A stretch of 64,000 nucleotides of DNA from Elioraea tepidiphila DSM 17972 (GTDB taxonomy: Bacteria; Pseudomonadota; Alphaproteobacteria; Acetobacterales; Acetobacteraceae): the NCBI RefSeq assembly GCF_000378465.1, contig NZ_KB899914.1:62001-126000 (forward strand), given 5' to 3'. Positions within the stretch are counted from its first letter, which is position 1; every line of letters starts with the position of its first letter. The position numbers and the translations under genes are program-made. Shown one piece after another: positions 1-64,000 of the stretch. Below the pieces are notes generated by a model. The model ran no database searches. It was not told where the DNA came from and saw only the letters and a list, made by a program, of their open reading frames with translations.

Positions 1-256
1 CCGTCTTGCCGGTGCCGGTCTGGGCCGAGCCCAGCACGTCGCGGCCCATCAGCACGATCGGGATCGCCTGCTCCTGGATCGGCGTCGGATGCAGGTAGCC
101 GGCATCGGCGACCGCCCGCAGCACCGGCTCGGAGAGCCCGAGATCGGCGAAGGTGGTGCGCGGCGCGGCCGGCGGCGGGGCGGCCTCGGCGGCGGGCAAG
201 TCCAGGGCGGTGTCCGGCGCAGCGTCGTCGCCGGAAAGGGCAATGGGGTCGGTCAC
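1..256 (-). CDS. DEAD-box RNA helicase, N-terminal part (cut by window edge)
   Basis: The first 85 residues of an ATP-dependent RNA helicase are visible, read leftward from a GTG at 256. After a low-complexity Ala/Pro-rich stretch comes the DEAD-box Q-motif region: an upstream Phe (F36), TPIQ with Gln61, and Walker A (motif I) AQTGTGKT at 78-85, where the window ends. These elements bind the adenine and phosphates of ATP. The spacing is that of RhlE-type helicases, which unwind RNA in ribosome assembly or decay. The sub-family cannot be decided from this fragment. The start is inferred from the lack of a better in-frame ATG upstream of the Q-motif; the gene is divergent from the hydrolase at 417. 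Confidence 0.85.
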
Positions 257-416
257 GGATCGTCCGCTCAGGCGAGGCTCGGCGCGGTGCGCGCCCCTCA
301 CGCCCGGCCGCACTAGGGGAGAGGCGGCCGGGCGTCAAGGAAAACCGGGGCGTCGGGCCGGCTCGACACCGTGCACGGCTTGGCGAGCACGCCGTCGCGG
401 GCCAGGATCGCGCGGC

Positions 417-1130
417 ATGCCCGCCGAGCCCCTTCCGCTGCTGCTGCTGCCCGGCCTGCTGTGCGATGCGGCCCTCTGGACCCATCAGGCGCATCATCTC
501 GGCCGCGATCGCACCGTCACCGTCGCCGACCTCCGCCATGACGACAGCCTGGATGCCATGGCCGCGCGGGTGCTGGCCGCCGCCCCGCCGCGTTTCGCCC
601 TCGCGGCCCTGTCGATGGGCGGCTACGTCGCCTTCGCGATGCTGCGCGCGGCGCGCGAGCGCATCGCCCGGCTCGCCTTGCTTGACACCTCGGCGCGGGC
701 GGATACCGACGAGCAGCGCACACGCCGGCGCGTGCTGCTCGACCTCTCGCGGCGCGGCCAGTTCAAGGGCGTCACGCCGCGGCTGCTGCCCTACTATCTG
801 CACCCCGACTGCCTCGCCGCGCCCGAGCCCGGCGGCACGGTGATGGCGATGGCCGAGCGGCTCGGCCCCGAGGTGTTCCTGCGCCAGCAGCACGCGATCA
901 TGCACCGGCCCGACAGCCGCGATCTGCTGCGCGGCATCGCCACGCCGACGCTGGTGATCTGCGGCCGCGAGGACGCGGCGACGCCGCTTGAGCACTCGGA
1001 GGAGATCGCCGCGCTGATCCCCGGCGCCCGGCTCGCGGTGATCGAGGAGTGCGGCCATCTTTCGCCGCTGGAGCGGCCTCAGGCGGTCACGGCCCTGCTG
1101 CGCCTCTGGCTCGAGGGCGCATTGCCGTGA
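417..1130 (+). CDS. alpha/beta-fold hydrolase
   Basis: 237-residue soluble hydrolase with a recognisable catalytic triad: nucleophile Ser66 in the elbow ALSMGG, acid Asp186 in GREDAATP, and His214 in ECGHLSP. The oxyanion region LLLLPGLLCD sits near the N terminus, as in the single-domain esterase/haloperoxidase-like group. The ATG at 417 was chosen because homology to the fold begins at residue 7 and the upstream in-frame sequence is low complexity and antisense to the helicase. The TGA overlaps a GTG (GTGA at 1127-1130) that opens a micro-ORF, so translation may be coupled rightward. The substrate cannot be predicted. Confidence 0.85.
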   Translation: MPAEPLPLLLLPGLLCDAALWTHQAHHLGRDRTVTVADLRHDDSLDAMAARVLAAAPPRFALAALSMGGYVAFAMLRAARERIARLALLDTSARADTDEQRTRRRVLLDLSRRGQFKGVTPRLLPYYLHPDCLAAPEPGGTVMAMAERLGPEVFLRQQHAIMHRPDSRDLLRGIATPTLVICGREDAATPLEHSEEIAALIPGARLAVIEECGHLSPLERPQAVTALLRLWLEGALP

Positions 1131-1225
1131 CGCGGCTGCGCATCGCCCTGGTCTATGACATCCCGGTCGCGTGCAGCCGCGCGACCGCCACGATGAGCAT
1201 ACGCGGCCTCTCCGGAGCTCCCTGA
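1127..1225 (+). CDS. 32-residue micro-ORF coupled to both neighbours
   Basis: A GTG-initiated reading frame of 33 codons starts inside the stop of the hydrolase (GTGA) and ends with a TGA that overlaps the ATG of the M81 peptidase (TGATG). The product begins with TRLRIALVYDIP and is otherwise unremarkable. The LRIALVYD start resembles the first beta strand of many nucleotide-binding or ligase folds, so this could be the stump of a gene removed by deletion. It could also be a genuine coupling peptide. The perfect overlap at both ends is seen; function and expression are inference. Confidence 0.35.
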   Translation: MTRLRIALVYDIPVACSRATATMSIRGLSGAP

Positions 1226-2688
1226 TGCGCCTCTTCGCCGCCTCCCTCGCGACCGAGACCAACACCTTCGCGCCGATCCCGACCGATCGGCGCGCCTTCG
1301 TCTCGGCGTTCTATGCGCGTCCCGGCGAGCACCCGCCCTGGCCGACGCTGTGTTCGGCGCCGATGATCGCCGCGCGCGAGCTCGCCGCCGCCGAGGGGCT
1401 GACGCTGATCGAAGGCACCGCGACCTGGGCCGAGCCGGCCGGGCTGGTCGGCCGCGCCGCCTACGAAAGCCTGCGTGACGAGATTCTCGACCAGCTCCGC
1501 GCCGCCCTGCCGGTGGACATCGTGTTGCTCGGCCTGCACGGCGCCATGGTCGCGGAGGGCTACGACGACTGCGAAGGCGACCTGCTCGCGCGCGTGCGCG
1601 CGATTGCGGGTCCCGGCTGCACGATCGGCGCCGAACTCGACCTGCACGCGCATCTGACCGAGACGATGGTGCGGGCCGCCGATCTGATCGTCTCGTTCAA
1701 GGAGTTCCCGCACACGGACTTCCTCGCCCGCGCGCGCGACCTCGCCCGGCTCTGCCTGGCGCGCGCCCGCGGCGCGATCCGGCCCGCACCCGCGCTGTTC
1801 GACATGCGCGCGATCGGCGGCTTCATGACCAGCCGCGAGCCGGGCCGATCCTTCGTCGACCGGTTGCTGGCGATGGAAGGGCGCGACGGCATCCTCTCGA
1901 TCAGCGTCAATCACGGCTTCCAGGCGGCGGACGTGTACGATGTCGGGTCCAAGGTGCTGGTCTATGCGGACGGCGACGCCGACGCAGCCGCGCGGCTCGC
2001 CGAGCAGCTCGGGCGCGAGATTCTGTCCTGGGGCCGCGCAGGCGTGCCGCCGCACCCGAAGCCCACGGAGGCGATCGCCGAGGCCCTGGCGATCCCGGGC
2101 GGCCCGGTCGTGCTCGCGGATCGCTGGGACAATCCGGGCGGCGGTGTCGCCGGCGATTCGACGGTGCTGGCCGAGGCCCTGCTCGCACGGCCGGAGATTC
2201 CCGCCGCCCTCGGGGCGCTCTGGGACCCGGTCGCAGCCTCGTTCTGCATCGCCGCCGGCGCAGGCGCGACGCTGCCGCTCCGCTTCGGCGGCAAGGCGAC
2301 ACCGAGTTCCGGCCGGCCGGTGGACGCGACCGTGACCGTGCGCGCGGTGACCGAGGATCTGCGCATCCCGTTCGAGCAAAGCGTGGTGTCGCTCGGCCCG
2401 TCGGCCGCCGTGTCGATCGGTGCGCTCGATGTGGTGCTGTCCAGCACGCGCGCGCAGACCTTCAACCCGGCCGTGTTCACCGAGCTCGGGATCGATCTCG
2501 CAGCCAAGAAGATCGTCGTGGTGAAGTCATCGAACCACTTCCACGCCGCCTTCGCGCCGATCGCGGCGGGCGTGATCTATGTCGATTGCGGCGGCCCCTA
2601 CCCGCCGGATACGGCGCGGATTCCCTACACCAAGGTGCGGCGGCCGATCTGGCCGCTCGACCCGCACCCCTTCGCGGCCGTGGGTTAG
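1225..2688 (+). CDS. M81 family metallopeptidase (MlrC-like)
   Basis: 487-residue protein of the M81/MlrC family. These zinc-dependent proteins are named for the enzyme that degrades linearised microcystin, but most members have unknown peptide-like substrates. It starts MRLFAASLATETNTFAP, typical of the family. A LGLHGAMVAEGYDD segment follows at about 103-115, then the metal-site motif LDLHAHLT with Asp139 and His141. The C-terminal half carries ADRWDNPGGGVAGD and SSNHFHAAF, also family hallmarks. The ATG at 1225 overlaps the micro-ORF stop and has GGAG nearby. The stop codon overlaps that of the convergent membrane-protein gene within TTAG (2685-2688). Confidence 0.9.
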   Translation: MRLFAASLATETNTFAPIPTDRRAFVSAFYARPGEHPPWPTLCSAPMIAARELAAAEGLTLIEGTATWAEPAGLVGRAAYESLRDEILDQLRAALPVDIVLLGLHGAMVAEGYDDCEGDLLARVRAIAGPGCTIGAELDLHAHLTETMVRAADLIVSFKEFPHTDFLARARDLARLCLARARGAIRPAPALFDMRAIGGFMTSREPGRSFVDRLLAMEGRDGILSISVNHGFQAADVYDVGSKVLVYADGDADAAARLAEQLGREILSWGRAGVPPHPKPTEAIAEALAIPGGPVVLADRWDNPGGGVAGDSTVLAEALLARPEIPAALGALWDPVAASFCIAAGAGATLPLRFGGKATPSSGRPVDATVTVRAVTEDLRIPFEQSVVSLGPSAAVSIGALDVVLSSTRAQTFNPAVFTELGIDLAAKKIVVVKSSNHFHAAFAPIAAGVIYVDCGGPYPPDTARIPYTKVRRPIWPLDPHPFAAVG

Positions 2689-2930
2689 CCGCGCTGCTCG
2701 GCGTGCTGGCGCTTGGTCAGCACCGTGCCAAGGATGGCGCCCACCATGGCGGCGGCGAAGAACCCGGCCGGCACGCTGGCCGTGGTCGCGGCGTAGACGA
2801 GGCCCGCGCCGAACACGAGCGGCACCAGGGCGAGGGCGGCGATCATCGCCGGAATGCCGGCGAGAGCCGCCAGCACCACGCCGAGCGAGGTGACGAAGGG
2901 GGCGAGCAGGATCATGAGCCAGACCGACAT
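2685..2930 (-). CDS. small membrane protein, unknown function
   Basis: 81-residue very hydrophobic protein. Three membrane segments can be drawn at about 4-24, 28-49 and 53-71, followed by a short basic/polar tail TKRQHAEQRG that would be cytoplasmic. I recognise no family motif. It shares its terminal TTA/TAG bases with the convergent M81 gene and lies upstream of, and divergent from, the alcohol dehydrogenase. The clean hydrophobic pattern and the ATG start support a real gene; the role is unknown. Confidence 0.6.
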   Translation of the reverse strand: MSVWLMILLAPFVTSLGVVLAALAGIPAMIAALALVPLVFGAGLVYAATTASVPAGFFAAAMVGAILGTVLTKRQHAEQRG

Positions 2931-3032
2931 GGCACCTTACTCCTGAGACCGGGCCATCGCCCTTGCGGGGTCTTCGGCACGTCCTTGTCCGTCGCCAAGG
3001 CTGGCGGACGCCGGATCATTCCCCGCATCCGG

Positions 3033-3061
3033 TTAACGCATCACCAAACCCGGTCTAGGGT
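3033..3061 (+). promoter_or_regulatory. possible sigma-70-like promoter for the alcohol dehydrogenase
   Basis: TTAACG at 3033-3038 and TAGGGT at 3056-3061 are separated by 17 bases and lie just ahead of the dehydrogenase start at 3088, whose GGAGG ribosome-binding site is at about 3075. The -10 match is weak, so this is only a candidate. Confidence 0.3.
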
Positions 3062-3087
3062 CTGGGCGCAGTGACGGAGGACACACC

Positions 3088-4254
3088 ATGGTGGCGACAA
3101 TCGTCTCACCCCGGATCATGCGGATCGGCGGCGGCGCGGTGGCGCAGGCGGCGGAGGTGCTGGCCGCGCTCGGGCTCGCCCGCCCGATGGTGGTGACCGA
3201 CCCGTTCATGGTCTCCTCCGGCCTCGTGCGCCGCCTGCTCGACCCGCTGGCCGAGGCCGGCATCGTCCCGCCCGTGTTCAGCGACACCGTGCCCGACCCG
3301 ACCGACACGGTGGTCGAGGCAGGTGTGGCCGCGCTGAAGGCGGCCGGCGAGATCGACTGCCTGATCGGCTTCGGCGGCGGCTCGCCGATCGACACCGCCA
3401 AGGCGATCGCCATCCTGGCCGCGGGCGGGGGAAAGATGCGCGACTGGAAGGTGCCGCGCGCCGCCGATCTCGCCGCCCTGCCGATCCTCGCCGTGCCCAC
3501 CACGGCCGGCACGGGCAGCGAGGTGACGCGCTTCACCGTCATCACGGATACGGAACGGGACGAGAAGATGCTGATCGCCGGGCTCGCCGCCCTGCCGCTC
3601 GCGGCCCTGGTGGACTACGAGCTCACCTATTCGGTGCCACCGCGGACCACCGCCGATACCGGCATCGACAGCCTGACCCACGCGCTGGAAGCCTATGTGT
3701 CGAAGCGCGCCAACCCCTATTCCGACACCATGGCGCGGCGCGCGATGGCGCTGATCGCGCGCAACGTGCGCACGGCCTACGCCGAGCCCGCCAACGCCAC
3801 CGCGCGCGAGGCGATGATGCTGGGGGCGACGCTCGCGGGGCTCGCCTTCTCGAACAGCTCGGTCGCGCTGGTGCACGGCATGAGCCGGCCGATCGGCGCG
3901 CATTTCCACGTCGCGCACGGTCTCTCCAACGCCATGCTGCTGCCCGCGGTGACCGCCTTCTCGCTGCCGGCCGCGCTGCCGCGCTACGCCGAGGCCGCGC
4001 GCGCGATGGGGGTCGCGCATGAGGACGAGGGCGACCAGGCGGCCGCCGCGCGGCTGGTCGAGGAGCTGCGCGCGCTCAATCGCGATCTCGTGGTGCCGAC
4101 GCCGCGCAGCTACGGCCTCGACGAGGCCGCGTGGCGCGCGCTCATTCCCACGATGGCCGACCAGGCCCTCGCTTCGGGCAGCCCGGCGAACAATCCGCGC
4201 GTGCCGAGCAAGGACGAGATCATGGCGCTCTACGAGGAGGTCTGGGCGGGCTGA
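3088..4254 (+). CDS. iron-containing (group III) alcohol dehydrogenase
   Basis: 388-residue NAD(P)-dependent alcohol dehydrogenase of the Fe-ADH family, which interconverts alcohols and aldehydes or ketones. The dinucleotide-binding GGGSPIDTAKA lies at 96-106 and TTAGTGSEVTRF at 138-149. All four metal ligands expected for the family are present: Asp194, His198, His263 and His277, in DSLTHALEAY and the LVHGMSRPIGAHFHVAHG segment. The length is standard. The stop directly abuts that of the convergent TRAP permease (4254/4255). Substrate is unknown; proximity to a TRAP importer suggests, but does not prove, a catabolic role. Confidence 0.93.
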   Translation: MVATIVSPRIMRIGGGAVAQAAEVLAALGLARPMVVTDPFMVSSGLVRRLLDPLAEAGIVPPVFSDTVPDPTDTVVEAGVAALKAAGEIDCLIGFGGGSPIDTAKAIAILAAGGGKMRDWKVPRAADLAALPILAVPTTAGTGSEVTRFTVITDTERDEKMLIAGLAALPLAALVDYELTYSVPPRTTADTGIDSLTHALEAYVSKRANPYSDTMARRAMALIARNVRTAYAEPANATAREAMMLGATLAGLAFSNSSVALVHGMSRPIGAHFHVAHGLSNAMLLPAVTAFSLPAALPRYAEAARAMGVAHEDEGDQAAAARLVEELRALNRDLVVPTPRSYGLDEAAWRALIPTMADQALASGSPANNPRVPSKDEIMALYEEVWAG

Positions 4255-5628
4255 TCAGCGCGCGGCCGCGCCGTAGACCTCGCGCGGCAGCCAGAGCGCG
4301 ATCTCGGCAAACTCGAACACCAGGAACACGACGAGCAGCTGGATCGCGACGAAGGGCAGCACGCCGAGATAGATGTCGCGCGTCTCGATCTCCTTGGGCG
4401 CCACGCCCTTGACGTAGAACAGCGAGAACCCGACCGGCGGCGTGAGGAAGCTGGTCTGCAGCATCACCGCGAACACCACGACGAACCACACGGGATCATA
4501 GCCGAGCGCCCTCACCACCGGGGCGACGAGCGGCAGGAAGATCAGGCTGATCTCCAGCCAGTCGAGGAAGAACCCGGCGACGAAGGCGATCGCCAGGATC
4601 ACGATGATGATCCCGTCGGGGCCGAAGGGCAGGCTCTTCAGCATGTGCGCGATGAACTCGTCGCCGCCGAGGCTGCGCATCACCAGCGCGAAGGCCGAGG
4701 CGCCGAGGAAGATCGCCATGATGAAGGCGGTCGTGGAGGCGGTGCCGTAGCAGACATCCTTGATCGTGCGCCAATCGAGCCGCCGGTTGATCAGCGCGAG
4801 CAGCATCGCGCCGAACGCGCCGACGGCCGAGGCCTCGGTCGCGGTGGCGATGCCGAAGAAGATCGAGCCGAGCACCGCGAGGATCAGCGCCGCGGGCGCG
4901 GCCATCGCACGCAGCGCCTCCAGCACGAGGCCGAGCGTCACCTTCGGCGCGTCGGGGGGATGCGGCGCCACGCCCCGGCTGACGTTGGAGATCACCACCA
5001 CGTACACGATGTAGAGCGCGCCGAGCAGCAGGCCCGGGATCATCGCGCCCATGAACAGGTCGCCCACCGACATGGCGAGCTGGTCGGCCATGATCACCAG
5101 CATGATCGAGGGCGGAATGAGGATGCCGAGCGTGCCCGAGGCGGCGACCACGCCGGTCGCGAGCTGGCGCGAGTAGCCGTAGGCCATCATCAGGGGCAGC
5201 GACAGTGTGGCCAGCAGCACCACCGATGCGCCGACGATGCCGGTCGAGGCAGCGAGCAGGATGCCGATCGCGCAGACCGAGATCGCGAGCCCGCCCTGGA
5301 GGCTGCCGAACAGCCGCGTGAAGGCCTGCATCAGCTTCTCGGCGACGCCCGACTTGTCGAGCATGATGCCCATGAAGATGAAGTTGGGCAGCGCGACCAG
5401 CACCGAGTTCTGCATCTGCGACCATATTCGGTCGACGATCACGCTGAACCGGATCCAGCGGTCCAGCATGAAGGTGTCCCAGTCGAGCGTCTCGGCGCCC
5501 CAGAGCGCGATCACGACGAACCAGAAGGACACGCCGGCGAGCACCCAGGCGATCGGGTAGCCGGTGAAGATCAGCAGGATGAAGCTCGCCATCAGCGCGA
5601 TGACGATCAGCTCGTAGGTCTCGAGCAT
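4255..5628 (-). CDS. dctM: TRAP transporter large permease (DctM family)
   Basis: 457-residue polytopic membrane protein, the ion-coupled translocating subunit of a tripartite ATP-independent periplasmic transporter. The family motif LGILIPPSIMLVIMAD and many hydrophobic segments across the whole length identify it; ALPNFIFMGIMLDKSG in the first half and QTSFLTPPVGFSLFYVKG near the C terminus are also typical. It is the last gene of a dctP-dctQ-dctM operon transcribed leftward, 23 bases after dctQ. It works with the small permease and the periplasmic receptor to import an organic acid or similar solute, probably with sodium. Confidence 0.93.
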   Translation of the reverse strand: MLETYELIVIALMASFILLIFTGYPIAWVLAGVSFWFVVIALWGAETLDWDTFMLDRWIRFSVIVDRIWSQMQNSVLVALPNFIFMGIMLDKSGVAEKLMQAFTRLFGSLQGGLAISVCAIGILLAASTGIVGASVVLLATLSLPLMMAYGYSRQLATGVVAASGTLGILIPPSIMLVIMADQLAMSVGDLFMGAMIPGLLLGALYIVYVVVISNVSRGVAPHPPDAPKVTLGLVLEALRAMAAPAALILAVLGSIFFGIATATEASAVGAFGAMLLALINRRLDWRTIKDVCYGTASTTAFIMAIFLGASAFALVMRSLGGDEFIAHMLKSLPFGPDGIIIVILAIAFVAGFFLDWLEISLIFLPLVAPVVRALGYDPVWFVVVFAVMLQTSFLTPPVGFSLFYVKGVAPKEIETRDIYLGVLPFVAIQLLVVFLVFEFAEIALWLPREVYGAAAR

Positions 5629-5651
5629 GCTCTCGGTCCTGACCCGGCGGC

Positions 5652-6251
5652 TCAGCCGGCCCGGTGGCGGAACAGGTAGTTGAGGATGCGCATGGTCCGC
5701 GCCAGTGCGGCGGCGAGGATCAGCACGAAGCCGACGATGATGAACGACTTGATGATCCAGCGCCCGCCGAGTCCGCCCGGCGAGGGTGAGACCTCATTGA
5801 GCGCGTACGACCGCTCCACGAACGGGATGGCGTGCATCAGCACGAACACGGCGAAGGGGGCGAGGAACAGCGCCATGCCCGCGAGTTCCACCCAGGCCTT
5901 GGTGCGCAGCGACCAGTGCTCGGCGAACACGTCAATGCGCACATGCGCCCCCACCGTCATCGCGTAGGACAGGCCGACCAGGAACCCGCCGGCGTAGATG
6001 TGCCATTGCAGCTCGGTCAGCGCCGTCCCTGGATTGGGGCCGAAGACCGCCGCCATCGCCGCCGTGATCGGGGGCGCGTAACGTTCCGCCACCGCGAGCA
6101 CGGTGATCAGCACCAGCGCAAGCCAGGCGAGCGCGAACACCTTGCCGATGCCGCGCACCGCCCGCTCGATCGCATCCGCCGGCGCGAAGGGCGGCAGCCC
6201 GGCGAGGTGACCGGTGATCGCCTCGCCGGGCCGGGTCGGGACCTTGGTCAT
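5652..6251 (-). CDS. dctQ: TRAP transporter small permease (DctQ family)
   Basis: 199-residue membrane protein with four predicted transmembrane segments (about 37-58, 83-103, 118-142 and 165-186) and the signature GAHVRIDVFAEHW between TM2 and TM3, as in DctQ subunits. It supports assembly of the transporter with DctM. The ATG at 6251 lies 26 bases after the receptor gene, and the large permease follows 23 bases later, so the three genes form one operon. The first 30 residues are a proline-rich cytoplasmic extension. Confidence 0.9.
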   Translation of the reverse strand: MTKVPTRPGEAITGHLAGLPPFAPADAIERAVRGIGKVFALAWLALVLITVLAVAERYAPPITAAMAAVFGPNPGTALTELQWHIYAGGFLVGLSYAMTVGAHVRIDVFAEHWSLRTKAWVELAGMALFLAPFAVFVLMHAIPFVERSYALNEVSPSPGGLGGRWIIKSFIIVGFVLILAAALARTMRILNYLFRHRAG

Positions 6252-6277
6252 GATCCCGTCCCTCGTGTCTCAGCGCC

Positions 6278-7363
6278 TCACTGGGTCGCGGGCCAGTTCC
6301 GCGGCAGGTAGCCGAGATGCTTCCACGGCTGGTGCTCGGCCTGGAACCTGCGCATGCTGTCGAGCACGGTCTTGAAGTCGGCGTCGCGCGCGGCCTGCTC
6401 GTCCAGGACTTCCTTTGTCGCCTGCTGCAGCCGCTTCAGCACGTCCTCGGGCAGTTGCGCCACCGTCACACCCTGCTCGCGGAAACGGTTCAGGACCGCG
6501 CCCTGCAGCGCCTCGGCGCGTGCGATCGCGTAGGCGACGCCCGCCTGGCAGGCGGTCTCGATCATCGCTTTGGTGGTGTCCTGCAGCTTGTCCCACACCG
6601 CCTTGTTCACATAGAGGAACTGGTTGGTGGTGGGCTGGTGCCAGCCCGGCAGGTGCAGGAACTTGGCCACGCGCTGGAAGCCGAGCTGCTCGTCGACCGT
6701 CGGCAGGCTGAACTCGGTACCGTCGAGCACGCCGCGCTCCAGCGCCTGGTAGAGTTCGGGGCCCGGGATCAGCTGCACCGAGGCGCCGACCCGCTCCCAG
6801 ATGCGTCCGCCCAGCCCGGCGGCGCGGAAGCGCAGCCCGCGCACCTGGTCGAGGCTGGTGATCTGGGCGCGGAACCAGCCGGCGCCCTCGGGGCTGATCG
6901 CGCCGCAGAAGATCGGCACCACGTTGTGGCGCTCATAGATCTTCATCAGCAGGTCCTTGCCGCCGTGGAACCAGTACCAGGCGGAGAACTCGATCGCCTC
7001 CATGCCGAACGGGGTCGCGCCGAACAGGGCCGAGGCCGGCACCTTGCCGATCTCGTAGCCCATCCAGGTGTAGCCCGCGTCGACCTTGCCCTCGCTGACG
7101 GCATCGAACACGCCGAGCGCCGGGATCACGGTACCGGGTTCCTGCACGCGCAGATCGATCCGCCCGCCCGACATCGCGCGCAGCCGGTCGGCGACCCAGG
7201 GCAGGGTGTCGCCGAGGGCGGTGAGGTTCGAGCCGAAGGCGATCGGCACGCCCCAGCGGACGCGCTCCTGCGCCGCGGCCTCGCTCATGGCGAGCCCGAG
7301 CGCGATGGACGCCGCCGCGGCACCCAGTGCGACGCGACGACCAAGTCTGTTCAGCAATGCCAT
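6278..7363 (-). CDS. dctP: TRAP transporter substrate-binding protein (DctP family)
   Basis: 361-residue periplasmic receptor. It has a signal peptide (basic MALLNRLGRR, then a hydrophobic Ala/Leu core, cleavage near AAAQ), and the mature part begins ERVRWGVPIAF. The stretch LRFRAAGLGGRIWE around residue 170 holds the arginine that in DctP proteins usually salt-bridges the substrate carboxylate, and VLDGTEFSLP is also typical. The ATG at 7363 has GGAGGGA about 6 bases upstream, which decides against longer in-frame starts. First gene of the TRAP operon. The ligand is probably an organic acid; its identity is not deducible. Confidence 0.9.
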   Translation of the reverse strand: MALLNRLGRRVALGAAAASIALGLAMSEAAAQERVRWGVPIAFGSNLTALGDTLPWVADRLRAMSGGRIDLRVQEPGTVIPALGVFDAVSEGKVDAGYTWMGYEIGKVPASALFGATPFGMEAIEFSAWYWFHGGKDLLMKIYERHNVVPIFCGAISPEGAGWFRAQITSLDQVRGLRFRAAGLGGRIWERVGASVQLIPGPELYQALERGVLDGTEFSLPTVDEQLGFQRVAKFLHLPGWHQPTTNQFLYVNKAVWDKLQDTTKAMIETACQAGVAYAIARAEALQGAVLNRFREQGVTVAQLPEDVLKRLQQATKEVLDEQAARDADFKTVLDSMRRFQAEHQPWKHLGYLPRNWPATQ

Positions 7364-7514
7364 GCGGTCCCTCCCTGGCGCGGCGCCGATCGCGCTGGCG
7401 CCTGTCGGTGATTGGGCGCGGTCCGGAGGAGTCCAATCCGCGCTGCGCCGCACAAATTGATCGGGTGACGCACCAAAAGCAAGCCTGCTCTGCGGCCGAT
7501 GCGCTGCGTCCCCT

Positions 7515-8759
7515 TCAGGAGCGCGCGCCCGCCCTTCCGGCCGCGATCCAGGAGGCGGCCCAGGCGGCGACGGCCCCGGCCGGCAGCGGCCGGCCGACCA
7601 TCCAGCCCTGGGCGAGATCGGCGCCGATCTCGCGCGCCACCACCCAGGCCTGCGGCGTCTCGATCCCCTCGGCCACGACCACCAGCCCGAGGCCATGCGC
7701 CATCCGCACCACGCTCGCGAGCGCGCCGCGCACGGTGCGGTCGGCCAAGGCCGCGACGACCAGCGAACGGTCGAGCTTCATCTCGCTGAACGGCAGCGAA
7801 ACAAGGCCGGTCTGTGACGCGGAGAGGGTGAAGTCGTCGATCGAGACGCCGAAGCGATGGCCGCGCAGCTGGAGTGCCGCGTCGCGCACCGCGATCAGGT
7901 CGTGCGCGACCTGGCTCTCGGTGAGCTCGATGGTCAGCGCCTCGGGCGGCAGCCCGCCCTCCGCCACCGCCTCCGCGAGCTCATCCGCGGTCGCCGGATC
8001 GAGCAGCACGTCGAGCGGCAGGTTGAGCGCCATGGTGTAGCGGTGCCCGGCACGGTGCAGCGCCGCCATGTCGGCGACCGCGCGCCGCACCATGCGCCGT
8101 GCGAGATCGGCGGCGAGCCCGGCCGTCTCGGCGAGCGGGATGAACTGGCCCGGCCCGAGCGTGCCGTGGCTGGGGTGCTCCCACCGCGCCAGCGTCTCGA
8201 GCGCGAGCGGGGCGCCGTCGGCCAGCCGAACCTGCGGCTGGTAGCGGTTGACGATCGCCCCCCCGGCGATCGCCTGCGCGAGTTCGGTGGCGGTGAGGCT
8301 GGGCGCCTCCTCCCGCGGCGTCGCGGCCAGACCGGCGAGCACCGTCCGCAGGTCATGCAGCCGATCCAGCGTATCGAGCGCGCAGGCCGGGAGCCCGAGC
8401 CGGCGCGCCACCCTGGCGATGCGCCCGGCGCGGCGCGGCTCTCCGACCACCAGGACCGGCGCGACGAGATCCGGCTCGGCGAGCAGGCGGAGGAACCGGC
8501 CGAGCCCGCGGCCGACGGCGGCGGCCTCGACGATGACGAAGGGCGGCGGGGCGGAAGCGCGCGCGAGCCGGGTGACAGCGGCATCGGTGGTCGGCACCAC
8601 CAGCACCTCGCCATCGCCCTCCTGCGCGGCGATCCCGGCCAGCAGCCCGGCGGCAGCACCGCGCGCGAGCACCAGCGGCGGCGGCGCGCCGGGCGACGAC
8701 CAGGGCGCCAACGCGGCCGCCGCGGCCGCGAAGCCCTTGGTCGGATCGCCGCCGGCCAT
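7515..8759 (-). CDS. EAL-domain protein with degenerate loop 6 (probable c-di-GMP effector or inactive phosphodiesterase)
   Basis: 414-residue cytoplasmic protein. Residues 1 to about 155 are Ala-rich and resemble a degenerate receiver-like alpha/beta domain without a clear phospho-acceptor. The rest is an EAL domain: ETLARW replaces EALLRW, and LNLP, ELTES, IDDF, KLDRS, AEGIET and AQGWMVGRPLP follow in the expected order. The metal and catalytic acids (including Asp308-Asp309) are mostly kept. The loop after them, normally DFGTGYSS, reads DFTLSASQ, a change associated in this family with loss of phosphodiesterase activity. It is divergent from the aminotransferase. ATG 8759 was chosen because no further family similarity lies upstream. 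Confidence 0.85.
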   Translation of the reverse strand: MAGGDPTKGFAAAAAALAPWSSPGAPPPLVLARGAAAGLLAGIAAQEGDGEVLVVPTTDAAVTRLARASAPPPFVIVEAAAVGRGLGRFLRLLAEPDLVAPVLVVGEPRRAGRIARVARRLGLPACALDTLDRLHDLRTVLAGLAATPREEAPSLTATELAQAIAGGAIVNRYQPQVRLADGAPLALETLARWEHPSHGTLGPGQFIPLAETAGLAADLARRMVRRAVADMAALHRAGHRYTMALNLPLDVLLDPATADELAEAVAEGGLPPEALTIELTESQVAHDLIAVRDAALQLRGHRFGVSIDDFTLSASQTGLVSLPFSEMKLDRSLVVAALADRTVRGALASVVRMAHGLGLVVVAEGIETPQAWVVAREIGADLAQGWMVGRPLPAGAVAAWAASWIAAGRAGARS

Positions 8760-8891
8760 GTTCCGTGCCCCACCCGAGTCTGTTAGCGTCACGCGCGTGC
8801 CCCGCTTGCCCCGCAGGCGTGCTGGGCTTGTCGCAAGAAGCGCGACACGGATCACGGATAAAATGGCCCGCCGCCCGGAGACTGTAAAGAA

Positions 8892-10226
8892 ATGCTTCAC
8901 GAGTCGCGCCTGATCCACCGCAGCCTGCGCGAGGCCCCGCCCGTCGCGGTTGCAGGCGACGGGCTCTGGATCACCGACAGTATGGGGCGCCGGTATGCAG
9001 ACGCCTGCGGTGGTGCCGCCGTCTCCTGTCTCGGCCACGCGCACCCGGCGATCGTCGCCGCCGTGCGCGACCAAGTCGGCCGGCTCGAATACGCCCATAC
9101 CGGGTTCTTCTCCTCCGAACCGGCCGAACGGCTGGCCGAGATGCTGCTGACCGACGCGCCTGCCGGGCTGAGCCACGCCTACATCGTCTCGGGCGGCTCG
9201 GAGGCCATCGAGGCGGCGCTGAAGCTCGCCCGCCAATTCTTTGTCGAGATCGGCGAACCGGGCCGCGCCCGCTTCGTCGCCCGCAGGCAGAGCTATCACG
9301 GCAACACGCTCGGCGCCTTGTCGGTCGGCGGCAACATGGCCCGCCGCGCGCTCTATGACCCGATCCTGATCCCGGCTGGCCATGTCGAGCCCTGCTTCGC
9401 CTACCGGTTCAGGCGGCCGGACGAGACCGAGGAGGAGTACGGGCAGCGCGCCGCCGACAGCCTGGAGGCCGAGATCGCGCGCCACCCGCCCGGCACGGTC
9501 GCGGCGTTCCTCGCCGAGACCGTGGTCGGCGCGACCGCGGGGTCGGTGCCGCCGGTACCCGGCTATTTCCGCCGCATCCGCGAGATCTGCGACCGCCACG
9601 GCGTTCTGCTGATCCTCGACGAGGTGATGTGCGGCATGGGCCGGTGCGGCAGCCTGCACGCCTGCGAGGCGGAAGGGATCGCGCCCGACATCCTGGTGGT
9701 GGCGAAGGGGCTGGGTGCCGGGTTCCAGCCGCTCGGCGCGCTCCTGGTGCACGAGCGGATCGTGCACGCGCTCCGCGACGGCTCGGGCGCGTTCCAGCAC
9801 GGCCACACCTATGCCGCGCATCCGGTGGCCTGCGCCGCCGGGCTCGCGGTGCAGCAGGTGCTGCGGTCGGAGGGGATGATCGCGCGCGTCGGCGAGCTCG
9901 GGCGCGGGCTGGAGGCCCGGCTGGTCGAGCGCTTCGGCAACCATGCCCATGTCGGCGACATCCGCGGGCGTGGCCTGTTCTGGTCGCTCGAACTGGTGGC
10001 CGACCGCGCCGCGAAGACGCCTTTCGATCCCGCCCGCAAGCTGCACGCCCGCGTGCGCGGCGAGGCCATGGCGCGCGGGCTGCTGGTCTATCCGATGGGC
10101 GGCACGATCGACGGGCGGAACGGCGACCATGTCACGCTCGCCCCCCCCTTCACCGTGACCGAGGCCGAGCTCGACCTCATCGTCGCCCGGCTCGGCGAGG
10201 CCGTGGACGCCGCCCTGGCCGCATGA
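8892..10226 (+). CDS. class III pyridoxal-phosphate aminotransferase
   Basis: 444-residue fold-type I, class III aminotransferase, of the group that moves amino groups between omega-amino compounds and a keto acid. The order of motifs is complete: GGAAVSCLGHAHPAI, SGGSEAIEAALKLARQ, SYHGNTLGAL, LILDEVMCGMGR (the Asp that pairs with the PLP ring nitrogen) and VVAKGLGAGFQPLGA with the Schiff-base Lys272. The downstream thioesterase starts within the stop (ATGA at 10223-10226), so the two are co-translated. The amino donor cannot be specified from sequence. Confidence 0.9.
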   Translation: MLHESRLIHRSLREAPPVAVAGDGLWITDSMGRRYADACGGAAVSCLGHAHPAIVAAVRDQVGRLEYAHTGFFSSEPAERLAEMLLTDAPAGLSHAYIVSGGSEAIEAALKLARQFFVEIGEPGRARFVARRQSYHGNTLGALSVGGNMARRALYDPILIPAGHVEPCFAYRFRRPDETEEEYGQRAADSLEAEIARHPPGTVAAFLAETVVGATAGSVPPVPGYFRRIREICDRHGVLLILDEVMCGMGRCGSLHACEAEGIAPDILVVAKGLGAGFQPLGALLVHERIVHALRDGSGAFQHGHTYAAHPVACAAGLAVQQVLRSEGMIARVGELGRGLEARLVERFGNHAHVGDIRGRGLFWSLELVADRAAKTPFDPARKLHARVRGEAMARGLLVYPMGGTIDGRNGDHVTLAPPFTVTEAELDLIVARLGEAVDAALAA

Positions 10227-10657
10227 ACGAACCCGCGCTCGACCGCGCGGCGATGGAGGACTTCCTCCGCCGCGAATACCCGCATGCCGGGTTCAATGAC
10301 GGCCGGCTCGCACTCGCCGACTATGCGCGCGGGCGCTGCCGGGTGCTGCTGCCGCTGGACGAGCGAAACATCCGCCCCGGGCCCTCGGTGTCGGGACCCG
10401 CGATCATGGGCCTCGGCGACGTCGCCGCCTGGATCGCGCTCCTGTCGGTGATCGGGCCGGTACCGCTCGCGGTGACCGCGAACCTGACCGTGTCGTTTCT
10501 CCGTCCCGCGGGCCTCGCCGACCTCGCCTGCGACTGCCGCGCCCTCCGGGTCGGACGCCGGCTCGCGGTGATGCTGGCCGAGGTGTCGCGCGCGGCGGAG
10601 GGCGCGGACGTCGCGCACATGACGATCACCTACGCGATCCCCGACGGCGCGCGCTGA
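10223..10657 (+). CDS. PaaI-type hotdog thioesterase
   Basis: 144-residue single hotdog-fold protein of the PaaI/acyl-CoA thioesterase family. SGPAIMGLGDVAAWIAL is the helix with the conserved Asp that usually activates water, and AVTANLTVSFLRPA is the strand that follows; both are hallmarks. The ATG overlaps the aminotransferase stop. The pair could process an amino-acid-derived acyl-CoA, but that link rests on gene order only. The stop is 3 bases from that of the convergent membrane protein. Confidence 0.85.
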   Translation: MNEPALDRAAMEDFLRREYPHAGFNDGRLALADYARGRCRVLLPLDERNIRPGPSVSGPAIMGLGDVAAWIALLSVIGPVPLAVTANLTVSFLRPAGLADLACDCRALRVGRRLAVMLAEVSRAAEGADVAHMTITYAIPDGAR

Positions 10658-10660
10658 GGG

Positions 10661-12163
10661 TCAATTCACCGGCCGCCAGACCTCCAGCGGCCAGCGCTGG
10701 AAGCTCCAGGCCATCTCGATCTCGATCTGATCGACCACGCGGTAGCGGCAGCGCAGCAGCACCTCGCGGCGCACGAGCGACGATCCGCGGTTGGCGATCA
10801 CGAGGTCGAAGCGCTGCGCGTCGAGATCACCCCCCACCTCCTCGGCGAGGCCCGCGAGTTCACGCGCGATGGTCTCGCGTGGCAGCCAGAGCGGCTCGAG
10901 CAGCGGTGGCGGGTCGAGCGCGGCATAGTCGGCGAAGTATTCGCTGTGCCCGGTCTCGGGCGCCGGCAGGCCGTCCAGCACGGCCAAGGCCGCCAGCTCC
11001 GTCGTGACGAGCGGCGCCGCGGCCGCGGCCATCAGCCGCTCGGCGGCCGCGAAGCGCGCCTCGGCCTCGGCGAACCGATCGGGGTCGAGCGGGAACCACG
11101 GCGCGTTCAGCACCATGGCGAGCGGCAGGGCGAGCCCGAACGCGCGCTGCGGACCGGCGTCGCCCGCGCCCGCGCCGAGCACGGCGAGCGCCAGCGGCGG
11201 CGAGAGGAGGTGGAAGAAGTAGCTCATATGCGCGCCGGTATGCCCGCCGAGCACGACCAGCAAGGCGGCGAGGGCCGCGACGGACGCGAAGGTCCAGAAC
11301 CCGGGCGGGCGCAGGCCGCGCGCGACGACGGCCGCCAGCGCCGCGAGCAGCGGCAGGCTGAACACCGCCCAGTCGCGCGACTGGCGGAGCAGATGGCCGG
11401 TGTCGTAGACCGTGGCCGCGAGATTCGCCCCCAGCACCAGCACGGGGTAGCCAGGCAGCAGGGAAGCGCACAGCACGAGCGTCGCGACGATGCCGCCGAG
11501 CGTGGCGATGCCGAAGGCCAAGCCGCGCCGCCAGGAGCGGAACAGGAACACGTAGGCCGCGACGACACCGGCGGGAAAGACGAAGTAGAGCTTGGTCACG
11601 AGGCCCAACAGCGAGAACGCGAGGCAGAGGGCGAAACGGCGCGGATCCTCCGGCCGCGGCGCCGCAACGGCATAGGCCGCCATCATCAGTGCCACCCCGA
11701 TGCCGTCCGGCCGCGCCGTCGCGCCCACCCAGTAGAGCCAGCCCGCCGCCACCAACGCGGTGGCGAACCCGGCGGTCACCCGGTCCACCCCCTCGCGGCG
11801 CAACAGCCGCCAGAGCAGCCAGCCGGCAAGCGCGAACCCAAGCCCGGCGACCGCGCGGTGCACCGCAAGCCCGGCGCCGAACAGCCAGGCGAACGGCACC
11901 ACAGCCAGCGGATAGACGATGCCGTAGAGATTGCCCGCCTCGGCGAGCGCGTCCGGCGCATACGGGTTGCGCCCATCGAGCAGCGCGAGCGTGGTGACGA
12001 TCAGCGCGCCCTCGCGCATCTCCTGCGGCGCCGGCGAGACCAGCATGCGCAGATAGATCAGCCCGAGCCAGGCGAAGCCGGCGACAGCGAAGGCGAGCAC
12101 CGCGCCCTCAAGCGCCGTCAGCGCGGGTGTGCTGCGCCCGGCGGGCGCGGACGGAACGGCCAT
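10661..12163 (-). CDS. polytopic membrane protein, GT-C glycosyltransferase-like
   Basis: 500-residue inner-membrane protein with about 10-12 hydrophobic segments and a roughly 120-residue soluble C-terminal tail. The acidic/polar first loop with DGRNPYAPDALAEAGNLYGIVYPL resembles the catalytic loop of polyprenyl-phosphate-dependent (GT-C, family 87-like) transferases. The C-terminal domain ends WSFQRWPLEVWRPVN. It is divergently transcribed from another GT-C-like gene at 12300, with 136 bases between. A role in adding sugars to a lipid-linked or envelope glycan is inference; a solute transporter is less likely because no transporter motif is seen. Confidence 0.65.
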   Translation of the reverse strand: MAVPSAPAGRSTPALTALEGAVLAFAVAGFAWLGLIYLRMLVSPAPQEMREGALIVTTLALLDGRNPYAPDALAEAGNLYGIVYPLAVVPFAWLFGAGLAVHRAVAGLGFALAGWLLWRLLRREGVDRVTAGFATALVAAGWLYWVGATARPDGIGVALMMAAYAVAAPRPEDPRRFALCLAFSLLGLVTKLYFVFPAGVVAAYVFLFRSWRRGLAFGIATLGGIVATLVLCASLLPGYPVLVLGANLAATVYDTGHLLRQSRDWAVFSLPLLAALAAVVARGLRPPGFWTFASVAALAALLVVLGGHTGAHMSYFFHLLSPPLALAVLGAGAGDAGPQRAFGLALPLAMVLNAPWFPLDPDRFAEAEARFAAAERLMAAAAAPLVTTELAALAVLDGLPAPETGHSEYFADYAALDPPPLLEPLWLPRETIARELAGLAEEVGGDLDAQRFDLVIANRGSSLVRREVLLRCRYRVVDQIEIEMAWSFQRWPLEVWRPVN

Positions 12164-12299
12164 GTTGCGGACCCCCGCGTGGCAGTTGAGCGCACGCGCG
12201 CGGCAACAGCGTGGCAGGCGATCATTGCCGGATCGTGATCGCGACCGGGCAGCGCTGCCATGGCCGCGCGCCCCCGCGCCTCCCATATCGGCGCGCGCC

Positions 12300-13793
12300 A
12301 TGGTGTCCCTCGCCGCCCGCCCCGCCCGCGCGCCGCCGACCGTCCTGCCGGACGTCGCCGCGCTGGCGGTCGTCACGCTGGCCGCGTTCTGGGCGCGCTG
12401 GCACGGCATCGCCGCCGATCCGCTCTGGTTCGACGAACTGCTGACGTGGCGGCGGGCGACCCAGCCGCCGGCCGATCTGATCGCCGATGCGTTCTCGGGC
12501 GCGCACTATCCGCTCTACTTCCTGGTCGTCGCCGGCTGGGTCGCGGCGTTCGGCGATGCGGCGGCGATGCTTCGCGCCCCGTCTGTGCTGTTCGGCACGC
12601 TCGCCGTCCCGGTCGCGTTCCTTGTCGCGCGCGACCTCGGCGGTCGCTGGGCCGGGCATGCGGCGGCGCTGCTGACAGCGCTCGCGCCTTTCGCGGTCAC
12701 CTACGCGCAGGAAGCGCGTCCCTACGCTCTGGCGATGCTGCTGGTGCAGATCGCGCTGGCCGGTCAGGTGCGGCTCGCGCTTCGGCCTGGCCGTGGCGAG
12801 CTCGGTGCCTGGGCGGCCTGGGTCGCCGGCACGGCCGGCGCGCTGATCACGCTCAAGGGCTCGGTGCTGTGGCTTCTTGCCTCGCTCGTGGGGTTTGCCG
12901 CGATGCGCGCCGGGCTGGGGCTGCGCGCGCGTGGCCGGTTCGACCGTGCCGCGTGGACGGCGGTCGGCGCCGTGGCGCTGGTGTGGCTCCCCTGGCTCGC
13001 CGGCATGGCCGGGCCGTTCGCGACGCGGGTCGCCGGCTACTGGGTGCCCGCGCCCAGCCTCGTCGAGGTCGCGCGCGGGGTCGGCTTCGCCTATCTGCTC
13101 GGCCGGCTCGACCCGGTGGCGTTCCATCCCTTCGCCGAGCCCATCGCGCCGCTCGGCCCGGTGGTCCTGATCCTCGCCGTGGCCGGCGCGCTGGTCCTCC
13201 GCGGGTCGGCAGGGGTCCTGCTGGTCGCGGCCGCGCTCCTGCCCCCCGTCCTGTTGCTCGCCGCCGGGCTGATCACGCCGGTGTTCGTGCCGCGCTATCT
13301 CTTCACGGGCGTGCCCGCCGCACTGGTGCTGGCCGGCGTGGGGGCCGGGGCGCTGTTCGACCGGGTTCGCGCGGTGCGGCCTGCCGCGCCCGCGCTTGCC
13401 GGCGCGCTCGCGCTCGCCGCCGGCCTCCAGCTCGCGCCCTACTACGCCGCCGAGCGCAAGCCGCGCTGGGATCTCGCGGCGCAGGCACTGGAGCACCTGG
13501 TCGGCCCCGAGGATCGGCTGCTCTTCGGCGACGGGTTGAGCCGGCTCACCGTCGAACTGATGCTCGCGCATCAGGGGCGGACGCTCGATCCGGCCCAGGT
13601 GCTGCCGGCGCCGGAGGCGGTTGCCGAGGCGATGCCGGGGCGGCTGCTGGTCGTGATCGGCCGCTCCGGCCAGCACGACCCGCCCGACCTCGCGAACCTC
13701 CTCCCCATCCTGGGCGACCCCGCCTTCGCGCTGCCCTTCGGCCGGCAGGTGTGGATTGCCGCCTTCGAGCCATCCGTGGATCGGCCCGGTTAG
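12300..13793 (+). CDS. GT-C family glycosyltransferase (family 39/ArnT-like)
   Basis: 497-residue polytopic membrane protein. The first periplasmic loop carries DPLWFDELLTW, the acidic DE signature of PMT/ArnT-type transferases that use polyprenyl-phosphate sugars. TYAQEARPYALAMLLVQ further on matches the second conserved loop (QEARPY). About 10-11 membrane segments and a C-terminal soluble domain from about residue 400 follow. Start ATG 12300 gives one short basic segment before TM1. The divergent neighbour is of similar architecture, suggesting joint work on one glycan; donor and acceptor are unknown. Confidence 0.85.
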   Translation: MVSLAARPARAPPTVLPDVAALAVVTLAAFWARWHGIAADPLWFDELLTWRRATQPPADLIADAFSGAHYPLYFLVVAGWVAAFGDAAAMLRAPSVLFGTLAVPVAFLVARDLGGRWAGHAAALLTALAPFAVTYAQEARPYALAMLLVQIALAGQVRLALRPGRGELGAWAAWVAGTAGALITLKGSVLWLLASLVGFAAMRAGLGLRARGRFDRAAWTAVGAVALVWLPWLAGMAGPFATRVAGYWVPAPSLVEVARGVGFAYLLGRLDPVAFHPFAEPIAPLGPVVLILAVAGALVLRGSAGVLLVAAALLPPVLLLAAGLITPVFVPRYLFTGVPAALVLAGVGAGALFDRVRAVRPAAPALAGALALAAGLQLAPYYAAERKPRWDLAAQALEHLVGPEDRLLFGDGLSRLTVELMLAHQGRTLDPAQVLPAPEAVAEAMPGRLLVVIGRSGQHDPPDLANLLPILGDPAFALPFGRQVWIAAFEPSVDRPG

Positions 13794-13848
13794 CGCGGCT
13801 CCCGATGAGCCGCGTCCAGCCGATCGGGAGACGGGCCCTCGTCGAGCG

Positions 13849-14781
13849 TCAGCCCGCTGCCGCGGCCGGCGCCTCGGTGCCTCGCCGCAGCCGGTTCTCG
13901 CCGAGGAACAGCAGGATCGGCGCGGCGATGAAGATCGACGAGGACGTGCCGACGACGATGCCGAACAGCATGGTCCAGGCAAAACCCTCGATCGCACCCG
14001 TCGTCAGCAGCGCGAGCGGCAGCATGGCGAGGAAGGCGGTGGCGGAGGTGCCGATGGTGCGCGACAGCGTCTCGTTGATCGAGAGGTCGATGAGCTCGCG
14101 AAGCGGCATGGTCTTGTACTTGCGCAGGTTCTCGCGCATGCGGTCGTAGACGACGACCTTGTCGTTCACGCTGTAGCCGATGATGGTCAGCAGCGCGGCC
14201 ACGGTGGCGAGGTCGAACTCGATGCGCGTGACCGCGAGGAACCCGACCGCCTTGGTCACGTCGAGGATGAGCGTGATGACGGCGCCGACGCCGAACTGCC
14301 ACTCGAATCGGAACCAGATGTAGATCAGGATCGCGAGCAGCGACATGCCGAGCGCGGTCATGCCGGCGGCGAACAACTCGGCGGAGACGCGACCGCCCAC
14401 CGCCTCGGTGCGCACGATCCGCGCGCCGGGCGTCGCCTGCTCCAGCGCGGCGCGCACCGCGGCGACGCTGCGCTGCTGTGCCGCCTCGTCCGCCTGGGCC
14501 TCCATGCGCACCAGCACCTCGGTGGGCGAGCCGAACTGCTGCAAGGCCACCTCGCCGACACCGGCCTGCTGGAGTGCCGCGCGCATCTCGGCGAAGTTGG
14601 CCGGCTCGGGCGTGCGCACCTCGACCAGCACGCCGCCCTTGAAATCGATCCCGTAGTTCATCCCCGGATAGAAGAACAGCACGACCGAGGCGACCGACAG
14701 GATCGCCGAGACCACGAGGCCGAGAATGCGGCCCCGCATGAACGGGATCGTGGTGTTGTCGGGAACCAGGCGAAACGGCAT
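13849..14781 (-). CDS. secF: protein translocase subunit SecF
   Basis: 310-residue inner-membrane protein that, with SecD, uses the proton gradient to help pull proteins through SecYEG. It has six membrane segments with one large periplasmic loop. MNYGIDFKGGVLVEVR after TM1 and IIGYSVNDKVVVYDRMRENLR in TM4/5 are family signatures. It starts 11 bases after secD with GAGGAGG upstream. Its stop lies 55 bases from the convergent glycosyltransferase stop, with no obvious terminator between. Confidence 0.96.
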   Translation of the reverse strand: MPFRLVPDNTTIPFMRGRILGLVVSAILSVASVVLFFYPGMNYGIDFKGGVLVEVRTPEPANFAEMRAALQQAGVGEVALQQFGSPTEVLVRMEAQADEAAQQRSVAAVRAALEQATPGARIVRTEAVGGRVSAELFAAGMTALGMSLLAILIYIWFRFEWQFGVGAVITLILDVTKAVGFLAVTRIEFDLATVAALLTIIGYSVNDKVVVYDRMRENLRKYKTMPLRELIDLSINETLSRTIGTSATAFLAMLPLALLTTGAIEGFAWTMLFGIVVGTSSSIFIAAPILLFLGENRLRRGTEAPAAAAG

Positions 14782-14792
14782 CGGGCGCCTCC

Positions 14793-16394
14793 TCAGACCG
14801 GCAGGGCCGCGGGACGGCGCGCGCGGATCCACTGCACCATCAGCAGGCGCACGAACACGATCGCCGAGAACATCGAGCAGACGATGCCGACCGAGATCGT
14901 CACCGCGAAGCCGCGCACCGGCCCCGAGCCGAAGGCATAGAGCATCGCCATCGCCAGCAGCGTCGTCAGGTTGCTGTCCACGATCGTGGCGAAGGCGCGC
15001 TTGAAACCGGCCTCCATCGCGTTCATCGGCGTTCGCCCGCGTTTCGCCTCCTCGCGGATGCGCTCGTTGATGAGGATGTTGGCGTCCACCGCCATGCCGA
15101 GCGTGAGCAGGATGCCGGCGATTCCCGGTAGCGTCAGCGTCGCCTCCATCAGCGACAGCACCGCCAGCAGCAGGATCATGTTCACGATCAGCGCGAGATT
15201 GGCGAACCAGCCGAACAGCCCATAGAATATGGCCATCCAGGCGACGACCAGGACGAAGCCGATCGCGAGCGCGATCGCGCCGGCGCGGATCGAATCCGCG
15301 CCGAGATCCGGCCCGACGGTGCGCTCCTCGATCACCGTCAGCGGTGCCGGCAAGGCGCCCGCGCGCAAGAGCACGGCGAGGTCGTTGGCGGTGGTGACGG
15401 TGAAGTTGCCGCTGATCTGGCCCCGTCCGGCGGTGATCGGCTCGCGGATCACCGGTGCCGTGATCACCCGGTTGTCGAGCACGATCGCGAAGGGCCGGCC
15501 GACATTGTTGCGTGTCACCTCGGCGAAGCGGCGCGTGCCGATCGAGTCGAAGGTGAAGTTCACCACCCATTCGCCGGTTCGGCTGTCCTGGCCCGCGCGG
15601 GCATCGGTGAGGTTCGCCCCGTCAACCTCGACGCGCCGCCGGACGGCGTAGCGCGTCGGCTCGCCGCCCGGTCCCCGGTCGCCCTGGAGGAACATCACCC
15701 CAGGCGGTGGGGTGCGGGCGGAGAGATCGGCCGTGTCGTCGAGCAGGTGGAAGGTCATGCGTGCGGTGGTGCCGATCAGCTGCTTGATCCGCTCCGGGTC
15801 CTGGATGCCCGGCAGCTGCACCAGGAGGCGGTTCGCCCCCTGCCGCGCGATCACGGGATCGACGACACCGGTCTCGTCGATCCGACGCCGGACGATCTCG
15901 ATCGACTGTTCGACCGCCTGGGTCGCCTTCTCGCGCAACAGCGTTTCGGAAAGGGTGATGGTCACCGTGCCGTCGGCGGTCGAGGTGACCTCGAGATCGG
16001 GCTGCGCGGCCGCGAGGCCCACGCTGATCGGGTTGGCGAGCTCGCGCAGCAGCCGGACCGCCTCCTGGGCGCGGGTGGGGTCGGTGAGGCGCAGCGTGAC
16101 ACTGCGCTCCGCGGTGGTGAGGCCGGTATAGCCGATATTGGCCCCGCGCAGGCGCGTGCGCGCGCCGTCGGCCAGGTTGCCGAGCCGCTCGCGGATCACC
16201 GCATCCATGTCCACCTCGAGCAGCAGGTAGGAGCCGCCCTTGAGGTCGAGGCCGAGGTGGAACTGGCGCCAGGGCACGTACTCCCCGGCCGCGCCGAGAC
16301 GCTCCTTCGGCACGAAGGAGGGGATGGCGAGGATGGCCGCCAGCACGATGCCGCCAAGGATGGCGGCGATCTTCCAGCGGGCGAAATACATCAT
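14793..16394 (-). CDS. secD: protein translocase subunit SecD
   Basis: 533-residue SecD. TM1 is followed by HLGLDLKGGSYLLLEVD, then the large periplasmic P1 domain containing RIDETGVVDPVIARQG and NRLLVQLPGIQDPERIKQLIG, then GNFTVTTANDLAVLLRAGALPAPL and five membrane segments with AVDANILINERIREE. These are hallmark SecD segments, and the length is normal for alphaproteobacteria. It precedes secF on the same transcript. No yajC lies upstream in this window; the preceding gene is the DUF2207 protein 141 bases away. Confidence 0.96.
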   Translation of the reverse strand: MMYFARWKIAAILGGIVLAAILAIPSFVPKERLGAAGEYVPWRQFHLGLDLKGGSYLLLEVDMDAVIRERLGNLADGARTRLRGANIGYTGLTTAERSVTLRLTDPTRAQEAVRLLRELANPISVGLAAAQPDLEVTSTADGTVTITLSETLLREKATQAVEQSIEIVRRRIDETGVVDPVIARQGANRLLVQLPGIQDPERIKQLIGTTARMTFHLLDDTADLSARTPPPGVMFLQGDRGPGGEPTRYAVRRRVEVDGANLTDARAGQDSRTGEWVVNFTFDSIGTRRFAEVTRNNVGRPFAIVLDNRVITAPVIREPITAGRGQISGNFTVTTANDLAVLLRAGALPAPLTVIEERTVGPDLGADSIRAGAIALAIGFVLVVAWMAIFYGLFGWFANLALIVNMILLLAVLSLMEATLTLPGIAGILLTLGMAVDANILINERIREEAKRGRTPMNAMEAGFKRAFATIVDSNLTTLLAMAMLYAFGSGPVRGFAVTISVGIVCSMFSAIVFVRLLMVQWIRARRPAALPV

Positions 16395-16535
16395 GGCGCT
16401 CGGCGCGCTCCTGCGTGTGTCCGGCGGTCGGGGGTTCCTGATCGGCGGCGGAGAATGCCCCCGGGGACGGCGGGGTGCAATCTCCGCGGGCGCGGGCTCG
16501 CTGGGCGGTGATGTGAACCGGCCGGCCGGCCGGCG

Positions 16536-18461
16536 CTACCAGCCCCCTCCGCCGCCGCCCCCCCTGCCCCCGCCGCTCGAGCCGCCGCCGCGCGAGCCCC
16601 CGCCTGACCCGCTCGACTTCGGCGCCGAGGCGCTGCCATAGCTGCTGCTCAGCGTCCCGCCGAGCGCGGAGATCCGCGTGCCGCTGAAGCGCGAGCCGCT
16701 GTACCAGCGCGGGCGGTACTCGGCCTCGCCCCGTGTCGCCGAGGCCCGCGCCAGCACGTCGCCGAACTGGCGCGTCCAGTCCGTCTCCACCCCCAGCGCG
16801 ACCGCATAGGGCAGCAGCGCCTCGAAATGCTCGGGCGTGCGGTCGGGCGGGTTGTGGAAGCGCAGCCGATCCGCCTCGGCCACCGTCAGGTAGCGCCGCG
16901 TGCCCTCGATCTCGTCCAGCGCGGTCCGCCCGATCGCGGTCGGTGCCCTGAGCAGGTGGCGGAACAGCGTGTTGACCGCGCCGAGCGCCAGCACCGCCAC
17001 TGAGACCTGCCATCCCAGCTCCTCGCTCGCCGTGAAGATCGCGGTGGCAAGCAAGATGCTGATCGGCACGAGAATGACGGCGCAGACGATCCAGCTGATC
17101 TGATGGATGGTCTCGCCGCCGGCGCGCCACAGGCGCAAGTGGTGCCAGAACTGGCGGACCACGACCGTGAACATGAACGCCACGCCGCCGACCCATGCCA
17201 CCAGCGGGAACGCGAAGAGAAGGTCGGGCTGGGTCAACGACACCACGATCCAGCCGAGCACGGTCAGCATCAATCCGATCGCGAACCAGCCCGCGTTGCG
17301 TCGGAAGAACACGCGGTTGAAGGTCTTGTCGAAGTGCTCGTGCAACGCGGTCTTCGCCCGCGACAGGATCGCCTGGTTCTTGTCGTCGAGCTCGACCACC
17401 GAACGGCTGCCGAAGATGCCGTTCAGCAGGACGGCTTCGCCGGACGATGGCGCCGGCGCGCCCTCCGGCGCCAGCACGCGGTGCAGGATGAGCTTGTTCT
17501 TCGTATTTTCCTGGAATCGCAAATGGCCCTTCACCGCGAGGTTGAGCAGCGCGGCCGCGACGCAGTCGTTGTCGAAGCCCATGCGGCGGATGTAGCGCAT
17601 CGCCGCGGGCGGCAGTTCCGGCTGGTAGATCGGCACGATCACCCCCGCCTTCGGGTCGCGGCCGACCAGGAACCAGACGATGCCGTAGTAGCCGAGCAGC
17701 ACCAGCAGCAGCACCCCCGCGACATGGAGCGGGTTCTGCCCCATCAACCAGGCCAGCCACTGGAACCGGTCGGATGGCGTGACGATGCCCTTCGGAAACC
17801 CGACCGCGACCGTGAGGTTCTCGCCGGCCGCGAGCGGGCGCGTGGTGACGAACAGGATGCTGCGATCCGTCTGGCCAACGACGCGGAAGTCCCTGCCCTG
17901 GTCGCCGGCGGGGCCGGTGTATGCCTCGTGCTGGAGAATGCGCGCCCCGGGCGGAAGGACGACCTCGGCCTGGACCCGAAGGGTGGCGAACTGCCAGCCC
18001 GTGCCGTTCACGTTCCAGTAGATCTCGTCGTAACCCTCATGGAAATCGACCTGCTCCGCCATGCGGTAGCGCAGCCGGTAGCGGTACATCCCGGGCTGGA
18101 GCAGCACGTCCTGCTGGCCGAGATAGATCCGCACGACATCGCCCCGGCTCTCGACCCGGTGCGTCTCGGGCTCGCCGTTGCGCAGCGCCTCCAGCACCTG
18201 GAAGTCCGGGGAGATCAGCCCGAACGGATCAACCGAACCGAGCAGCAGGTCGCGGAAGATGCCACGCTTGATCGAGTGCCCGAGCGCCAGCACCTCGATC
18301 TCCTCGGTCACCTCCACCGCGCCGTCGGGCTGCACCTCGATGCGCGCAGTGAACTCTCGGATGTGCTCGACGCGCTGCGCCACGGCCGGGCCCGCGAGGG
18401 CGAGCAGCAGCAGCACGGCCGCGACGGCAAGCCGCGCAAAGCCGCGAACGGGCCACCGCAT
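16536..18461 (-). CDS. DUF2207 membrane protein with Gly-rich tail
   Basis: 641-residue exported/membrane protein. It has a signal peptide (MRWPVRGFARLAVAAVLLLL, cleavage near AVAQ), then an extracytoplasmic DUF2207 beta domain (from about 30 to 240), one membrane segment LLLVLLGYYGIVWFLVG, a cytoplasmic middle part, and four more membrane segments at about 390-500. The C terminus ends in runs of Gly/Ser (GGGGGGGW), typical of this YciQ-like family. ATG 18461 was preferred over 18491 because it avoids a 20-base overlap with lemA and leaves a purine-rich site. It is paired with lemA upstream; LemA/DUF2207 neighbours are common, but their function is undefined. Confidence 0.88.
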   Translation of the reverse strand: MRWPVRGFARLAVAAVLLLLALAGPAVAQRVEHIREFTARIEVQPDGAVEVTEEIEVLALGHSIKRGIFRDLLLGSVDPFGLISPDFQVLEALRNGEPETHRVESRGDVVRIYLGQQDVLLQPGMYRYRLRYRMAEQVDFHEGYDEIYWNVNGTGWQFATLRVQAEVVLPPGARILQHEAYTGPAGDQGRDFRVVGQTDRSILFVTTRPLAAGENLTVAVGFPKGIVTPSDRFQWLAWLMGQNPLHVAGVLLLVLLGYYGIVWFLVGRDPKAGVIVPIYQPELPPAAMRYIRRMGFDNDCVAAALLNLAVKGHLRFQENTKNKLILHRVLAPEGAPAPSSGEAVLLNGIFGSRSVVELDDKNQAILSRAKTALHEHFDKTFNRVFFRRNAGWFAIGLMLTVLGWIVVSLTQPDLLFAFPLVAWVGGVAFMFTVVVRQFWHHLRLWRAGGETIHQISWIVCAVILVPISILLATAIFTASEELGWQVSVAVLALGAVNTLFRHLLRAPTAIGRTALDEIEGTRRYLTVAEADRLRFHNPPDRTPEHFEALLPYAVALGVETDWTRQFGDVLARASATRGEAEYRPRWYSGSRFSGTRISALGGTLSSSYGSASAPKSSGSGGGSRGGGSSGGGRGGGGGGGW

Positions 18462-18471
18462 CCGCCGGCGC

Positions 18472-19053
18472 CTAGCTGCGCTGCGCACCAAAATCGACGC
18501 GGACCGGACGGGAAGCCGCTGCCGCCTCGTCCTCGTCGAGCTCGAAGAACTGTGCCTGGAGGAAGCCGAACTGCCGCGCGACCAGGTTGGACGGGAACTG
18601 CTCGATCTTCACGTTCAGATCACGCACCGAGCCGTTGTAGAACCGGCGCGACATCTTGATGCGGTTCTCGGTGTCGGCCAGCTCGGCCTGGAGCTTCGCG
18701 AAATTCGCATCGGCCTTGAGCTGCGGGTAGTTCTCGGCCAGCGCGAACAGCGACTTCAGCGTCGCTTGCAGCATGTTCTCCGACCGCGCCTGGCTGGCCG
18801 GATCGCCCGTGTTGGCCATCGCCTCGCCGCGCGCCTTGACCACGCTCTCCAGCGTGCCGCGCTCATGCCCGGCATAGCCCTTCACCGTCTCTACGAGGTT
18901 GGGAATCAGGTCGTAGCGGCGCTTCATCTGCACCTGGATGTCCGACCACGCCTCGCGCACGCGGGTTCGCAACGAGACCAGCCGGTTGAAGGTGACGATG
19001 ACATAGCCGACGACGACGGCTGCGATCGCGAGCAGGATCCAGATCACGTCCAT
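18472..19053 (-). CDS. LemA family protein
   Basis: 193-residue LemA family member. An N-terminal membrane anchor (about 3-20) exposes an alpha-helical bundle containing FNRLVSLRTRVREAWSDI and QMKRRYDLIPNLVETVKGYA, the diagnostic LemA stretch. RFYNGSVRDLNVKIEQFPSN near the C terminus is equally typical. It is the first gene of a lemA-DUF2207 pair with a 10-base gap, which supports a shared function in the envelope. The biochemical role of LemA is not settled. Confidence 0.92.
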   Translation of the reverse strand: MDVIWILLAIAAVVVGYVIVTFNRLVSLRTRVREAWSDIQVQMKRRYDLIPNLVETVKGYAGHERGTLESVVKARGEAMANTGDPASQARSENMLQATLKSLFALAENYPQLKADANFAKLQAELADTENRIKMSRRFYNGSVRDLNVKIEQFPSNLVARQFGFLQAQFFELDEDEAAAASRPVRVDFGAQRS

Positions 19054-19101
19054 AACGCCCCCGGCAGGTTCTGTCAGCGAAGCCTAAGACCAGAAGGCAA
19101 G

Positions 19102-19133
19102 CTGGGGAAAGGGCCGGCAGGCCCTTTCCCCAG
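19102..19133 (-). terminator. 14-bp perfect hairpin after the arginase-family gene
   Basis: Arms 19102-19115 (CTGGGGAAAGGGCC) and 19120-19133 pair perfectly over a 4-base loop. It lies 17 bases beyond the stop of the leftward arginase-family gene and ahead of lemA. There is no T tract, so termination is probable but not certain. The flank ACCCCTATCCC resembles that of the hairpin at 42468, so it may belong to a dispersed repeat family. Confidence 0.6.
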
Positions 19134-19150
19134 ACCCCTATCCCATGACG

Positions 19151-20011
19151 TCAGGCGAGCGCGGTCACCGCCATCTCGACCGCGAGCCGCGCGCCGCGAC
19201 GCTCCGGATCGCCCCCCGGATCATATGCCGCGAGGCCGAGGCAGCGCATCGGCACGGCCCGTGCGGCCGCGGCGATCGAGGCCAACAGCGCCGCACGCGA
19301 CGGCCAGTGCGGCGCCGGCGTCAGCGGACCGGGCACCTCCTCGGTGCCGGCCACATCGAGGTCGATGTGCATGTACCAGCCCGGCGCAGCCGAGGCGCGC
19401 GGCACCAGCAGCGCCGCCGTGCGCTCGCCCGCATCCGCGCCCATCGCCGCGGCATCCAGCCGCGCGATCGGGTGCGCGGCCAGCGCCAATTCCTCCTCCG
19501 GATCGAGATCGGACGCCCCGATCAGCGCCGCCGCCTCCGCCGAGACGGGGTGAGCGAGCCCGGCCGCCTCGCGCCAGTCATCGAACTCCCAGCCGAGACA
19601 GACGGCATAGGGCATGCCGCCGAGCAGCCCGGTCGAGGTCGTGCGCAGCGTGTGCATGTCGCCATGCGCGTCATACCAGACGATGCCGCTCGCCCCGCAG
19701 GCGCGCGCGACCCCGCCCGCAGGCCCGACCGCCTGGGTGCAGTTCCCCTCCAGGACGAGCGGCATCGCGCCGTCGCCGATCGCCGCGGCGACGGCGTCCG
19801 ACACCATCGCCGCGATCGTGCCGAGATTGGTCACCGGATCGCGCGTACGCCGCTCGCGCGGAAAGACGATCTCGATCGGCTCGGCCACGTCGTGCCCCTG
19901 CGCACGCAGCGCTCCTACCAGCCCCGCTTCGAGCATCGCCGCCGGGCCGCGCGCTTGGCCCCAGCGCGCGACGTCGCCGGCATAGGGGACGATGATGGGA
20001 CGGATGTTCAT
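19151..20011 (-). CDS. arginase/ureohydrolase family protein with altered metal motif
   Basis: 286-residue protein of the arginase/agmatinase/formiminoglutamase superfamily. The second metal motif is intact (WYDAHGDM, Asp114, His116 and Asp118), and HIDLDVAGTEEVPG corresponds to the third (normally DxDxxDP). The first motif, usually GGDHS, reads EGNCTQAVG with Asn90-Cys91 where the metal-binding His is expected. This GNC variant also occurs in bacterial arginase-like proteins of unknown substrate, so the gene is probably functional but not a classical arginase. A strong GGAGG lies just ahead of the ATG. Confidence 0.82.
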   Translation of the reverse strand: MNIRPIIVPYAGDVARWGQARGPAAMLEAGLVGALRAQGHDVAEPIEIVFPRERRTRDPVTNLGTIAAMVSDAVAAAIGDGAMPLVLEGNCTQAVGPAGGVARACGASGIVWYDAHGDMHTLRTTSTGLLGGMPYAVCLGWEFDDWREAAGLAHPVSAEAAALIGASDLDPEEELALAAHPIARLDAAAMGADAGERTAALLVPRASAAPGWYMHIDLDVAGTEEVPGPLTPAPHWPSRAALLASIAAAARAVPMRCLGLAAYDPGGDPERRGARLAVEMAVTALA

Positions 20012-20112
20012 GTCACCTCCGAAGGAGCGGGTGGGGCGATGCAGGGAGAGGGAACCTTGGGGAGGCGCTCGGACTGGCGAAGTCTTCCGCGCGGTCGTAT
20101 GGTCTCCGGCAC

Positions 20113-22329
20113 CTAGAGGAAACTTACCGGATCGACGTCAAGGTCGATCCGCGCCTGCCGCGGCACCTCCGTCGCCGCCAGCCACGCGCGCATCAGCGCC
20201 TGCACGTCCACATCGCGCGCGGCCTTCAGCAGCAGCCGCCGCCGATGCATCCCCCGCAGGATCGACAGCGGCGCGGGCGCCGGTCCGAGCACGACGAATC
20301 GTTCGCCCACGGGCGCCGCCCGTCGCAGCGCCGCCGCCGCCGCGTCCGCAACCGCGGCTTCGGTCGCCGAGACGATCACCGCGACCAGCCGGCCGAACGG
20401 CGGCCACCCACCGGCGCGCCGCGCCGCCATCTCCTCGGCGACGAACCGGTCGATGTCGCCCGACACCAGCGCCTGCATCACCGGATGCGCGGGCTGCCAA
20501 GTCTGCAGCAGCACCCGCCCCGCCTGCGCCGCGCGTCCCGCACGCCCGCCCACCTGGTGCAGCACCTGCAAGGTGCGCTCGGCCGCGCGCAGATCGCCGC
20601 CGGCAAGCCCGAGATCCGCGTCCACCACCCCGACCAGCGTCAGATGCGGGAAGTGCCAGCCCTTGGCGACGAGTTGCGTGCCGACGATCAGGTCGATCTC
20701 GCGGTTCTCGATCATCGCCGCCATCGCCGCCGCCGAATGCGCGCCGTGCACGGTGTCGCTGCTCATCTCCAGCACGCGCGCGGTGGGGAACAGCGTGCGC
20801 ACCTCCTCGGCCACGCGTTCCACACCCGGACCGATCGCGGTGAGCGAGCCCTCGGCGCCGCATTCGGGGCAGGTCTCGGGCGCGGGCTCGCTGTGGCCGC
20901 AATGGTGGCATTGCAGCGTGCGGGTGTAGCGGTGCTCGACCAGCCAGGCGGTGCAGTTGCGGCACTCGAAGCGATGGCCGCAGGCACGGCAGAGCGTCAG
21001 CGGCGCGAAGCCGCGGCGATTGAGGAACAGCAACGCCTGCTCGCTGCGCGCGAGCGTCGCCTCGATCGCGGCGACCAGCGGCGGGGCAAGGAAACGGCCG
21101 CGCGGCGGCGGCTCGCGGCGAAGGTCGATCGCGGTGACTTCGGGCAGGCCGGCCTCGCCATGGCGCTCGGGCAGGTGGAGTCGCGCGTAGCGGCCACGCT
21201 CGACATTCGCGAGCGTCTCCAGCGAGGGCGTCGCACTGACCAGCACGCAGGGCACGTCCTCGATGCGCGCGCGTACCACCGCCATGTCGCGGGCGTGATA
21301 CGTCACGCCGTCCTCCTGCTTGAACGCGGTCTCGTGCTCCTCGTCCACGACCACAAGGCCGAGGGACGCGAAGTTCAGCCACAGCGCGGACCGCGCGCCG
21401 ACGATGATCGGCGCGCGGCCCTCCGCCACCGCGCGCCAGGTCGCGCGCCGGCGCGCGCCGGCGACCTCCGAATGCCACACCGCCGGCGGTGCGCCGAAGC
21501 GCGCGGTGAAACGGTCGATCACCTGCGCCGAGAGGGCGATCTCCGGCAGCAGCACCAGCGCCTGCCGGCCGCGCGCGATCGCCTCGGCGACCGCTTCCAG
21601 ATACGCCTCGGTCTTGCCCGAGCCGGTGACACCATCGAGCAGCGTCACACCGAACCGTGCCGCTGCCACGGCGGCGCGCAGCGTCGCGGCCGCCTCCTGC
21701 TGCGCGGGCGTCAGCGCCGGGGCAAGCGCATCCGCGCGCTGCGGCGCATCGTGCAGCCCGGCCATCTGCGCCGGCGCGAGCAGCCCGGCATCCGCCATGC
21801 CGCGCAGCACGCCGGGCGTGACACCGGCCGCGCGCGCGAGGTCGGAGCCGGTCCAGACCAGCCCGGGCGCGGCGCGCAGCACCTCCAGCACGCGCGCGCG
21901 CTCGGGCGTGACGCGCACACCCTCCGGCACCGCGTCCACGAGCCGCCAGCCGACGCGCGGCCGCGGCGCCTCGGTGGCGGCCGGAATCGGCAGCGCCATG
22001 CGCAGCACGTCGCCCGGCGCGCTCAGCGTGTAGTCCGCCACCCAGTCGATGAAGCGGAGCAGCGCCGGGCGCAACGGCGGCGTCGGCACGGCCGACGCGA
22101 TCGGGCGCAGCTTCGCGGCCGGCACCGTGCCATCCGGCTCGCCATGCCACACCACGCCGTAGAGCACGCGCGGGCCGAGCGGCACGGTCACCACCGCGCC
22201 GGGCGCGACCTCCATCGCGTCCGGCACCGCGTAGTCGTAGGCACCTTCGAGCGGCAACGGCAGCAGCACGGGCACGCGCGGGCGCCCGCCCGCGTCATCC
22301 GGCCGTCGCTTTCCCCCGGCCCCGGCCAC
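20113..22329 (-). CDS. priA: primosomal protein N' (replication restart helicase PriA)
   Basis: 738-residue superfamily 2 helicase that recognises stalled forks and reloads the replisome. The N-terminal 3'-end-binding domain ([16 protein letters not shown]) is followed by Walker A GVTGSGKT at about 245, the DEAH-type box DEEH, a zinc-binding insert with four CxxC pairs (CRACGH through CPECGAEG), and helicase motifs [15 protein letters not shown] and [11 protein letters not shown]. The reading frame starts with GTG at 22329, 41 bases from the divergent transaldolase start. Length and motif order are standard. Confidence 0.95.
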
Positions 22330-22370
22330 GGTTATGGTGCCCCCGACTCCGCCATGGATGGAAGTTTCGC

Positions 22371-23024
22371 ATGAAGTTCTTCGTCGACACCGCCGACATC
22401 GCCGAGATCAGGGCGCTCGCCGCGCTCGGCATGGTCGATGGCGTCACCACCAACCCGTCGCTGATCGCCAAGTCCGGGCGCAAGATCACCGAGGTGATCG
22501 TCGAGATCTGCGAGGCGGTGCCGGGCCCGGTCTCGGCCGAGGTCACCGCGACCGAGTTTGCGCCGATGCTGAAGGAGGCCCGCTTCCTGCGCGGCCTCGC
22601 GAAGAACGTCGTCGTCAAGCTGCCGCTGACCATGGACGGGCTGAAGGCGTGCAAGGCGCTGTCGGACGAGGGCGTGCCGGTGAATGTCACACTCTGCTTC
22701 TCGGCCGCGCAGGCGCTGCTCGCGGCCAAGGCCGGCGCTGCCTATATCAGCCCCTTCGTCGGCCGGCTGGATGACGTGGGTCAGGACGGCATGGCGCTGA
22801 TCGCCGAGATCGTCGAGATCTACGCCAACTACGATTTCGGCACGGAGGTGCTGGTGGCCTCGGTGCGCAACCCGATGCATGTCGTGCAGGCGGCGAAGCT
22901 CGGCGCCGATGTCGCGACCTTGCCGCCCGCGGTGCTGCGCCAGCTCTTCCAGCATCCGCTGACCGACAAGGGCCTCGCGGCGTTTCTCGCCGACTGGGCC
23001 AAGACCGGACAGTCGATCCTGTGA
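22371..23024 (+). CDS. tal: transaldolase, short fructose-6-phosphate aldolase-like type
   Basis: 217-residue TalC/MipB-type transaldolase, the short (decameric) class that transfers dihydroxyacetone units between sugar phosphates in the non-oxidative pentose phosphate pathway, or splits fructose 6-phosphate. [40 protein letters not shown] with Schiff-base Lys83, and [10 protein letters not shown] are family motifs. The stop overlaps the next start (GTGA at 23021-23024), coupling it to the DUF484 gene and then xerC, a conserved alphaproteobacterial cluster. Confidence 0.93.
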
Positions 23025-23716
23025 GCACGGACCGGCCCCGCTCGCGCAGACGGGCCGGCACGGTCGAGCCCGATCCGGACGAGGCCGCCTTCGTCGAGGC
23101 GTTCCTGCGGGCACACCCCGGCTTCCTCGCCGATCGCCCTGCCCTGTACCGCGCACTGACGCCGCCCCGGCGCGTGCATGGCGAACGGCTCGCCGACCAC
23201 ATGGCGGCGATGCTGGAGGTTGAGCGCGAGCGCGGCGTGCAGTTGCGTGACCGTACAGAGGCGCTGCTCGCGGCGGGGCGCGCCAATGCCGCGATCCAGT
23301 CGCGTGCGCAGCGCGCGGTGCTGGCGGTGATGGCCGCGCGCGGCGCGGCCGAGGCGCTCGACATCATCGTGCAGGACTGGCCTGCGCTGCTCGGCGTCGA
23401 TGTCGTGGCGGTCTGCGCCGAGGCGCGCGCGCTGCCGCTCGCGCGTCCGCTGCCGCGCGGGTTCGTGGCGCGCATGGTGCCGTCCGGCACGCCCGTGGCC
23501 TTGCGCCCGCAATCCTTCGAGACGGAAACCCTCTACGGCGAGGCGGCACCGCTGGTCGCCTCCGATGCGCTCGCACGGTTGCCGCTGCCGAAAGGCGGCG
23601 AGGCGCTGCTCGCCTGCGGCGTGCGCGACCCGGGCGCCTATGAGCCGGGCCAGGGCACCGACGTGCTGGCCTTCCTGGCCGCCGTCACCGCCGTTGCGCT
23701 CACGCGCAGCCCGTGA
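23021..23716 (+). CDS. DUF484 family protein
   Basis: 231-residue cytoplasmic protein with the two-part DUF484 layout. A helical N terminus (about 20-110: [21 protein letters not shown], then a coiled-coil-like [20 protein letters not shown]) is followed by a GAF-like domain. GTG at 23021 overlaps the transaldolase stop, and its own stop overlaps the GTG of xerC. The same order beside xerC is common in proteobacteria. Molecular function is unknown. Confidence 0.88.
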
Positions 23717-24639
23717 CCGCGGACGCGGCGCTCACGTCGTTCCTCGACTGGCTCGCCGCCGAACGCCGGGCCTCGCCTGCGACCATCACCGCCTATCGTC
23801 ACGACATCGCCACGTTCCTCGGCTTCCTGACGCGCCATCTCGGCGCGGCCCCGGATCGCGCCGCGCTCGGTGCGCTCACGGCGGCCGATTTCCGCGCCTG
23901 GCTCGCCGAGCGCGCCGCCGAGGGTGTGACCAACGCGACGCGCGCGCGCGGGCTCGCGGCGCTGCGCAGCTTCTATCGGTTCCTGGCGCGGAACGGCGGG
24001 CCGGACTGTCCGGCGATCCGCCTGATCGCCACGCCGCGCGCGCGCGTCCCGGCCCCGCGCGCGCTGAGCCGGATCGACGCCGAGACACTCGCCGCCGAGG
24101 CGGGCACCTTGGCCGACGAGCCCTGGATCGCCGCGCGCGATGCCGCGCTCGTGCTGCTGCTCTACGGGTGCGGGCTGCGCGCGGCCGAGGCACTCGGGCT
24201 CACCCGCCGCGACGCGCCGCTGCCGGGCGGGTCGGCGAGCCTGCGCGTGCGCGGCAAGGGGTCGAAGGAGCGCGACGTGCCCGTGCTGCCGGTCGTGCGC
24301 GAGGCGATCGGCGACTACATCCGGCTCTGCCCGCATCCGCTCGCGCCCGACGCGCCGCTGTTCCGGGGCGTCCGCGGCGGACCGCTGAACGACCGGCTGC
24401 TCCGGCTCGCGCTCGCCCGCGCGCGCGCCGCCCTCGGTCTGCCGGATCACGCTTCGCCGCATGCGCTCCGGCACAGCTTCGCCACGCATCTGTTGCAGGC
24501 GGGCGCGGATCTGCGCGCCATCCAGGAACTGCTCGGCCACGCCAGTCTCTCGACCACGCAGCGCTACACCGCGGTGGACGAAGCGCAGGTGATGGCGGTG
24601 TGGCAGCGGGCGCATCCGCGCGCGGCCGGGACCGGTTAG
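23713..24639 (+). CDS. xerC: site-specific tyrosine recombinase XerC
   Basis: 308-residue tyrosine recombinase that with XerD resolves chromosome dimers at dif. An N-terminal SAM-like domain (about 5-95) is followed by the catalytic domain with all active-site residues: Arg156 (GCGLRAAEALGL), Lys182 (RVRGKGSKER), His250, Arg253 (HALRHSFATHLL), His276 (LLGHASLSTTQRYT) and the nucleophile Tyr285. Length and the DUF484 neighbour fit XerC rather than a mobile-element integrase. The start overlaps DUF484 (GTGA), and the stop is shared with the convergent exporter within TTAG. Confidence 0.94.
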   Translation: MTADAALTSFLDWLAAERRASPATITAYRHDIATFLGFLTRHLGAAPDRAALGALTAADFRAWLAERAAEGVTNATRARGLAALRSFYRFLARNGGPDCPAIRLIATPRARVPAPRALSRIDAETLAAEAGTLADEPWIAARDAALVLLLYGCGLRAAEALGLTRRDAPLPGGSASLRVRGKGSKERDVPVLPVVREAIGDYIRLCPHPLAPDAPLFRGVRGGPLNDRLLRLALARARAALGLPDHASPHALRHSFATHLLQAGADLRAIQELLGHASLSTTQRYTAVDEAQVMAVWQRAHPRAAGTG

Positions 24640-25826
24640 CGCCCTCGTCCCCGCCCCGCCGCGACGGCGGCAACGATGCCGCAGGCCGCCATCACCCAGG
24701 GCATCGGCAGGATCGAGGCCGCCGCCGCCGCCGCCGCGCCGGCGGCGATCTGGATCGCGCCGGCCAGGCTCGCCGCCGTACCGGCGCGCTCGCCGAACGG
24801 CGCGAGCGCCTCGGCGAAGGCGGCGGGCAGTGCGAAGCCGAGGCCGAGCACGAACACCAGCATCGTCACGTTCACCGCGTGCTTGCCGAACATCCCGAGC
24901 GGGTCGAGCGCGGCCATGCCGAGCCCGCCCGCCAGCATGAGCGCCACGCCGATCGCCATCGCGCGTCCCGGGCTGCCCCGCTTCATCAGCGCCCGCGCGG
25001 CGCCGCCACCGATCAGCACGCCGAGCACCGCGATCAGCGGATAGACCGCATAGGCCATCGGCGTCAGGCCGAAGACCGTGATGTAGAGCGTGGGGCTGCC
25101 CGCGCCGAAGGCGAAAAGCCCGCCCATCGCCCCGGCCGCCACGGCGGCCGGCGGGCGGAAACGACCGTCGCGCCAGACGGCGCGGTACGCGTGAAGCACC
25201 GCGCCAAGCTCGAGCGCCGGCGCGCGCACCCGGCTGGTCTCGGGCATGGCCGCCGCCGCCCAGGCCAGCACGCCGAGTCCCGCCCCCGCGCTGGCCCAGA
25301 AGCCAAGCCGCCAGCCCTCCGCCTGTTCGAGCGCGGCGCCGGCAAGCGGCGCGAGCGCCGGCACCGCCGCCGTCGCCATCGACAGTGCGGCCATGCCGCG
25401 GCCGAGCGCCCGCCCCTCCGCGCCGTCGCGCAGGCTGGCCCGCGCGATCACCAGCCCGGCCGCGCCGCCCAGCGCCTGCAACGCCCGCCCGACCAGCAAC
25501 ACCCAGAACGCAGGGGCGAGGGCAGCGACCGCACTGCCGAGCGCGAACACGACCAGGGCGGCGAGCACCACCGGCCGCCGCCCGTGCCGGTCCGAGAGCG
25601 GGCCCCAGAGCAATTGCGACGGCGCGAAGGCGGCGAGGAACACCGCGACCACCAGCCCGGCCGCGCCGGCGCCGAACTCGGCCCCGATCGCCGGCAGGCT
25701 CGGCAGTGGCAGGTTGGCGGCGACCTGGCCGATCCCGGCGACGCTGGCCAGCAGGACGAACGGAACGGCCGTGGCAGGCGCCGAGAGAGCGGCGGTCGTG
25801 GTGCCGGTCCTGGGCGCTCCGTCCAT
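24636..25826 (-). CDS. MFS transporter, Bcr/CflA drug-resistance type
   Basis: 396-residue major facilitator with 12 hydrophobic segments. It carries LWGPLSDRHGRRPVVLAAL, the MFS signature between TM2 and TM3, and the GRALQALGGAAGLVIARA motif C typical of 12-TM proton-drug antiporters such as Bcr/CflA. The likely role is proton-driven export of a drug-like compound. ATG 25826 was chosen, with a short hydrophilic leader before TM1. It follows the DMT exporter gene (stop 25859) by 32 bases on the same strand, so they may be co-transcribed. Confidence 0.88.
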   Translation of the reverse strand: MDGAPRTGTTTAALSAPATAVPFVLLASVAGIGQVAANLPLPSLPAIGAEFGAGAAGLVVAVFLAAFAPSQLLWGPLSDRHGRRPVVLAALVVFALGSAVAALAPAFWVLLVGRALQALGGAAGLVIARASLRDGAEGRALGRGMAALSMATAAVPALAPLAGAALEQAEGWRLGFWASAGAGLGVLAWAAAAMPETSRVRAPALELGAVLHAYRAVWRDGRFRPPAAVAAGAMGGLFAFGAGSPTLYITVFGLTPMAYAVYPLIAVLGVLIGGGAARALMKRGSPGRAMAIGVALMLAGGLGMAALDPLGMFGKHAVNVTMLVFVLGLGFALPAAFAEALAPFGERAGTAASLAGAIQIAAGAAAAAAASILPMPWVMAACGIVAAVAAGRGRGR

Positions 25827-25858
25827 GCGCCGGACCTTCGCGGCAGAGGCCGCGCGCG

Positions 25859-26728
25859 TCAACGCCTCGCCGGGGCGTGCGCCGCGAGCATCGTGCCGGC
25901 GAGGATCAGCGCGATCCCGGACGCGGCCACGGCATCGGGGACGAGGCCGAACAGCAGCAGGTCGAAGCCGAGCGCCCAGGCGAGCTTCACGTATTGCCAG
26001 GGTTGGAGTGTCGCGACCTCGGCCCGCTGCAAGGCCGCCGCGAGCGTCCACTGCCCGGCCGCCTGGAGCGCGGCGAAGGAGGCGAGCAGAACCCAGTCGG
26101 CCCCGCTCGGCGCGGTCCAGAGGAGCGGCATGGCGAGCCCGGTCATCGCCGCACCGACCAGCGCCGATTGCAGGGTGAAATCCATGGCGGTCGCCTCGCC
26201 GCGCAGCCGCCGGGCGAGCAGCTGGTAGCCGGCATAGGCGAACTGGCCGGCGACCGCGAAGGCCGCGGCCGGCTGGAACGCCGCGAGCCCCGGCCGCAGC
26301 ACCGCGAGCACGCCGAGGAAACCGAGCGCGACCGCGGTCCAGCGCCGGGCGCCGACGCGCTCGCCGAGCACGGGGCCGGCGAGCACGGTCAGGATGATCG
26401 GGCCGGTGAATCCGATCGCCGAGACCTCGATCACCGGCATGCGCGCATAGGCCAGGATCACCAGGATCGAGGAGCCGATCACGCCGATCCCGGCGAGCCG
26501 CATGTCGCGGGCGCGCGGCGGAAACAAGGCGCGCCGCCACGCCGCCTGCGGGCGCGGCAGGAACGGACTGATCACGGCGGCGGCCAGCAGCAGGAGGGCG
26601 CAGCGGAGGAAGGTGATCTGCATCGCGTCGATCCGCGCGCTGAGCAGCTTCGCGGTCACGTAGCCGGCCGTGTAGAGCAGGCCTGACAGCACGACGAGCA
26701 GAGGGCCGAGGAGAGCGGGGCGCGGCAT
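25859..26728 (-). CDS. DMT superfamily permease (EamA family)
   Basis: 289-residue membrane protein with ten hydrophobic segments arranged as two EamA repeats. Family features include LRCALLLLAAAVI in the first repeat, the VSAIGFTGPIILTVLAGPVLGER segment, and WQYVKLAWALGFDLLLFG in the second. Such permeases usually export amino acids or other metabolites; the substrate is not predictable. ATG 26728 was preferred to an in-frame ATG 51 bases upstream because the extension is Arg-rich and atypical. Divergent from the nitronate monooxygenase remnant. Confidence 0.85.
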   Translation of the reverse strand: MPRPALLGPLLVVLSGLLYTAGYVTAKLLSARIDAMQITFLRCALLLLAAAVISPFLPRPQAAWRRALFPPRARDMRLAGIGVIGSSILVILAYARMPVIEVSAIGFTGPIILTVLAGPVLGERVGARRWTAVALGFLGVLAVLRPGLAAFQPAAAFAVAGQFAYAGYQLLARRLRGEATAMDFTLQSALVGAAMTGLAMPLLWTAPSGADWVLLASFAALQAAGQWTLAAALQRAEVATLQPWQYVKLAWALGFDLLLFGLVPDAVAASGIALILAGTMLAAHAPARR

Positions 26729-26875
26729 GGGCTCGGGCGAGCCTCGCACGCGCGGCCGCACGGCGGAACCGGCGGACATGATCGAAACGCGATCCGGCGT
26801 CCGCGGACACGCAGCGGACATCTCCGACCGCCACACACCGGCCGAACGAGCGATTTCCCTGCGAGGAGTGCATCG

Positions 26876-27399
26876 ATGCTCACCACGCCATTGTCCGAGC
26901 GGTTCGGCCTGACCCTGCCGGTGGTCTCCGCCGGCATGGCCCTTGTCGCCGGCCCGCGGCTTGCCGCCGCGGTGTCGAATGCGGGCGGCCACAACCGCGC
27001 CGAGGCGACCACGATGACGCTGCTGCCGGCGGTGATCCGTGCGGTGGCCCCCCTGCCCGTGCTGGCGGCCCGGGGGAGCGGACGGGCGCGCACTGTGCCA
27101 TGCCGCCATGCGCGACTGGCGCGCCCGCGAGGCGGAGGCAGCGGTGCTGCCGGCCGAGATCGTCGGCGAGACGGTGATCGGCGCCTCGCTTGTCGCCATG
27201 CCCCGCTTCTCGGCGATCCTGCCGACCGTGGCCACAAGCGGCAAGCTCGGCCAGATGTGCCTGACTGCGGGCGAGGCGGCCGGAAACATCGCCGCGGTGC
27301 TGCCCGCCGCCGCGATCCTGGAGGCGTTCCGGCGCGAGGCCGCCGACGCCCTGAACCGGCTGACCGGGCGCAGCGCGCGCAAGGCGGCGGCCCGAGCCG
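26876..27399 (+). pseudogene. nitronate monooxygenase (2-nitropropane dioxygenase) remnant
   Basis: The segment starts like an intact enzyme, MLTTPLSERFGLTLPVVSAG then MALVAGPRLAAAVSNAGG, which is the FMN-binding N terminus of the family. It then jumps directly to a stretch normally about 150 residues later (EATTMTLLPAVIRAVAPLPVLAA). Just after this the frame is lost: with one extra C near 27070 removed, the reading becomes AAGGADGRA, the expected flavin-phosphate loop, and continues as a plausible C terminus (TAGEAAGNIAAVLPAAAIL). An internal deletion, perhaps between the two GCGGGCGG-like AGG codons, plus a frameshift explain this. No functional protein is expected. Confidence 0.75.
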
Positions 27400-27972
27400 A
27401 TGCGCCTGATCCGTCCCGCCCGCGCCGAGGACGCCGCCGCGATCGCGCGGCTGTTCCTGATCTCCTCGGACGGGCTCGCCGCCTATATTTGGGGCCTGCT
27501 CGCCGGGCCGGGCGAGCCGCTGGAGGCGGTCGGGCGTCGGCGCTACGCGCGCACCGGCGTGGCGTTCTCCTGGGAGAACGCGCTGGTGGCCGAACAGGAG
27601 GGCGCCGTGGTGGGCATGGCGCATGCCTTCCCGATCGGCGTTTCGGATGCGCCGAGCGAGGAGCCCGATCCCATCCTGCGGCCGTATGCCGAGCTCGAGG
27701 AGCCGGGCAGCCTCTACCTCGCCGGCCTGGCGATCGAAACGCCCTACCGCGGCCTTGGCATCGGCTCGGCGCTGATGGACGCGACCGAGGCGCGGGCTGC
27801 CGCGCGCGGGTTCGACCGGGTCAGCACGATCTCTTTCGCGATGAACACCGGCGCCTATCGGCTCTACGAACGCCGCGGCTATGTCGCCAAGGACCGCCGT
27901 CCGCTCGTGCCGCACCCGACGCTGCGCTATACCTCGGGCGACGCCGTGCTGCTGGTCAAGACGCTCGGCTGA
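27400..27972 (+). CDS. GNAT family N-acetyltransferase
   Basis: 190-residue acetyl-CoA-dependent acetyltransferase of the GNAT fold. It begins MRLIRPARAEDAAAIARLF, the classical first strand and helix. The acetyl-CoA pyrophosphate loop is LAIETPYRGLGIGSALMDA around 105-123 (R/QxxGxG/A type), followed by GAYRLYERRGYVAKD, the usual motif B. The acceptor could be a protein N terminus, an amine or a small metabolite. It sits after the broken nitronate monooxygenase and before a terminator-like hairpin. Confidence 0.88.
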   Translation: MRLIRPARAEDAAAIARLFLISSDGLAAYIWGLLAGPGEPLEAVGRRRYARTGVAFSWENALVAEQEGAVVGMAHAFPIGVSDAPSEEPDPILRPYAELEEPGSLYLAGLAIETPYRGLGIGSALMDATEARAAARGFDRVSTISFAMNTGAYRLYERRGYVAKDRRPLVPHPTLRYTSGDAVLLVKTLG

Positions 27973-27988
27973 TCCCCGCCACCGGCGT

Positions 27989-28017
27989 TTGACGCTGCGG
28001 CGCAGCAGGCGTATCCC
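27989..28017 (+). promoter_or_regulatory. candidate sigma-70-like promoter of the sdh operon
   Basis: TTGACG (27989-27994) and TATCCC (28012-28017) are separated by exactly 17 bases. This is the best promoter match in the interval and the only space available upstream of sdhC. It precedes the hairpin at 28033-28062, so a transcript starting near 28024 would carry that hairpin in its leader. Confidence 0.45.
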
Positions 28018-28032
28018 TTGGCCTCGGTTCTG

Positions 28033-28062
28033 AAGGGCGCGGCATCACTGGCCCGCGCCCTT
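28033..28062 (+). terminator. rho-independent terminator-like hairpin ahead of sdhC
   Basis: Arms 28033-28042 (AAGGGCGCGG) and 28053-28062 pair perfectly over a 10-base loop, and the 3' arm runs into four T residues (28061-28064). It can terminate the GNAT transcript. If the promoter at 27989 is real, it would instead form an attenuator-like leader structure of the sdh operon, 22 bases before the sdhC start. Confidence 0.65.
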
Positions 28063-28084
28063 TTGGTGCGAGAGGAAAGCCGCG

Positions 28085-28516
28085 ATGGATGCCCGCGACG
28101 CCCTGATGCTGGGCCGGGACAGCGAGGGCAGGCTGGTGCGCCGGCCGCTCAGCCCGCATCTCCAGGTCTACCGGTGGCAGATCACCATGACGCTGTCGAT
28201 CCTGCACCGGATCACCGGCGTCGGGCTGGTGATCGGCACGGGGCTGCTGGTGTCCTGGCTGATGGCGGTCGCCTCGGGCCCGGTGGGCTTCGCCGAGGCG
28301 CAGGCGTTCTTCGGCAGTGTCCTCGGCCGGTTCCTGCTGTTCTGCTGGACGCTCGCGCTGTTCTACCATTTCTGCAACGGCATCCGGCACCTCGCCTGGG
28401 ATCTCGGCCACGGCTACGACCTCGAAACCTTCAGCCGCTCGGGCTGGTTCACGGTCGGCGCCACGGTCGGGCTGACGCTGTTCGCCTGGATCCTCGGCTA
28501 CGCGCTGCTGGGCTGA
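28085..28516 (+). CDS. sdhC: succinate dehydrogenase cytochrome b556 subunit
   Basis: 143-residue membrane anchor of complex II, which passes electrons from succinate to ubiquinone. RPLSPHLQVYRWQITMTLSI then LHRITGVGL is the signature helix with the quinone/heme-site residues. Three membrane segments follow, including FYHFCNGIRHLAWDLGHG with the candidate heme-ligand His. It is the first gene of sdhCDAB, with AGAGGAAAG at the right distance from the ATG. sdhD follows after 11 bases. Confidence 0.95.
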   Translation: MDARDALMLGRDSEGRLVRRPLSPHLQVYRWQITMTLSILHRITGVGLVIGTGLLVSWLMAVASGPVGFAEAQAFFGSVLGRFLLFCWTLALFYHFCNGIRHLAWDLGHGYDLETFSRSGWFTVGATVGLTLFAWILGYALLG

Positions 28517-28527
28517 GGAGCGAGGCG

Positions 28528-28926
28528 ATGGCAACCGAGAAGCTCTCCCAGCGCACGCTGCGCTCACCGCTCGGCCGCGTGCGCGGGCTTGGTGCGGCGA
28601 AGGAGGGTGCGCATCACTGGTGGGTGCAGCGGCTGACCGCGGTCGCGCTGGTGCCGCTGACGCTCTGGTTCGTGGCCAGCGTGATCGTGCTCGGCGGCGC
28701 CTCGCATGGCGAGGTCGTGCTGTGGATGGCGCGCCCGCACAACACCGTGCTGCTGCTCGCGCTGATCGGCGCGACCTTCTGGCATGGCGCGCTGGGCTTG
28801 CAGGTCGTGATCGAGGACTACATCCGCAGCGAGCGCACGCGGCTCGCGGCGATGCTGGCGATGAAGGCGGCGATGCTGCTGCTCGCGCTGTTCGCCGCGG
28901 TCGCGGTGCTGAAGGTCGCGCTCTAG
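28528..28926 (+). CDS. sdhD: succinate dehydrogenase hydrophobic membrane anchor subunit
   Basis: 132-residue second anchor of complex II. An N-terminal basic region ([21 protein letters not shown]) leads into three membrane segments. [20 protein letters not shown] and [20 protein letters not shown] are typical of alphaproteobacterial SdhD, the latter holding the likely heme-ligand His. ATG 28528 has GAGGAGCGAGG upstream and lies 11 bases after sdhC. sdhA begins 25 bases downstream. Confidence 0.94.
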
Positions 28927-28951
28927 CGGCCGGGGACAGGACGGGATTGAG

Positions 28952-30760
28952 ATGAACGCCATCACGCTTCCCTCGCAGCGTGCCTATCGGATCGTCGATC
29001 ACACCTACGACGTGGTGGTGGTCGGCGCCGGCGGCGCGGGACTGCGCGCCACGCTCGGCATGGGTGCCGCGGGGCTGAAGACCGCCTGCGTGACCAAGGT
29101 GTTCCCGACGCGCAGCCACACCGTCGCCGCCCAGGGCGGGATCGGTGCGGCACTCGGCAACATGGGGGAGGATGACTGGCGCTGGCACATGTACGACACC
29201 GTGAAGGGGTCGGACTGGCTCGGCGACCAGGACGCGATCGAGTACATGTGCCGCGAGGCGATCCCGGCGGTCTACGAGCTCGAGCATTTCGGCGTGCCGT
29301 TCAGCCGCACCGAGGACGGAAGGATCTATCAGCGCCCGTTCGGCGGCCACATGAAGGAGTACGGCAAGGCGCCCGCCATGCGCGCCTGCGCCGCGGCCGA
29401 CCGCACCGGACATGCGATCCTGCACACGCTCTACCAGCAGTCGCTCAAACACGAGGCCGAGTTCTTCGTCGAGTATTTCGCGCTCGACCTGATCATGGAT
29501 GACGACGGCGCCTGCCGCGGCGTGGTCGCCTGGAACCTCGAGGACGGCACGATTCACCGCTTCCGCGCCGCGCTCACGGTGCTCGCCACCGGCGGCTACG
29601 GGCGCGCCTATTTCTCCTGCACCTCGGCGCATACCTGCACGGGTGACGGCAATGCGATGGTGCTGCGCGCCGGCCTGCCGCTCCAGGACATGGAGTTCGT
29701 TCAGTTCCATCCGACGGGCATCTACGGCGCGGGCTGCCTGATCACCGAGGGCGCGCGCGGCGAGGGCGGATACCTGACGAACTCCGAGGGCGAGCGCTTC
29801 ATGGAGCGCTACGCGCCGACCGCGAAGGACCTCGCCAGCCGCGACGTGGTGTCGCGCTCGATGACGATCGAGATCCGCGAGGGCCGGGGCTGCGGCCCGC
29901 ACAAGGACCATGTGCTGTTGCACCTGGAGCATCTCGGCGCCGATCTGCTCGCCGAGCGCCTGCCCGGGATCAGCGAGACCGCGAAGATCTTCTCGGGCGT
30001 GGATGTCACGCGCGAGCCGATCCCGGTGCTGCCGACCGTGCACTACAACATGGGCGGCATCCCGACGAACTACCGCACCGAGGTGATCACGCATGGCCCC
30101 GACGGCGACCGCGTCGTGCCGGGACTGATGGCGGTCGGCGAGGCCGCCTGCGTGTCGGTGCACGGCGCCAACCGCCTCGGCACCAACTCGCTGCTCGACC
30201 TCGTGGTGTTCGGCCGGGCCGCCGCGCACCGCGCCGCCGAGATCGTCAAGCCGGGCCAGAGTCAGCCGCCGCTGCCCGCACGCGCGGGCGAGCGCGCGCT
30301 CGACCGCCTCGACCGCACCCGCCACGCCAAGGGCGGGACGAACACCGGCGAGATCCGGCTTGCGATGCAGCGCACCATGCAGGATCACGCCGCGGTGTTC
30401 CGCACCTCCGCCTCGCTCGCCGAGGGCGTGGAGAAGATGCGCGCCAACTGGCGCCACATGGACGACCTGCGCGTGAACGATCGCAGCCTGATCTGGAACA
30501 GCGACCTCGTCGAGGCGCTGGAACTCGACAACCTGATGGGCAATGCGATGACCACCATCGTCTCGGCCGAGGCGCGCCACGAGAGCCGCGGCGCGCATGC
30601 GCACGAGGACTACCCCGAGCGTGACGACGAGAACTGGATGAAGCACACGCTCGCTTGGTGCGACGAGACCGGGCAGGTGCGGCTCGACTATCGCGGCGTG
30701 ACCCTGACCACGCTCACCAACGAGGTGCAGAGCTTCCCGCCCAAGGCGCGCGTGTACTGA
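28952..30760 (+). CDS. sdhA: succinate dehydrogenase flavoprotein subunit
   Basis: 602-residue catalytic subunit that oxidises succinate to fumarate with covalent FAD. The dinucleotide fold [13 protein letters not shown] (about 21-33), the FAD-attachment His56 in [12 protein letters not shown], the substrate and capping motifs [23 protein letters not shown], and the C-terminal [20 protein letters not shown] are all present, and the length is standard. It forms the soluble head with SdhB, whose gene follows after 21 bases. Confidence 0.97.
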
Positions 30761-30781
30761 GCGCGGAGAGGACCAAGACTC

Positions 30782-31564
30782 ATGGCGACGTTCACCCTGC
30801 CCGCGAATTCGAGGATCGGCGCCGGGCAGACCCACAAGGCCCCTGCCGGCGCCAAGCGGGTGAAGGAGTTCCGGGTCTACCGGTGGAACCCGGATGACGG
30901 GCAGAACCCGCGCATGGATACGTTCGAGATCGACCTCGACCAGTGCGGTCCGATGGTTCTCGACGCGCTGATCAAGATCAAGAACGAGGTCGACACGACC
31001 GTCACCTTCCGCCGCTCCTGCCGCGAGGGCATCTGCGGCTCCTGCGCGATGAACATCGACGGCACCAACACGCTCGCCTGCCTCAAGCCGATCGACGAGG
31101 TGCAAGGGCCCGTGAGGATCACGCCGCTGCCGCACATGCCGGTGGTGAAGGATCTCGTGCCCGATCTGTCGCAGCCCTATGCGCAGCTCCGTTCGATCGA
31201 GCCCTGGCTGAAGGCGGACACACCGCCGCCCCCCGATGCCGAGCGGCTGCAGAGCAAGGAGGAGCGCGCGAAGCTCGACGGGTTGTGGGAATGCATCCTC
31301 TGCTTCTGCTGCTCGACGTCCTGCCCGTCCTACTGGTGGAACGGTGACAGGTATCTCGGCCCGGCTGTGCTGCTCCAGGCCTATCGCTGGATCGCCGACA
31401 GCCGCGACGAGGCAACCGGCGAGCGGCTCGACGCGCTCGAGGACCCGTTCAAGCTGTATCGCTGCCACACCATCATGAACTGCACCAAGACCTGCCCGAA
31501 GGGACTGAACCCGGCGCAGGCGATCGGCGAGATCAAGAAGCTGATCGTCGAACGACGGGGATAG
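30782..31564 (+). CDS. sdhB: succinate dehydrogenase iron-sulfur subunit
   Basis: 260-residue electron-transfer subunit of complex II. Cysteines for all three clusters are visible: [2Fe-2S] with Cys80, Cys85, Cys88 and Cys100 ([16 protein letters not shown]), then [16 protein letters not shown] (171-181) and [17 protein letters not shown] (228-238), which supply the [4Fe-4S] and [3Fe-4S] centres. It closes sdhCDAB. A 9-bp GC hairpin sits between its stop and the convergent gene. Confidence 0.97.
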
Positions 31565-31569
31565 CGCGG

Positions 31570-31592
31570 CGGCGCGGCTCCGGGCCGCGCCG
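31570..31592. terminator. bidirectional GC hairpin between sdhB and the convergent gene
   Basis: Arms 31570-31578 (CGGCGCGGC) and 31584-31592 pair perfectly over a 5-base loop, filling most of the 32-base gap between the two stop codons. No T tract follows on either side, so its strength as a terminator is uncertain. Confidence 0.5.
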
Positions 31593-31596
31593 GGCC

Positions 31597-32190
31597 TCAG
31601 CCGGCCGAGGCGCGGTCGCGCTGCACGCGGTAGCGGCCGGGGTCCATCACCCGCGTGCCTTCGGGATTAGTCGGCGAGAACTCGAACACTGGTCCCTCCC
31701 AGTCGCCGAAGTCGAGGGGGCGGGACCCGTCCGTCCAGTGGTGGTAGGTCTGGGTGTCGCGCGCGGCGATGACGCGCGCACCGGTCCGCAAGGCCAGTTC
31801 GCCGCAGAAGCGCCGCCCGTCGCCCCAGGTGCCGCGGTTCGGCGCGTAGGTGTCGGCGGGAGCGCAGGCGAACAGCACGATCAGGTCGACCAATCCGCGC
31901 CACGCGTCGGTCAGGTGCACAGTCCAGAGCGTCAGCCCCTCGCGGCCGAGCTGCAACCCGAAGCCGCCATGCGCATCCGGCGTGCACGTCTGGTTGCCGA
32001 GATCCCAGTTGGCCTCGAAGCCGTGGCTGAGCAGGTGCAGTCGGTCCAGCTTGCGCCGTTCGCGGGCCCGCCGCGCGACCGTATCGACGATCTGGCGGAT
32101 GCCGGTATTCTGGTTCACCTGCATCACGAAGCTGTACCAGGTGGGCGTGGCCCCGGCCAGCCGGCGGTCATGCACGACCATTGATGGCAT
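31597..32190 (-). CDS. hypothetical protein with caspase-like His/Cys dyad (DUF4347-like)
   Basis: 197-residue soluble protein without a signal peptide. LDRLHLLSHGFEANW (His56-Gly57) and LVDLIVLFACAPADTY (Ala108-Cys109) have the strand-HG and strand-AC layout of clan CD peptidases, such as caspase-like and DUF4347 domains. RFCGELALRTGARVIAARDTQ after the Cys matches the DUF4347 helix-strand pattern. A Trp/Asp-rich C terminus follows. ATG 32190 was chosen because TTGGAGG lies 8 bases upstream; a longer ATG at 32244 lacks such a site. Peptidase activity is inference, and a non-peptidase surface-protein role is possible. Confidence 0.7.
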   Translation of the reverse strand: MPSMVVHDRRLAGATPTWYSFVMQVNQNTGIRQIVDTVARRARERRKLDRLHLLSHGFEANWDLGNQTCTPDAHGGFGLQLGREGLTLWTVHLTDAWRGLVDLIVLFACAPADTYAPNRGTWGDGRRFCGELALRTGARVIAARDTQTYHHWTDGSRPLDFGDWEGPVFEFSPTNPEGTRVMDPGRYRVQRDRASAG

Positions 32191-32389
32191 CGCTGCGCCT
32201 CCAAGACGTGATCCTGTCCTCGCCCGGTCGGACCAGTGTTCCATAGTGGCGTCGGTTCCTCAATCATGGTCGCCCGTGTCGGGTCCGAAGCCGGAGGCCC
32301 TCGCCTCGGCCGCGGATCGATCAGAAACCTGTTCCATTTCGTCTGCGTCCCGTGCTTTGCTTTCCCGATCGCAGTCGGGGAGGACGGCC

Positions 32390-32797
32390 ATGGCCTATCC
32401 TCTGGCCAGGATCGACGGTATCGGCCGCAAGCAGGCGGAGGCCCTCGCCGCTGTCGGCGTCAGGACCACCGAGGAACTGCTGGAGGCGGCCGCGCGGCCG
32501 AAGGGGCGCGCCGCGCTCGCCGAGCAAACGGGGATTGCCGAGGACACCCTGCTCGACTGGGCCAACCGCGCCGATCTGCTGCGCATCGCGGGGCTCAGCG
32601 CTGAGCTCGCCGTCCTGCTCGGCGCCGCCGGCGTCGCGACCGTGCCCGCGCTGAAGCGTCAACGCGCGGATGCGCTCGCCGCCGCGCTTCAGGCCGCGAA
32701 CGCGAGGCGCAAGCTGCTGCGGCGCGCGCCCGGCGAGGCGCAATGCGCGAAGCTGATCGCGGCGGCGAAAACGCTGCGTCGCCGCCTGAGCTACTGA
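32390..32797 (+). CDS. helix-hairpin-helix protein (DUF4332-like)
   Basis: 135-residue basic protein with two helix-hairpin-helix units. The first is LARIDGIGRKQAEALAAVGV then RTTEELLEAA; the second is ADLLRIAGLSAELAVLLGAAGVATVPAL. This matches the DUF4332 arrangement, a non-specific DNA-contacting or protein-contacting fold. A Lys/Arg-rich tail ends RRRLSY. GGGGAGG precedes the ATG. It is divergent from the caspase-like gene across a 199-base spacer that is locally AT-richer near 32320-32370 and probably holds both promoters. Function unknown. Confidence 0.78.
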   Translation: MAYPLARIDGIGRKQAEALAAVGVRTTEELLEAAARPKGRAALAEQTGIAEDTLLDWANRADLLRIAGLSAELAVLLGAAGVATVPALKRQRADALAAALQAANARRKLLRRAPGEAQCAKLIAAAKTLRRRLSY

Positions 32798-32803
32798 CGT
32801 CTC

Positions 32804-33772
32804 CTATCCGTCCAGCCGGACGTTCGCCGCGCGCGCGACCTCGCCCCATTTCGCGATCTCGTCGCGGATGAAGGCGCCGAACGCCTCCGGCGGGCCGGCC
32901 GCCGGAATGCCGCCCATGTCGATCATGCGCTGGCGGGTCTCGGGATGCGCGAGTGCCGCCTGGATGTCGGCGCTGACCTTGGTGACGATCGCCTCCGGCG
33001 TCGCCCGGGGTGCGATGATCCCCGACCAGCCGGCGGCATCGAAGTCGGGTGCCACGGTCTCGGCCACCGTCGGGATGTCGGCCAGCAGGGGCGAGCGCGT
33101 CGCCGTCGTCACCGCGAGCGGGCGGACGCGCCCGGCGCGGATATGGCCGAGTGCGGCGGCCACGCTGTCCAGCATGATCGGCACCACGCCGGCGATCACG
33201 TCGGTCATCGCCGGCGCCGAGCCGCGATAGGGCACGTGCGTCATCCTGATGCCGGCCCGGGTGGCGAACAGCTCCGCGGTCAGATGCTGCGCCGTGCCCG
33301 GCCCGGCCGAGGCGTAGTTCAGCGCACCGGGATCGGCCTTGGCGCGGGCGACCAGATCCTGCACGGTCTTCGCCGGGAACTCGGGGTGCACGACCAGCAC
33401 GAGCGGGGCGAGAAACACGTTCGAGACGGGCGCGAAATCGGCGATCGGGTCGTAGGGCAGCCGCGCGATCACGTTGGGGTTGATCCCCAAGGTTCCGGAG
33501 GTTCCCATGATCAGCGTGTGCCCGTCGGGCGCTGCCTGCTTGCCGGCCTCGAGCCCGACCGCGCCGGCCCCACCCGCGCGGTTCTCCACCAGCACGCGGT
33601 GCGGCCACATCGCCGAGAGCCGGTCAGCGAGCAGCCGCGCGAACAGGTCCGCGGCCTGGCCGGGCGGGAACGGCACGATGATGCGCACCGGCCGATCAGG
33701 ATAAGCGTGGGCGACGGGCGCGAGCAGCAGGACGGCGGAGGCAAGCGCGGCCCGGCGGGAGAGCGGGGACAT
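32804..33772 (-). CDS. Bug/TctC-type periplasmic binding protein
   Basis: 322-residue receptor of the tripartite tricarboxylate transporter (Bug) family. A signal peptide (MSPLSRRAALASAVLLLAPV, cleavage near AHAY) is followed by YPDRPVRIIVPFPPGQAADL, the conserved start of the mature protein. VENRAGGAGAVG and PDGHTLIMG are also hallmarks, as is the MTHVPYRGSAPAMTDVIAG region around 180. Such proteins bind carboxylates or amides for uptake by TctAB, but no tctA or tctB is near, so it is an orphan receptor. The stop is 6 bases from the convergent DUF4332-like gene. Confidence 0.9.
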   Translation of the reverse strand: MSPLSRRAALASAVLLLAPVAHAYPDRPVRIIVPFPPGQAADLFARLLADRLSAMWPHRVLVENRAGGAGAVGLEAGKQAAPDGHTLIMGTSGTLGINPNVIARLPYDPIADFAPVSNVFLAPLVLVVHPEFPAKTVQDLVARAKADPGALNYASAGPGTAQHLTAELFATRAGIRMTHVPYRGSAPAMTDVIAGVVPIMLDSVAAALGHIRAGRVRPLAVTTATRSPLLADIPTVAETVAPDFDAAGWSGIIAPRATPEAIVTKVSADIQAALAHPETRQRMIDMGGIPAAGPPEAFGAFIRDEIAKWGEVARAANVRLDG

Positions 33773-33861
33773 GGGGACGCTCCTCTCAGACGCGGCAGTC
33801 AACCCGCTGCCGTTGACGCATACCGTGCTGCGTTCTCCGCCGGCGCGCAACCGCTGTCGCG

Positions 33862-34734
33862 CTACCGCTTCCGCCCGCCGGCGAAGGCGAGGATGCCGGC
33901 AGCGGCGCTGATCGCCGCTCCGCCGATCCAGACCCAGACATCCGGCACCTCGCCCAGCACCAGCAGGCCGAACCCTGACGCCCAGACCAGGCGCAGGAAG
34001 TCCACCGGATAGAGCAGCGAGGCATCGGCATTGCGGAACGCCTGGCCGAGGGCGAGCTGGCCAAGGGTCGCGAGGGCACCGATCGCGACCAGGAACATCA
34101 AGGCCCGCGCGCTCGGCCACACCCACACCGGCAGCGCGAAGCCGAGGCTGATCGGGATCAGCAGCAGCGCCATCCAGGCGGCGATCGTCAGGCTCGTCTC
34201 GGTGCGTGCCAGGCTCTTGATGGTGGTCATCACCGCCGCCCAGAACAGCGTCGCGAGCAGCACCAGACCGGTGCCGAGGCTGAACGGCACGGCGCCCGGC
34301 CGCACGATGGCGATCGCGCCGGCCACGCCGAGGGCGAGTCCCAACAGCCGCACGGGGTCGAGCCGCTCGCGCAACAGCACGATCGCCATCGCGGTCGCGA
34401 CCACCGGGCCGAGGAAGGACAGCGCCGTCACCTTGGCGAGCGGGGCGAGGCTGAGGCCGAGGAAGTAGCTCAGCATGAACCCGGCATTCAGCACCGCACG
34501 GAACGCGTGGGCCGGGAAACGCGTCGTCCGGAGCGCGGCGAAGCCGCCGCGCATGATCCAGGGCGACATCAGCAGCAGGCCGATCAGGCTGCGGAAGAAG
34601 GCGGTCTCGAAGGGATGCACTTCCCCCGAAACGAAACGAATGAGGCTATGGCTGCCGGCGAACCCGAAGGTTGAAACCACCATCAGGCCAACGCCGCGCG
34701 CCGCCCGGGCATCGAGTGAGGGAAATCCCGCCAT
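33862..34734 (-). CDS. DMT superfamily permease (EamA family)
   Basis: 290-residue membrane protein with ten hydrophobic segments in two EamA repeats: FGFAGSHSLIRFVSGEVHPF then ETAFFRSLIGLLLMSP in the first, LYPVDFLRLVWASGFGLLVLGEVPD in the second. These are usual for drug/metabolite exporters, and the substrate is unknown. It lies 89 bases upstream of the Bug receptor on the same strand and may share its transcript. The ATG at 34734 gives a short basic leader before TM1; the ribosome-binding site is weak. Confidence 0.86.
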   Translation of the reverse strand: MAGFPSLDARAARGVGLMVVSTFGFAGSHSLIRFVSGEVHPFETAFFRSLIGLLLMSPWIMRGGFAALRTTRFPAHAFRAVLNAGFMLSYFLGLSLAPLAKVTALSFLGPVVATAMAIVLLRERLDPVRLLGLALGVAGAIAIVRPGAVPFSLGTGLVLLATLFWAAVMTTIKSLARTETSLTIAAWMALLLIPISLGFALPVWVWPSARALMFLVAIGALATLGQLALGQAFRNADASLLYPVDFLRLVWASGFGLLVLGEVPDVWVWIGGAAISAAAGILAFAGGRKR

Positions 34735-34889
34735 GAACGGCGCCGAGATGTGCACGAACCGCCGGGTTGTGCAACGCCCGCGTGAGGATGTCTTTCCTTG
34801 CACGCCCATGCACGAGGATTGCGACACCCGTTGCATCCGAACGCGCGACTTGGCATCACATGCGCCGCATTGGCACAGGGAGAGGTCCG

Positions 34890-35090
34890 ATGGCGCGAGC
34901 GAGCGGCGGGGCGAAGACGAAGGCTCAGGGCAAGACGGCCAAGAAGCCGGCGCCGGCAGCGGCGAAGCCGGCGAAGGCCGCCGCGACGCGCACCGCCAAG
35001 CCGGCGGCCAAGCCCGCCCCGGCGCCCGAGATGCGGCTTTCGATCGCCGCCGCCCTGCTGCGCAAGAACGCGCGGCGCATCGGCGCCTGA
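34890..35090 (+). CDS. small Lys/Ala/Pro-rich histone H1-like protein
   Basis: 66-residue highly basic protein. Residues 8-45 are an unstructured Lys/Ala/Pro tract (repeats of AKPA, AAKP and PAPA), like the C-terminal tails of bacterial histone H1-like proteins. A short helical end RLSIAAALLRKNARRIG follows. GGGAGAGG precedes the ATG at a good distance, supporting translation. It could bind DNA or RNA non-specifically or act as a small regulator; no catalytic motif exists. It stands alone between a divergent permease gene and the ABC exporter, with about 90 bases to the latter. Confidence 0.65.
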   Translation: MARASGGAKTKAQGKTAKKPAPAAAKPAKAAATRTAKPAAKPAPAPEMRLSIAAALLRKNARRIGA

Positions 35091-35180
35091 CCACGCGCGG
35101 CCAGGGGCATCCAGTCGCCGGCCGGGCCGTTGCCGCGGCCCGGTCTTGACCGTGCGACCTGAACGCAGGAAGCGCGGCGC

Positions 35181-36899
35181 ATGACCGCCGCGCTGCGCGC
35201 CTTTCTCGCCGATCTCTGGCGGCTCACGGCCCCCTATTTCTGGTCCGAGGACCGCCGCGCGGGCCGAGTGTTGCTGGCCGTGATCGTCGGCATGAATCTC
35301 GGCCTCGTCTACCTGAACGTGCTGTTCAACCAGTGGAACAACCGGTTCTACACCGCCCTCCAGCACCGCGACTGGGATACCTTCGTCGCTGAACTCGGCT
35401 GGTTCTGCTTCCTCGCGGTGTTGTTCATCATCGTCGCCGTCTATCAGACCTACCTCAACCTCATGTTGCAGATCCGCTGGCGGCGCTGGCTGACCGAGCG
35501 GTACCTCGCGCGCTGGATGCAGGGCCACGCATACTATCGCATGGTGCTGGCCGGCCACCCCGACGCCGACAATCCCGACCAGCGCATCGCCGAGGACCTG
35601 AAGCTTTTCGTCGACCGGACACTCCGGCTCTCCCTCGGCCTGCTCTCCTCCGTGGTCACGCTCGCCTCCTTCATCGCCATTCTCTGGGCGCTCTCGGCGG
35701 ACGCGCCGCTCGTGCTCGCCAACGGCGAGGTCGCCGTGCCGGGTTATCTCGTGTGGTGCGCGCTCGTCTATGCGGTGGTCGGAACCTGGGTGATCGACCG
35801 GGTCGGCCGGCCGCTCGTGCGGCTCAATTTCGACCAGCAGCGCTTCGAGGCGGATTTCCGCTTCGCCTTGATGCGGGTGCGCGAGAACGCGGAAGGCATC
35901 GCGCTCTACCACGGCGAAGCCGAGGAGGCGGAGGGCTTCCGCCGGCGCTTCACCGCGCTGATGGCGAACTGGTGGGCGATCATGCGCCGCCAGAAACGGC
36001 TCACCTGGTGGAGCGCCGGCTACAACCAGATCGCGATCGTCTTCCCCTTCCTGGTCGTCAGCCCCGCCTACTTCGCGGGCCGGATCGAGCTCGGCGGGCT
36101 GATGCAGACCGCCTCTGCCTTCGGCCAGGTGCAGAGCGCGCTGTCGTTCTTCGTCAATGTCTATGCCGAGCTCGCCGAGTGGAAGGCGGTGGTGGATCGG
36201 CTCACAGGCTTCGAGCGCGCGGTCGCCGCGGCGGAGGCGACGCAGCAGGGCGGCCCGGAACGGGTCGCGGCCGCGCCGCTCGGCGCCGAGGCGCTCGCGC
36301 TCGATCTGCCCTCCGGACGACCGCTGATCGAGGCGCCATCGCTCGACCTGCGCGCGGGCGAGGCCGTGCTGATCACCGGAGCGTCCGGGTCGGGCAAGTC
36401 GACCTTGTTCCGCGCGCTTGCCGGGCTCTGGCCGTTCGGCCGCGGCCGGGTGCGCATCCCCGACGGCGCGCGGCTGATGTTCCTGCCGCAGCGCGCCTAT
36501 CTGCCCGAGGGCACGCTGCGGCGCGCGCTGCTCTACCCCGCGACCGACGGCGCCGACGACGCGACGCTGATCGCCGTGCTGCGCGAGGTCGGGCTCGGCG
36601 CGCTCGCGGACCGGCTGGACGAGGTTGCCCCCTGGGCACAGGTGCTCTCGGGCGGTGAGCAGCAGCGTCTCGCCTTCGCACGCGCGCTGCTGCAGCGCCC
36701 GGATGCCCTGTTCCTCGACGAGGCGACCAGCGCGCTCGACCCGGAGGCCGAGCGCACCCTGCTCCGGCTTCTGCGCGCGCGGCTGCCGGAGGCGACCATC
36801 GTCTCGATCGGCCATCGCGACAGCCTCGCTGCGCTGCACGACCGCCACCTCGCCGTCGTGCCGCGCGGCGACGGGCCCGCACGGCTGGAGCCCCGGTGA
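35181..36899 (+). CDS. ABC transporter, fused permease and ATPase (SbmA/BacA/YddA-like)
   Basis: 572-residue half-transporter. The N-terminal membrane domain (about 1-330) is of the SbmA/YddA (ABC_membrane_2) type, with FNQWNNRFYTALQHRDWDTF and WRRWLTERYLARWMQGHAYY. The ATPase domain has Walker A GASGSGKST at 400-408, signature LSGGEQQRL from 489, and Walker B with Asp513-Glu514 in FLDEATSALD. It would act as a homodimer in the inner membrane. Relatives import peptides or handle vitamins and lipids, so the direction and substrate are uncertain. Its stop overlaps the start of the epimerase-like gene (GTGA), an unusual pairing. Confidence 0.88.
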   Translation: MTAALRAFLADLWRLTAPYFWSEDRRAGRVLLAVIVGMNLGLVYLNVLFNQWNNRFYTALQHRDWDTFVAELGWFCFLAVLFIIVAVYQTYLNLMLQIRWRRWLTERYLARWMQGHAYYRMVLAGHPDADNPDQRIAEDLKLFVDRTLRLSLGLLSSVVTLASFIAILWALSADAPLVLANGEVAVPGYLVWCALVYAVVGTWVIDRVGRPLVRLNFDQQRFEADFRFALMRVRENAEGIALYHGEAEEAEGFRRRFTALMANWWAIMRRQKRLTWWSAGYNQIAIVFPFLVVSPAYFAGRIELGGLMQTASAFGQVQSALSFFVNVYAELAEWKAVVDRLTGFERAVAAAEATQQGGPERVAAAPLGAEALALDLPSGRPLIEAPSLDLRAGEAVLITGASGSGKSTLFRALAGLWPFGRGRVRIPDGARLMFLPQRAYLPEGTLRRALLYPATDGADDATLIAVLREVGLGALADRLDEVAPWAQVLSGGEQQRLAFARALLQRPDALFLDEATSALDPEAERTLLRLLRARLPEATIVSIGHRDSLAALHDRHLAVVPRGDGPARLEPR

Positions 36900-38017
36900 A
36901 TCCGTTCACCGTGCACCTGGTCGCGGCGGCGCGGCCCAACCTGATGAAGGTCGCGCCGCTGTGGTGGGCCCTCAAGGACGAGGCCTGGTGCCGCCCGCTG
37001 CTGGTGCACACCGGCCAGCACCGCGACGCCCCGATGGCGGGCGACATCATGGCTGAGCTCGACCTGCCGGAACCGCACATCAGGCTGGGCATCGCCGCCG
37101 GCAGCCACGGCGAGACGATCGGCCGCACCATCGAGGCCTATGACCGGGTCCTGGCCTCCGAACCGCCCGATCTCGTGGTGGTGGTGGGCGACGTGCACGC
37201 CACGCTCGCCGCCGCGATCGCGACCATGCATCGCGGGGTGCGTCTCGCCCATCTGGAGGCGGGGCTGCGCAGCGGCGACCGCACCATGCCCGAGGAGATG
37301 AACCGCATCCTCACGGACCACGCGGCCGACATGCTCTGGACCACGGACGTCCTCGCGGAGGCCAATCTGCTGCGCGAGGGGATCGATCCGGCGCGGATCG
37401 AGCGCGCGGGCGACATCACGATCGACACGCTGGAAGTGATGCGCCCGGCGATTGCGGCGCATCCCGGGCCCGATATGTTCGGCGTCACGCCGGGCGGCTA
37501 CGGCGTCGTCACGCTGCATCGGCCGGCGAATGTCGACGCGCCTCACACGCTCGCGGCCCTGCTCGCATCGCTCGGCGCGATCGCGCGTGAGCTGCCCCTG
37601 CTGTTCCCGCTCCATCCGCGCACCGAGCGGCGGCTGGCCGAGACCGGCCTCGCGCTGCCGCCCGGGCTGCGCGCCCTGCCGCCGCTCGGCTACGTGACGT
37701 TCCTGGCGCTCGTCTCGCGCGCGGCCGTGGTGATCACCGATTCGGGCGGCGTGCAGGAGGAGACGAGCCATCTCGGCATCCCCTGCGTGACGCTGCGGCC
37801 GACCACCGAGCGTCCGGCGACCGTGACCGCCGGCACCAACCGCCTCGCCGACGCGGCCTCGCTCGCCGAGGCCGTGCGTGCGCCGCGCACCCGTCATCGG
37901 CCGCGCCACGACGGGCGGGCGCGGTTCCGGCTGGCTGCCGCGATCCGCCGGCTTGCCGTGGCGGTCAGTGACCCGGCAGACCGAGCAGCGGCGCCAGTTC
38001 CTCGAACAGCACCTTGA
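36896..38017 (+). CDS. UDP-N-acetylglucosamine 2-epimerase-like protein (WecB family)
   Basis: 373-residue protein of the non-hydrolysing UDP-GlcNAc 2-epimerase family, which makes UDP-ManNAc for envelope polysaccharides. AARPNLMKVAPL replaces the usual GTRPEAIKMAPL. VVVVGDVHATLAAA contains Asp99, HLEAGLRSGDRTMPEEMNR has Glu121 and Glu133/134, and VTLHRPANVD holds His208; these match catalytic positions. DSGGVQEETSHLGIPCVTLRPTTERP binds UDP. GTG start overlaps the ABC gene stop. The C-terminal 53 bases overlap, antisense, the end of the EF-hand gene. Several motif positions differ from classical WecB, so the exact nucleotide sugar is open. Confidence 0.85.
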   Translation: MNPFTVHLVAAARPNLMKVAPLWWALKDEAWCRPLLVHTGQHRDAPMAGDIMAELDLPEPHIRLGIAAGSHGETIGRTIEAYDRVLASEPPDLVVVVGDVHATLAAAIATMHRGVRLAHLEAGLRSGDRTMPEEMNRILTDHAADMLWTTDVLAEANLLREGIDPARIERAGDITIDTLEVMRPAIAAHPGPDMFGVTPGGYGVVTLHRPANVDAPHTLAALLASLGAIARELPLLFPLHPRTERRLAETGLALPPGLRALPPLGYVTFLALVSRAAVVITDSGGVQEETSHLGIPCVTLRPTTERPATVTAGTNRLADAASLAEAVRAPRTRHRPRHDGRARFRLAAAIRRLAVAVSDPADRAAAPVPRTAP

Positions 38018-38834
38018 GCGCGCCGAGCTGCCCCGACAGGCTCACACCCGGAGGCGGCAGCGACGGGGCCGCAGCGACCGCGCCCGCCAGGCCGGGAGGC
38101 GGGAACCGGTCCTGCATCACCTCGGCCTTGGAGAGCGAGGCCGACCCGTCGTAGTCGAAGCTCGCGATCAGCGCCCAGCCCACCGCCACGCCGCCGAGCG
38201 CGCCAGCCCCCAGCGCGGCCGCGAGTTCCTCCATCTCCGTGCCCTGGCTCAGCATCGTCGCATACGCGACTCCGCGCGCGAGTCGGGAGACCTCGGCCGC
38301 GGTCAGCGTGCCATCGCCACTGACATCCGCCCAGGCCCAGACCGCATCGATGCAGGCCGCGGCTTCGCCATGCGCGCAGGCCGCCTCGATCCCGTCGAGC
38401 GCGCCGAGGAACGACAGGCCCTCGCCGTGCAGCAGCGCGAGGGGCGTCGGGAGCGCTGGGCAGCGCCGGAACGACCGGGCCGGGGCATCGCCGGGCAGGT
38501 CGGCGTCGGCGAGCTTTTCGGGCGGTTCGCGCGTCTCAAGTCCCGTCGGCGTGGCCCGCAGCAGCAGCCGCGTATGCTCCTCGTCGTCGCCGACCGCGAG
38601 GGTGAACCCGTCACCGACCGTGCCGGTGCGCGTGATCCGCCACAGGCGCTGGGTGCCGCCCGTGGGCAGCATGGCCCAGCCGCGATGGGTGGCGAACAGC
38701 ATCGCCTCGGGTGCCGCGCATTCGCCCGAGACCCAGAGCCCCTGCATCGGCTCGGGCAAGGCGGCATTCTGGGCGCCCGCCGGCACCGCCCCCAGCAGCG
38801 CCGCAGCAAGCACGAGATGTCCCGGTCGCATCAT
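37965..38834 (-). CDS. secreted protein with two EF-hand loops
   Basis: 289-residue exported protein. A signal peptide (MMRPGHLVLAAALLGAVPAG, cleavage near AGAQ) precedes a beta-rich N domain (about 25-125), with Cys39 and Cys125 as a possible disulfide. Two canonical 12-residue EF-hand loops follow: 160-171 (DVSGDGTLTAAE) and 217-228 (DYDGSASLSKAE), each with acidic ligands at positions 1, 3 or 5, and 12. A periplasmic calcium-binding role is likely. GAGGGGAGGG precedes the double ATG. It is followed on the same strand by no gene, and its end overlaps wecB. The four-repeat protein lies just upstream in the same direction. Confidence 0.75.
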   Translation of the reverse strand: MMRPGHLVLAAALLGAVPAGAQNAALPEPMQGLWVSGECAAPEAMLFATHRGWAMLPTGGTQRLWRITRTGTVGDGFTLAVGDDEEHTRLLLRATPTGLETREPPEKLADADLPGDAPARSFRRCPALPTPLALLHGEGLSFLGALDGIEAACAHGEAAACIDAVWAWADVSGDGTLTAAEVSRLARGVAYATMLSQGTEMEELAAALGAGALGGVAVGWALIASFDYDGSASLSKAEVMQDRFPPPGLAGAVAAAPSLPPPGVSLSGQLGALKVLFEELAPLLGLPGH

Positions 38835-38845
38835 GGTCCCTCCCC

Positions 38846-40069
38846 TCACGGTGCCAGCGTGATCTCGCCGCCCGCACACAGATCGGCGCCGGCGAGGCGC
38901 GCCTCCTGCCCGTTGCGGAACCGGGCCGTCACGTCGTAGGCGCACACGCCCTCCTGCGGCGGCGCGAGCGCAAGCGACCGGCCGACGCCGAGGATCTGGT
39001 CGCCCAGCCGGTCCGGGCCGCGCCGGGTGCCCGGCGGGTCGACATGGAGCGCGATGATCGGGGCCGGCCCGGCATTGACGAACCGTACCGATCCGGCCGC
39101 CGGCGCATCGACCCAGCCCGCCTCGATGACGAGCTCGCTGATCCGGCAGAGGTCGATGCCGGATCGCTCGTCCGCCGGTCCCTGGTCGTAGTTCACGCGG
39201 ATCGTGAAGCTGCACCCCTGCGCCGGGTCGAGATCGACCTCGACCTGGTCGCCCTGCGACAGCATCCGCACGCCGAGCCGGTCCGGCCCTTCGTCCGGGG
39301 CACCATCCGGGAAGACATAGAGCGAGAACACCGTGCGGCCGGAGCGGTTGATCAGGGTCACGCGCGGCCCGGTCACGCGCGGCCCCGCCCCGGGGCCGAC
39401 CGACCCGGGCGTGAACGCGACGAGATCGTCCGCCACCGTCCAGCCCGGCGCGATGGTCAGGGGAGCGATCGCGCAGAGATCGACATTGCGCCGTTCCTCG
39501 GCGGCCTCGTTGTCGTACTCGACGCGGATGTCGTAGCTGCACCCCTGATCGGGCACCTGCGCGGTGAAGCGCGCGCCTGCCTCGAAAACCGCACTGCCGA
39601 GGCGGTCCTCGAGCCACTCGTTGCCGCCGGCGGGGCGGATGTAGAGATACATGATCGTGCGCGGCCCGGCATTGACGAGCTCGACATCCCGGTCCGGCGC
39701 CGCCGTCGGCCCGCTGCGCGCCGCGATGACCTCGCGCTCGCGGCAGATGTCCACACGCTCGCGGATGTCCTCGGCGCCATCGTCGAAGACGATGCGGATG
39801 TCGGCCGAGCAGCCGAACCCGGCCGGCAGGCGCACGACGAAGCTGCGCCCCGCCGGCACCATCTCGGCGCCGAGACGGTCCGGGCCCCAGTTGCGCGCGC
39901 CCGTGCCGCCGCGGGCGACGAACAGCTCGTAGACCGTGACATCGCCCTCGTTCTTGAGCGTGAAGCTCGGCGCGGGCTGCTGGCGCTGCCCCTGCGCCGC
40001 CGCCGGAGCGGCCCAGAGCGCAGCCGCGACCAGAAGGAGACCCGCGATGACAGGCCATCGACGTTGCAT
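38846..40069 (-). CDS. secreted protein of four tandem two-cysteine domains
   Basis: 407-residue exported protein: signal peptide (basic MQRRW, hydrophobic core, cleavage near APAAAQ) and then four homologous domains of about 90 residues. Each domain has a beta-strand start (LxNxG or LxNxS), a DRLG motif (residues 64, 155, 263 and 353), and a Cys pair. The pairs are 87/109, 177/199, 286/308 and 376/398, always 22 apart, so each domain probably holds one disulfide. Consensus blocks are GPDRLG, GCSxDIRV and DLC. ATG 40069 follows GGAGGAGAG. It is 11 bases upstream of the EF-hand gene on the same transcript. I do not recognise a named family. Confidence 0.82.
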   Translation of the reverse strand: MQRRWPVIAGLLLVAAALWAAPAAAQGQRQQPAPSFTLKNEGDVTVYELFVARGGTGARNWGPDRLGAEMVPAGRSFVVRLPAGFGCSADIRIVFDDGAEDIRERVDICREREVIAARSGPTAAPDRDVELVNAGPRTIMYLYIRPAGGNEWLEDRLGSAVFEAGARFTAQVPDQGCSYDIRVEYDNEAAEERRNVDLCAIAPLTIAPGWTVADDLVAFTPGSVGPGAGPRVTGPRVTLINRSGRTVFSLYVFPDGAPDEGPDRLGVRMLSQGDQVEVDLDPAQGCSFTIRVNYDQGPADERSGIDLCRISELVIEAGWVDAPAAGSVRFVNAGPAPIIALHVDPPGTRRGPDRLGDQILGVGRSLALAPPQEGVCAYDVTARFRNGQEARLAGADLCAGGEITLAP

Positions 40070-40235
40070 CACCGTACTCTCCTCCGCGCGGCGGGCGGAC
40101 GCCGGTCCGCCCGTCCGCGACGATGCCACGGCCCCTTCCGGGACCGCAACCGGTCCGCTGGGTCCGGCGCGCCGGATGTTGCGATCCGATGACGCGCCAC
40201 CGTAGCGTGTGAGCGGACCGGCGGGGAGAAACGGC

Positions 40236-41138
40236 ATGGACAAGGCGTTGCGCGGCAAGTTCGGCAAGCTGCTCGCCCGCTATCGGGTGACCAAGGGCAA
40301 AGGCTTCCGCCTTGCCGACCACGACCCCGCCGATACGGCCGGGCTCGACTACAGCAAGGCCGAGGCGCGCGAACTGCTCGCGCGCGGTACCGCGCTGCTC
40401 GCCGAGGAACAGAGCAAGCTCTACGCCCAGGACCAGTGGTCGGTGCTGCTGCTGCTCCAGGCGATGGATGCGGCCGGCAAGGATGGCACGATCAAGCACG
40501 TGATGAGCGGCGTGAACCCGCAGGGCTGCGACGTGTTCAGCTTCAAGGCGCCGCATGCCGAGGAGCTGGATCACGACTTCCTGTGGCGGCACGTGCGCCG
40601 TCTGCCCGCACGCGGCCACATCGGCATCCACAACCGCTCCTGGTACGAGGAGGTTCTGGTCGTGCGCGTGCACAAGGAGATCCTCGCGCGCCAGAAGCTG
40701 CCCGACGCTGTGCGCGGCAAGCGCCTGTTCGACCGCCGGCTCGAGGACATCGCCGCGTTCGAGCGCTACCTCGCCAACCAGGGCACCGCGATCGTGAAGG
40801 TGTTCCTGCACATCTCGCGCAAGGAGCAGAAGAAGCGCTTCCTCGAACGGATCGACCACCCCGAGAAGAACTGGAAGTTCTCCTCGCGCGACGTCGCCGA
40901 ACGGGGGTACTGGGAGGACTACATGCAGGCCTACGAGACGGCGATCCGCGCGACCGCCGCCCCGCACGCGCCATGGTACGTGGTCCCGGCGGACAACAAG
41001 TGGTTCACCCGCCTGGTCGTCGCGGGTGCGCTGCTCGCCACGATGGGAAGCCTCGACCTCGCCTTCCCCACCCTGCCGGCGGAGGAGAAGGCGAAGCTCG
41101 CCGAGGCGCGCGCCAAGCTCGTCGCCGAGAAGGACTGA
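40236..41138 (+). CDS. ppk2: polyphosphate kinase 2 family protein
   Basis: 300-residue PPK2. These kinases use inorganic polyphosphate to phosphorylate nucleotides, or the reverse. Walker A AMDAAGKDGT lies at 76-85 with Lys82. GIHNRSWYEEVLVVRVH contains the lid/Walker-B-side residues, and WKFSSRDVAERGYWEDYMQAYE plus WYVVPADNKWFTRLVV are family hallmarks. The length fits the single-domain classes (I or III); class cannot be fixed by eye. ATG 40236 with GGGGAGAA upstream was chosen over an in-frame GTG at 40209. The stop touches the first of three intergenic hairpins. Confidence 0.93.
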   Translation: MDKALRGKFGKLLARYRVTKGKGFRLADHDPADTAGLDYSKAEARELLARGTALLAEEQSKLYAQDQWSVLLLLQAMDAAGKDGTIKHVMSGVNPQGCDVFSFKAPHAEELDHDFLWRHVRRLPARGHIGIHNRSWYEEVLVVRVHKEILARQKLPDAVRGKRLFDRRLEDIAAFERYLANQGTAIVKVFLHISRKEQKKRFLERIDHPEKNWKFSSRDVAERGYWEDYMQAYETAIRATAAPHAPWYVVPADNKWFTRLVVAGALLATMGSLDLAFPTLPAEEKAKLAEARAKLVAEKD

Positions 41139-41179
41139 TACCGGGCTGCCAAAGGTTTGACCGTTGGCAGCCCGGTATC
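41137..41179. repeat. 16-bp perfect inverted repeat (hairpin A)
   Basis: Arms 41137-41152 (GATACCGGGCTGCCAA) and 41164-41179 pair without mismatch around an 11-base loop. The left arm begins inside the ppk2 stop codon. It shares its ATACC(C)GG outer edge with hairpin B at 41221, so both may be copies of one palindromic repeat family, or they may act together as a bidirectional terminator. Confidence 0.75.
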
Positions 41180-41209
41180 GCGCGCAGGGCTGGTGTGGCG
41201 GCTGCGCGC
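41180..41209. repeat. 8-bp inverted repeat between hairpins A and B
   Basis: GCGCGCAG (41180-41187) pairs with CTGCGCGC (41202-41209) over a 14-base loop. Alone it would be unremarkable in GC-rich DNA. Its exact position abutting hairpin A and 11 bases before hairpin B suggests a three-hairpin unit. Confidence 0.4.
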
Positions 41210-41220
41210 CAAAGGAGACC

Positions 41221-41265
41221 TCATACCCGGCGCACGAAGGTGAAACCTTCGTGCGCCGGGTATGA
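41221..41265. repeat. 21-bp perfect inverted repeat (hairpin B)
   Basis: Arms 41221-41241 and 41245-41265 are perfectly complementary over 21 bp with a 3-base loop (GAA). The edges read TCATACCCGG and CCGGGTATGA. It ends 7 bases before the stop of the leftward M20 hydrolase. This is the longest perfect hairpin I found in the window. It could terminate both convergent genes or be a REP/BIME-like element. Confidence 0.8.
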
Positions 41266-41271
41266 ACCGCC

Positions 41272-42447
41272 TCAGCGCCGCGGCAGTTCCTGCTCCACCA
41301 GCTGGGCCCAGAAGGCCGCGCCGATCGGCAGGATCTCGTCGTTGAAGTCGTAGCGCGGGTGGTGCACCGGCACGCTGCCGGCGCCATCCTTGCCGCGCTG
41401 GCCGATGCGTACGAAGCAGCCCGGCACCTTCTGCGCCATGTAGCTGAAGTCCTCGCCGCCCATGCGCACCGGCAAGGTGCGGTGCACCTTGCCCTCGCCC
41501 AGCAGCGCCTCGGCCGCACGCGCGGCCGCCTCGGTCGCCTCGGGCGCGTTGATCACCGGCGGGTAGCCGCGGCGGTAGTCCACGTTGACGGTGGCGCCGA
41601 AGGCGGCCGCGACCGACTGCGCGATCTCCTCCATGCGCCGCGCGATCAGGTCCTGCACCGCCGGGTTGCGCGTGCGCACCGTGCCGTTCAGCATCGCGTC
41701 CTCGGGGATCACGTTGCCGGTCGACCCGGCGTGGAACTGCGTGATCGACACCACCGCCGGGTCGGCCGGATCGATGCCGCGCGAGACGATGCTCTGCAGC
41801 GCCAGCACCAGGTGGGAGCCGATCAGCACCGGGTCGATCGCGTGGTGCGGGCGCGCGGCGTGCCCGCCCTTGCCGGTGATGGTGATGGTGAAGCGATCGG
41901 AAGCGGCGGAGACGGCGCCTTCGGCGACGGCCATTTCGCCGACCGGCATCTGGTAGTCGTTATGGGCGCCGAACACCCGATCGCAGGGGAAGAGGTCGAA
42001 CAGCCCCTCCTCGACCATGATCCGCCCGCCGCCGGCGCCTTCCTCGGCCGGCTGGAAGATGAAGTGCACCGTGCCGTCGAAGTTGCGGGTCTCGGCCAGG
42101 TACTTGGCCGCGCCGAGCAGCATGGTGGTGTGGCCGTCATGGCCGCAGGCATGCATCCGCCCGGGGTTCCGCGAACGGTGGGGGAAGTCGTTCGCTTCCT
42201 CCATCGCAAGGGCATCCATGTCGGCGCGGATGCCGATCGCGCGGGGACTGTTGCCGACCTTCAGCGTCCCGACCACACCGGTGCGCGCGAGGCCCCGATG
42301 CACGGCGATGCCCCACTCGGCGAGCTTGGTCGCAACGATCTCGGACGTGCGGTGCTCCTCGAGTCCCAGTTCGGGGTGGGCGTGCAGGTCGCGGCGCCAT
42401 TCGGTGAGTTCGGGAGCCATTGCGGCGAGGCGGTTCGGAACGGGCAT
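41272..42447 (-). CDS. M20 family amidohydrolase (hippurate hydrolase/N-acyl amino acid type)
   Basis: 391-residue metal-dependent amidohydrolase of peptidase family M20D, which splits N-acyl or amide bonds of amino-acid derivatives. Metal-site motifs are all present: ADMDAL (76-80), HACGHDGH with Cys101 and His103, PAEEGAGG with Glu135/136, His162 (GAHN), and a C-terminal GGEDFSYM plus PVHHPRYDF. The dimerisation (lid) domain occupies about 190-300. ATG 42447 has CAGGAGA upstream. It lies 140 bases downstream of the ATC-hydrolase-like gene on the same strand, separated by three hairpins, so co-transcription is uncertain. Confidence 0.93.
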   Translation of the reverse strand: MPVPNRLAAMAPELTEWRRDLHAHPELGLEEHRTSEIVATKLAEWGIAVHRGLARTGVVGTLKVGNSPRAIGIRADMDALAMEEANDFPHRSRNPGRMHACGHDGHTTMLLGAAKYLAETRNFDGTVHFIFQPAEEGAGGGRIMVEEGLFDLFPCDRVFGAHNDYQMPVGEMAVAEGAVSAASDRFTITITGKGGHAARPHHAIDPVLIGSHLVLALQSIVSRGIDPADPAVVSITQFHAGSTGNVIPEDAMLNGTVRTRNPAVQDLIARRMEEIAQSVAAAFGATVNVDYRRGYPPVINAPEATEAAARAAEALLGEGKVHRTLPVRMGGEDFSYMAQKVPGCFVRIGQRGKDGAGSVPVHHPRYDFNDEILPIGAAFWAQLVEQELPRR

Positions 42448-42467
42448 CCAGGTCTCCTGTTCAAGAG

Positions 42468-42494
42468 CCGGGGGGACCACGGTGGTCCCCCCGG
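42468..42494. repeat. 13-bp inverted repeat upstream of the M20 hydrolase
   Basis: Arms 42468-42480 (CCGGGGGGACCAC) and 42482-42494 pair perfectly around one base. It is followed by GACCCCCCTCCATGA, similar to GACCCCTATCCCATGA after the hairpin at 19102-19133. The likely role is transcription termination or attenuation for the leftward genes, or a dispersed repeat. Confidence 0.55.
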
Positions 42495-42558
42495 ACCCCC
42501 CTCCATGAGGGCGGCCCTCCCGTTGGTCGGGCCGCGCGTCGTTCCCGGGATTGGGGGT

Positions 42559-42585
42559 GCGGGGGCAAGGGCCAACGGCCCCCGC
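42559..42585 (-). terminator. GC hairpin after the ATC-hydrolase-like gene
   Basis: GCGGGGGC (42559-42566) pairs with GCCCCCGC (42578-42585) over 11 bases, directly after the stop of the leftward gene at 42588. A short GGAGGGC/GCCCTC-type hairpin lies between it and the 42468 repeat. No T tract is present. Confidence 0.45.
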
Positions 42586-42587
42586 CG

Positions 42588-43058
42588 CTATTTCTCCAGC
42601 CTGTAGCGGAAGTCGCAATGGCTGGCACCCCCCATGATGGTCTGGGTGCGCGTGAGCTTGATCCTTGGGTCGTAGCCCTCGCAGAACGTGCCGTCGCGGT
42701 TGCACGACAGCACCGCGCCGAGATGGCCGATCCCCATCGCCTTGTAGGTCTCGGCGTAGCGACAGCGCGTCACGTTGAAGTGAAACTCCGTCTCGGTGCG
42801 CTTGAGCACGTCGATCCGGAGCGCGTCGTCCCTGGTCCAAGCGGGCAGCGTCGCCTCGAAGCTGGCCAGATCCGTCTTGCCGTCCGGCGCCTTCTTCGCC
42901 CACTCGGCGCCCGCGGCCCTGGCCATCTTGATCACAGCGCGCGCCAGGATCTCCCGTGCCCGTTCCGCGCCGAGCTCGGCCGCCATCTCCTCAAAGACAC
43001 CCTTCGCGAAGGCCGCCTCGATCGTACGCTGGCGCAGGATGCCGATCTCGTCGCTCAT
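42588..43058 (-). CDS. L-2-amino-thiazoline-4-carboxylate hydrolase-like protein
   Basis: 156-residue protein of the family named for the enzyme that opens L-2-amino-thiazoline-4-carboxylate in bacterial L-cysteine production; most members act on unknown substrates. The conserved C-terminal cysteine/His pattern is clear: NVTRCRYAETYKAMG, VLSCNRDGTFCEGY, and TQTIMGGASHCDFRY near the end. ATG 43058 was chosen because the helical N terminus (EIGILRQRTIEAAFAKG) starts there. It is divergent from the Bug receptor, 102 bases away, and sits with several hydrolases, which fits a small heterocycle or amide degradation locus. Confidence 0.82.
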   Translation of the reverse strand: MSDEIGILRQRTIEAAFAKGVFEEMAAELGAERAREILARAVIKMARAAGAEWAKKAPDGKTDLASFEATLPAWTRDDALRIDVLKRTETEFHFNVTRCRYAETYKAMGIGHLGAVLSCNRDGTFCEGYDPRIKLTRTQTIMGGASHCDFRYRLEK

Positions 43059-43160
43059 GGTTCCGTCCGTCCCCGGTTCGGCCGGAACATTAGCCGCGGG
43101 GTTGCGACAGGCGAAGGGCCGCGCGACGATGCGCATCAGGATCGCGACGAGGAGGAAACG

Positions 43161-44132
43161 ATGATCCGTCGCCGCACGCTGCTGGCGGCCCCCGCGCTGT
43201 TGACCATCCCGCACGCAAGGGCCCAGGACCCTTGGCCATCACGGCCGGTGCGCGTCATCGTACCCTCCGCGCCCGGGGATGGCGGCGATTCCATTGCCAG
43301 GCTCTACGCCGCGAAGCTCCAGGAGGCGCTCGGCCAGCCCTTCCCGGTCGAGAACCGTACGGGAGCCGGCGGACGGATCGGCACCGAGGCGGCCGCGCGC
43401 GCCGCGCCGGACGGCTACACGCTGATCATGGGCAATGCCGGCAGCCACGGCATCAACGGCGCGGTCTATCGCAACCTCCCCTACGACCTGGTGCGCGACT
43501 TCCAGCCGATCAGCCTGCTGGTGGAGGCGCCGAACGTCCTGGTGGTGAACCGCAAGGTGCTGGATGTCGGCTCGGTGGCCGAGTTGATCGCCTACGCCAA
43601 GGCGCGGCCGGGCCAGCTCGACTACGCCTCGGGCGGCGTCGGCACCTCGGCGCACCTGTCGATGGAGCTGTTCAAGTCGATGGCCGGGCTCGACCTGCAG
43701 CACGTGCCGTTCCGCGGGGCGGCGAACGGGCTGCAGGGGCTCGTTTCGGGCCAGCCGCCGGTGATGTTCGTCAACCTGCCGCCGGCGATGGGGATCATCC
43801 AGCGGGGCGAACTGCACGCGCTCGCAGTGACGTCGATGGAGCGCTCGCCCGACCTGCCCGATACGCCGACCGTGCACGAGAGCGGCTTGCCGGGGTTCGA
43901 GACCATCGCCTGGTTCGGGCTGCTGGCCCCTAGCGGCACGCCGCGGCCGATCGTCGATCGCCTGCATGCCGAATGCGTCAAGATTGCCGCGATGCCGGAC
44001 GTGATCACCGCCGTGCGGCGGATCGGCGGCTTCCCGCGCGCGACCACGCCCGAGCAGTTCCACGAGCGCGTGCGCAACGATGTCGCGAAGTGGCAGCGGC
44101 TGGTCGCCGAGAAGAACCTCGCCCTGGAGTAG
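43161..44132 (+). CDS. Bug/TctC-type periplasmic binding protein
   Basis: 323-residue orphan tricarboxylate-transporter receptor. A short, probably Tat-like signal peptide with two arginines (MIRRRTLLAAPALLTIPHARAQ) precedes the mature start DPWPSRPVRVIVPSAPGDGG. VENRTGAGGRIG, PDGYTLIMGNAG and LQHVPFRGAANGLQGLVSG are family hallmarks. AGGAGGAAACG gives a strong ribosome-binding site. It is the first gene of a + strand run. The next gene starts at the base after its stop (44132/44133). No TctA/TctB permease genes are present. Confidence 0.91.
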   Translation: MIRRRTLLAAPALLTIPHARAQDPWPSRPVRVIVPSAPGDGGDSIARLYAAKLQEALGQPFPVENRTGAGGRIGTEAAARAAPDGYTLIMGNAGSHGINGAVYRNLPYDLVRDFQPISLLVEAPNVLVVNRKVLDVGSVAELIAYAKARPGQLDYASGGVGTSAHLSMELFKSMAGLDLQHVPFRGAANGLQGLVSGQPPVMFVNLPPAMGIIQRGELHALAVTSMERSPDLPDTPTVHESGLPGFETIAWFGLLAPSGTPRPIVDRLHAECVKIAAMPDVITAVRRIGGFPRATTPEQFHERVRNDVAKWQRLVAEKNLALE

Positions 44133-45287
44133 ATGGTGCGGATCGCCGAGGTCCGCTTCGCGGGCATCAACGTCACGCCGAAGACCAACTGGTCGTTCGT
44201 GGAGGTGCGCACCGAGGACGGGCGCACCGGCACGGGCGAGTGCACGCTCGCCAATCACGAGGCAGCGCTGGAGGTGGAAATCGCGCGGCTCGATGCGGCG
44301 CTGCGCGGGGCGGATGCGCGCGACCGCAACGCGGTGACGCGGGTGCTGGTGCACGCGCCGGCCGGGCTGGTGCGGCATGCCGCGGTCTCGGCGCTCGAAC
44401 AGGCGCTGTGGGACCTCGCCGGACAGGAGGTGGGGGTGCCGATCTGGCGCCTGCTTGGCGGTCGGCTGCGCGGGCGCGTGGTGCTCTACGCCAACATCAA
44501 CCGGGGGGTGGCGGAGCGCGTGCCGGCGGGCTTCGCCGCGGCCGCGCGCCGCGCCGTCGATGACGGGTTCACCGCGGTGAAGCTCGCACCGTTCGATCCC
44601 TTCGTCTGGGAGGACGCCGCCGAGCCGGCGCAGCGCGCGGCCTATGCGCAGGGACTGGAGCGCATCGCCGCGGTGCGCGACGCGGTCGGGCCCGGGATCG
44701 ACGTGATGGTGGACTGCCACTGGCGCTTTTCGGCCGGCGGCGCGGCCGCGCTCGTGCGCGACGTCGCGCGGTTCGATCTCCACTGGCTGGAATGCCCGCT
44801 CGCCGAGGCGAACCTTGCCGAGATCCGCCGCATCCGCTCGATGGCGAACGACCGCGGCATGCGGCTTGCGGGCGCAGAGACGCTCGCCGGGCTCGCGGGC
44901 TTCGCGCCCGTGATCGCCGCCGGCGCCTATGACGTGTTGATGCCCGACATCAAGTACTGCGGCGGGCACGAGGAGATGCGCCGGATCGCCGCACTCGCAC
45001 AGGTGCACGGGATCGAGATCGCGCCGCACAACCCCACGGGGCCGATCTGCCACGCCCACACCGTGCAGGTCTGCGCGACCATCCCGAATCTGGGGCGGCT
45101 GGAGGTGCAGTTCGGCGAGACCCCGCTGTTCTTCGGCATCGCCGCCGGCGCCGTGCCCGCCATCTCGGGCGGCGCGGCGCCGGTGCCGGAGCTGCCCGGT
45201 CTCGGCGCGGGGCTCGCTGAGGGCGTGGCGGCCGAGCGCCCCTGGCGTCCGATGGGTTCCCCCTGGCTCGATCCGAGGCTCGGCTGA
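44133..45287 (+). CDS. enolase-superfamily enzyme (mandelate racemase/dehydratase group)
   Basis: 384-residue enolase-superfamily enzyme that abstracts the proton alpha to a carboxylate. The N-terminal capping domain (1-120) is followed by a barrel with Lys150 (AVKLAPF), the three metal ligands Asp194 (VDCHWRF), Glu220 (ECPLAE) and Glu249 (GAETL), and a His299 acid/base in IAPHNPTGP. PDIKYCGG precedes it. The single Lys plus His pattern fits acid-sugar dehydratases or racemases, but the substrate cannot be named. Start and stop abut its neighbours (ATG right after a stop; TGATG with the next gene). Confidence 0.88.
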   Translation: MVRIAEVRFAGINVTPKTNWSFVEVRTEDGRTGTGECTLANHEAALEVEIARLDAALRGADARDRNAVTRVLVHAPAGLVRHAAVSALEQALWDLAGQEVGVPIWRLLGGRLRGRVVLYANINRGVAERVPAGFAAAARRAVDDGFTAVKLAPFDPFVWEDAAEPAQRAAYAQGLERIAAVRDAVGPGIDVMVDCHWRFSAGGAAALVRDVARFDLHWLECPLAEANLAEIRRIRSMANDRGMRLAGAETLAGLAGFAPVIAAGAYDVLMPDIKYCGGHEEMRRIAALAQVHGIEIAPHNPTGPICHAHTVQVCATIPNLGRLEVQFGETPLFFGIAAGAVPAISGGAAPVPELPGLGAGLAEGVAAERPWRPMGSPWLDPRLG

Positions 45288-46162
45288 TGTACGCACGCAT
45301 TCGCGACACGACGATCTATTTCGATGTCGATGGCATGGGGCTCGTGCCCGATGGCCCACGCATGCGCGAGCGGCCAACCGCCTTCGTCATCCATGGCGGG
45401 CCGGGCTCGGACCATTCCGGGTTCAAGCCAGGCTACACGCCGCTGACGCGCGCGATGCAGCTCGTCTATTTCGACCATCGCGGCCAGGGCCGGTCGGCGC
45501 GCGACGGCGATCCCGCGCGCTGGACGCTGGACGAGAACGTCGAGGACATGGAGGCGCTGCGGCGCCATCTCGGGCTCGGGCCGATCGTCTCGATCGGCAC
45601 GAGCTATGGCGGCATGGTCGGCATGGCGCATGCCGCGCGCTACCCGGAAGCGGTCTCGCACCTGATCCTGGTGGTGACCGCTTCCCATGGCGGGTTCATC
45701 CGCCGTGCGCGCGAGATCCTCGCCGAGCGGGGCACGCCGGAACAGCAGCGGATCACGGCCTCGCTCTGGGACGGGGGGTTCAAGAGCGAGGACGACGTGC
45801 GGCGCTTCCACACCGTGATGGGGCCGCTCTACTCGCGCCGCTTCGACCTCGAGAAGGCGCGGCCCGCGCTCGCGCGCCTGCCCTACGCGCCCGAGCCGCT
45901 GAACCGCGCCTTCGGGCCGGGCGGGTTCCTGCGCCGCTTCGACCTCCGTCCCGAACTCGCCCGCATCACCGCCCCGACCCTGATCATCGCCGGCCAGCAC
46001 GACTGGATCTGCCCGCCCGAGTTCTCCGAGGAGATCCATCGCCTGATCCCGGGCTCGCGCTACGAGCTGTTCGAGAACAGCAGCCACTCGATCCGCGCCG
46101 ACGAGCCCGAGCGGCTGATGGCGACGATCCTGGGCTTCGTCGGCGCCCCCGTCACGGATTGA
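45287..46162 (+). CDS. alpha/beta hydrolase, proline iminopeptidase-like
   Basis: 291-residue hydrolase of the proline iminopeptidase group. The oxyanion motif FVIHGGPGSDHSGF is at 33-46 and FDHRGQGRS follows. The nucleophile elbow is IGTSYGG, the acid lies in GQHDWI, and the catalytic His is in NSSHSIR near the end. A cap domain fills about 130-215. The start overlaps the enolase-superfamily stop (TGATG at 45285-45289). Whether it is an aminopeptidase or cleaves an ester or amide made in this operon is unknown. Confidence 0.87.
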   Translation: MYARIRDTTIYFDVDGMGLVPDGPRMRERPTAFVIHGGPGSDHSGFKPGYTPLTRAMQLVYFDHRGQGRSARDGDPARWTLDENVEDMEALRRHLGLGPIVSIGTSYGGMVGMAHAARYPEAVSHLILVVTASHGGFIRRAREILAERGTPEQQRITASLWDGGFKSEDDVRRFHTVMGPLYSRRFDLEKARPALARLPYAPEPLNRAFGPGGFLRRFDLRPELARITAPTLIIAGQHDWICPPEFSEEIHRLIPGSRYELFENSSHSIRADEPERLMATILGFVGAPVTD

Positions 46163-46218
46163 CGTGTCGCAGCATCGGCCGCAGGCTCGCCGTCACGCAA
46201 CGGAACGGGGAGACGACG

Positions 46219-47787
46219 ATGCGTATCCTGGCAGTGGCGGCGCTGGCAGCCGCGGTCGCGTTCGGGCCGGCCGAGGCCAAGACCTTCACCTGGTCGTTCA
46301 ACTCGGATGCCCTGACGCTCGACCCCCACTCGTCCAACAACACCTTCACCAACGCCTTCATCAACAACATCTACGAGGGGCTGACGCGCCACAACGCGAA
46401 GCTGGAGATCGAGCCGGCGCTGGCCGAGCGCTGGGAACTCGTCTCGCCGACCGTCTGGCGATTCCATTTGCGCCGCAACGTCGTCTTCCACGACGGCTCG
46501 GCCTTCGACGCCGACGATGTGCTGTTCACCTGGGCGCGGCTGAACACGCAGGGCGCGCTGGTGCGGCCAACCATCGGCCCTGTGACGGACGTGCGCAAGA
46601 TCGACTCCCACACCGTGGAGATCGAGACCAGCCAGCCCTTCCCCGTGCTGCTCTCCTCGCTCACGCATTTCTTCGTCATGGACAAGGAGTGGAGCGAGCG
46701 GGTCGGCGCGACCTCGGCATCCGACCTCTCCGCCCAGCGCGAGAGCCCCGCCGCACGGCAGGCGAACGGCACCGGGCCGTTCCGGCTGCGCACACGCGAA
46801 CCCGACACGCGCACGGTGCTGGAGGCGCACACGCGGTGGTGGGACCGGCCCACGCACAACCTGACCGAGGTGGTGTTCCAGCCGATCCGCAGCGCCGCGA
46901 CCCGCACGGCCGCGCTGCTCTCGGGCGCGATCGACGCGACCGTGGAGATTCCGATCCAGGACATCCCGCGGATCGAGCAGAACCCCGGGCTGCAGGTGGT
47001 GCAGGGACCGGAGCTCAGGACGATCTATTTCGGCTTCGACCAGTATCGCGACGAGCTTCTCTACAGCGACGTGAAAGGGAAGAACCCGTTCAAGGACCGC
47101 CGCGTGCGCCAGGCGATCTACCAGGCGATCGACGTCGAGGCGATCAAGCGCAGCGTGATGCGCGGCCAGTCGTGGCCGGCGGGGATGATGGCGAGCCCCT
47201 TCCTCAACGGCGCGCCGCAGGATCTGAACACGCGGCCCTACCCCTACGATCCCGAGGCGTCGAAGCGGCTGCTCGCCGAGGCCGGGTATCCGAACGGGTT
47301 CTCGGTCGGGCTCTCCTGCCCGAACGACCGCTACGTCTATGACGAGCGCATCTGCCTCGCGGTGATCGGCATGCTCGGGCGCGTCGGCATCACCGTGCAG
47401 CCGCAGATCGAGCCGCTGAACGTCTGGTCGCGGCGCGTGAACACGCATGACCTGTCGATGTTCATGCTGGGCCATGCCGGCCTGCCGCTGATCGATGCGT
47501 GGTACGTGCTCTCCGAGGTGATCCAGACCAAGGGCCCGCGCACGGGTGGGCTGAACAGCGGCCGCTACTCCAACCCGAAGATCGACGAACTCACCCAGGC
47601 GGCCAGCCGCGAGACGGACGAGACCAAGCGGCGGGCCCTGCTGCGTGAGGCCTTCGCGCTCGAGCGCGAGGACATCGCCCACGTACCGCTGCACCAGCAG
47701 CCGATCGTCTGGGCCTCGAAGAAGGGCATCGAGCTCGCCCAGGCGCCGGACAACCGGCTGCGCCTGTGGCTGGTGCGCATGCCCTGA
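46219..47787 (+). CDS. ABC transporter substrate-binding protein, family 5 (oligopeptide type)
   Basis: 522-residue periplasmic receptor of SBP family 5. It has a signal peptide (MRILAVAALAAAVAFGPAEA) and then FTWSFNSDALTLDPHSSNN, the typical mature start. WRFHLRRNVVFHDGSAFDADDVLFTW is the family signature, and KNPFKDRRVRQAIYQAIDVE and YPYDPEASKRLLAEAGY follow. These bind peptides, nickel, sugars or opines. No dpp/opp permease or ATPase genes are near, so it must borrow a permease or serve another role. Its stop overlaps the next start (TGATG at 47785-47789). Confidence 0.9.
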   Translation: MRILAVAALAAAVAFGPAEAKTFTWSFNSDALTLDPHSSNNTFTNAFINNIYEGLTRHNAKLEIEPALAERWELVSPTVWRFHLRRNVVFHDGSAFDADDVLFTWARLNTQGALVRPTIGPVTDVRKIDSHTVEIETSQPFPVLLSSLTHFFVMDKEWSERVGATSASDLSAQRESPAARQANGTGPFRLRTREPDTRTVLEAHTRWWDRPTHNLTEVVFQPIRSAATRTAALLSGAIDATVEIPIQDIPRIEQNPGLQVVQGPELRTIYFGFDQYRDELLYSDVKGKNPFKDRRVRQAIYQAIDVEAIKRSVMRGQSWPAGMMASPFLNGAPQDLNTRPYPYDPEASKRLLAEAGYPNGFSVGLSCPNDRYVYDERICLAVIGMLGRVGITVQPQIEPLNVWSRRVNTHDLSMFMLGHAGLPLIDAWYVLSEVIQTKGPRTGGLNSGRYSNPKIDELTQAASRETDETKRRALLREAFALEREDIAHVPLHQQPIVWASKKGIELAQAPDNRLRLWLVRMP

Positions 47788-49220
47788 TGCAGCACGCATC
47801 GCTGCTGATCCGGGGCGGGGTCGTCATCACGATGGACCCCGCCCGCAGGGTGATCGACGACGGTGCGGTCGCCGTGTCGGGCGACCGCATCGCCGCGGTC
47901 GGCCCGCGCGCGGAGGTCGAGGCCGTGTGGCGCGCGACCCAGGTGATCGACGCCAAGGGCCGTGCCGTGCTGCCGGGATTCATCGACGGCCATGCGCATG
48001 CCGGCCATGGCCTGGTGAAAACAATGGGCGGCGGCGACTCCGAGGCGTGGTCCGAGGCGTGCCGCATCATCTACACCCTTGCCTCGCCGCCGTCGTTCTG
48101 GCGCGCCGAGGCCGAGCTCGCGGCACTGGAGCGGCTGCGCAACGGCGTCACCACCGGCGTCTCCCTGCTCGGCGGCGGCGACTCGATCATGCGCACCGAC
48201 AATCCGGCGCATGGCGACGCCCATTGCGAAGGCGTGGCCGCGGTCGGCATCCGCGCGATCGTCGCGGTCGGTCCGACTCGGCCGCCGCATCCGCGCGAAT
48301 ACGCGTCCTGGGAGAGCGGCACCGAGCGCCGCTATCCCGTGAGCTTCGAGCGGCAGGCCGAGACCTGTGCGGCGCTGATCGAGCGCTGGCATGGTGCCGC
48401 GGACGGGCGGATCGCGATCGCGACGCTGATGCCGGTCTACCGCGAGGCGACCCACGACGCGGCGAAGGTCGCCGAGATCGAACGCCAGGGCCGGATCATG
48501 CGGGAACTCGGCCGGAAGCACGGCACGCTCTTCCATCAGGACGGACACCGCTCCGGCTCGATCGAGATGGCTGACCGCATGTTCGGGCTCTGCGGACCAG
48601 ACGCGTTCTTCAGCCACTGCACCGACCTGACGGAGGAGGACATCGAGACGCTGGCGCGCACCGGCACCGCGGTCGTCCACAATTCCTCGGCAATCGCGCA
48701 GGTGCGCGGGCACTGTCCGGTGCCGCGTCTCCTTGAAGCCGGCGTCACGGTGATGATCGCCTCGGACGGCACGGCACCGGATCGCGGCACTGACATGTTC
48801 CGCCACATGGTCATGTGCGCGCGGGTGCATCAGCGCGCGGCGCGCGACGAGCGGCTGATGCCGCCCGGCAAGCTGCTGGAGATGATCACGATCGACGCCG
48901 CGAAGGGGATCGGCCGCGAGGCCGATCTCGGCAGCCTCGAGGTCGGCAAGAAGGCCGATGTGATCACCGTCGATCTGGCCACGCCACACGCCTATCCGCC
49001 GAACATGCCGGTGCATCGCGTCGTCTGGTTCGCCCAAGGATCGGATGTGCGCGACGTGATCGTCGATGGCCGCGTGCTGATGCGCGAGCGCGCGGTGCCG
49101 CATCTCGACGAGGGCGCCATCCTCGCGGCCGCTGCGCGCGAGACCGAGACGATGCTGGCGCGCAGCGGCCTCGGGCATCTGACGCACGTCGATCCGGGCT
49201 GGCGGCGGGTCCGACTCTGA
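47787..49220 (+). CDS. metal-dependent amidohydrolase (deaminase/chlorohydrolase type)
   Basis: 477-residue amidohydrolase-superfamily enzyme of the subtype III group (ATZ/TRZ chlorohydrolases, guanine and S-adenosylhomocysteine/methylthioadenosine deaminases). The HxH metal motif is in LPGFIDGHAHAGHG, an additional His in FSHCTDLTEEDI, and the catalytic Asp in IASDGTAPDRG. The N- and C-terminal beta strands form the composite domain (LEVGKKADVITVDL). ATG 47787 overlaps the binding-protein stop. It probably deaminates or hydrolyses a heterocycle, consistent with its hydrolase-rich neighbourhood. Confidence 0.88.
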   Translation: MQHASLLIRGGVVITMDPARRVIDDGAVAVSGDRIAAVGPRAEVEAVWRATQVIDAKGRAVLPGFIDGHAHAGHGLVKTMGGGDSEAWSEACRIIYTLASPPSFWRAEAELAALERLRNGVTTGVSLLGGGDSIMRTDNPAHGDAHCEGVAAVGIRAIVAVGPTRPPHPREYASWESGTERRYPVSFERQAETCAALIERWHGAADGRIAIATLMPVYREATHDAAKVAEIERQGRIMRELGRKHGTLFHQDGHRSGSIEMADRMFGLCGPDAFFSHCTDLTEEDIETLARTGTAVVHNSSAIAQVRGHCPVPRLLEAGVTVMIASDGTAPDRGTDMFRHMVMCARVHQRAARDERLMPPGKLLEMITIDAAKGIGREADLGSLEVGKKADVITVDLATPHAYPPNMPVHRVVWFAQGSDVRDVIVDGRVLMRERAVPHLDEGAILAAAARETETMLARSGLGHLTHVDPGWRRVRL

Positions 49221-50134
49221 TTCCCCAGGCCGATCTCTGGATCCCGATCACGGTCGGGGCCGCGCTGTTCCAGACCTGGCGCACCGCGTTGCAGCAGAAG
49301 CTGCGTGGCGCGCTCTCGGCCGACGGCGCGGCGTTCGTGCGCTTCCTCTATGGCGCGCCTTCTGCGGCGGTGCTGCTGGCGCTCTGGTGCCTCGCCACGT
49401 CGAGCCTGCCGCCCCCGCCCCATGGCTGGTTCCTGACGCTCTGCGCCTCCGGCGGCGTGTTCCAGATCCTCGGCACTTCGCTGCTGATCCGCTCCTTCGG
49501 CTATCGCAACTTCGCCGTCGGTACGGCCTATTCCAAGACCGAGGCCGTGCAGGGCGCGATCGCGGCCTGGATCATCCTCAGCGAGGCGCTGACGCCGATC
49601 GCCTGGCTCGGCATCGCGATCGGCGCCGGCGGCGTGCTGACGCTCTCGCTGCCGAAGGGCGGCATCACCGTGGGGGCGTTCCTGCGTTCCTCCGTGCAGC
49701 CGGCCGCGCTGTGCGGGCTCGGCGCCGGCGGCGCCTTCGCGCTCTCGGCCGTGCTGTTCAAGATGGCGAACTTCACCCTCGACGGACCCGATCCGATCCT
49801 GCGCGCACTCGCGACGCTGGTGGCGACCAACATCCTGCAGACGCTGATCATGGGCGGGTGGCTGGCGCGAAGGGAGCCCGAGCAGCTGCGTCTCGCCGTC
49901 TCGACCTGGCGCAGTTCCGGCCTCGTCGGCGTGCTCTCCGCCTGCGGCTCGGCGTGCTGGTTCTCCGCCTTCGCGCTCGCTCCGGTGGCACTGGTCCGGG
50001 CGCTCGGCCAGGTCGAGATGGTGTTCACCCTCGCCTTCAGCCGGCTCTATCTGCGCGAGGTGGTGCGGCGCGAGGACGTGATCGGTCTCGTGCTCGTGGT
50101 GATCGGCGTCGTGCTGATCCTGATCGGCCGCTAG
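49217..50134 (+). CDS. DMT superfamily permease; no standard start codon
   Basis: 305-residue membrane protein with ten hydrophobic segments of the EamA/DMT type, starting PQADLWIPITVGAALFQTW. Upstream of this first membrane segment the frame has no ATG, GTG or TTG that would avoid a long overlap. The most economical start is CTG at 49217, overlapping the amidohydrolase stop as CTGA; ATT at 49220 is a second option. An internal GTG at 49337 would delete the first helix. The stop is shared with the convergent gene in CTAG (50131-50134). It probably exports or imports a product of the operon. Confidence 0.75.
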   Translation: MIPQADLWIPITVGAALFQTWRTALQQKLRGALSADGAAFVRFLYGAPSAAVLLALWCLATSSLPPPPHGWFLTLCASGGVFQILGTSLLIRSFGYRNFAVGTAYSKTEAVQGAIAAWIILSEALTPIAWLGIAIGAGGVLTLSLPKGGITVGAFLRSSVQPAALCGLGAGGAFALSAVLFKMANFTLDGPDPILRALATLVATNILQTLIMGGWLARREPEQLRLAVSTWRSSGLVGVLSACGSACWFSAFALAPVALVRALGQVEMVFTLAFSRLYLREVVRREDVIGLVLVVIGVVLILIGR

Positions 50135-51623
50135 CGCTGCCGAACCGGATAGGCGGAGGAGAAGATCGCCTCCACGGGCGGGTGACCGAGGGTGCGCTCC
50201 GGATACTGGGCCTTCAGCCCGTCGAACTGCGCCTGGGCACGCGCGGCGAACGCGGTCCAGTCCACGCCCGGAATGTGCCCGTCCTGCATCGAGGCACGGC
50301 CGGCGACGATCACGCTCCGCGCATCCGTGCCGCGCCCGGCGAGCATGAGGGTCTGGATCGGATCGATCACCTGGCCGAGATGCGGCGCGGTCAGGTCGAA
50401 CACGACGATGTCGGCCATCGCGCCGGGGGCGAGCCGGCCGAGATCGCGCCGCCCCAGCGCCTCGGCCCCCCGAGCGTGGCCGCGTCGTAGGTGTCCTCCG
50501 ACCGGCAGGCCTGGGCATCGCCATCGACGACGCGGCAGAGCAGCAGTCCGACCTGCATGTTCAGCAGCATGTCCGGCGGCCAGGTGTCGGTGCCCATGCC
50601 GAGCCGCAGCCCCATGGCGCGGTAGCGAGCGAAGCTCTCGATCGCCGCACCGTGGCGCGCCGAGACGAGCGGGCAGTGCACGATCGTGCTGCCGGCGTCG
50701 CGGATGATCTCGAGATCCCGCCCGGGCCGGGCGATGCGCGAGGACCCCGCGACATGCGTGCCGTGGGGCAGCAGCGTGCGCGGCCCGAGCGCATCGAGGC
50801 CCGCCAGGAACTCGATCGGGCTCATGCCGCGCAGCTTCAGCACCAGCTCGTACTCGATCGCAGACTGGCAGCAATGCTGGCGCAGCGGCACGCCGAGGTC
50901 GCGCGCGGCCGCAGCCCCGCGGCGCACCAGTTCGGGCGTGCAGGTCTCGATCCGGTCCGGGGCGAGCATCGTGCGCACGAGGCCCCCTGCCCGCCCCTCG
51001 AACGCCTCGCAGAACCGGATCGCCTCGGCGAGATTGGCAAGCCCGCGTTCCTCGTCGAAGAACGTCGCGATCGTGCCGTCCGCCTCCACCACCTGGTTGC
51101 CGGTGCGATAGGCGGGGCCGAGATAGACGCGCAGGTTCAATTCCTCGGCGATCGCGGCGGCGGCGGCGAACTCCTCGGTCGTCTCGCCCCAGGCGCGATA
51201 GAACAGCGAGGCGATCGGCAGCGCGGTGGTGATGCCGTTGCGCAGGAGGTGGGCGAAGGCATACCGCTTCTGGAACGCGAGCGCGTCAGGCGCATACATC
51301 TCGCGAGGGCCAGCCTCGAGGTAGTCGCGCGGCCAGACGCGGCCCTTCTTCCAGCCGGGCTGGTTGTCGAAGGCGAGGATCGTCGTGTCGAGATCGGACA
51401 GCGCATCGAGATCGACGAAGCCGGGCCCGATCAGCGCCGCGCCGTAGTCGATCCGTCGGGCGACCGGTCCGGGGTAGTCGTGGCCGACGAAGATGATCCG
51501 CTCGCCCTCGAACACGACCTCGCCGCGCTCGAACAGCACGTGGCGGCCGTTCTCGTGGCCGACGACCCAGCGCGCGGTGAGCAGGGTCGGGCCGTCGAGA
51601 CGGCCCCAGGGCAGGGTGCTCAC
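50131..51623 (-). pseudogene. amidohydrolase gene with a 1-base frameshift in a G6 run
   Basis: About 497 codons of an amidohydrolase-superfamily enzyme. GTG 51623 overlaps the stop of the hydrolase gene upstream (GTGA). The N part reads GFVDLDALSDLD where other members have HxH, then LPHGTHV and GTDTWPPDM, up to TYDAATLGG. There the frame breaks at the six-C run 50466-50471 (G6 on the coding strand). Adding one G restores AEALGRRDLGRLAPGAMADI and VVFDLTAPHLG to the end. Either a real mutation, a sequencing error in the homopolymer, or phase variation explains it. Apart from this base the gene looks intact. Confidence 0.8.
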
Positions 51624-52645
51624 GCGGGGCCGTCGAACAGCGCCAGCACGGCGGCGCGCGACACCTCCTCGACGCGCGGCGGCTGCCATTTCGGATCGCG
51701 CGTCTTGTCCACCACCTGCGCGCGCACGCCTTCGGCGAAGTCGGGGTGCCGGATCACGCCGCGCGTCAGTCGGAGCTCCATCGCCAGGCACTCGGGCAGG
51801 CTCATGGTGGCACCACGCTTGAGGAGCTCGGCGGTCACGCACAGGCTGGTCGGCGACATCTGGCGCAGCGTCTCCAGCGTGCGCGTCGCCCAGGCCGTGC
51901 CCTCGGCCGCGAGCGCGCGCAGGATCTCGGCCACATCGTCGGCGGCAAAGCAGCGGTCGATCGCCGCGCGGTCGCGCGCGAGCAGGCTCTCGGGCGGGGT
52001 GTGCGCATGTGCGGCCAGCGCGGCCACGCCCTCGCGCGCAAGCGCCGCCTTCAGCGCCTCCAGCGAGGCGCGCGGCACGTAGTGCGTCGCAAGCCCGGTG
52101 TAGATCGCGTCGCCTGCCGACACCCGCGCCCCCGTCAGCGCGAGATAGAGCCCGAGCCGGCCGGGCAGGCGCGGCAGGAAATAGCTGCCGCCGACATCTG
52201 GGAACAGGGCGATCGCCGTCTCCGGCATCGCCATCACCGCATGCTCGGTGACCACGCGATGGCTGCCATGGATCGACAGCCCCATGCCGCCGCCCATCGA
52301 CAGCCCGTCGATCAGGGCGACATAAGGCTTGGGATATTCCGCGATCATGCGGTTCACGCGGTACTCGGACGAGAAGAATGCCTCCGACGCGGCCGCATCG
52401 CCGCGCAGCACGTTGTCGCGGATCAGCCGAACATTGCCGCCGGCGCAGAAGGCACGCCCGCCGGCCCCCTCGATCGTGACCAGCCGGACGCCCGGATCGT
52501 CGCGCCAGGCGCTGAGCGCCGCATCGAGTGCGGCGATCATCTCCGGGTCGAGCACGTTCAGCACACGCGGTTTGTTGAGCACGAGCCGGCCGACGCCGTG
52601 CAGAACCTCGGTCAGCACAGTGGGCTCGGTCGTGGTGTCGCTCAT
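51620..52645 (-). CDS. 3-hydroxyisobutyryl-CoA hydrolase / enoyl-CoA hydratase family
   Basis: 341-residue crotonase-fold protein of the HIBCH branch, which releases CoA from 3-hydroxyisobutyryl-CoA in valine catabolism. The oxyanion segments are GRAFCAGGNVRL (about 63-74) and DGLSMGGGMGLSIHG (113-127), and the HIBCH-specific MPETAIALFPDVGGSYFLPRLPG follows with Glu142 and Asp150. The longer C terminus (to 341) also fits HIBCH rather than a plain hydratase. The stop overlaps the next start (GTGA at 51620-51623), coupling it to the frameshifted amidohydrolase, an association without clear metabolic logic. Confidence 0.9.
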   Translation of the reverse strand: MSDTTTEPTVLTEVLHGVGRLVLNKPRVLNVLDPEMIAALDAALSAWRDDPGVRLVTIEGAGGRAFCAGGNVRLIRDNVLRGDAAASEAFFSSEYRVNRMIAEYPKPYVALIDGLSMGGGMGLSIHGSHRVVTEHAVMAMPETAIALFPDVGGSYFLPRLPGRLGLYLALTGARVSAGDAIYTGLATHYVPRASLEALKAALAREGVAALAAHAHTPPESLLARDRAAIDRCFAADDVAEILRALAAEGTAWATRTLETLRQMSPTSLCVTAELLKRGATMSLPECLAMELRLTRGVIRHPDFAEGVRAQVVDKTRDPKWQPPRVEEVSRAAVLALFDGPA

Positions 52646-52710
52646 CCTCGGCTCCCTGGGCTCGGCGGCACTTGGCTAGCAGCGCGTGCCACCCCGGGCA
52701 ACCGAGGCTT

Positions 52711-52742
52711 AGAGCGGTTTCCACATGAGTGGAAACCGCTCT
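52711..52742 (-). terminator. 14-bp perfect hairpin after the holin-like gene
   Basis: AGAGCGGTTTCCAC (52711-52724) and its complement (52729-52742) close a 4-base loop. The AGAGCGGTTTCC core is a sequence I associate with dispersed palindromes in alphaproteobacteria. It lies just past the stop of the leftward membrane-protein gene at 52745 and ahead of the hydrolase start at 52645, consistent with transcription termination. Confidence 0.65.
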
Positions 52743-52744
52743 GG

Positions 52745-53197
52745 TCATTCCCTGCGAGCATCTTCACGCACACGGCTGAGTCCAGCCGTGTGCGATCTGC
52801 TCTGGCGCCGGCGCAGACCCTGGATGAGTTCGGCCGCGAGTCCGGCAAGCGGGATCAGTCCCGCGGGCGCGGCGAGCGTCGGGCCGAGCGCCGCGAGCGC
52901 GACGTCGCGCGCCCGTTCGGCCGCCTCGGCCGCCGGGTCACGCCGCCGGGCGACCAGCACGAGCACCGCCGCCAGGGCGAGATCGGCGCTCGCCAGGGCC
53001 AAGGGCGCGCCGACCGGCCCCAGCACCGGCAGCAGGGCGAGCCATCCCGCGACGTGCAGCAGCGCGAGCGCGAACAGCGCGAGCGCGGCCGCGATCGCCC
53101 CCAGCACGACGCGACGGCCGGTCGCGCAGGTGCGCGCCCGGATCGCCGCGGCCTGGGCCTCGATCGCGAGCCCGGCGAGGCGCAGGGCAGGCGGCAT
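52745..53197 (-). CDS. holin-like two-helix membrane protein (phage holin family type)
   Basis: 150-residue membrane protein with a helical N terminus (LAGLAIEAQAAAIRARTCATGR), two membrane segments (about 31-52 and 57-78) and a cytoplasmic Ala-rich part. This is the YqjE/phage-holin-like layout, commonly paired with a DUF883-type protein as here. ATG 53197 overlaps the preceding stop (ATGA). The last 16 or so residues (RSHTAGLSRVRE) are encoded by a second inverted repeat (52767-52794), suggesting that a repeat has replaced or extended the original C terminus. Confidence 0.7.
   Translation of the reverse strand: MPPALRLAGLAIEAQAAAIRARTCATGRRVVLGAIAAALALFALALLHVAGWLALLPVLGPVGAPLALASADLALAAVLVLVARRRDPAAEAAERARDVALAALGPTLAAPAGLIPLAGLAAELIQGLRRRQSRSHTAGLSRVREDARRE
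52767..52794. repeat. 12-bp inverted repeat inside the end of the holin-like gene
   Basis: CGCACACGGCTG (52767-52778) and CAGCCGTGTGCG (52783-52794) pair perfectly over a 4-base loop. Together with the hairpin at 52711 this forms a two-hairpin unit. It encodes residues about 135-144 of the holin-like protein. Confidence 0.6.
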
Positions 53198-53469
53198 CAG
53201 CGCGACACGACCCGCCCGATGAACCAGCCGATCGCGGCCGCCATCGCGAGGCTGGTCAGCGGCCGTGCCCGCACCTCCTCGGCCAGTCCGGCGGTCGCGA
53301 ACTCGGCCCGGTCGCGCGCGGCGGCGGCCGCGGCGGCGCCGGACTCCTGCGCCTGCCGGGCCGCCGTCGAGGCGGCGGCGACGCCAGTCTCCAGCAGTTG
53401 CGCGACCTGCGCCTGCAGGGTCTCGATCTGCTCCTCCAGCGTGGGCTGCGGGGCGGCTTTGCTGGCCAT
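53197..53469 (-). CDS. DUF883/YqjD-like membrane-anchored protein
   Basis: 90-residue protein: an Ala/Gln-rich helical region (10-60: LEEQIETLQAQVAQLLETGV then an Ala repeat) followed by one C-terminal membrane segment LTSLAMAAAIGWFIGRVVSR. This is the DUF883 layout of ElaB/YqjD-type proteins, inner-membrane proteins sometimes linked to ribosome binding in stationary phase. ATG 53469 has AAGGAG upstream and was preferred to an in-frame start at 53496. It is coupled to the holin-like gene by ATGA. Confidence 0.72.
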   Translation of the reverse strand: MASKAAPQPTLEEQIETLQAQVAQLLETGVAAASTAARQAQESGAAAAAAARDRAEFATAGLAEEVRARPLTSLAMAAAIGWFIGRVVSR

Positions 53470-53542
53470 CGGGGTGCTCCTTCGCCGTGTCACCACCCAT
53501 ATCTGACGCGCCCGGGGCGCCGGGGTTCCCTTCCCGGCGGGT

Positions 53543-53589
53543 ACACTAGATGTGGTGTGCGGGCCACAGTGCCCCCCAATATGCAGATG
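53543..53589 (+). promoter_or_regulatory. tandem NrdR-box-like operator upstream of nrdJ
   Basis: ACACTAGATGTGGTGT (53543-53558) matches the NrdR consensus acaCwAtATaTwGtgt at 13 of 16 positions. A second copy, CAATATGCAG core within 53574-53589, matches 8 of 10 core positions and begins 31 bases after the first. Two NrdR boxes about three helical turns apart upstream of a ribonucleotide reductase gene is the standard NrdR operator layout. Repression by NrdR-ATP/dATP is inferred; nrdR itself is not in the window. Confidence 0.65.
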
Positions 53590-53662
53590 ATCCTATGGCA
53601 AATTCCCGCGTCGCGTTGGTAGCCTTCCGACTCCGCGTGTCCCCGCCGCCGAGGTTCCGTCC

Positions 53663-56140
53663 ATGACCGTGATGCCGCTGCCGCCCGTTTCCTCGACCCA
53701 GCCGCTGCTGCCCTGGGGTGAGACGCAGGCGCGCACCTATGCCCCGGGCATGGGCCAGGCGGTGGCCGACCGCACCATCAACCGCCGGATCGTCCGCCGC
53801 CTGCCGATCCCGAAGCGCGTGCCGTTCGAGGTGCCGCGCGACGACTCGACGGCGCTGGAGCGCCAGCTCGCCGCCTGGGCGCGCCGCAACGGCTGGGCCT
53901 ATGAGGGCCACTTCTTCGTCGAACACGGCGACGACAAGCGCGTCTCGGGCTGGATCGAGGCGATCGGGCGGATCGAGACGGAGTCCTGGGCTGATGTGGC
54001 CGAGCGCGTCGCCCTCGGCAACAGCCTGCTCGAGCCCCGTGCCGAGTGGCGCGAGGCGGAGCGGACGACGCTGCGCCACCATCTGCGCCAGGCCTCCCTG
54101 CTGATGAGCGGCCGACACCTCCAGCATGGCGATGCCTCGCAGCCCTCGCGCAACATGGAGGTGTTCACCAACTGCGCGACCGCGGCGACGAGCTTCCTCT
54201 GCTACCTGCTGCTGCTGAACGGTTCGGGCGTGGGCCGCGCCTATGACGACGCGATGATGGCGGTCGATTGGGCGCGCGACATGCCGATTGTCGTGCCGGT
54301 GATCGACTGGAGCCATGCGGATGTGCAGGCCGGCCACATCACCGGCTTCCTGACGCGCCGCGACGCCGAGCACATGTATGCCACGCACGGGCGCATCCTC
54401 GTGCACGAGGTCGCCGACTCGCGCGAGGGCTGGGCCAAGGCCGTCGAGGTGATCGAGCGGCTGGCGTTCGAGCGTCGCGGCGAGGACGTGGTGCTGCTCG
54501 ACTTCACCGGCGTGCGGCCCAAGGGCGCGCCGATCATGGGCATGCAGGGCCGCCCGGCCTCGGGGCCCGGCCCGTTCATGCACGCGCTCTCGCGCGTGGC
54601 GATGGTGCGCGGGTCGGGCATGGAGCCCTGGCGTGCGGCGCTGTTCGTCGATCACTACCTCGCCGAGTGCGTGCTGGTGGGCGGGGCGCGGCGATCGGCG
54701 CGGATGAGCACCAAGACCTGGCGCGACCGCTCCGTGCTGGGCTTCATCTCGGTCAAGCGCGGCGGCTTCCTGTGGTCGTCGAACAACTCGATCACGGTGG
54801 ACGCCGAATTCTGGGCGCATGTGCACCGGTCCGAGCCCGACCCGGCCTGGGACGCGGCCACGCGGGACGAGTGGGCGCACGCGCACGCGGTGTTCGAGGC
54901 GGCGGTGAAGGCCGCCTATGACGACCAGACCGGCGAGCCCGGCTTCATCAACCAGGACAAGCTGGTCGCGAACGACGAGGGGCTCGACGCCTATGAGTCA
55001 GGCGCGCTGTTCATGGGCAGCGAGAAGTACCAGGCGGATACCGACACCCATCCGCTGCTGCGTGATCTCGTGAAGCGCGCGCGCGCCTCGCGCTACACCC
55101 AGATCACCAATCCCTGCGGCGAGATCAGCCTGTTCATGCTGGGCGGCTACTGCGTGATCGCCGACGTGGTGCCCTATCACGCGGCGGATGACGACGACGC
55201 CGAGGCCGCGTTCCGCGCCGCCGCCCGCGCGCTGATTCGCGTCAACCTGATGGACTGCCTCTACCGGCCGGAAACGCGGCGCACCAACCGCATCGGCGTG
55301 GGCATCACCGGGCTGCACGAATGGGCGCTGAAGCGCTTCGGCCTCGGCTTCCGCGACATGATCGACGAGCGGCGCGCCAAGCCGTTCTGGATGATGCTCG
55401 CGCGCTTCAAGCGCGCCGTGCGCGAGGAGGCGGTGCGCTACTCGGCCGCCCTCGGGCTCACCGCGCCGCACACCGACACCACGATCAAGCCGGCCGGCAC
55501 CACCAGCAAGCTGTTCGGCCTGACCGAGGGCGCGCATCTGCCGTCGATGCGGGAATACCTGCGCTGGGTGCAATTCCGCAACGACGACCCGATGGTGCGC
55601 GAATACACCGCCAAGGGCTATCCGGTGCGCAAGCTCACCACCTATCGCGGCACCACGGTGGTGGGGTTCCCGACCAAGCCGGAGATCGTGCGGCTGGCCG
55701 ACGAGCTCGGCCTGACGGATGCCATCGTCACCGCCGGCGAAGCCACGCCGGAAGAGCAGTACCGCTACCTCCAACTCCTGGAGAAGTACTGGATCCGCGG
55801 TGTCGACGAGCAGGGCGAGCCGCTCGTGCCCGACACCGGCAACCAGGTCTCCTACACCCTGAAATACGATCCCAGGACCGTCAGCTTCGAGGCGTTCCGC
55901 AAGGCCGTGCTGGAGCTGCAACCGACCGTGCGCGCCTGCGCGGTGATGCCGCAGGCCGACACCACCGCCTACGAATACCAGCCCGAGGAGCCGGTGACGA
56001 AGGCGGAGTACGAGCTGATCGCCGCCGCGATCGCCGGCGCGCAGGCGAAGGAGGAGGTCGGACGCGAGCACGTCGATTGCGCCGGCGGCGTCTGCCCGAT
56101 CGATTTCGGCACCAACGAGGCCAGCCAGAAGGCGGCGTAG
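53663..56140 (+). CDS. nrdJ: adenosylcobalamin-dependent ribonucleotide reductase (class II)
   Basis: 825-residue class II reductase that makes deoxyribonucleotides using a thiyl radical from coenzyme B12. FTNCATAATSF contains active-site Cys171, and ITNPCGEISLF has Cys485 as the candidate thiyl-radical cysteine. TIKPAGTTSKLFGLTEGAHLP and the C-terminal redox pair in DCAGGVCPIDF (Cys806, Cys811) are also typical. No cobalamin riboswitch is recognisable in the 190-base leader, but NrdR-like boxes are. The length fits the monomeric/homodimeric NrdJ group. The stop is 3 bases from the convergent GGDEF-EAL gene. Confidence 0.95.
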   Translation: MTVMPLPPVSSTQPLLPWGETQARTYAPGMGQAVADRTINRRIVRRLPIPKRVPFEVPRDDSTALERQLAAWARRNGWAYEGHFFVEHGDDKRVSGWIEAIGRIETESWADVAERVALGNSLLEPRAEWREAERTTLRHHLRQASLLMSGRHLQHGDASQPSRNMEVFTNCATAATSFLCYLLLLNGSGVGRAYDDAMMAVDWARDMPIVVPVIDWSHADVQAGHITGFLTRRDAEHMYATHGRILVHEVADSREGWAKAVEVIERLAFERRGEDVVLLDFTGVRPKGAPIMGMQGRPASGPGPFMHALSRVAMVRGSGMEPWRAALFVDHYLAECVLVGGARRSARMSTKTWRDRSVLGFISVKRGGFLWSSNNSITVDAEFWAHVHRSEPDPAWDAATRDEWAHAHAVFEAAVKAAYDDQTGEPGFINQDKLVANDEGLDAYESGALFMGSEKYQADTDTHPLLRDLVKRARASRYTQITNPCGEISLFMLGGYCVIADVVPYHAADDDDAEAAFRAAARALIRVNLMDCLYRPETRRTNRIGVGITGLHEWALKRFGLGFRDMIDERRAKPFWMMLARFKRAVREEAVRYSAALGLTAPHTDTTIKPAGTTSKLFGLTEGAHLPSMREYLRWVQFRNDDPMVREYTAKGYPVRKLTTYRGTTVVGFPTKPEIVRLADELGLTDAIVTAGEATPEEQYRYLQLLEKYWIRGVDEQGEPLVPDTGNQVSYTLKYDPRTVSFEAFRKAVLELQPTVRACAVMPQADTTAYEYQPEEPVTKAEYELIAAAIAGAQAKEEVGREHVDCAGGVCPIDFGTNEASQKAA

Positions 56141-56143
56141 CGC

Positions 56144-58297
56144 TCAGGCCGCCGCCGCATTCGCCGGGACGCGCTGCTGCGTGAGCCGGCGCAGGACATC
56201 CGGCACCCGCTCCGCCACGCAGGGCCTGCTGAACAGATAGCCCTGCGCCTCCGCGCATCCTTCCGTGCGCAGGATGTCGAGCACGGTTCGCGCCTCCACG
56301 CCCTCCGCGGTCGTGCGCATGCCGAGCGACCGGCCGAGCCCGATGATCGCACGCACGATCGCGCGGCTGTCCGGCTTGCTGTCGAGATCGCGGATTAAGG
56401 ACTGGTCGATCTTGATCTTGTCGAAGGGAAAGCTGCGCAGGTAGCCGAGGGAGGAGTAGCCGGTGCCGAAATCGTCCATGGCGATGCGCACGCCGAGGCC
56501 GCGCAGCCGGTGCAGCAGCGCCCCGGTCGCCGCCTCATCCTCGAGCAGCAGCGATTCGGTGATCTCGATCTCCAGGCGGCTTGCCGGCAGGCCCGAATCG
56601 GCAAGCGCCGTCGCCACGGTCGCGACCAGGTTTGGGTCGCGGAACTGGATCGCAGAGACGTTCACCGCGACCCGCACCCCATCGGGCCAGGTCATCGCAT
56701 CGGTGCAGGCGCGCCGCAGCATCCACGCCCCGATCGGCACGATCAGGCCCATCTCCTCGGCGACCGGGATGAACTCCACCGGCGAGACCATCCCGCGCGA
56801 CGGGTGGCGCCAGCGCAGCAGGGCCTCGAACCCCGAGACCCGGCCCGACGCGAGTTCGAGGATCGGCTGATAGACGGCTTGCAGCTCACCGCGCTCGATC
56901 GCCTGCCTAAGATCGCTCTCCAGCGTCCGGCGCCGCTGCACGGCCGCATCCATCTCCGGCGTGAAGAACCGGATCGCCCCGCGGCGTTCGCGACGGCACT
57001 GATCGAGCGCCAGTTGCGCGTGATGCAGCAACTGGTCGTGGCTGGCCCCATCCTCGGGCGCAAGGGCGACACCGATCGAGGCGCCGAGCTCGACCGCCTG
57101 CCCGTCGACGACGAAAGGCTTCGCGAGCGCGGCCAGCAGCCGCCGCGCGAGCGCGGATGCGGCCTCGCTCTTGTCGATCCCGACCTGCACCACGGCGAAC
57201 TCGTCACCGCCGAGCCGCGCCACGGTGTCGCCGTCACGCGCGCAGGCGAGCAGCCGCTCGGCCACCTGGCGCAGCACCTGGTCGCCTGCCGGCTGGCCGA
57301 CCGCCTCGTTGACGGCACGGAAACCGTCAAGATCCAGGCTGAGCAGCGCCACCCGGGCGCCCGCCGCGCGCTGAGCCAGCGCCTGGTCGACGCGTTCGCG
57401 CAGCTGCAGACGGTTCGCCAGCCCTGTCAGGGCGTCATGACGTGCGAGATAGGTGATCTGCGCCTCGGCCCGCCGGCGCTCGGTGATGTCCTGGTAGGTC
57501 ACCACCCAGTGTCCGCCGGGGATCGGCTCGTGCGAGATCGCGATCACCCGACCGTCAGCGAGGTCCTGGAAGCTGATGCCCGATTCGCGACGCGCGACGA
57601 AGCCGAGACGCTCCGCGATCAGCGTCTTGGCGACGGTGGGGTTGTGGTTGCCGGCGGCGATGCTGCGCGCCAACAGTTCGGGGAAGGTGATGCCCGGGCG
57701 CACCACGGCCGGGTCGAGCCGATAGATCTCGTAGAAGCGGCGATTCGCGATCAGCAGCCGGTGCTCCGAATCGTAGAGGCAGAGCCCCTGCGACATGTTG
57801 TTCAGAGCGGCATCCAGGCGGGCGTTGGTCCGTTCAAGCGCCGCCTCGCGGCGCTTCTGCGCGGTGATGTCCGAGACCGTCAACACGGACCCGCCATCCG
57901 CGGTCGGCTTGCGCGTGATCCGGACCCACACCCCGCCCGGGTCGGCGACCTCGGTCTCCTGGGCTTCGGGCGCGAGGCCGGCGGCGAGCGCGAACCGCTC
58001 GACCGGCGTGCCGGGGGCGAGCAGCCCGGCGGCGGTCGGCAGCAGCTCCGGCACCCGGCGGCTTGCATGGACGATCCGACCATCGCGGCCGATCAGCACG
58101 AGACCGTCGGCCGCCTGGTCGAGTGACGCGAGCAGCCGCGACGCCTCGGCAGCCTCCGGCCCCGCCGCGTGGGCCAGCGCGGCGCGCAGCCCGTGCCGCA
58201 GGCGCGCCGCTGCCCGGATGAGCCCGCCGGTGAGGGCCCGCTCCCAGCGCCGACGCGGTAGCGCGGCGTGCGGAGACAGGGGACTGCCGCTCGACAT
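56144..58297 (-). CDS. PAS-PAS-GGDEF-EAL cyclic-di-GMP signalling protein
   Basis: 717-residue cytoplasmic protein. Two PAS domains at about 60-150 and 160-280 (LDQAADGLVLIGRDGRIVHA; DAALNNMSQGLCLYDSE with the PAS-12-like LLIANRRFYEIY) precede a GGDEF domain with an intact RLGGDEF at about 360-366. An EAL domain follows, with intact FEALLRW at about 487-493, MDDFGTGYSSLGYLR and KIDQSLIRDL. Both catalytic motifs are complete, so it may make or break c-di-GMP depending on PAS input. No membrane segment is obvious. It contrasts with the degenerate EAL protein at 7515. Confidence 0.93.
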   Translation of the reverse strand: MSSGSPLSPHAALPRRRWERALTGGLIRAAARLRHGLRAALAHAAGPEAAEASRLLASLDQAADGLVLIGRDGRIVHASRRVPELLPTAAGLLAPGTPVERFALAAGLAPEAQETEVADPGGVWVRITRKPTADGGSVLTVSDITAQKRREAALERTNARLDAALNNMSQGLCLYDSEHRLLIANRRFYEIYRLDPAVVRPGITFPELLARSIAAGNHNPTVAKTLIAERLGFVARRESGISFQDLADGRVIAISHEPIPGGHWVVTYQDITERRRAEAQITYLARHDALTGLANRLQLRERVDQALAQRAAGARVALLSLDLDGFRAVNEAVGQPAGDQVLRQVAERLLACARDGDTVARLGGDEFAVVQVGIDKSEAASALARRLLAALAKPFVVDGQAVELGASIGVALAPEDGASHDQLLHHAQLALDQCRRERRGAIRFFTPEMDAAVQRRRTLESDLRQAIERGELQAVYQPILELASGRVSGFEALLRWRHPSRGMVSPVEFIPVAEEMGLIVPIGAWMLRRACTDAMTWPDGVRVAVNVSAIQFRDPNLVATVATALADSGLPASRLEIEITESLLLEDEAATGALLHRLRGLGVRIAMDDFGTGYSSLGYLRSFPFDKIKIDQSLIRDLDSKPDSRAIVRAIIGLGRSLGMRTTAEGVEARTVLDILRTEGCAEAQGYLFSRPCVAERVPDVLRRLTQQRVPANAAAA

Positions 58298-58445
58298 GGC
58301 GCAATCTTTCGGCGCGACGGCTTAACGGCCCGATAACGCCACTGCTGACGGTCGGTTTCGCGGCCTGCGGCGCGCGCCGCTGCGGCGAACCGTCGCGCAG
58401 GCCCCGCTTGCCCGGCGGGCGCGCGGCTGGCAGCGTGCCGCGCCC

Positions 58446-59552
58446 ATGTCCGCCCCGATCGTCCGCTTCCTCGGCGTCGAGAAGTCCTATGACGGCGTCA
58501 CCCCGGTGGTGCGCCATCTCGATCTCGACATCGCCCGCGGCGAGTTCCTGACCCTGCTCGGCCCATCTGGCTCGGGCAAGACGACGACGCTGATGATGCT
58601 CGCCGGGTTCGAGGTTCCGACCGCCGGGCGGATCGAGGTGGAGGGTCGCGATGTCAGCCGGCTGCCGCCGCACCGGCGCGGCATCGGCGTGGTGTTCCAG
58701 TCCTATGCGCTGTTCCCGCACATGTCGGTGGCCGAGAATGTCGGCTTCCCGCTCGAGGTGCGCGGCATGGCCCGCGCCGAGCGGTCGGCGCGGGTGGCCC
58801 GCGCGCTGGAGATGGTGCGGCTCGGCGGTTTCGGCGAACGCCGCCCCGCACAGCTCTCGGGCGGACAGCAGCAGCGCGTGGCGCTGGCCCGCGCGCTGGT
58901 GTTCGAGCCCTCGCTGGTGCTGATGGACGAGCCGCTCGGCGCGCTCGACAAGCAGCTCCGCGCCGAGATGCAGCTGGAGATCCGCCACCTCCATGAGCAG
59001 CTCGGCGTCACGGTGGTCTATGTCACGCACGACCAGGAGGAGGCGCTGACGCTGTCGGACCGGATCGCCGTTTTCCACCACGGCGCGGTGCAGCAGCTCG
59101 ATGCGCCAGCCCAGCTCTACGAGCGTCCCGCCAACGCCTTCGTCGCCCGCTTCATCGGCGAGAACAACCGTCTCGCCGGCACCGTGAGCGAGATCGACAG
59201 CGAGGACGGGATGGTCAAGGTCGCGCTCGCGGGCGGGCGCAGCCTGTGGGCGATGCGCGGCGATTGCGGCACGGCCGGCGCGCGCGCGGTCGTGTCGGTG
59301 CGGCCGGAGCGGATCGCGCTCGCACCCGGCCCGGCCGCCGACCTCTCGGAGGACGCGATCCCCGCGCGCGTGGTTGAGACGATCTATCTCGGCGACCACG
59401 TGCGGGTGAGGCTCGCGCTCGAAGGCGGGGCGGAGGTGATGGCGAAGCGGCCGATCGCGGCCGCCGACCCGCGCCTGGTCGCCGGCGCGGAAGCGGCCGT
59501 GGCCTGGCAGCCCGAGCACGCGATCGCCTTTGCGCCCGAGCCCGGCGATTGA
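58446..59552 (+). CDS. ABC importer ATPase, spermidine/putrescine type (PotA-like)
   Basis: 368-residue ATPase. Walker A GPSGSGKTT is at 39-47, the Q-loop FQSYALFPHM at about 84-93, signature LSGGQQQRV from 137, Walker B with Asp161-Glu162, and the H-loop TVVYVTHDQEEAL. The C-terminal TOBE/OB domain (from about 235) is typical of PotA and related importers. It is the first gene of a potA-potD-potB-potC-like operon that would energise uptake of polyamines or a related cation. Substrate could also be thiamine, iron or a phosphonate. Confidence 0.9.
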   Translation: MSAPIVRFLGVEKSYDGVTPVVRHLDLDIARGEFLTLLGPSGSGKTTTLMMLAGFEVPTAGRIEVEGRDVSRLPPHRRGIGVVFQSYALFPHMSVAENVGFPLEVRGMARAERSARVARALEMVRLGGFGERRPAQLSGGQQQRVALARALVFEPSLVLMDEPLGALDKQLRAEMQLEIRHLHEQLGVTVVYVTHDQEEALTLSDRIAVFHHGAVQQLDAPAQLYERPANAFVARFIGENNRLAGTVSEIDSEDGMVKVALAGGRSLWAMRGDCGTAGARAVVSVRPERIALAPGPAADLSEDAIPARVVETIYLGDHVRVRLALEGGAEVMAKRPIAAADPRLVAGAEAAVAWQPEHAIAFAPEPGD

Positions 59553-59617
59553 GCCGCGGCGGCTTCCGCCGCTAGAGTCCGCGCCGCCGGACCTGTCGGA
59601 TCGGGGAGAGACACGTC

Positions 59618-60655
59618 ATGAGACCGCTGATGCTTGCCGCCGCGCTGGCCGCGGCCGTCGTCGCCGCGCCGGCCGAGGCGCGCGACCTGACCATCGTCTC
59701 CTGGGGCGGGGCGTATCAGGACGCGCAGCGCGCCGTGTATTTCCAGCCCTTCATGCAGGCGCGCGGCATTCGCCTGCTGGAGGAGACCTGGGACGGCGGT
59801 ATCGGCGTGCTGCGTGCCAAGATGCAGTCCGGCGCCAACAACTGGGACGTGGTGCAGGTCGAGAGCGAGGAACTGCTGGTCGGCTGCGAGGAGGGGCTGT
59901 TCGAACGGATCGACTGGGCCCGCGTCGGCGGCCGCGAGGCGTACCGGCCGGATGCCGTGCATGAATGCGGCGTGGGCGCGATCTACTACTCCTTCATCCT
60001 CGCCTATGACCGCGCGCGCATCACCGGCGAGGGGCCGAGATCCTGGGCCGATTTCTGGGACGTGCAGCGCTTCCCCGGCAAGCGCGCGCTGCGGCGCGGG
60101 CCGAAGACCAACCTGGAAATCGCGCTGCTGGCCGACGGCGTGCCGGCGAACCAGGTCTATGCGGCGCTGCGTACCGAGGCCGGGGTCGAGCGCGCCTTCA
60201 CCAAGCTCGACCAGCTCCGCCCTCATCTCGTGTGGTGGACCGCCGGCGCGCAGCCGCCGCAACTCCTCGCCGCCGGCGAGGTGGCGATGGCGAGCGCCTA
60301 TAACGGCCGCATCTCGGCGGCGAACAAGAATGACGGGCGGAACTTCGCGATCGTCTGGACCAACAACCTCTACACGATCGATTCCTGGGTGATCATGAAG
60401 GGCTCGCCCAACCTCGCCTCGGCCTATGCCTTCATCGCCTTCGCCGGCCAGCCGCAGGCCCAGGCGCAGCTGCCCCCGCGCATCCCCTACGGCGTGCCCG
60501 CCGTCGGCGCCGACGCGCTGATCCCGGCCGAGGTGAAGCCCGACCTGCCGACCACGGCGGCCAATATCGCGACCGCGATCCAGATCGACGACGCGTATTG
60601 GCTCGAGAACATCGACCGGCTGACCCAGCGCTTCAACGCCTGGGCGGCCCGCTGA
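59618..60655 (+). CDS. ABC importer substrate-binding protein, PotD-like
   Basis: 345-residue periplasmic receptor of the spermidine/putrescine group. A signal peptide (MRPLMLAAALAAAVVAAPAEA) precedes DLTIVSWGGAYQDAQRAVYF, the characteristic mature start. NWDVVQVESEELLVGCEEG and WADFWDVQRFPGKRALRRGP are family features. It binds the solute for the following PotB/PotC-like permeases. The gene lies 65 bases after the ATPase gene and 19 before the first permease, with GGGGAGAG before the ATG. Confidence 0.9.
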   Translation: MRPLMLAAALAAAVVAAPAEARDLTIVSWGGAYQDAQRAVYFQPFMQARGIRLLEETWDGGIGVLRAKMQSGANNWDVVQVESEELLVGCEEGLFERIDWARVGGREAYRPDAVHECGVGAIYYSFILAYDRARITGEGPRSWADFWDVQRFPGKRALRRGPKTNLEIALLADGVPANQVYAALRTEAGVERAFTKLDQLRPHLVWWTAGAQPPQLLAAGEVAMASAYNGRISAANKNDGRNFAIVWTNNLYTIDSWVIMKGSPNLASAYAFIAFAGQPQAQAQLPPRIPYGVPAVGADALIPAEVKPDLPTTAANIATAIQIDDAYWLENIDRLTQRFNAWAAR

Positions 60656-60674
60656 CCACGCGACGCGGCGGCTG

Positions 60675-61895
60675 ATGGCGGACGCCGCCGCGGGTCTCGC
60701 ACGCCGGGTCCGCCGGGCCGGGCTGCGCCGGCGCGCGGCAGCCGTACTGCTGGTCGCGCCGCTCCTGCTGTTCCTGCTGATCGGCTTCGCCGCGCCGATC
60801 GCCGCCCTGCTCGCGCGCGGGGTGCAGGATACCGAGGTGCCGCGCGTGCTGCCGCGCGTCACCGCCGCGCTGGCCGACTGGGACGGCCAGGGCCTGCCCG
60901 GCCCCGATGCCTTCGCCGCCCTCGCCGAGGACATGCGCGAGGCCCGTGCCGCCGGCACGCTCGCCCAGGCCGCGACCCGGCTGAACTACGACATCAACGG
61001 CTTCCGCACGCTGATGTTCGCGACCGCGCGTCGGCTGCCGGGACCGGGCGAGGACGCCCAGGCCGCGCTGCTCGCCGCCGACCCGGCCTGGGGCGAGCGC
61101 GCGACCTGGGCCGCCATTCGCCGCGCGGGCGGCCCGGTGACCGACTTCTACCTGCTCGCCGCGATCGACCTGAAACGCGATGAAGCCGGACGGATCGTCG
61201 CCGCGCCGGCGGAGCAGGCGATCTTCCGCGACGTGCTCGTGCGCACCCTCGGCATCAGCCTTCTGGTGACGCTGCTCTGTCTGGTCGCGGGCTACCCGGT
61301 CGCGGCGCTGCTCGCGAGCCTGCCCACGCGCCAGGCGGCCGTGCTGCTCGCCTTCGTGCTGCTGCCGTTCTGGACCTCGCTGCTCGTGCGCACGGCCGCC
61401 TGGGTGGTGCTGCTCCAGCGCGAGGGCGTGGTGAACACCGCGCTGCTCGGCCTCGGGCTGATCGAGGCGCCGGTGCAGATGATCTTCACGCGCTTCGCCG
61501 TCGTGCTGGCGATGGCGCATATCCTGCTGCCGTTCATGATCCTGCCGCTCTATGCGGTGCTGCGCGCGATCCCGCCGGGGCTCGGCCGCGCGGCGGCCTC
61601 GCTCGGCGCGCCGCCGTGGCGGGTGTTCCTGCGCGTCACCTGGCCGCTCAGCCTGCCCGGGGTCGCGGCGGGATCGCTGATGGTGTTCATCCAGGCGCTC
61701 GGCTACTACATCACGCCCGCGCTGCTCGGCGGCGCGTCCGACCAGATGATCTCCTGGTTCATCGCCTTCTATGCCTCGCGCACGGTGAACTGGGGCATGG
61801 CGGCGGCCCTCTCGGCGCTGCTGCTGGTCGCCACCGCGGCGCTGTTCGCGGTCTATGCGCGACTCGCGGGCGAGGCGCGGGTGCGCGTGGCATGA
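60675..61895 (+). CDS. ABC importer permease, PotB-like, with long extracytoplasmic insert
   Basis: 406-residue inner-membrane permease. TM1 (about 22-48) is followed by an insert of about 130 residues (DTEVPRVLPRVTAALADWDG through FRDVLVRT) that would lie in the periplasm, then five further membrane segments. The cytoplasmic EAA loop AASLGAPPWRVFLRVTWPLSLPG contacts the ATPase. Its stop overlaps the next ATG (ATGA at 61892-61895). The insert may help receptor docking; its length is at the upper end for this type. Confidence 0.9.
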   Translation: MADAAAGLARRVRRAGLRRRAAAVLLVAPLLLFLLIGFAAPIAALLARGVQDTEVPRVLPRVTAALADWDGQGLPGPDAFAALAEDMREARAAGTLAQAATRLNYDINGFRTLMFATARRLPGPGEDAQAALLAADPAWGERATWAAIRRAGGPVTDFYLLAAIDLKRDEAGRIVAAPAEQAIFRDVLVRTLGISLLVTLLCLVAGYPVAALLASLPTRQAAVLLAFVLLPFWTSLLVRTAAWVVLLQREGVVNTALLGLGLIEAPVQMIFTRFAVVLAMAHILLPFMILPLYAVLRAIPPGLGRAAASLGAPPWRVFLRVTWPLSLPGVAAGSLMVFIQALGYYITPALLGGASDQMISWFIAFYASRTVNWGMAAALSALLLVATAALFAVYARLAGEARVRVA

Positions 61896-62716
61896 GCGCA
61901 CGCACCCCTGCCGGGCGGCTGGGACGGGCCGCGCTCTGGGCGGTCACGCTCGCGGTGCTGCTGTTCCTGGTCGCGCCGATCGCCGCGATTGTGCCGCTCT
62001 CGTTCTCGGCCGGATCGTTCCTGCACTACCCCCTGCCCGGGCTGTCGCTGCGCTGGTACCGCGAATTCTTCGAGAGCGCGTTCTGGTTCGATTCGGTCAT
62101 CAACAGCCTGATCATCGGCGCGGGCGCGACCGCGCTCGCAACGACACTGGGCACGCTCGCCGCCCTCGGTCTGTGGCTCGCGCGCTTCCCGGGACGCGGC
62201 CTGGTGCTCGCGGTGCTGATCGCGCCGATGGTCGTGCCCTCGGTCGTGGTCGCGGTCGGGCTGCTATTCGCCTATGCGCCGGTCGGGCTCGCCAACACCT
62301 ATGCCGGCATGATCCTCGCGCACACGGCGCTCGCCTCGCCCTTCGTCGTGGTGACGGTCTCGGCCACGCTCGCCGGCTTCGACCGCACCCTCCTGCGCGC
62401 CGCCGCCGCCTCGGGCGCCGGGCCGGCGCGCGCCTTCCGCCGCATCGTCCTGCCGCTGATCGCGCCCGGCGTGACGGCCGGGGCGCTGTTCGCCTTCGCG
62501 ATCTCGCTCGATGAGGTCGTGGTGGCGCTGTTCCTCGCCGGCCCCGGCCAGCGCACGCTGCCGCGGCAGATGTTCGCGGGACTGAACGAGCATCTGAGCC
62601 TCGCGATCGCCGCCGCCGCGACCCTGCTGATCGCGCTTTCGATCCTGCTGATGGCGACCGTCTGGTGGCTGCGCAGCCGCTCGGATCGGCTGGCCGGCGC
62701 TGCCGATCGCGTATAG
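61892..62716 (+). CDS. ABC importer permease, PotC-like
   Basis: 274-residue second permease with six membrane segments. SRWYREFFESAFWFDSVINS-like organisation (LSLRWYREFFES at about 51-62) is typical of PotC. The EAA motif is AAAASGAGPARAFRRIVLPLIAPGV at about 170-194. ATG 61892 overlaps the PotB-like stop. It completes the ABC importer. mlaE begins 8 bases after its stop, so that gene may be read on the same transcript. Confidence 0.91.
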   Translation: MSARTPAGRLGRAALWAVTLAVLLFLVAPIAAIVPLSFSAGSFLHYPLPGLSLRWYREFFESAFWFDSVINSLIIGAGATALATTLGTLAALGLWLARFPGRGLVLAVLIAPMVVPSVVVAVGLLFAYAPVGLANTYAGMILAHTALASPFVVVTVSATLAGFDRTLLRAAAASGAGPARAFRRIVLPLIAPGVTAGALFAFAISLDEVVVALFLAGPGQRTLPRQMFAGLNEHLSLAIAAAATLLIALSILLMATVWWLRSRSDRLAGAADRV

Positions 62717-62724
62717 TGCCGCGC

Positions 62725-63834
62725 ATGGAACCGGGCACGGACGCGCCGGCGACGCTGACCCGACGCGACGGTGCGCTCGTGCTGTCCGGCCGGCTCGACG
62801 CGCACGCCGTCGCCGCGCTCTGGCGCGAGGCGCTGGCAGCGGTCACGCCGGGAGCGACGCTGTCGATCGACCTCGCCGGCTGCTCCTATTGCGACGTCTC
62901 GGGCTCGGCGTTGCTGCTGGCGCTCGAGGACAAGGCGGGATCGCGCGCCACCCTGACCGGAGCCTCGCCGCAGGTCGCGCGCGTGATCGATCGCGCGCAC
63001 GAGGCCTACCGCACGAGCCCGCCGCCGGCGCCACCCACCGCACCGAGCCTGCCGGTGGCGGTGGGCGAGGCCGTGGTGGGCAAGATCGAGGATCTCGGCG
63101 AGCGCATCGCCATCCTCGGCCGCACCGCCACCTCGGCAGCGCTCACGGCGCTCAACCCGCGCTCCCTGCGCTGGCCCGACACGTGGCACCAGGCCGAGGA
63201 GGTGGGCAGCCGGGCGCTCCCGCTGATCTGCATGATCGGCTTCCTGTTCGGGCTGATCCTCGCCTTCCAGTCGGCCGTGCCGCTGCGTCAGTTCGGCGCC
63301 GACATCTTCGTCGCCAACCTCGTCGCGGTCTCGGTGTTCCGCGAGCTCGGACCACTGCTCTCGGCGGTGATCCTGGCCGCCCGCTCGGGGAGCGCCTTCG
63401 CCGCCGAGATCGGCACGATGAAGGTGAACGAGGAGATCGACGCGCTGAACACGATGGGCCTCGATCCGTTCCGCTTCCTCGTGATGCCGCGGCTGATCGC
63501 CGCGGTCGCGATGATGCCGGTGCTGATCATCGCGATGAACCTCTCGGCAGTCGCTGGGATGGCGACCGTGATGATGTCGCTCGGCTTTCCCTGGGCGGCG
63601 ATTTCCGCTCAGGTGGTCAACTGGACCGGCCCGTCGGACGTGCTCGGCGGACTCGCCAAGGGCCTCGTCTTCGGTGCCGTCGTCGCCGGCATCGGCTGCT
63701 CGCGCGGCATGAGCACCGGTGTCGGGCCGCGCGCGGTCGGCCAGTCGGCGACCGCGGCGGTGGTCGGCGGGATCGTCGCGATCATCGTGCTCGACGGCAT
63801 CTTCGCCGTCCTGTTCTACCTGATGGGATGGTGA
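62725..63834 (+). CDS. mlaE: MlaE-like lipid transport permease with N-terminal STAS domain
   Basis: 369-residue membrane protein. Residues about 8-95 form a STAS domain (LSGRLDAHAVAALWREAL; LSIDLAGCSYCDVSGSALLL), and residues about 150-369 a MlaE permease with five or so membrane segments. ELGPLLSAVILAARSGSAFAAEIGTMKVNEEIDAL is the diagnostic MlaE signature, and GMSTGVGPRAVGQSATAAVV follows. It would move phospholipids between membranes with an ATPase, whose gene starts at its stop (GTGA). Fused STAS-MlaE proteins are common in alphaproteobacteria. Confidence 0.92.
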   Translation: MEPGTDAPATLTRRDGALVLSGRLDAHAVAALWREALAAVTPGATLSIDLAGCSYCDVSGSALLLALEDKAGSRATLTGASPQVARVIDRAHEAYRTSPPPAPPTAPSLPVAVGEAVVGKIEDLGERIAILGRTATSAALTALNPRSLRWPDTWHQAEEVGSRALPLICMIGFLFGLILAFQSAVPLRQFGADIFVANLVAVSVFRELGPLLSAVILAARSGSAFAAEIGTMKVNEEIDALNTMGLDPFRFLVMPRLIAAVAMMPVLIIAMNLSAVAGMATVMMSLGFPWAAISAQVVNWTGPSDVLGGLAKGLVFGAVVAGIGCSRGMSTGVGPRAVGQSATAAVVGGIVAIIVLDGIFAVLFYLMGW

Positions 63835-64000
63835 CCGCGCCCGCGCCAGCCACCACGCCCGACGCGAACGGGATCGCCGCGTCGCTGCGTGGCGTCGCCA
63901 TGCGCTTCGGCGCCAACACCGTGTTCCAGGACGTGAGCTTCGATGTCTGGCGCGGTGAGGTCTTCGTGATCCTCGGCGGCTCCGGCTGCGGCAAATCGAC
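63831..64000 (+). CDS. mlaF: MlaF-like ABC ATPase, N-terminal part (cut by window edge)
   Basis: First 56 residues of an ABC ATPase, starting with GTG at 63831 that overlaps the mlaE stop. After a 19-residue low-complexity leader come LRGVAMRFGANTVFQDVSFDV and then Walker A LGGSGCGKST at the window edge (about 47-56). The order mlaE then ATPase is the usual Mla arrangement, in which this subunit powers the permease. The rest of the gene and any mlaD lie outside the window. Confidence 0.88.
   Translation, partial: MTAPAPATTPDANGIAASLRGVAMRFGANTVFQDVSFDVWRGEVFVILGGSGCGKS

Follow-up and report, generated by a model that had tools for sequence, protein, structure and literature searches.

Organization of the locus

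The window, i.e., the whole 64,000-nucleotide stretch of the Elioraea tepidiphila DSM 17972 genome that was analyzed, carries on its minus strand a gene for a predicted exported protein composed of four copies of one small domain, and a second gene for an EF-hand-like protein, referred to here as the partner. Their features are collected in Table 1.

Table 1. Features of the domain gene and the partner gene, in window coordinates
Feature	Position	Strand	Basis
Four-domain exported protein gene, 407 aa plus stop	38846..40069	(-)	Reading frame and dN/dS against Elioraea relatives
Predicted signal peptide, residues 1-26, MQRRWPVIAGLLLVAAALWAAPAAAQ	39992..40069	(-)	Sequence pattern, read directly
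Domain 1, residues 35-114, Cys87/Cys109	39728..39967	(-)	Profile match
Domain 2, residues 129-201, Cys177/Cys199	39467..39685	(-)	Profile match; structure predicted
Domain 3, residues 237-312, Cys286/Cys308	39134..39361	(-)	Profile match
Domain 4, residues 328-402, Cys376/Cys398	38864..39088	(-)	Profile match; C-terminal-domain clade in tree
Partner gene, exported EF-hand-like protein, 289 aa	37965..38834	(-)	Reading frame, homologue searches, alignment
Likely ribosome-binding site of the partner gene, GGGGAGG, in the 11-base gap	38839..38845	(-)	Sequence
Partner loop 1, DVSGDGTLTAAE, residues 170-181	38292..38327	(-)	Alignment
Partner loop 2, DYDGSASLSKAE, residues 227-238	38121..38156	(-)	Alignment

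Whole-protein identity of the four-domain protein to its Elioraea relatives was 89% and 72%. The differences fell mostly at the third codon position of the 407-residue frame, and dN/dS values were approximately 0.19 and 0.33, indicating that the gene is real and constrained; on these codon comparisons, it is under purifying selection. A promoter scan covering some promoter types, together with a terminator scan, returned no promoter and no terminator. Divergent from the domain gene lies a gene for a PPK2-like polyphosphate kinase (40236-41138, plus strand), an arrangement retained only by close relatives (L003 and L007).

An earlier, sequence-only reading of this gene had described a signal peptide followed by four related domains, each with a DRLG motif and a pair of cysteines. 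Both sets of positions proved correct to the residue: the DRLG motifs lie at residues 64, 155, 263 and 353, and the protein contains exactly eight cysteines, forming four pairs that are each 22 residues apart. When eight cysteines were placed at random in the mature chain, none of 200,000 trials yielded four such pairs. The pattern of the N-terminus is of the export type, as had been proposed. The four domains, of approximately 75-80 residues apiece, are homologous: a profile seeded with them and then widened to related loci matched every copy at E 1e-23 to 1e-30, values that are partly circular given that the profile contains the four copies, and the same profile also finds copies in other genera.

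The partner gene starts 11 bases past the stop codon of the domain gene, as that reading had stated. Amongst 29 homologous partner sequences, the four cysteines and both loop motifs were kept, with D1, D3 and E12 of loop 2 present in all 29; in loop 1, E12 was likewise present in every sequence and D1 in 27. The protein resembles EF-hand proteins (PF13405, PF13499) in having two loops of 12 residues in which acidic positions, among them position 1, are conserved and position 12 is Glu, i.e., the pattern of an EF-hand loop. It differs from them, however, in falling below the Pfam cut-offs (13.8 bits vs 25 for EF-hand_6 and 14 vs 30 for EF-hand_7, the best EF-hand match having an E-value of 0.05), in possessing an extra N-terminal region of strands predicted at low confidence, and in the placement of its loops, the starts of which are 57 residues apart, a distance that exceeds the spacing of a usual EF-hand pair. 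Structure prediction from three close partner sequences was unreliable (pLDDT 47).

The gene pair in other genomes

A survey of genomes for conserved pairing, suggested in the sequence-only reading, gave a positive result. The partner protein was searched against 150 genomes and gave 24 matches, one of which was marginal (G069, E 5e-4). The other 23 genomes had a strong homologue, and in each of them the partner adjoined a domain protein of four or five copies. It lay directly downstream on the same strand in 22 of these, the matched region beginning approximately 0-114 bases after the stop codon; in the remaining genome (G104) the pair was split by a contig end. Seventeen neighborhoods of approximately 13-24 kb (11 kb for L004) were also compared, and only the domain gene and the partner, with their overlapping frames, were common to all. 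The upstream PPK2 neighbor and the WecB-like and peptidase neighbors were confined to close relatives, and no protease gene was conserved beside the pair in these neighborhoods.

The loci examined that encode one, two or three copies of the domain were without the partner. One genus (G125 and G292) forms an exception amongst the longer proteins, in that an unrelated gene comes next after its five-copy protein and no partner adjoins it; a search of the G125 genome with the partner sequence found no homologue anywhere.

A repeated exported domain with two invariant cysteines

Profile searches over the fetched loci yielded 264 distinct copies of the domain. Both cysteines were present in every one of these, and an early Asn in 263. 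The spacing of exactly 22 residues that had been described as strict is indeed exact in the window protein; family-wide, it is merely predominant, being found in 215 copies (81%), with spacings of 21 in 16, 23 in 31 and 24 in two. The sequence-only reading had also suggested one disulfide per domain. This is well supported, albeit indirectly, by the invariance of the cysteines and by their predicted positions flanking a β-hairpin (see below), and we consider that a single disulfide probably staples each copy.

The domain is widespread. Within the order, 118 of the 299 genomes contained a protein-level match, often at several loci per genome. In samples of 385 genomes for the class and 398 for the phylum, the domain profile matched 45 and 50, respectively, and the phylum matches included other classes. 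Family members thus occur both across Alphaproteobacteria and outside it. A few alphaproteobacterial plasmids carried matches, labelled as hypothetical proteins or unannotated, and no relative was found amongst the viral contigs and phages searched.

Three architectures were observed. Single-domain exported proteins of approximately 110-150 residues occur chiefly outside the taxonomic family; many of these (L036-L053) bear a tail resembling YNRxSGxTxAxxE C-terminal to the domain, which the tandem forms do not have. Tandem proteins contain two, three, four or five copies. Finally, at 22 fetched loci a trypsin-like peptidase (Trypsin_2, PF13365) is preceded by one or two copies on its N-terminal side, and these fused copies form a distinct sequence type in which DRLG is mostly lost. 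Some exported serine proteases of the same bacteria therefore bear the domain, whereas the window protein had no catalytic domain in a Pfam scan. The E. tepidiphila genome itself encodes three domain proteins: the four-copy protein of the window, a two-copy protein (contig C4) and a protease fusion on contig C11 (L125:2168-3514), which consists of a signal peptide, a degenerate copy that has retained its cysteine pair and lost DRLG, PG_binding_1 and Trypsin_2. Since the domain is found alone and fused to proteases as well as in the gene pair, it is not limited to the latter, and we regard it, from its sequence contexts, as a general and mobile accessory module of exported proteins.

Predicted fold and family relationships

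Scans of the window protein against Pfam, NCBIfam, PHROGs and PADLOC gave no significant family, and a sequence search of the PDB was empty or at chance level. The sequence-only reading had been unable to name the family, and this still stands: searches of Pfam, NCBIfam and PHROGs with 42 separate copies as repeat units gave nothing significant beyond isolated weak matches. The latter, such as Big_6 and GltG, were rejected because each appeared in a single copy of the 42; in the case of the bacterial Ig-like (Pfam Big) families, Big_6 reached E 0.0076 in its one copy and was absent for the window protein. A literature search, with most subscription journals outside its coverage, found no description of the domain or of the gene pair.

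A structural model was made for domain 2, aligned with ten other copies from the window and close relatives. It was all-β (pLDDT 83.8, pTM 0.75), with strands at model residues 3-10, 16-23, 44-50, 55-62, 67-74 and 81-83, and placed the two cysteines (model residues 54 and 76) at the open end of the hairpin formed by strands 55-62 and 67-74. One copy is thus predicted to be a β-sandwich with the cysteines flanking a single hairpin, and the near-constant spacing between them may reflect the fixed length of that hairpin, as judged from the strand positions in the model.

Comparison of this model with the PDB using Foldseek gave nothing at E<=0.001, the best match being 2mca (E 0.013). With VIA-align, the highest scores were obtained for the luminal domain of HGSNAT (Z 7.5 over 82 residues), 2mca, a protein of Eubacterium rectale (Z 6.7 over 85 residues), and VHL (Z 6.0-6.5 over approximately 76 residues); all lie below 8, within the chance range stated for the tool, and may reflect merely a common arrangement of strands. 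The HGSNAT luminal domain and 2mca align over nearly the whole domain, but share 7-8% identity and no known function with it. Homology to VHL, an idea prompted by the list of similar folds, found no significant support. The VHL β domain (PF01847) is likewise small, all-β and exported in bacteria, with an early Asn-rich strand end, and a local profile alignment to bacterial VHL sequences paired the conserved Asn and the Gly-containing turn that follows it. The fetched bacterial VHL sequences, however, have neither the Cys-x21-Cys hairpin pair nor DRLG; hhalign gave a non-significant E-value of 0.079 (probability 0.7%), in what is a weak test given that the VHL profile comprised four sequences; and the PF01847 profile did not match the window protein or any of the 42 copies at E<=1. 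A separate set of exported alphaproteobacterial proteins (L076-L079) scored above the Pfam cut-off for the VHL β domain and has conserved cysteines of its own. The domain is, accordingly, new to the libraries searched and of a familiar general kind, i.e., a small exported β-sandwich with one disulfide.

To relate the copies to one another, a tree of 103 copies was built on 85 alignment columns. Copies tended to cluster with those at the same position in other proteins rather than with their neighbors in the same chain. At a branch with 100/100 support, the last domains of the four- and five-copy proteins, 19 in number, were all on the same side; many of the other forks lacked resolution. The clustering by position indicates that divergence of the copies predates the separation of these genera, in keeping with roles specific to each position. 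In the five-copy protein L008 (G181), copies 3 and 4 appear to have arisen recently, by duplication of the penultimate domain within the protein.

Discussion

The explanation that we favor, while giving it somewhat less than an even chance, is that the gene pair encodes two exported proteins that cooperate in the envelope, one as a multi-site binding scaffold and the other as a calcium-responsive subunit. Four small β-sandwich domains, or five in some relatives, would be strung together to form the scaffold, each stapled by one disulfide made in the oxidizing periplasm. The partner, with its two EF-hand-like loops and four conserved cysteines, would be produced from the same transcript, bind calcium and dock on the scaffold. 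As the last-domain type is restricted to the long proteins, where it constitutes a clade of its own, the C-terminal domain is a candidate docking site. Wider use of the domain as an accessory module is shown by its fusion to trypsin-like proteases, in one case, in E. tepidiphila itself, together with a peptidoglycan-binding domain. We therefore propose, rather tentatively, that this uncatalogued exported domain of Pseudomonadota is a general binding module, deployed singly, in arrays or joined to trypsin-like proteases, and that its four- to five-copy form associates with an EF-hand-like partner, uncatalogued as well, in a dedicated complex controlled by calcium.

The same protease fusions, one of them encoded by the E. 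tepidiphila genome, could instead mean that the domain is a protease-associated module with a targeting, substrate-binding or inhibitory function, in which case the tandem protein would be a stand-alone regulator or decoy of exported trypsin-like proteases of the same cell, and the partner would add calcium control. We consider this unlikely, in that most copies sit in protease-free proteins, the pair has no conserved protease neighbor, and the fused copies are a type apart that has largely lost DRLG. The sequence-only reading had pictured a small envelope or matrix module. Its pairing of the two genes is borne out by their conservation, whereas the role assigned to them goes further than adjacency, which is not contact. 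A structural surface or matrix component of this sort, i.e., an adhesin-like or coat array cross-linked through calcium supplied by the partner, would suit the export-type N-terminus, the tandem β-sandwiches and the EF-hand-like loops; it seems improbable to us for a protein that has only four or five copies and, in a Pfam scan, no recognized surface anchor or secretion domain, and whose copies, being old and specific to their positions instead of uniform repeats, look more like distinct sites than like the units of a polymer.

Two further readings concern the domain itself. It could be a remote member of a known β-sandwich family (the VHL β domain, the HGSNAT luminal domain or a 2mca-like family) that has inherited a peptide- or sugar-related binding function, as the fold resemblances (Z 6.0-7.5 over 75-85 residues) and the paired Asn and turn of the VHL alignment might suggest. 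With Foldseek, hhalign and Pfam all short of significance and every Z-score below 8, such descent is quite doubtful. The invariance of the cysteines would also be expected if they were redox-active, in a sensor or in thiol exchange, rather than a structural staple. This appears very improbable: the pair is without a CxxC-type motif, and its spacing, set by the length of the hairpin and repeated in all copies and protein contexts, fits a staple.

A widespread exported domain that resembles an ordinary small β-sandwich and is nameless in the libraries searched is now defined. Its signature, suitable for a profile, comprises the invariant Asn and two cysteines together with W-G-x-D-R-L-G and D-L-C, and it links three kinds of hypothetical protein, namely exported proteins with one domain, those with tandem copies, and a set of trypsin-like proteases, in their N-terminal part.

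A minor observation concerns the genus that has the five-copy protein and no adjoining partner. At its locus L136 (G125), the gene that follows looks to be of the ketopantoate-reductase type, and the last domain of the five-copy protein lies on a long branch of the tree (0.72), as might be expected if constraint had relaxed once the partner was lost.
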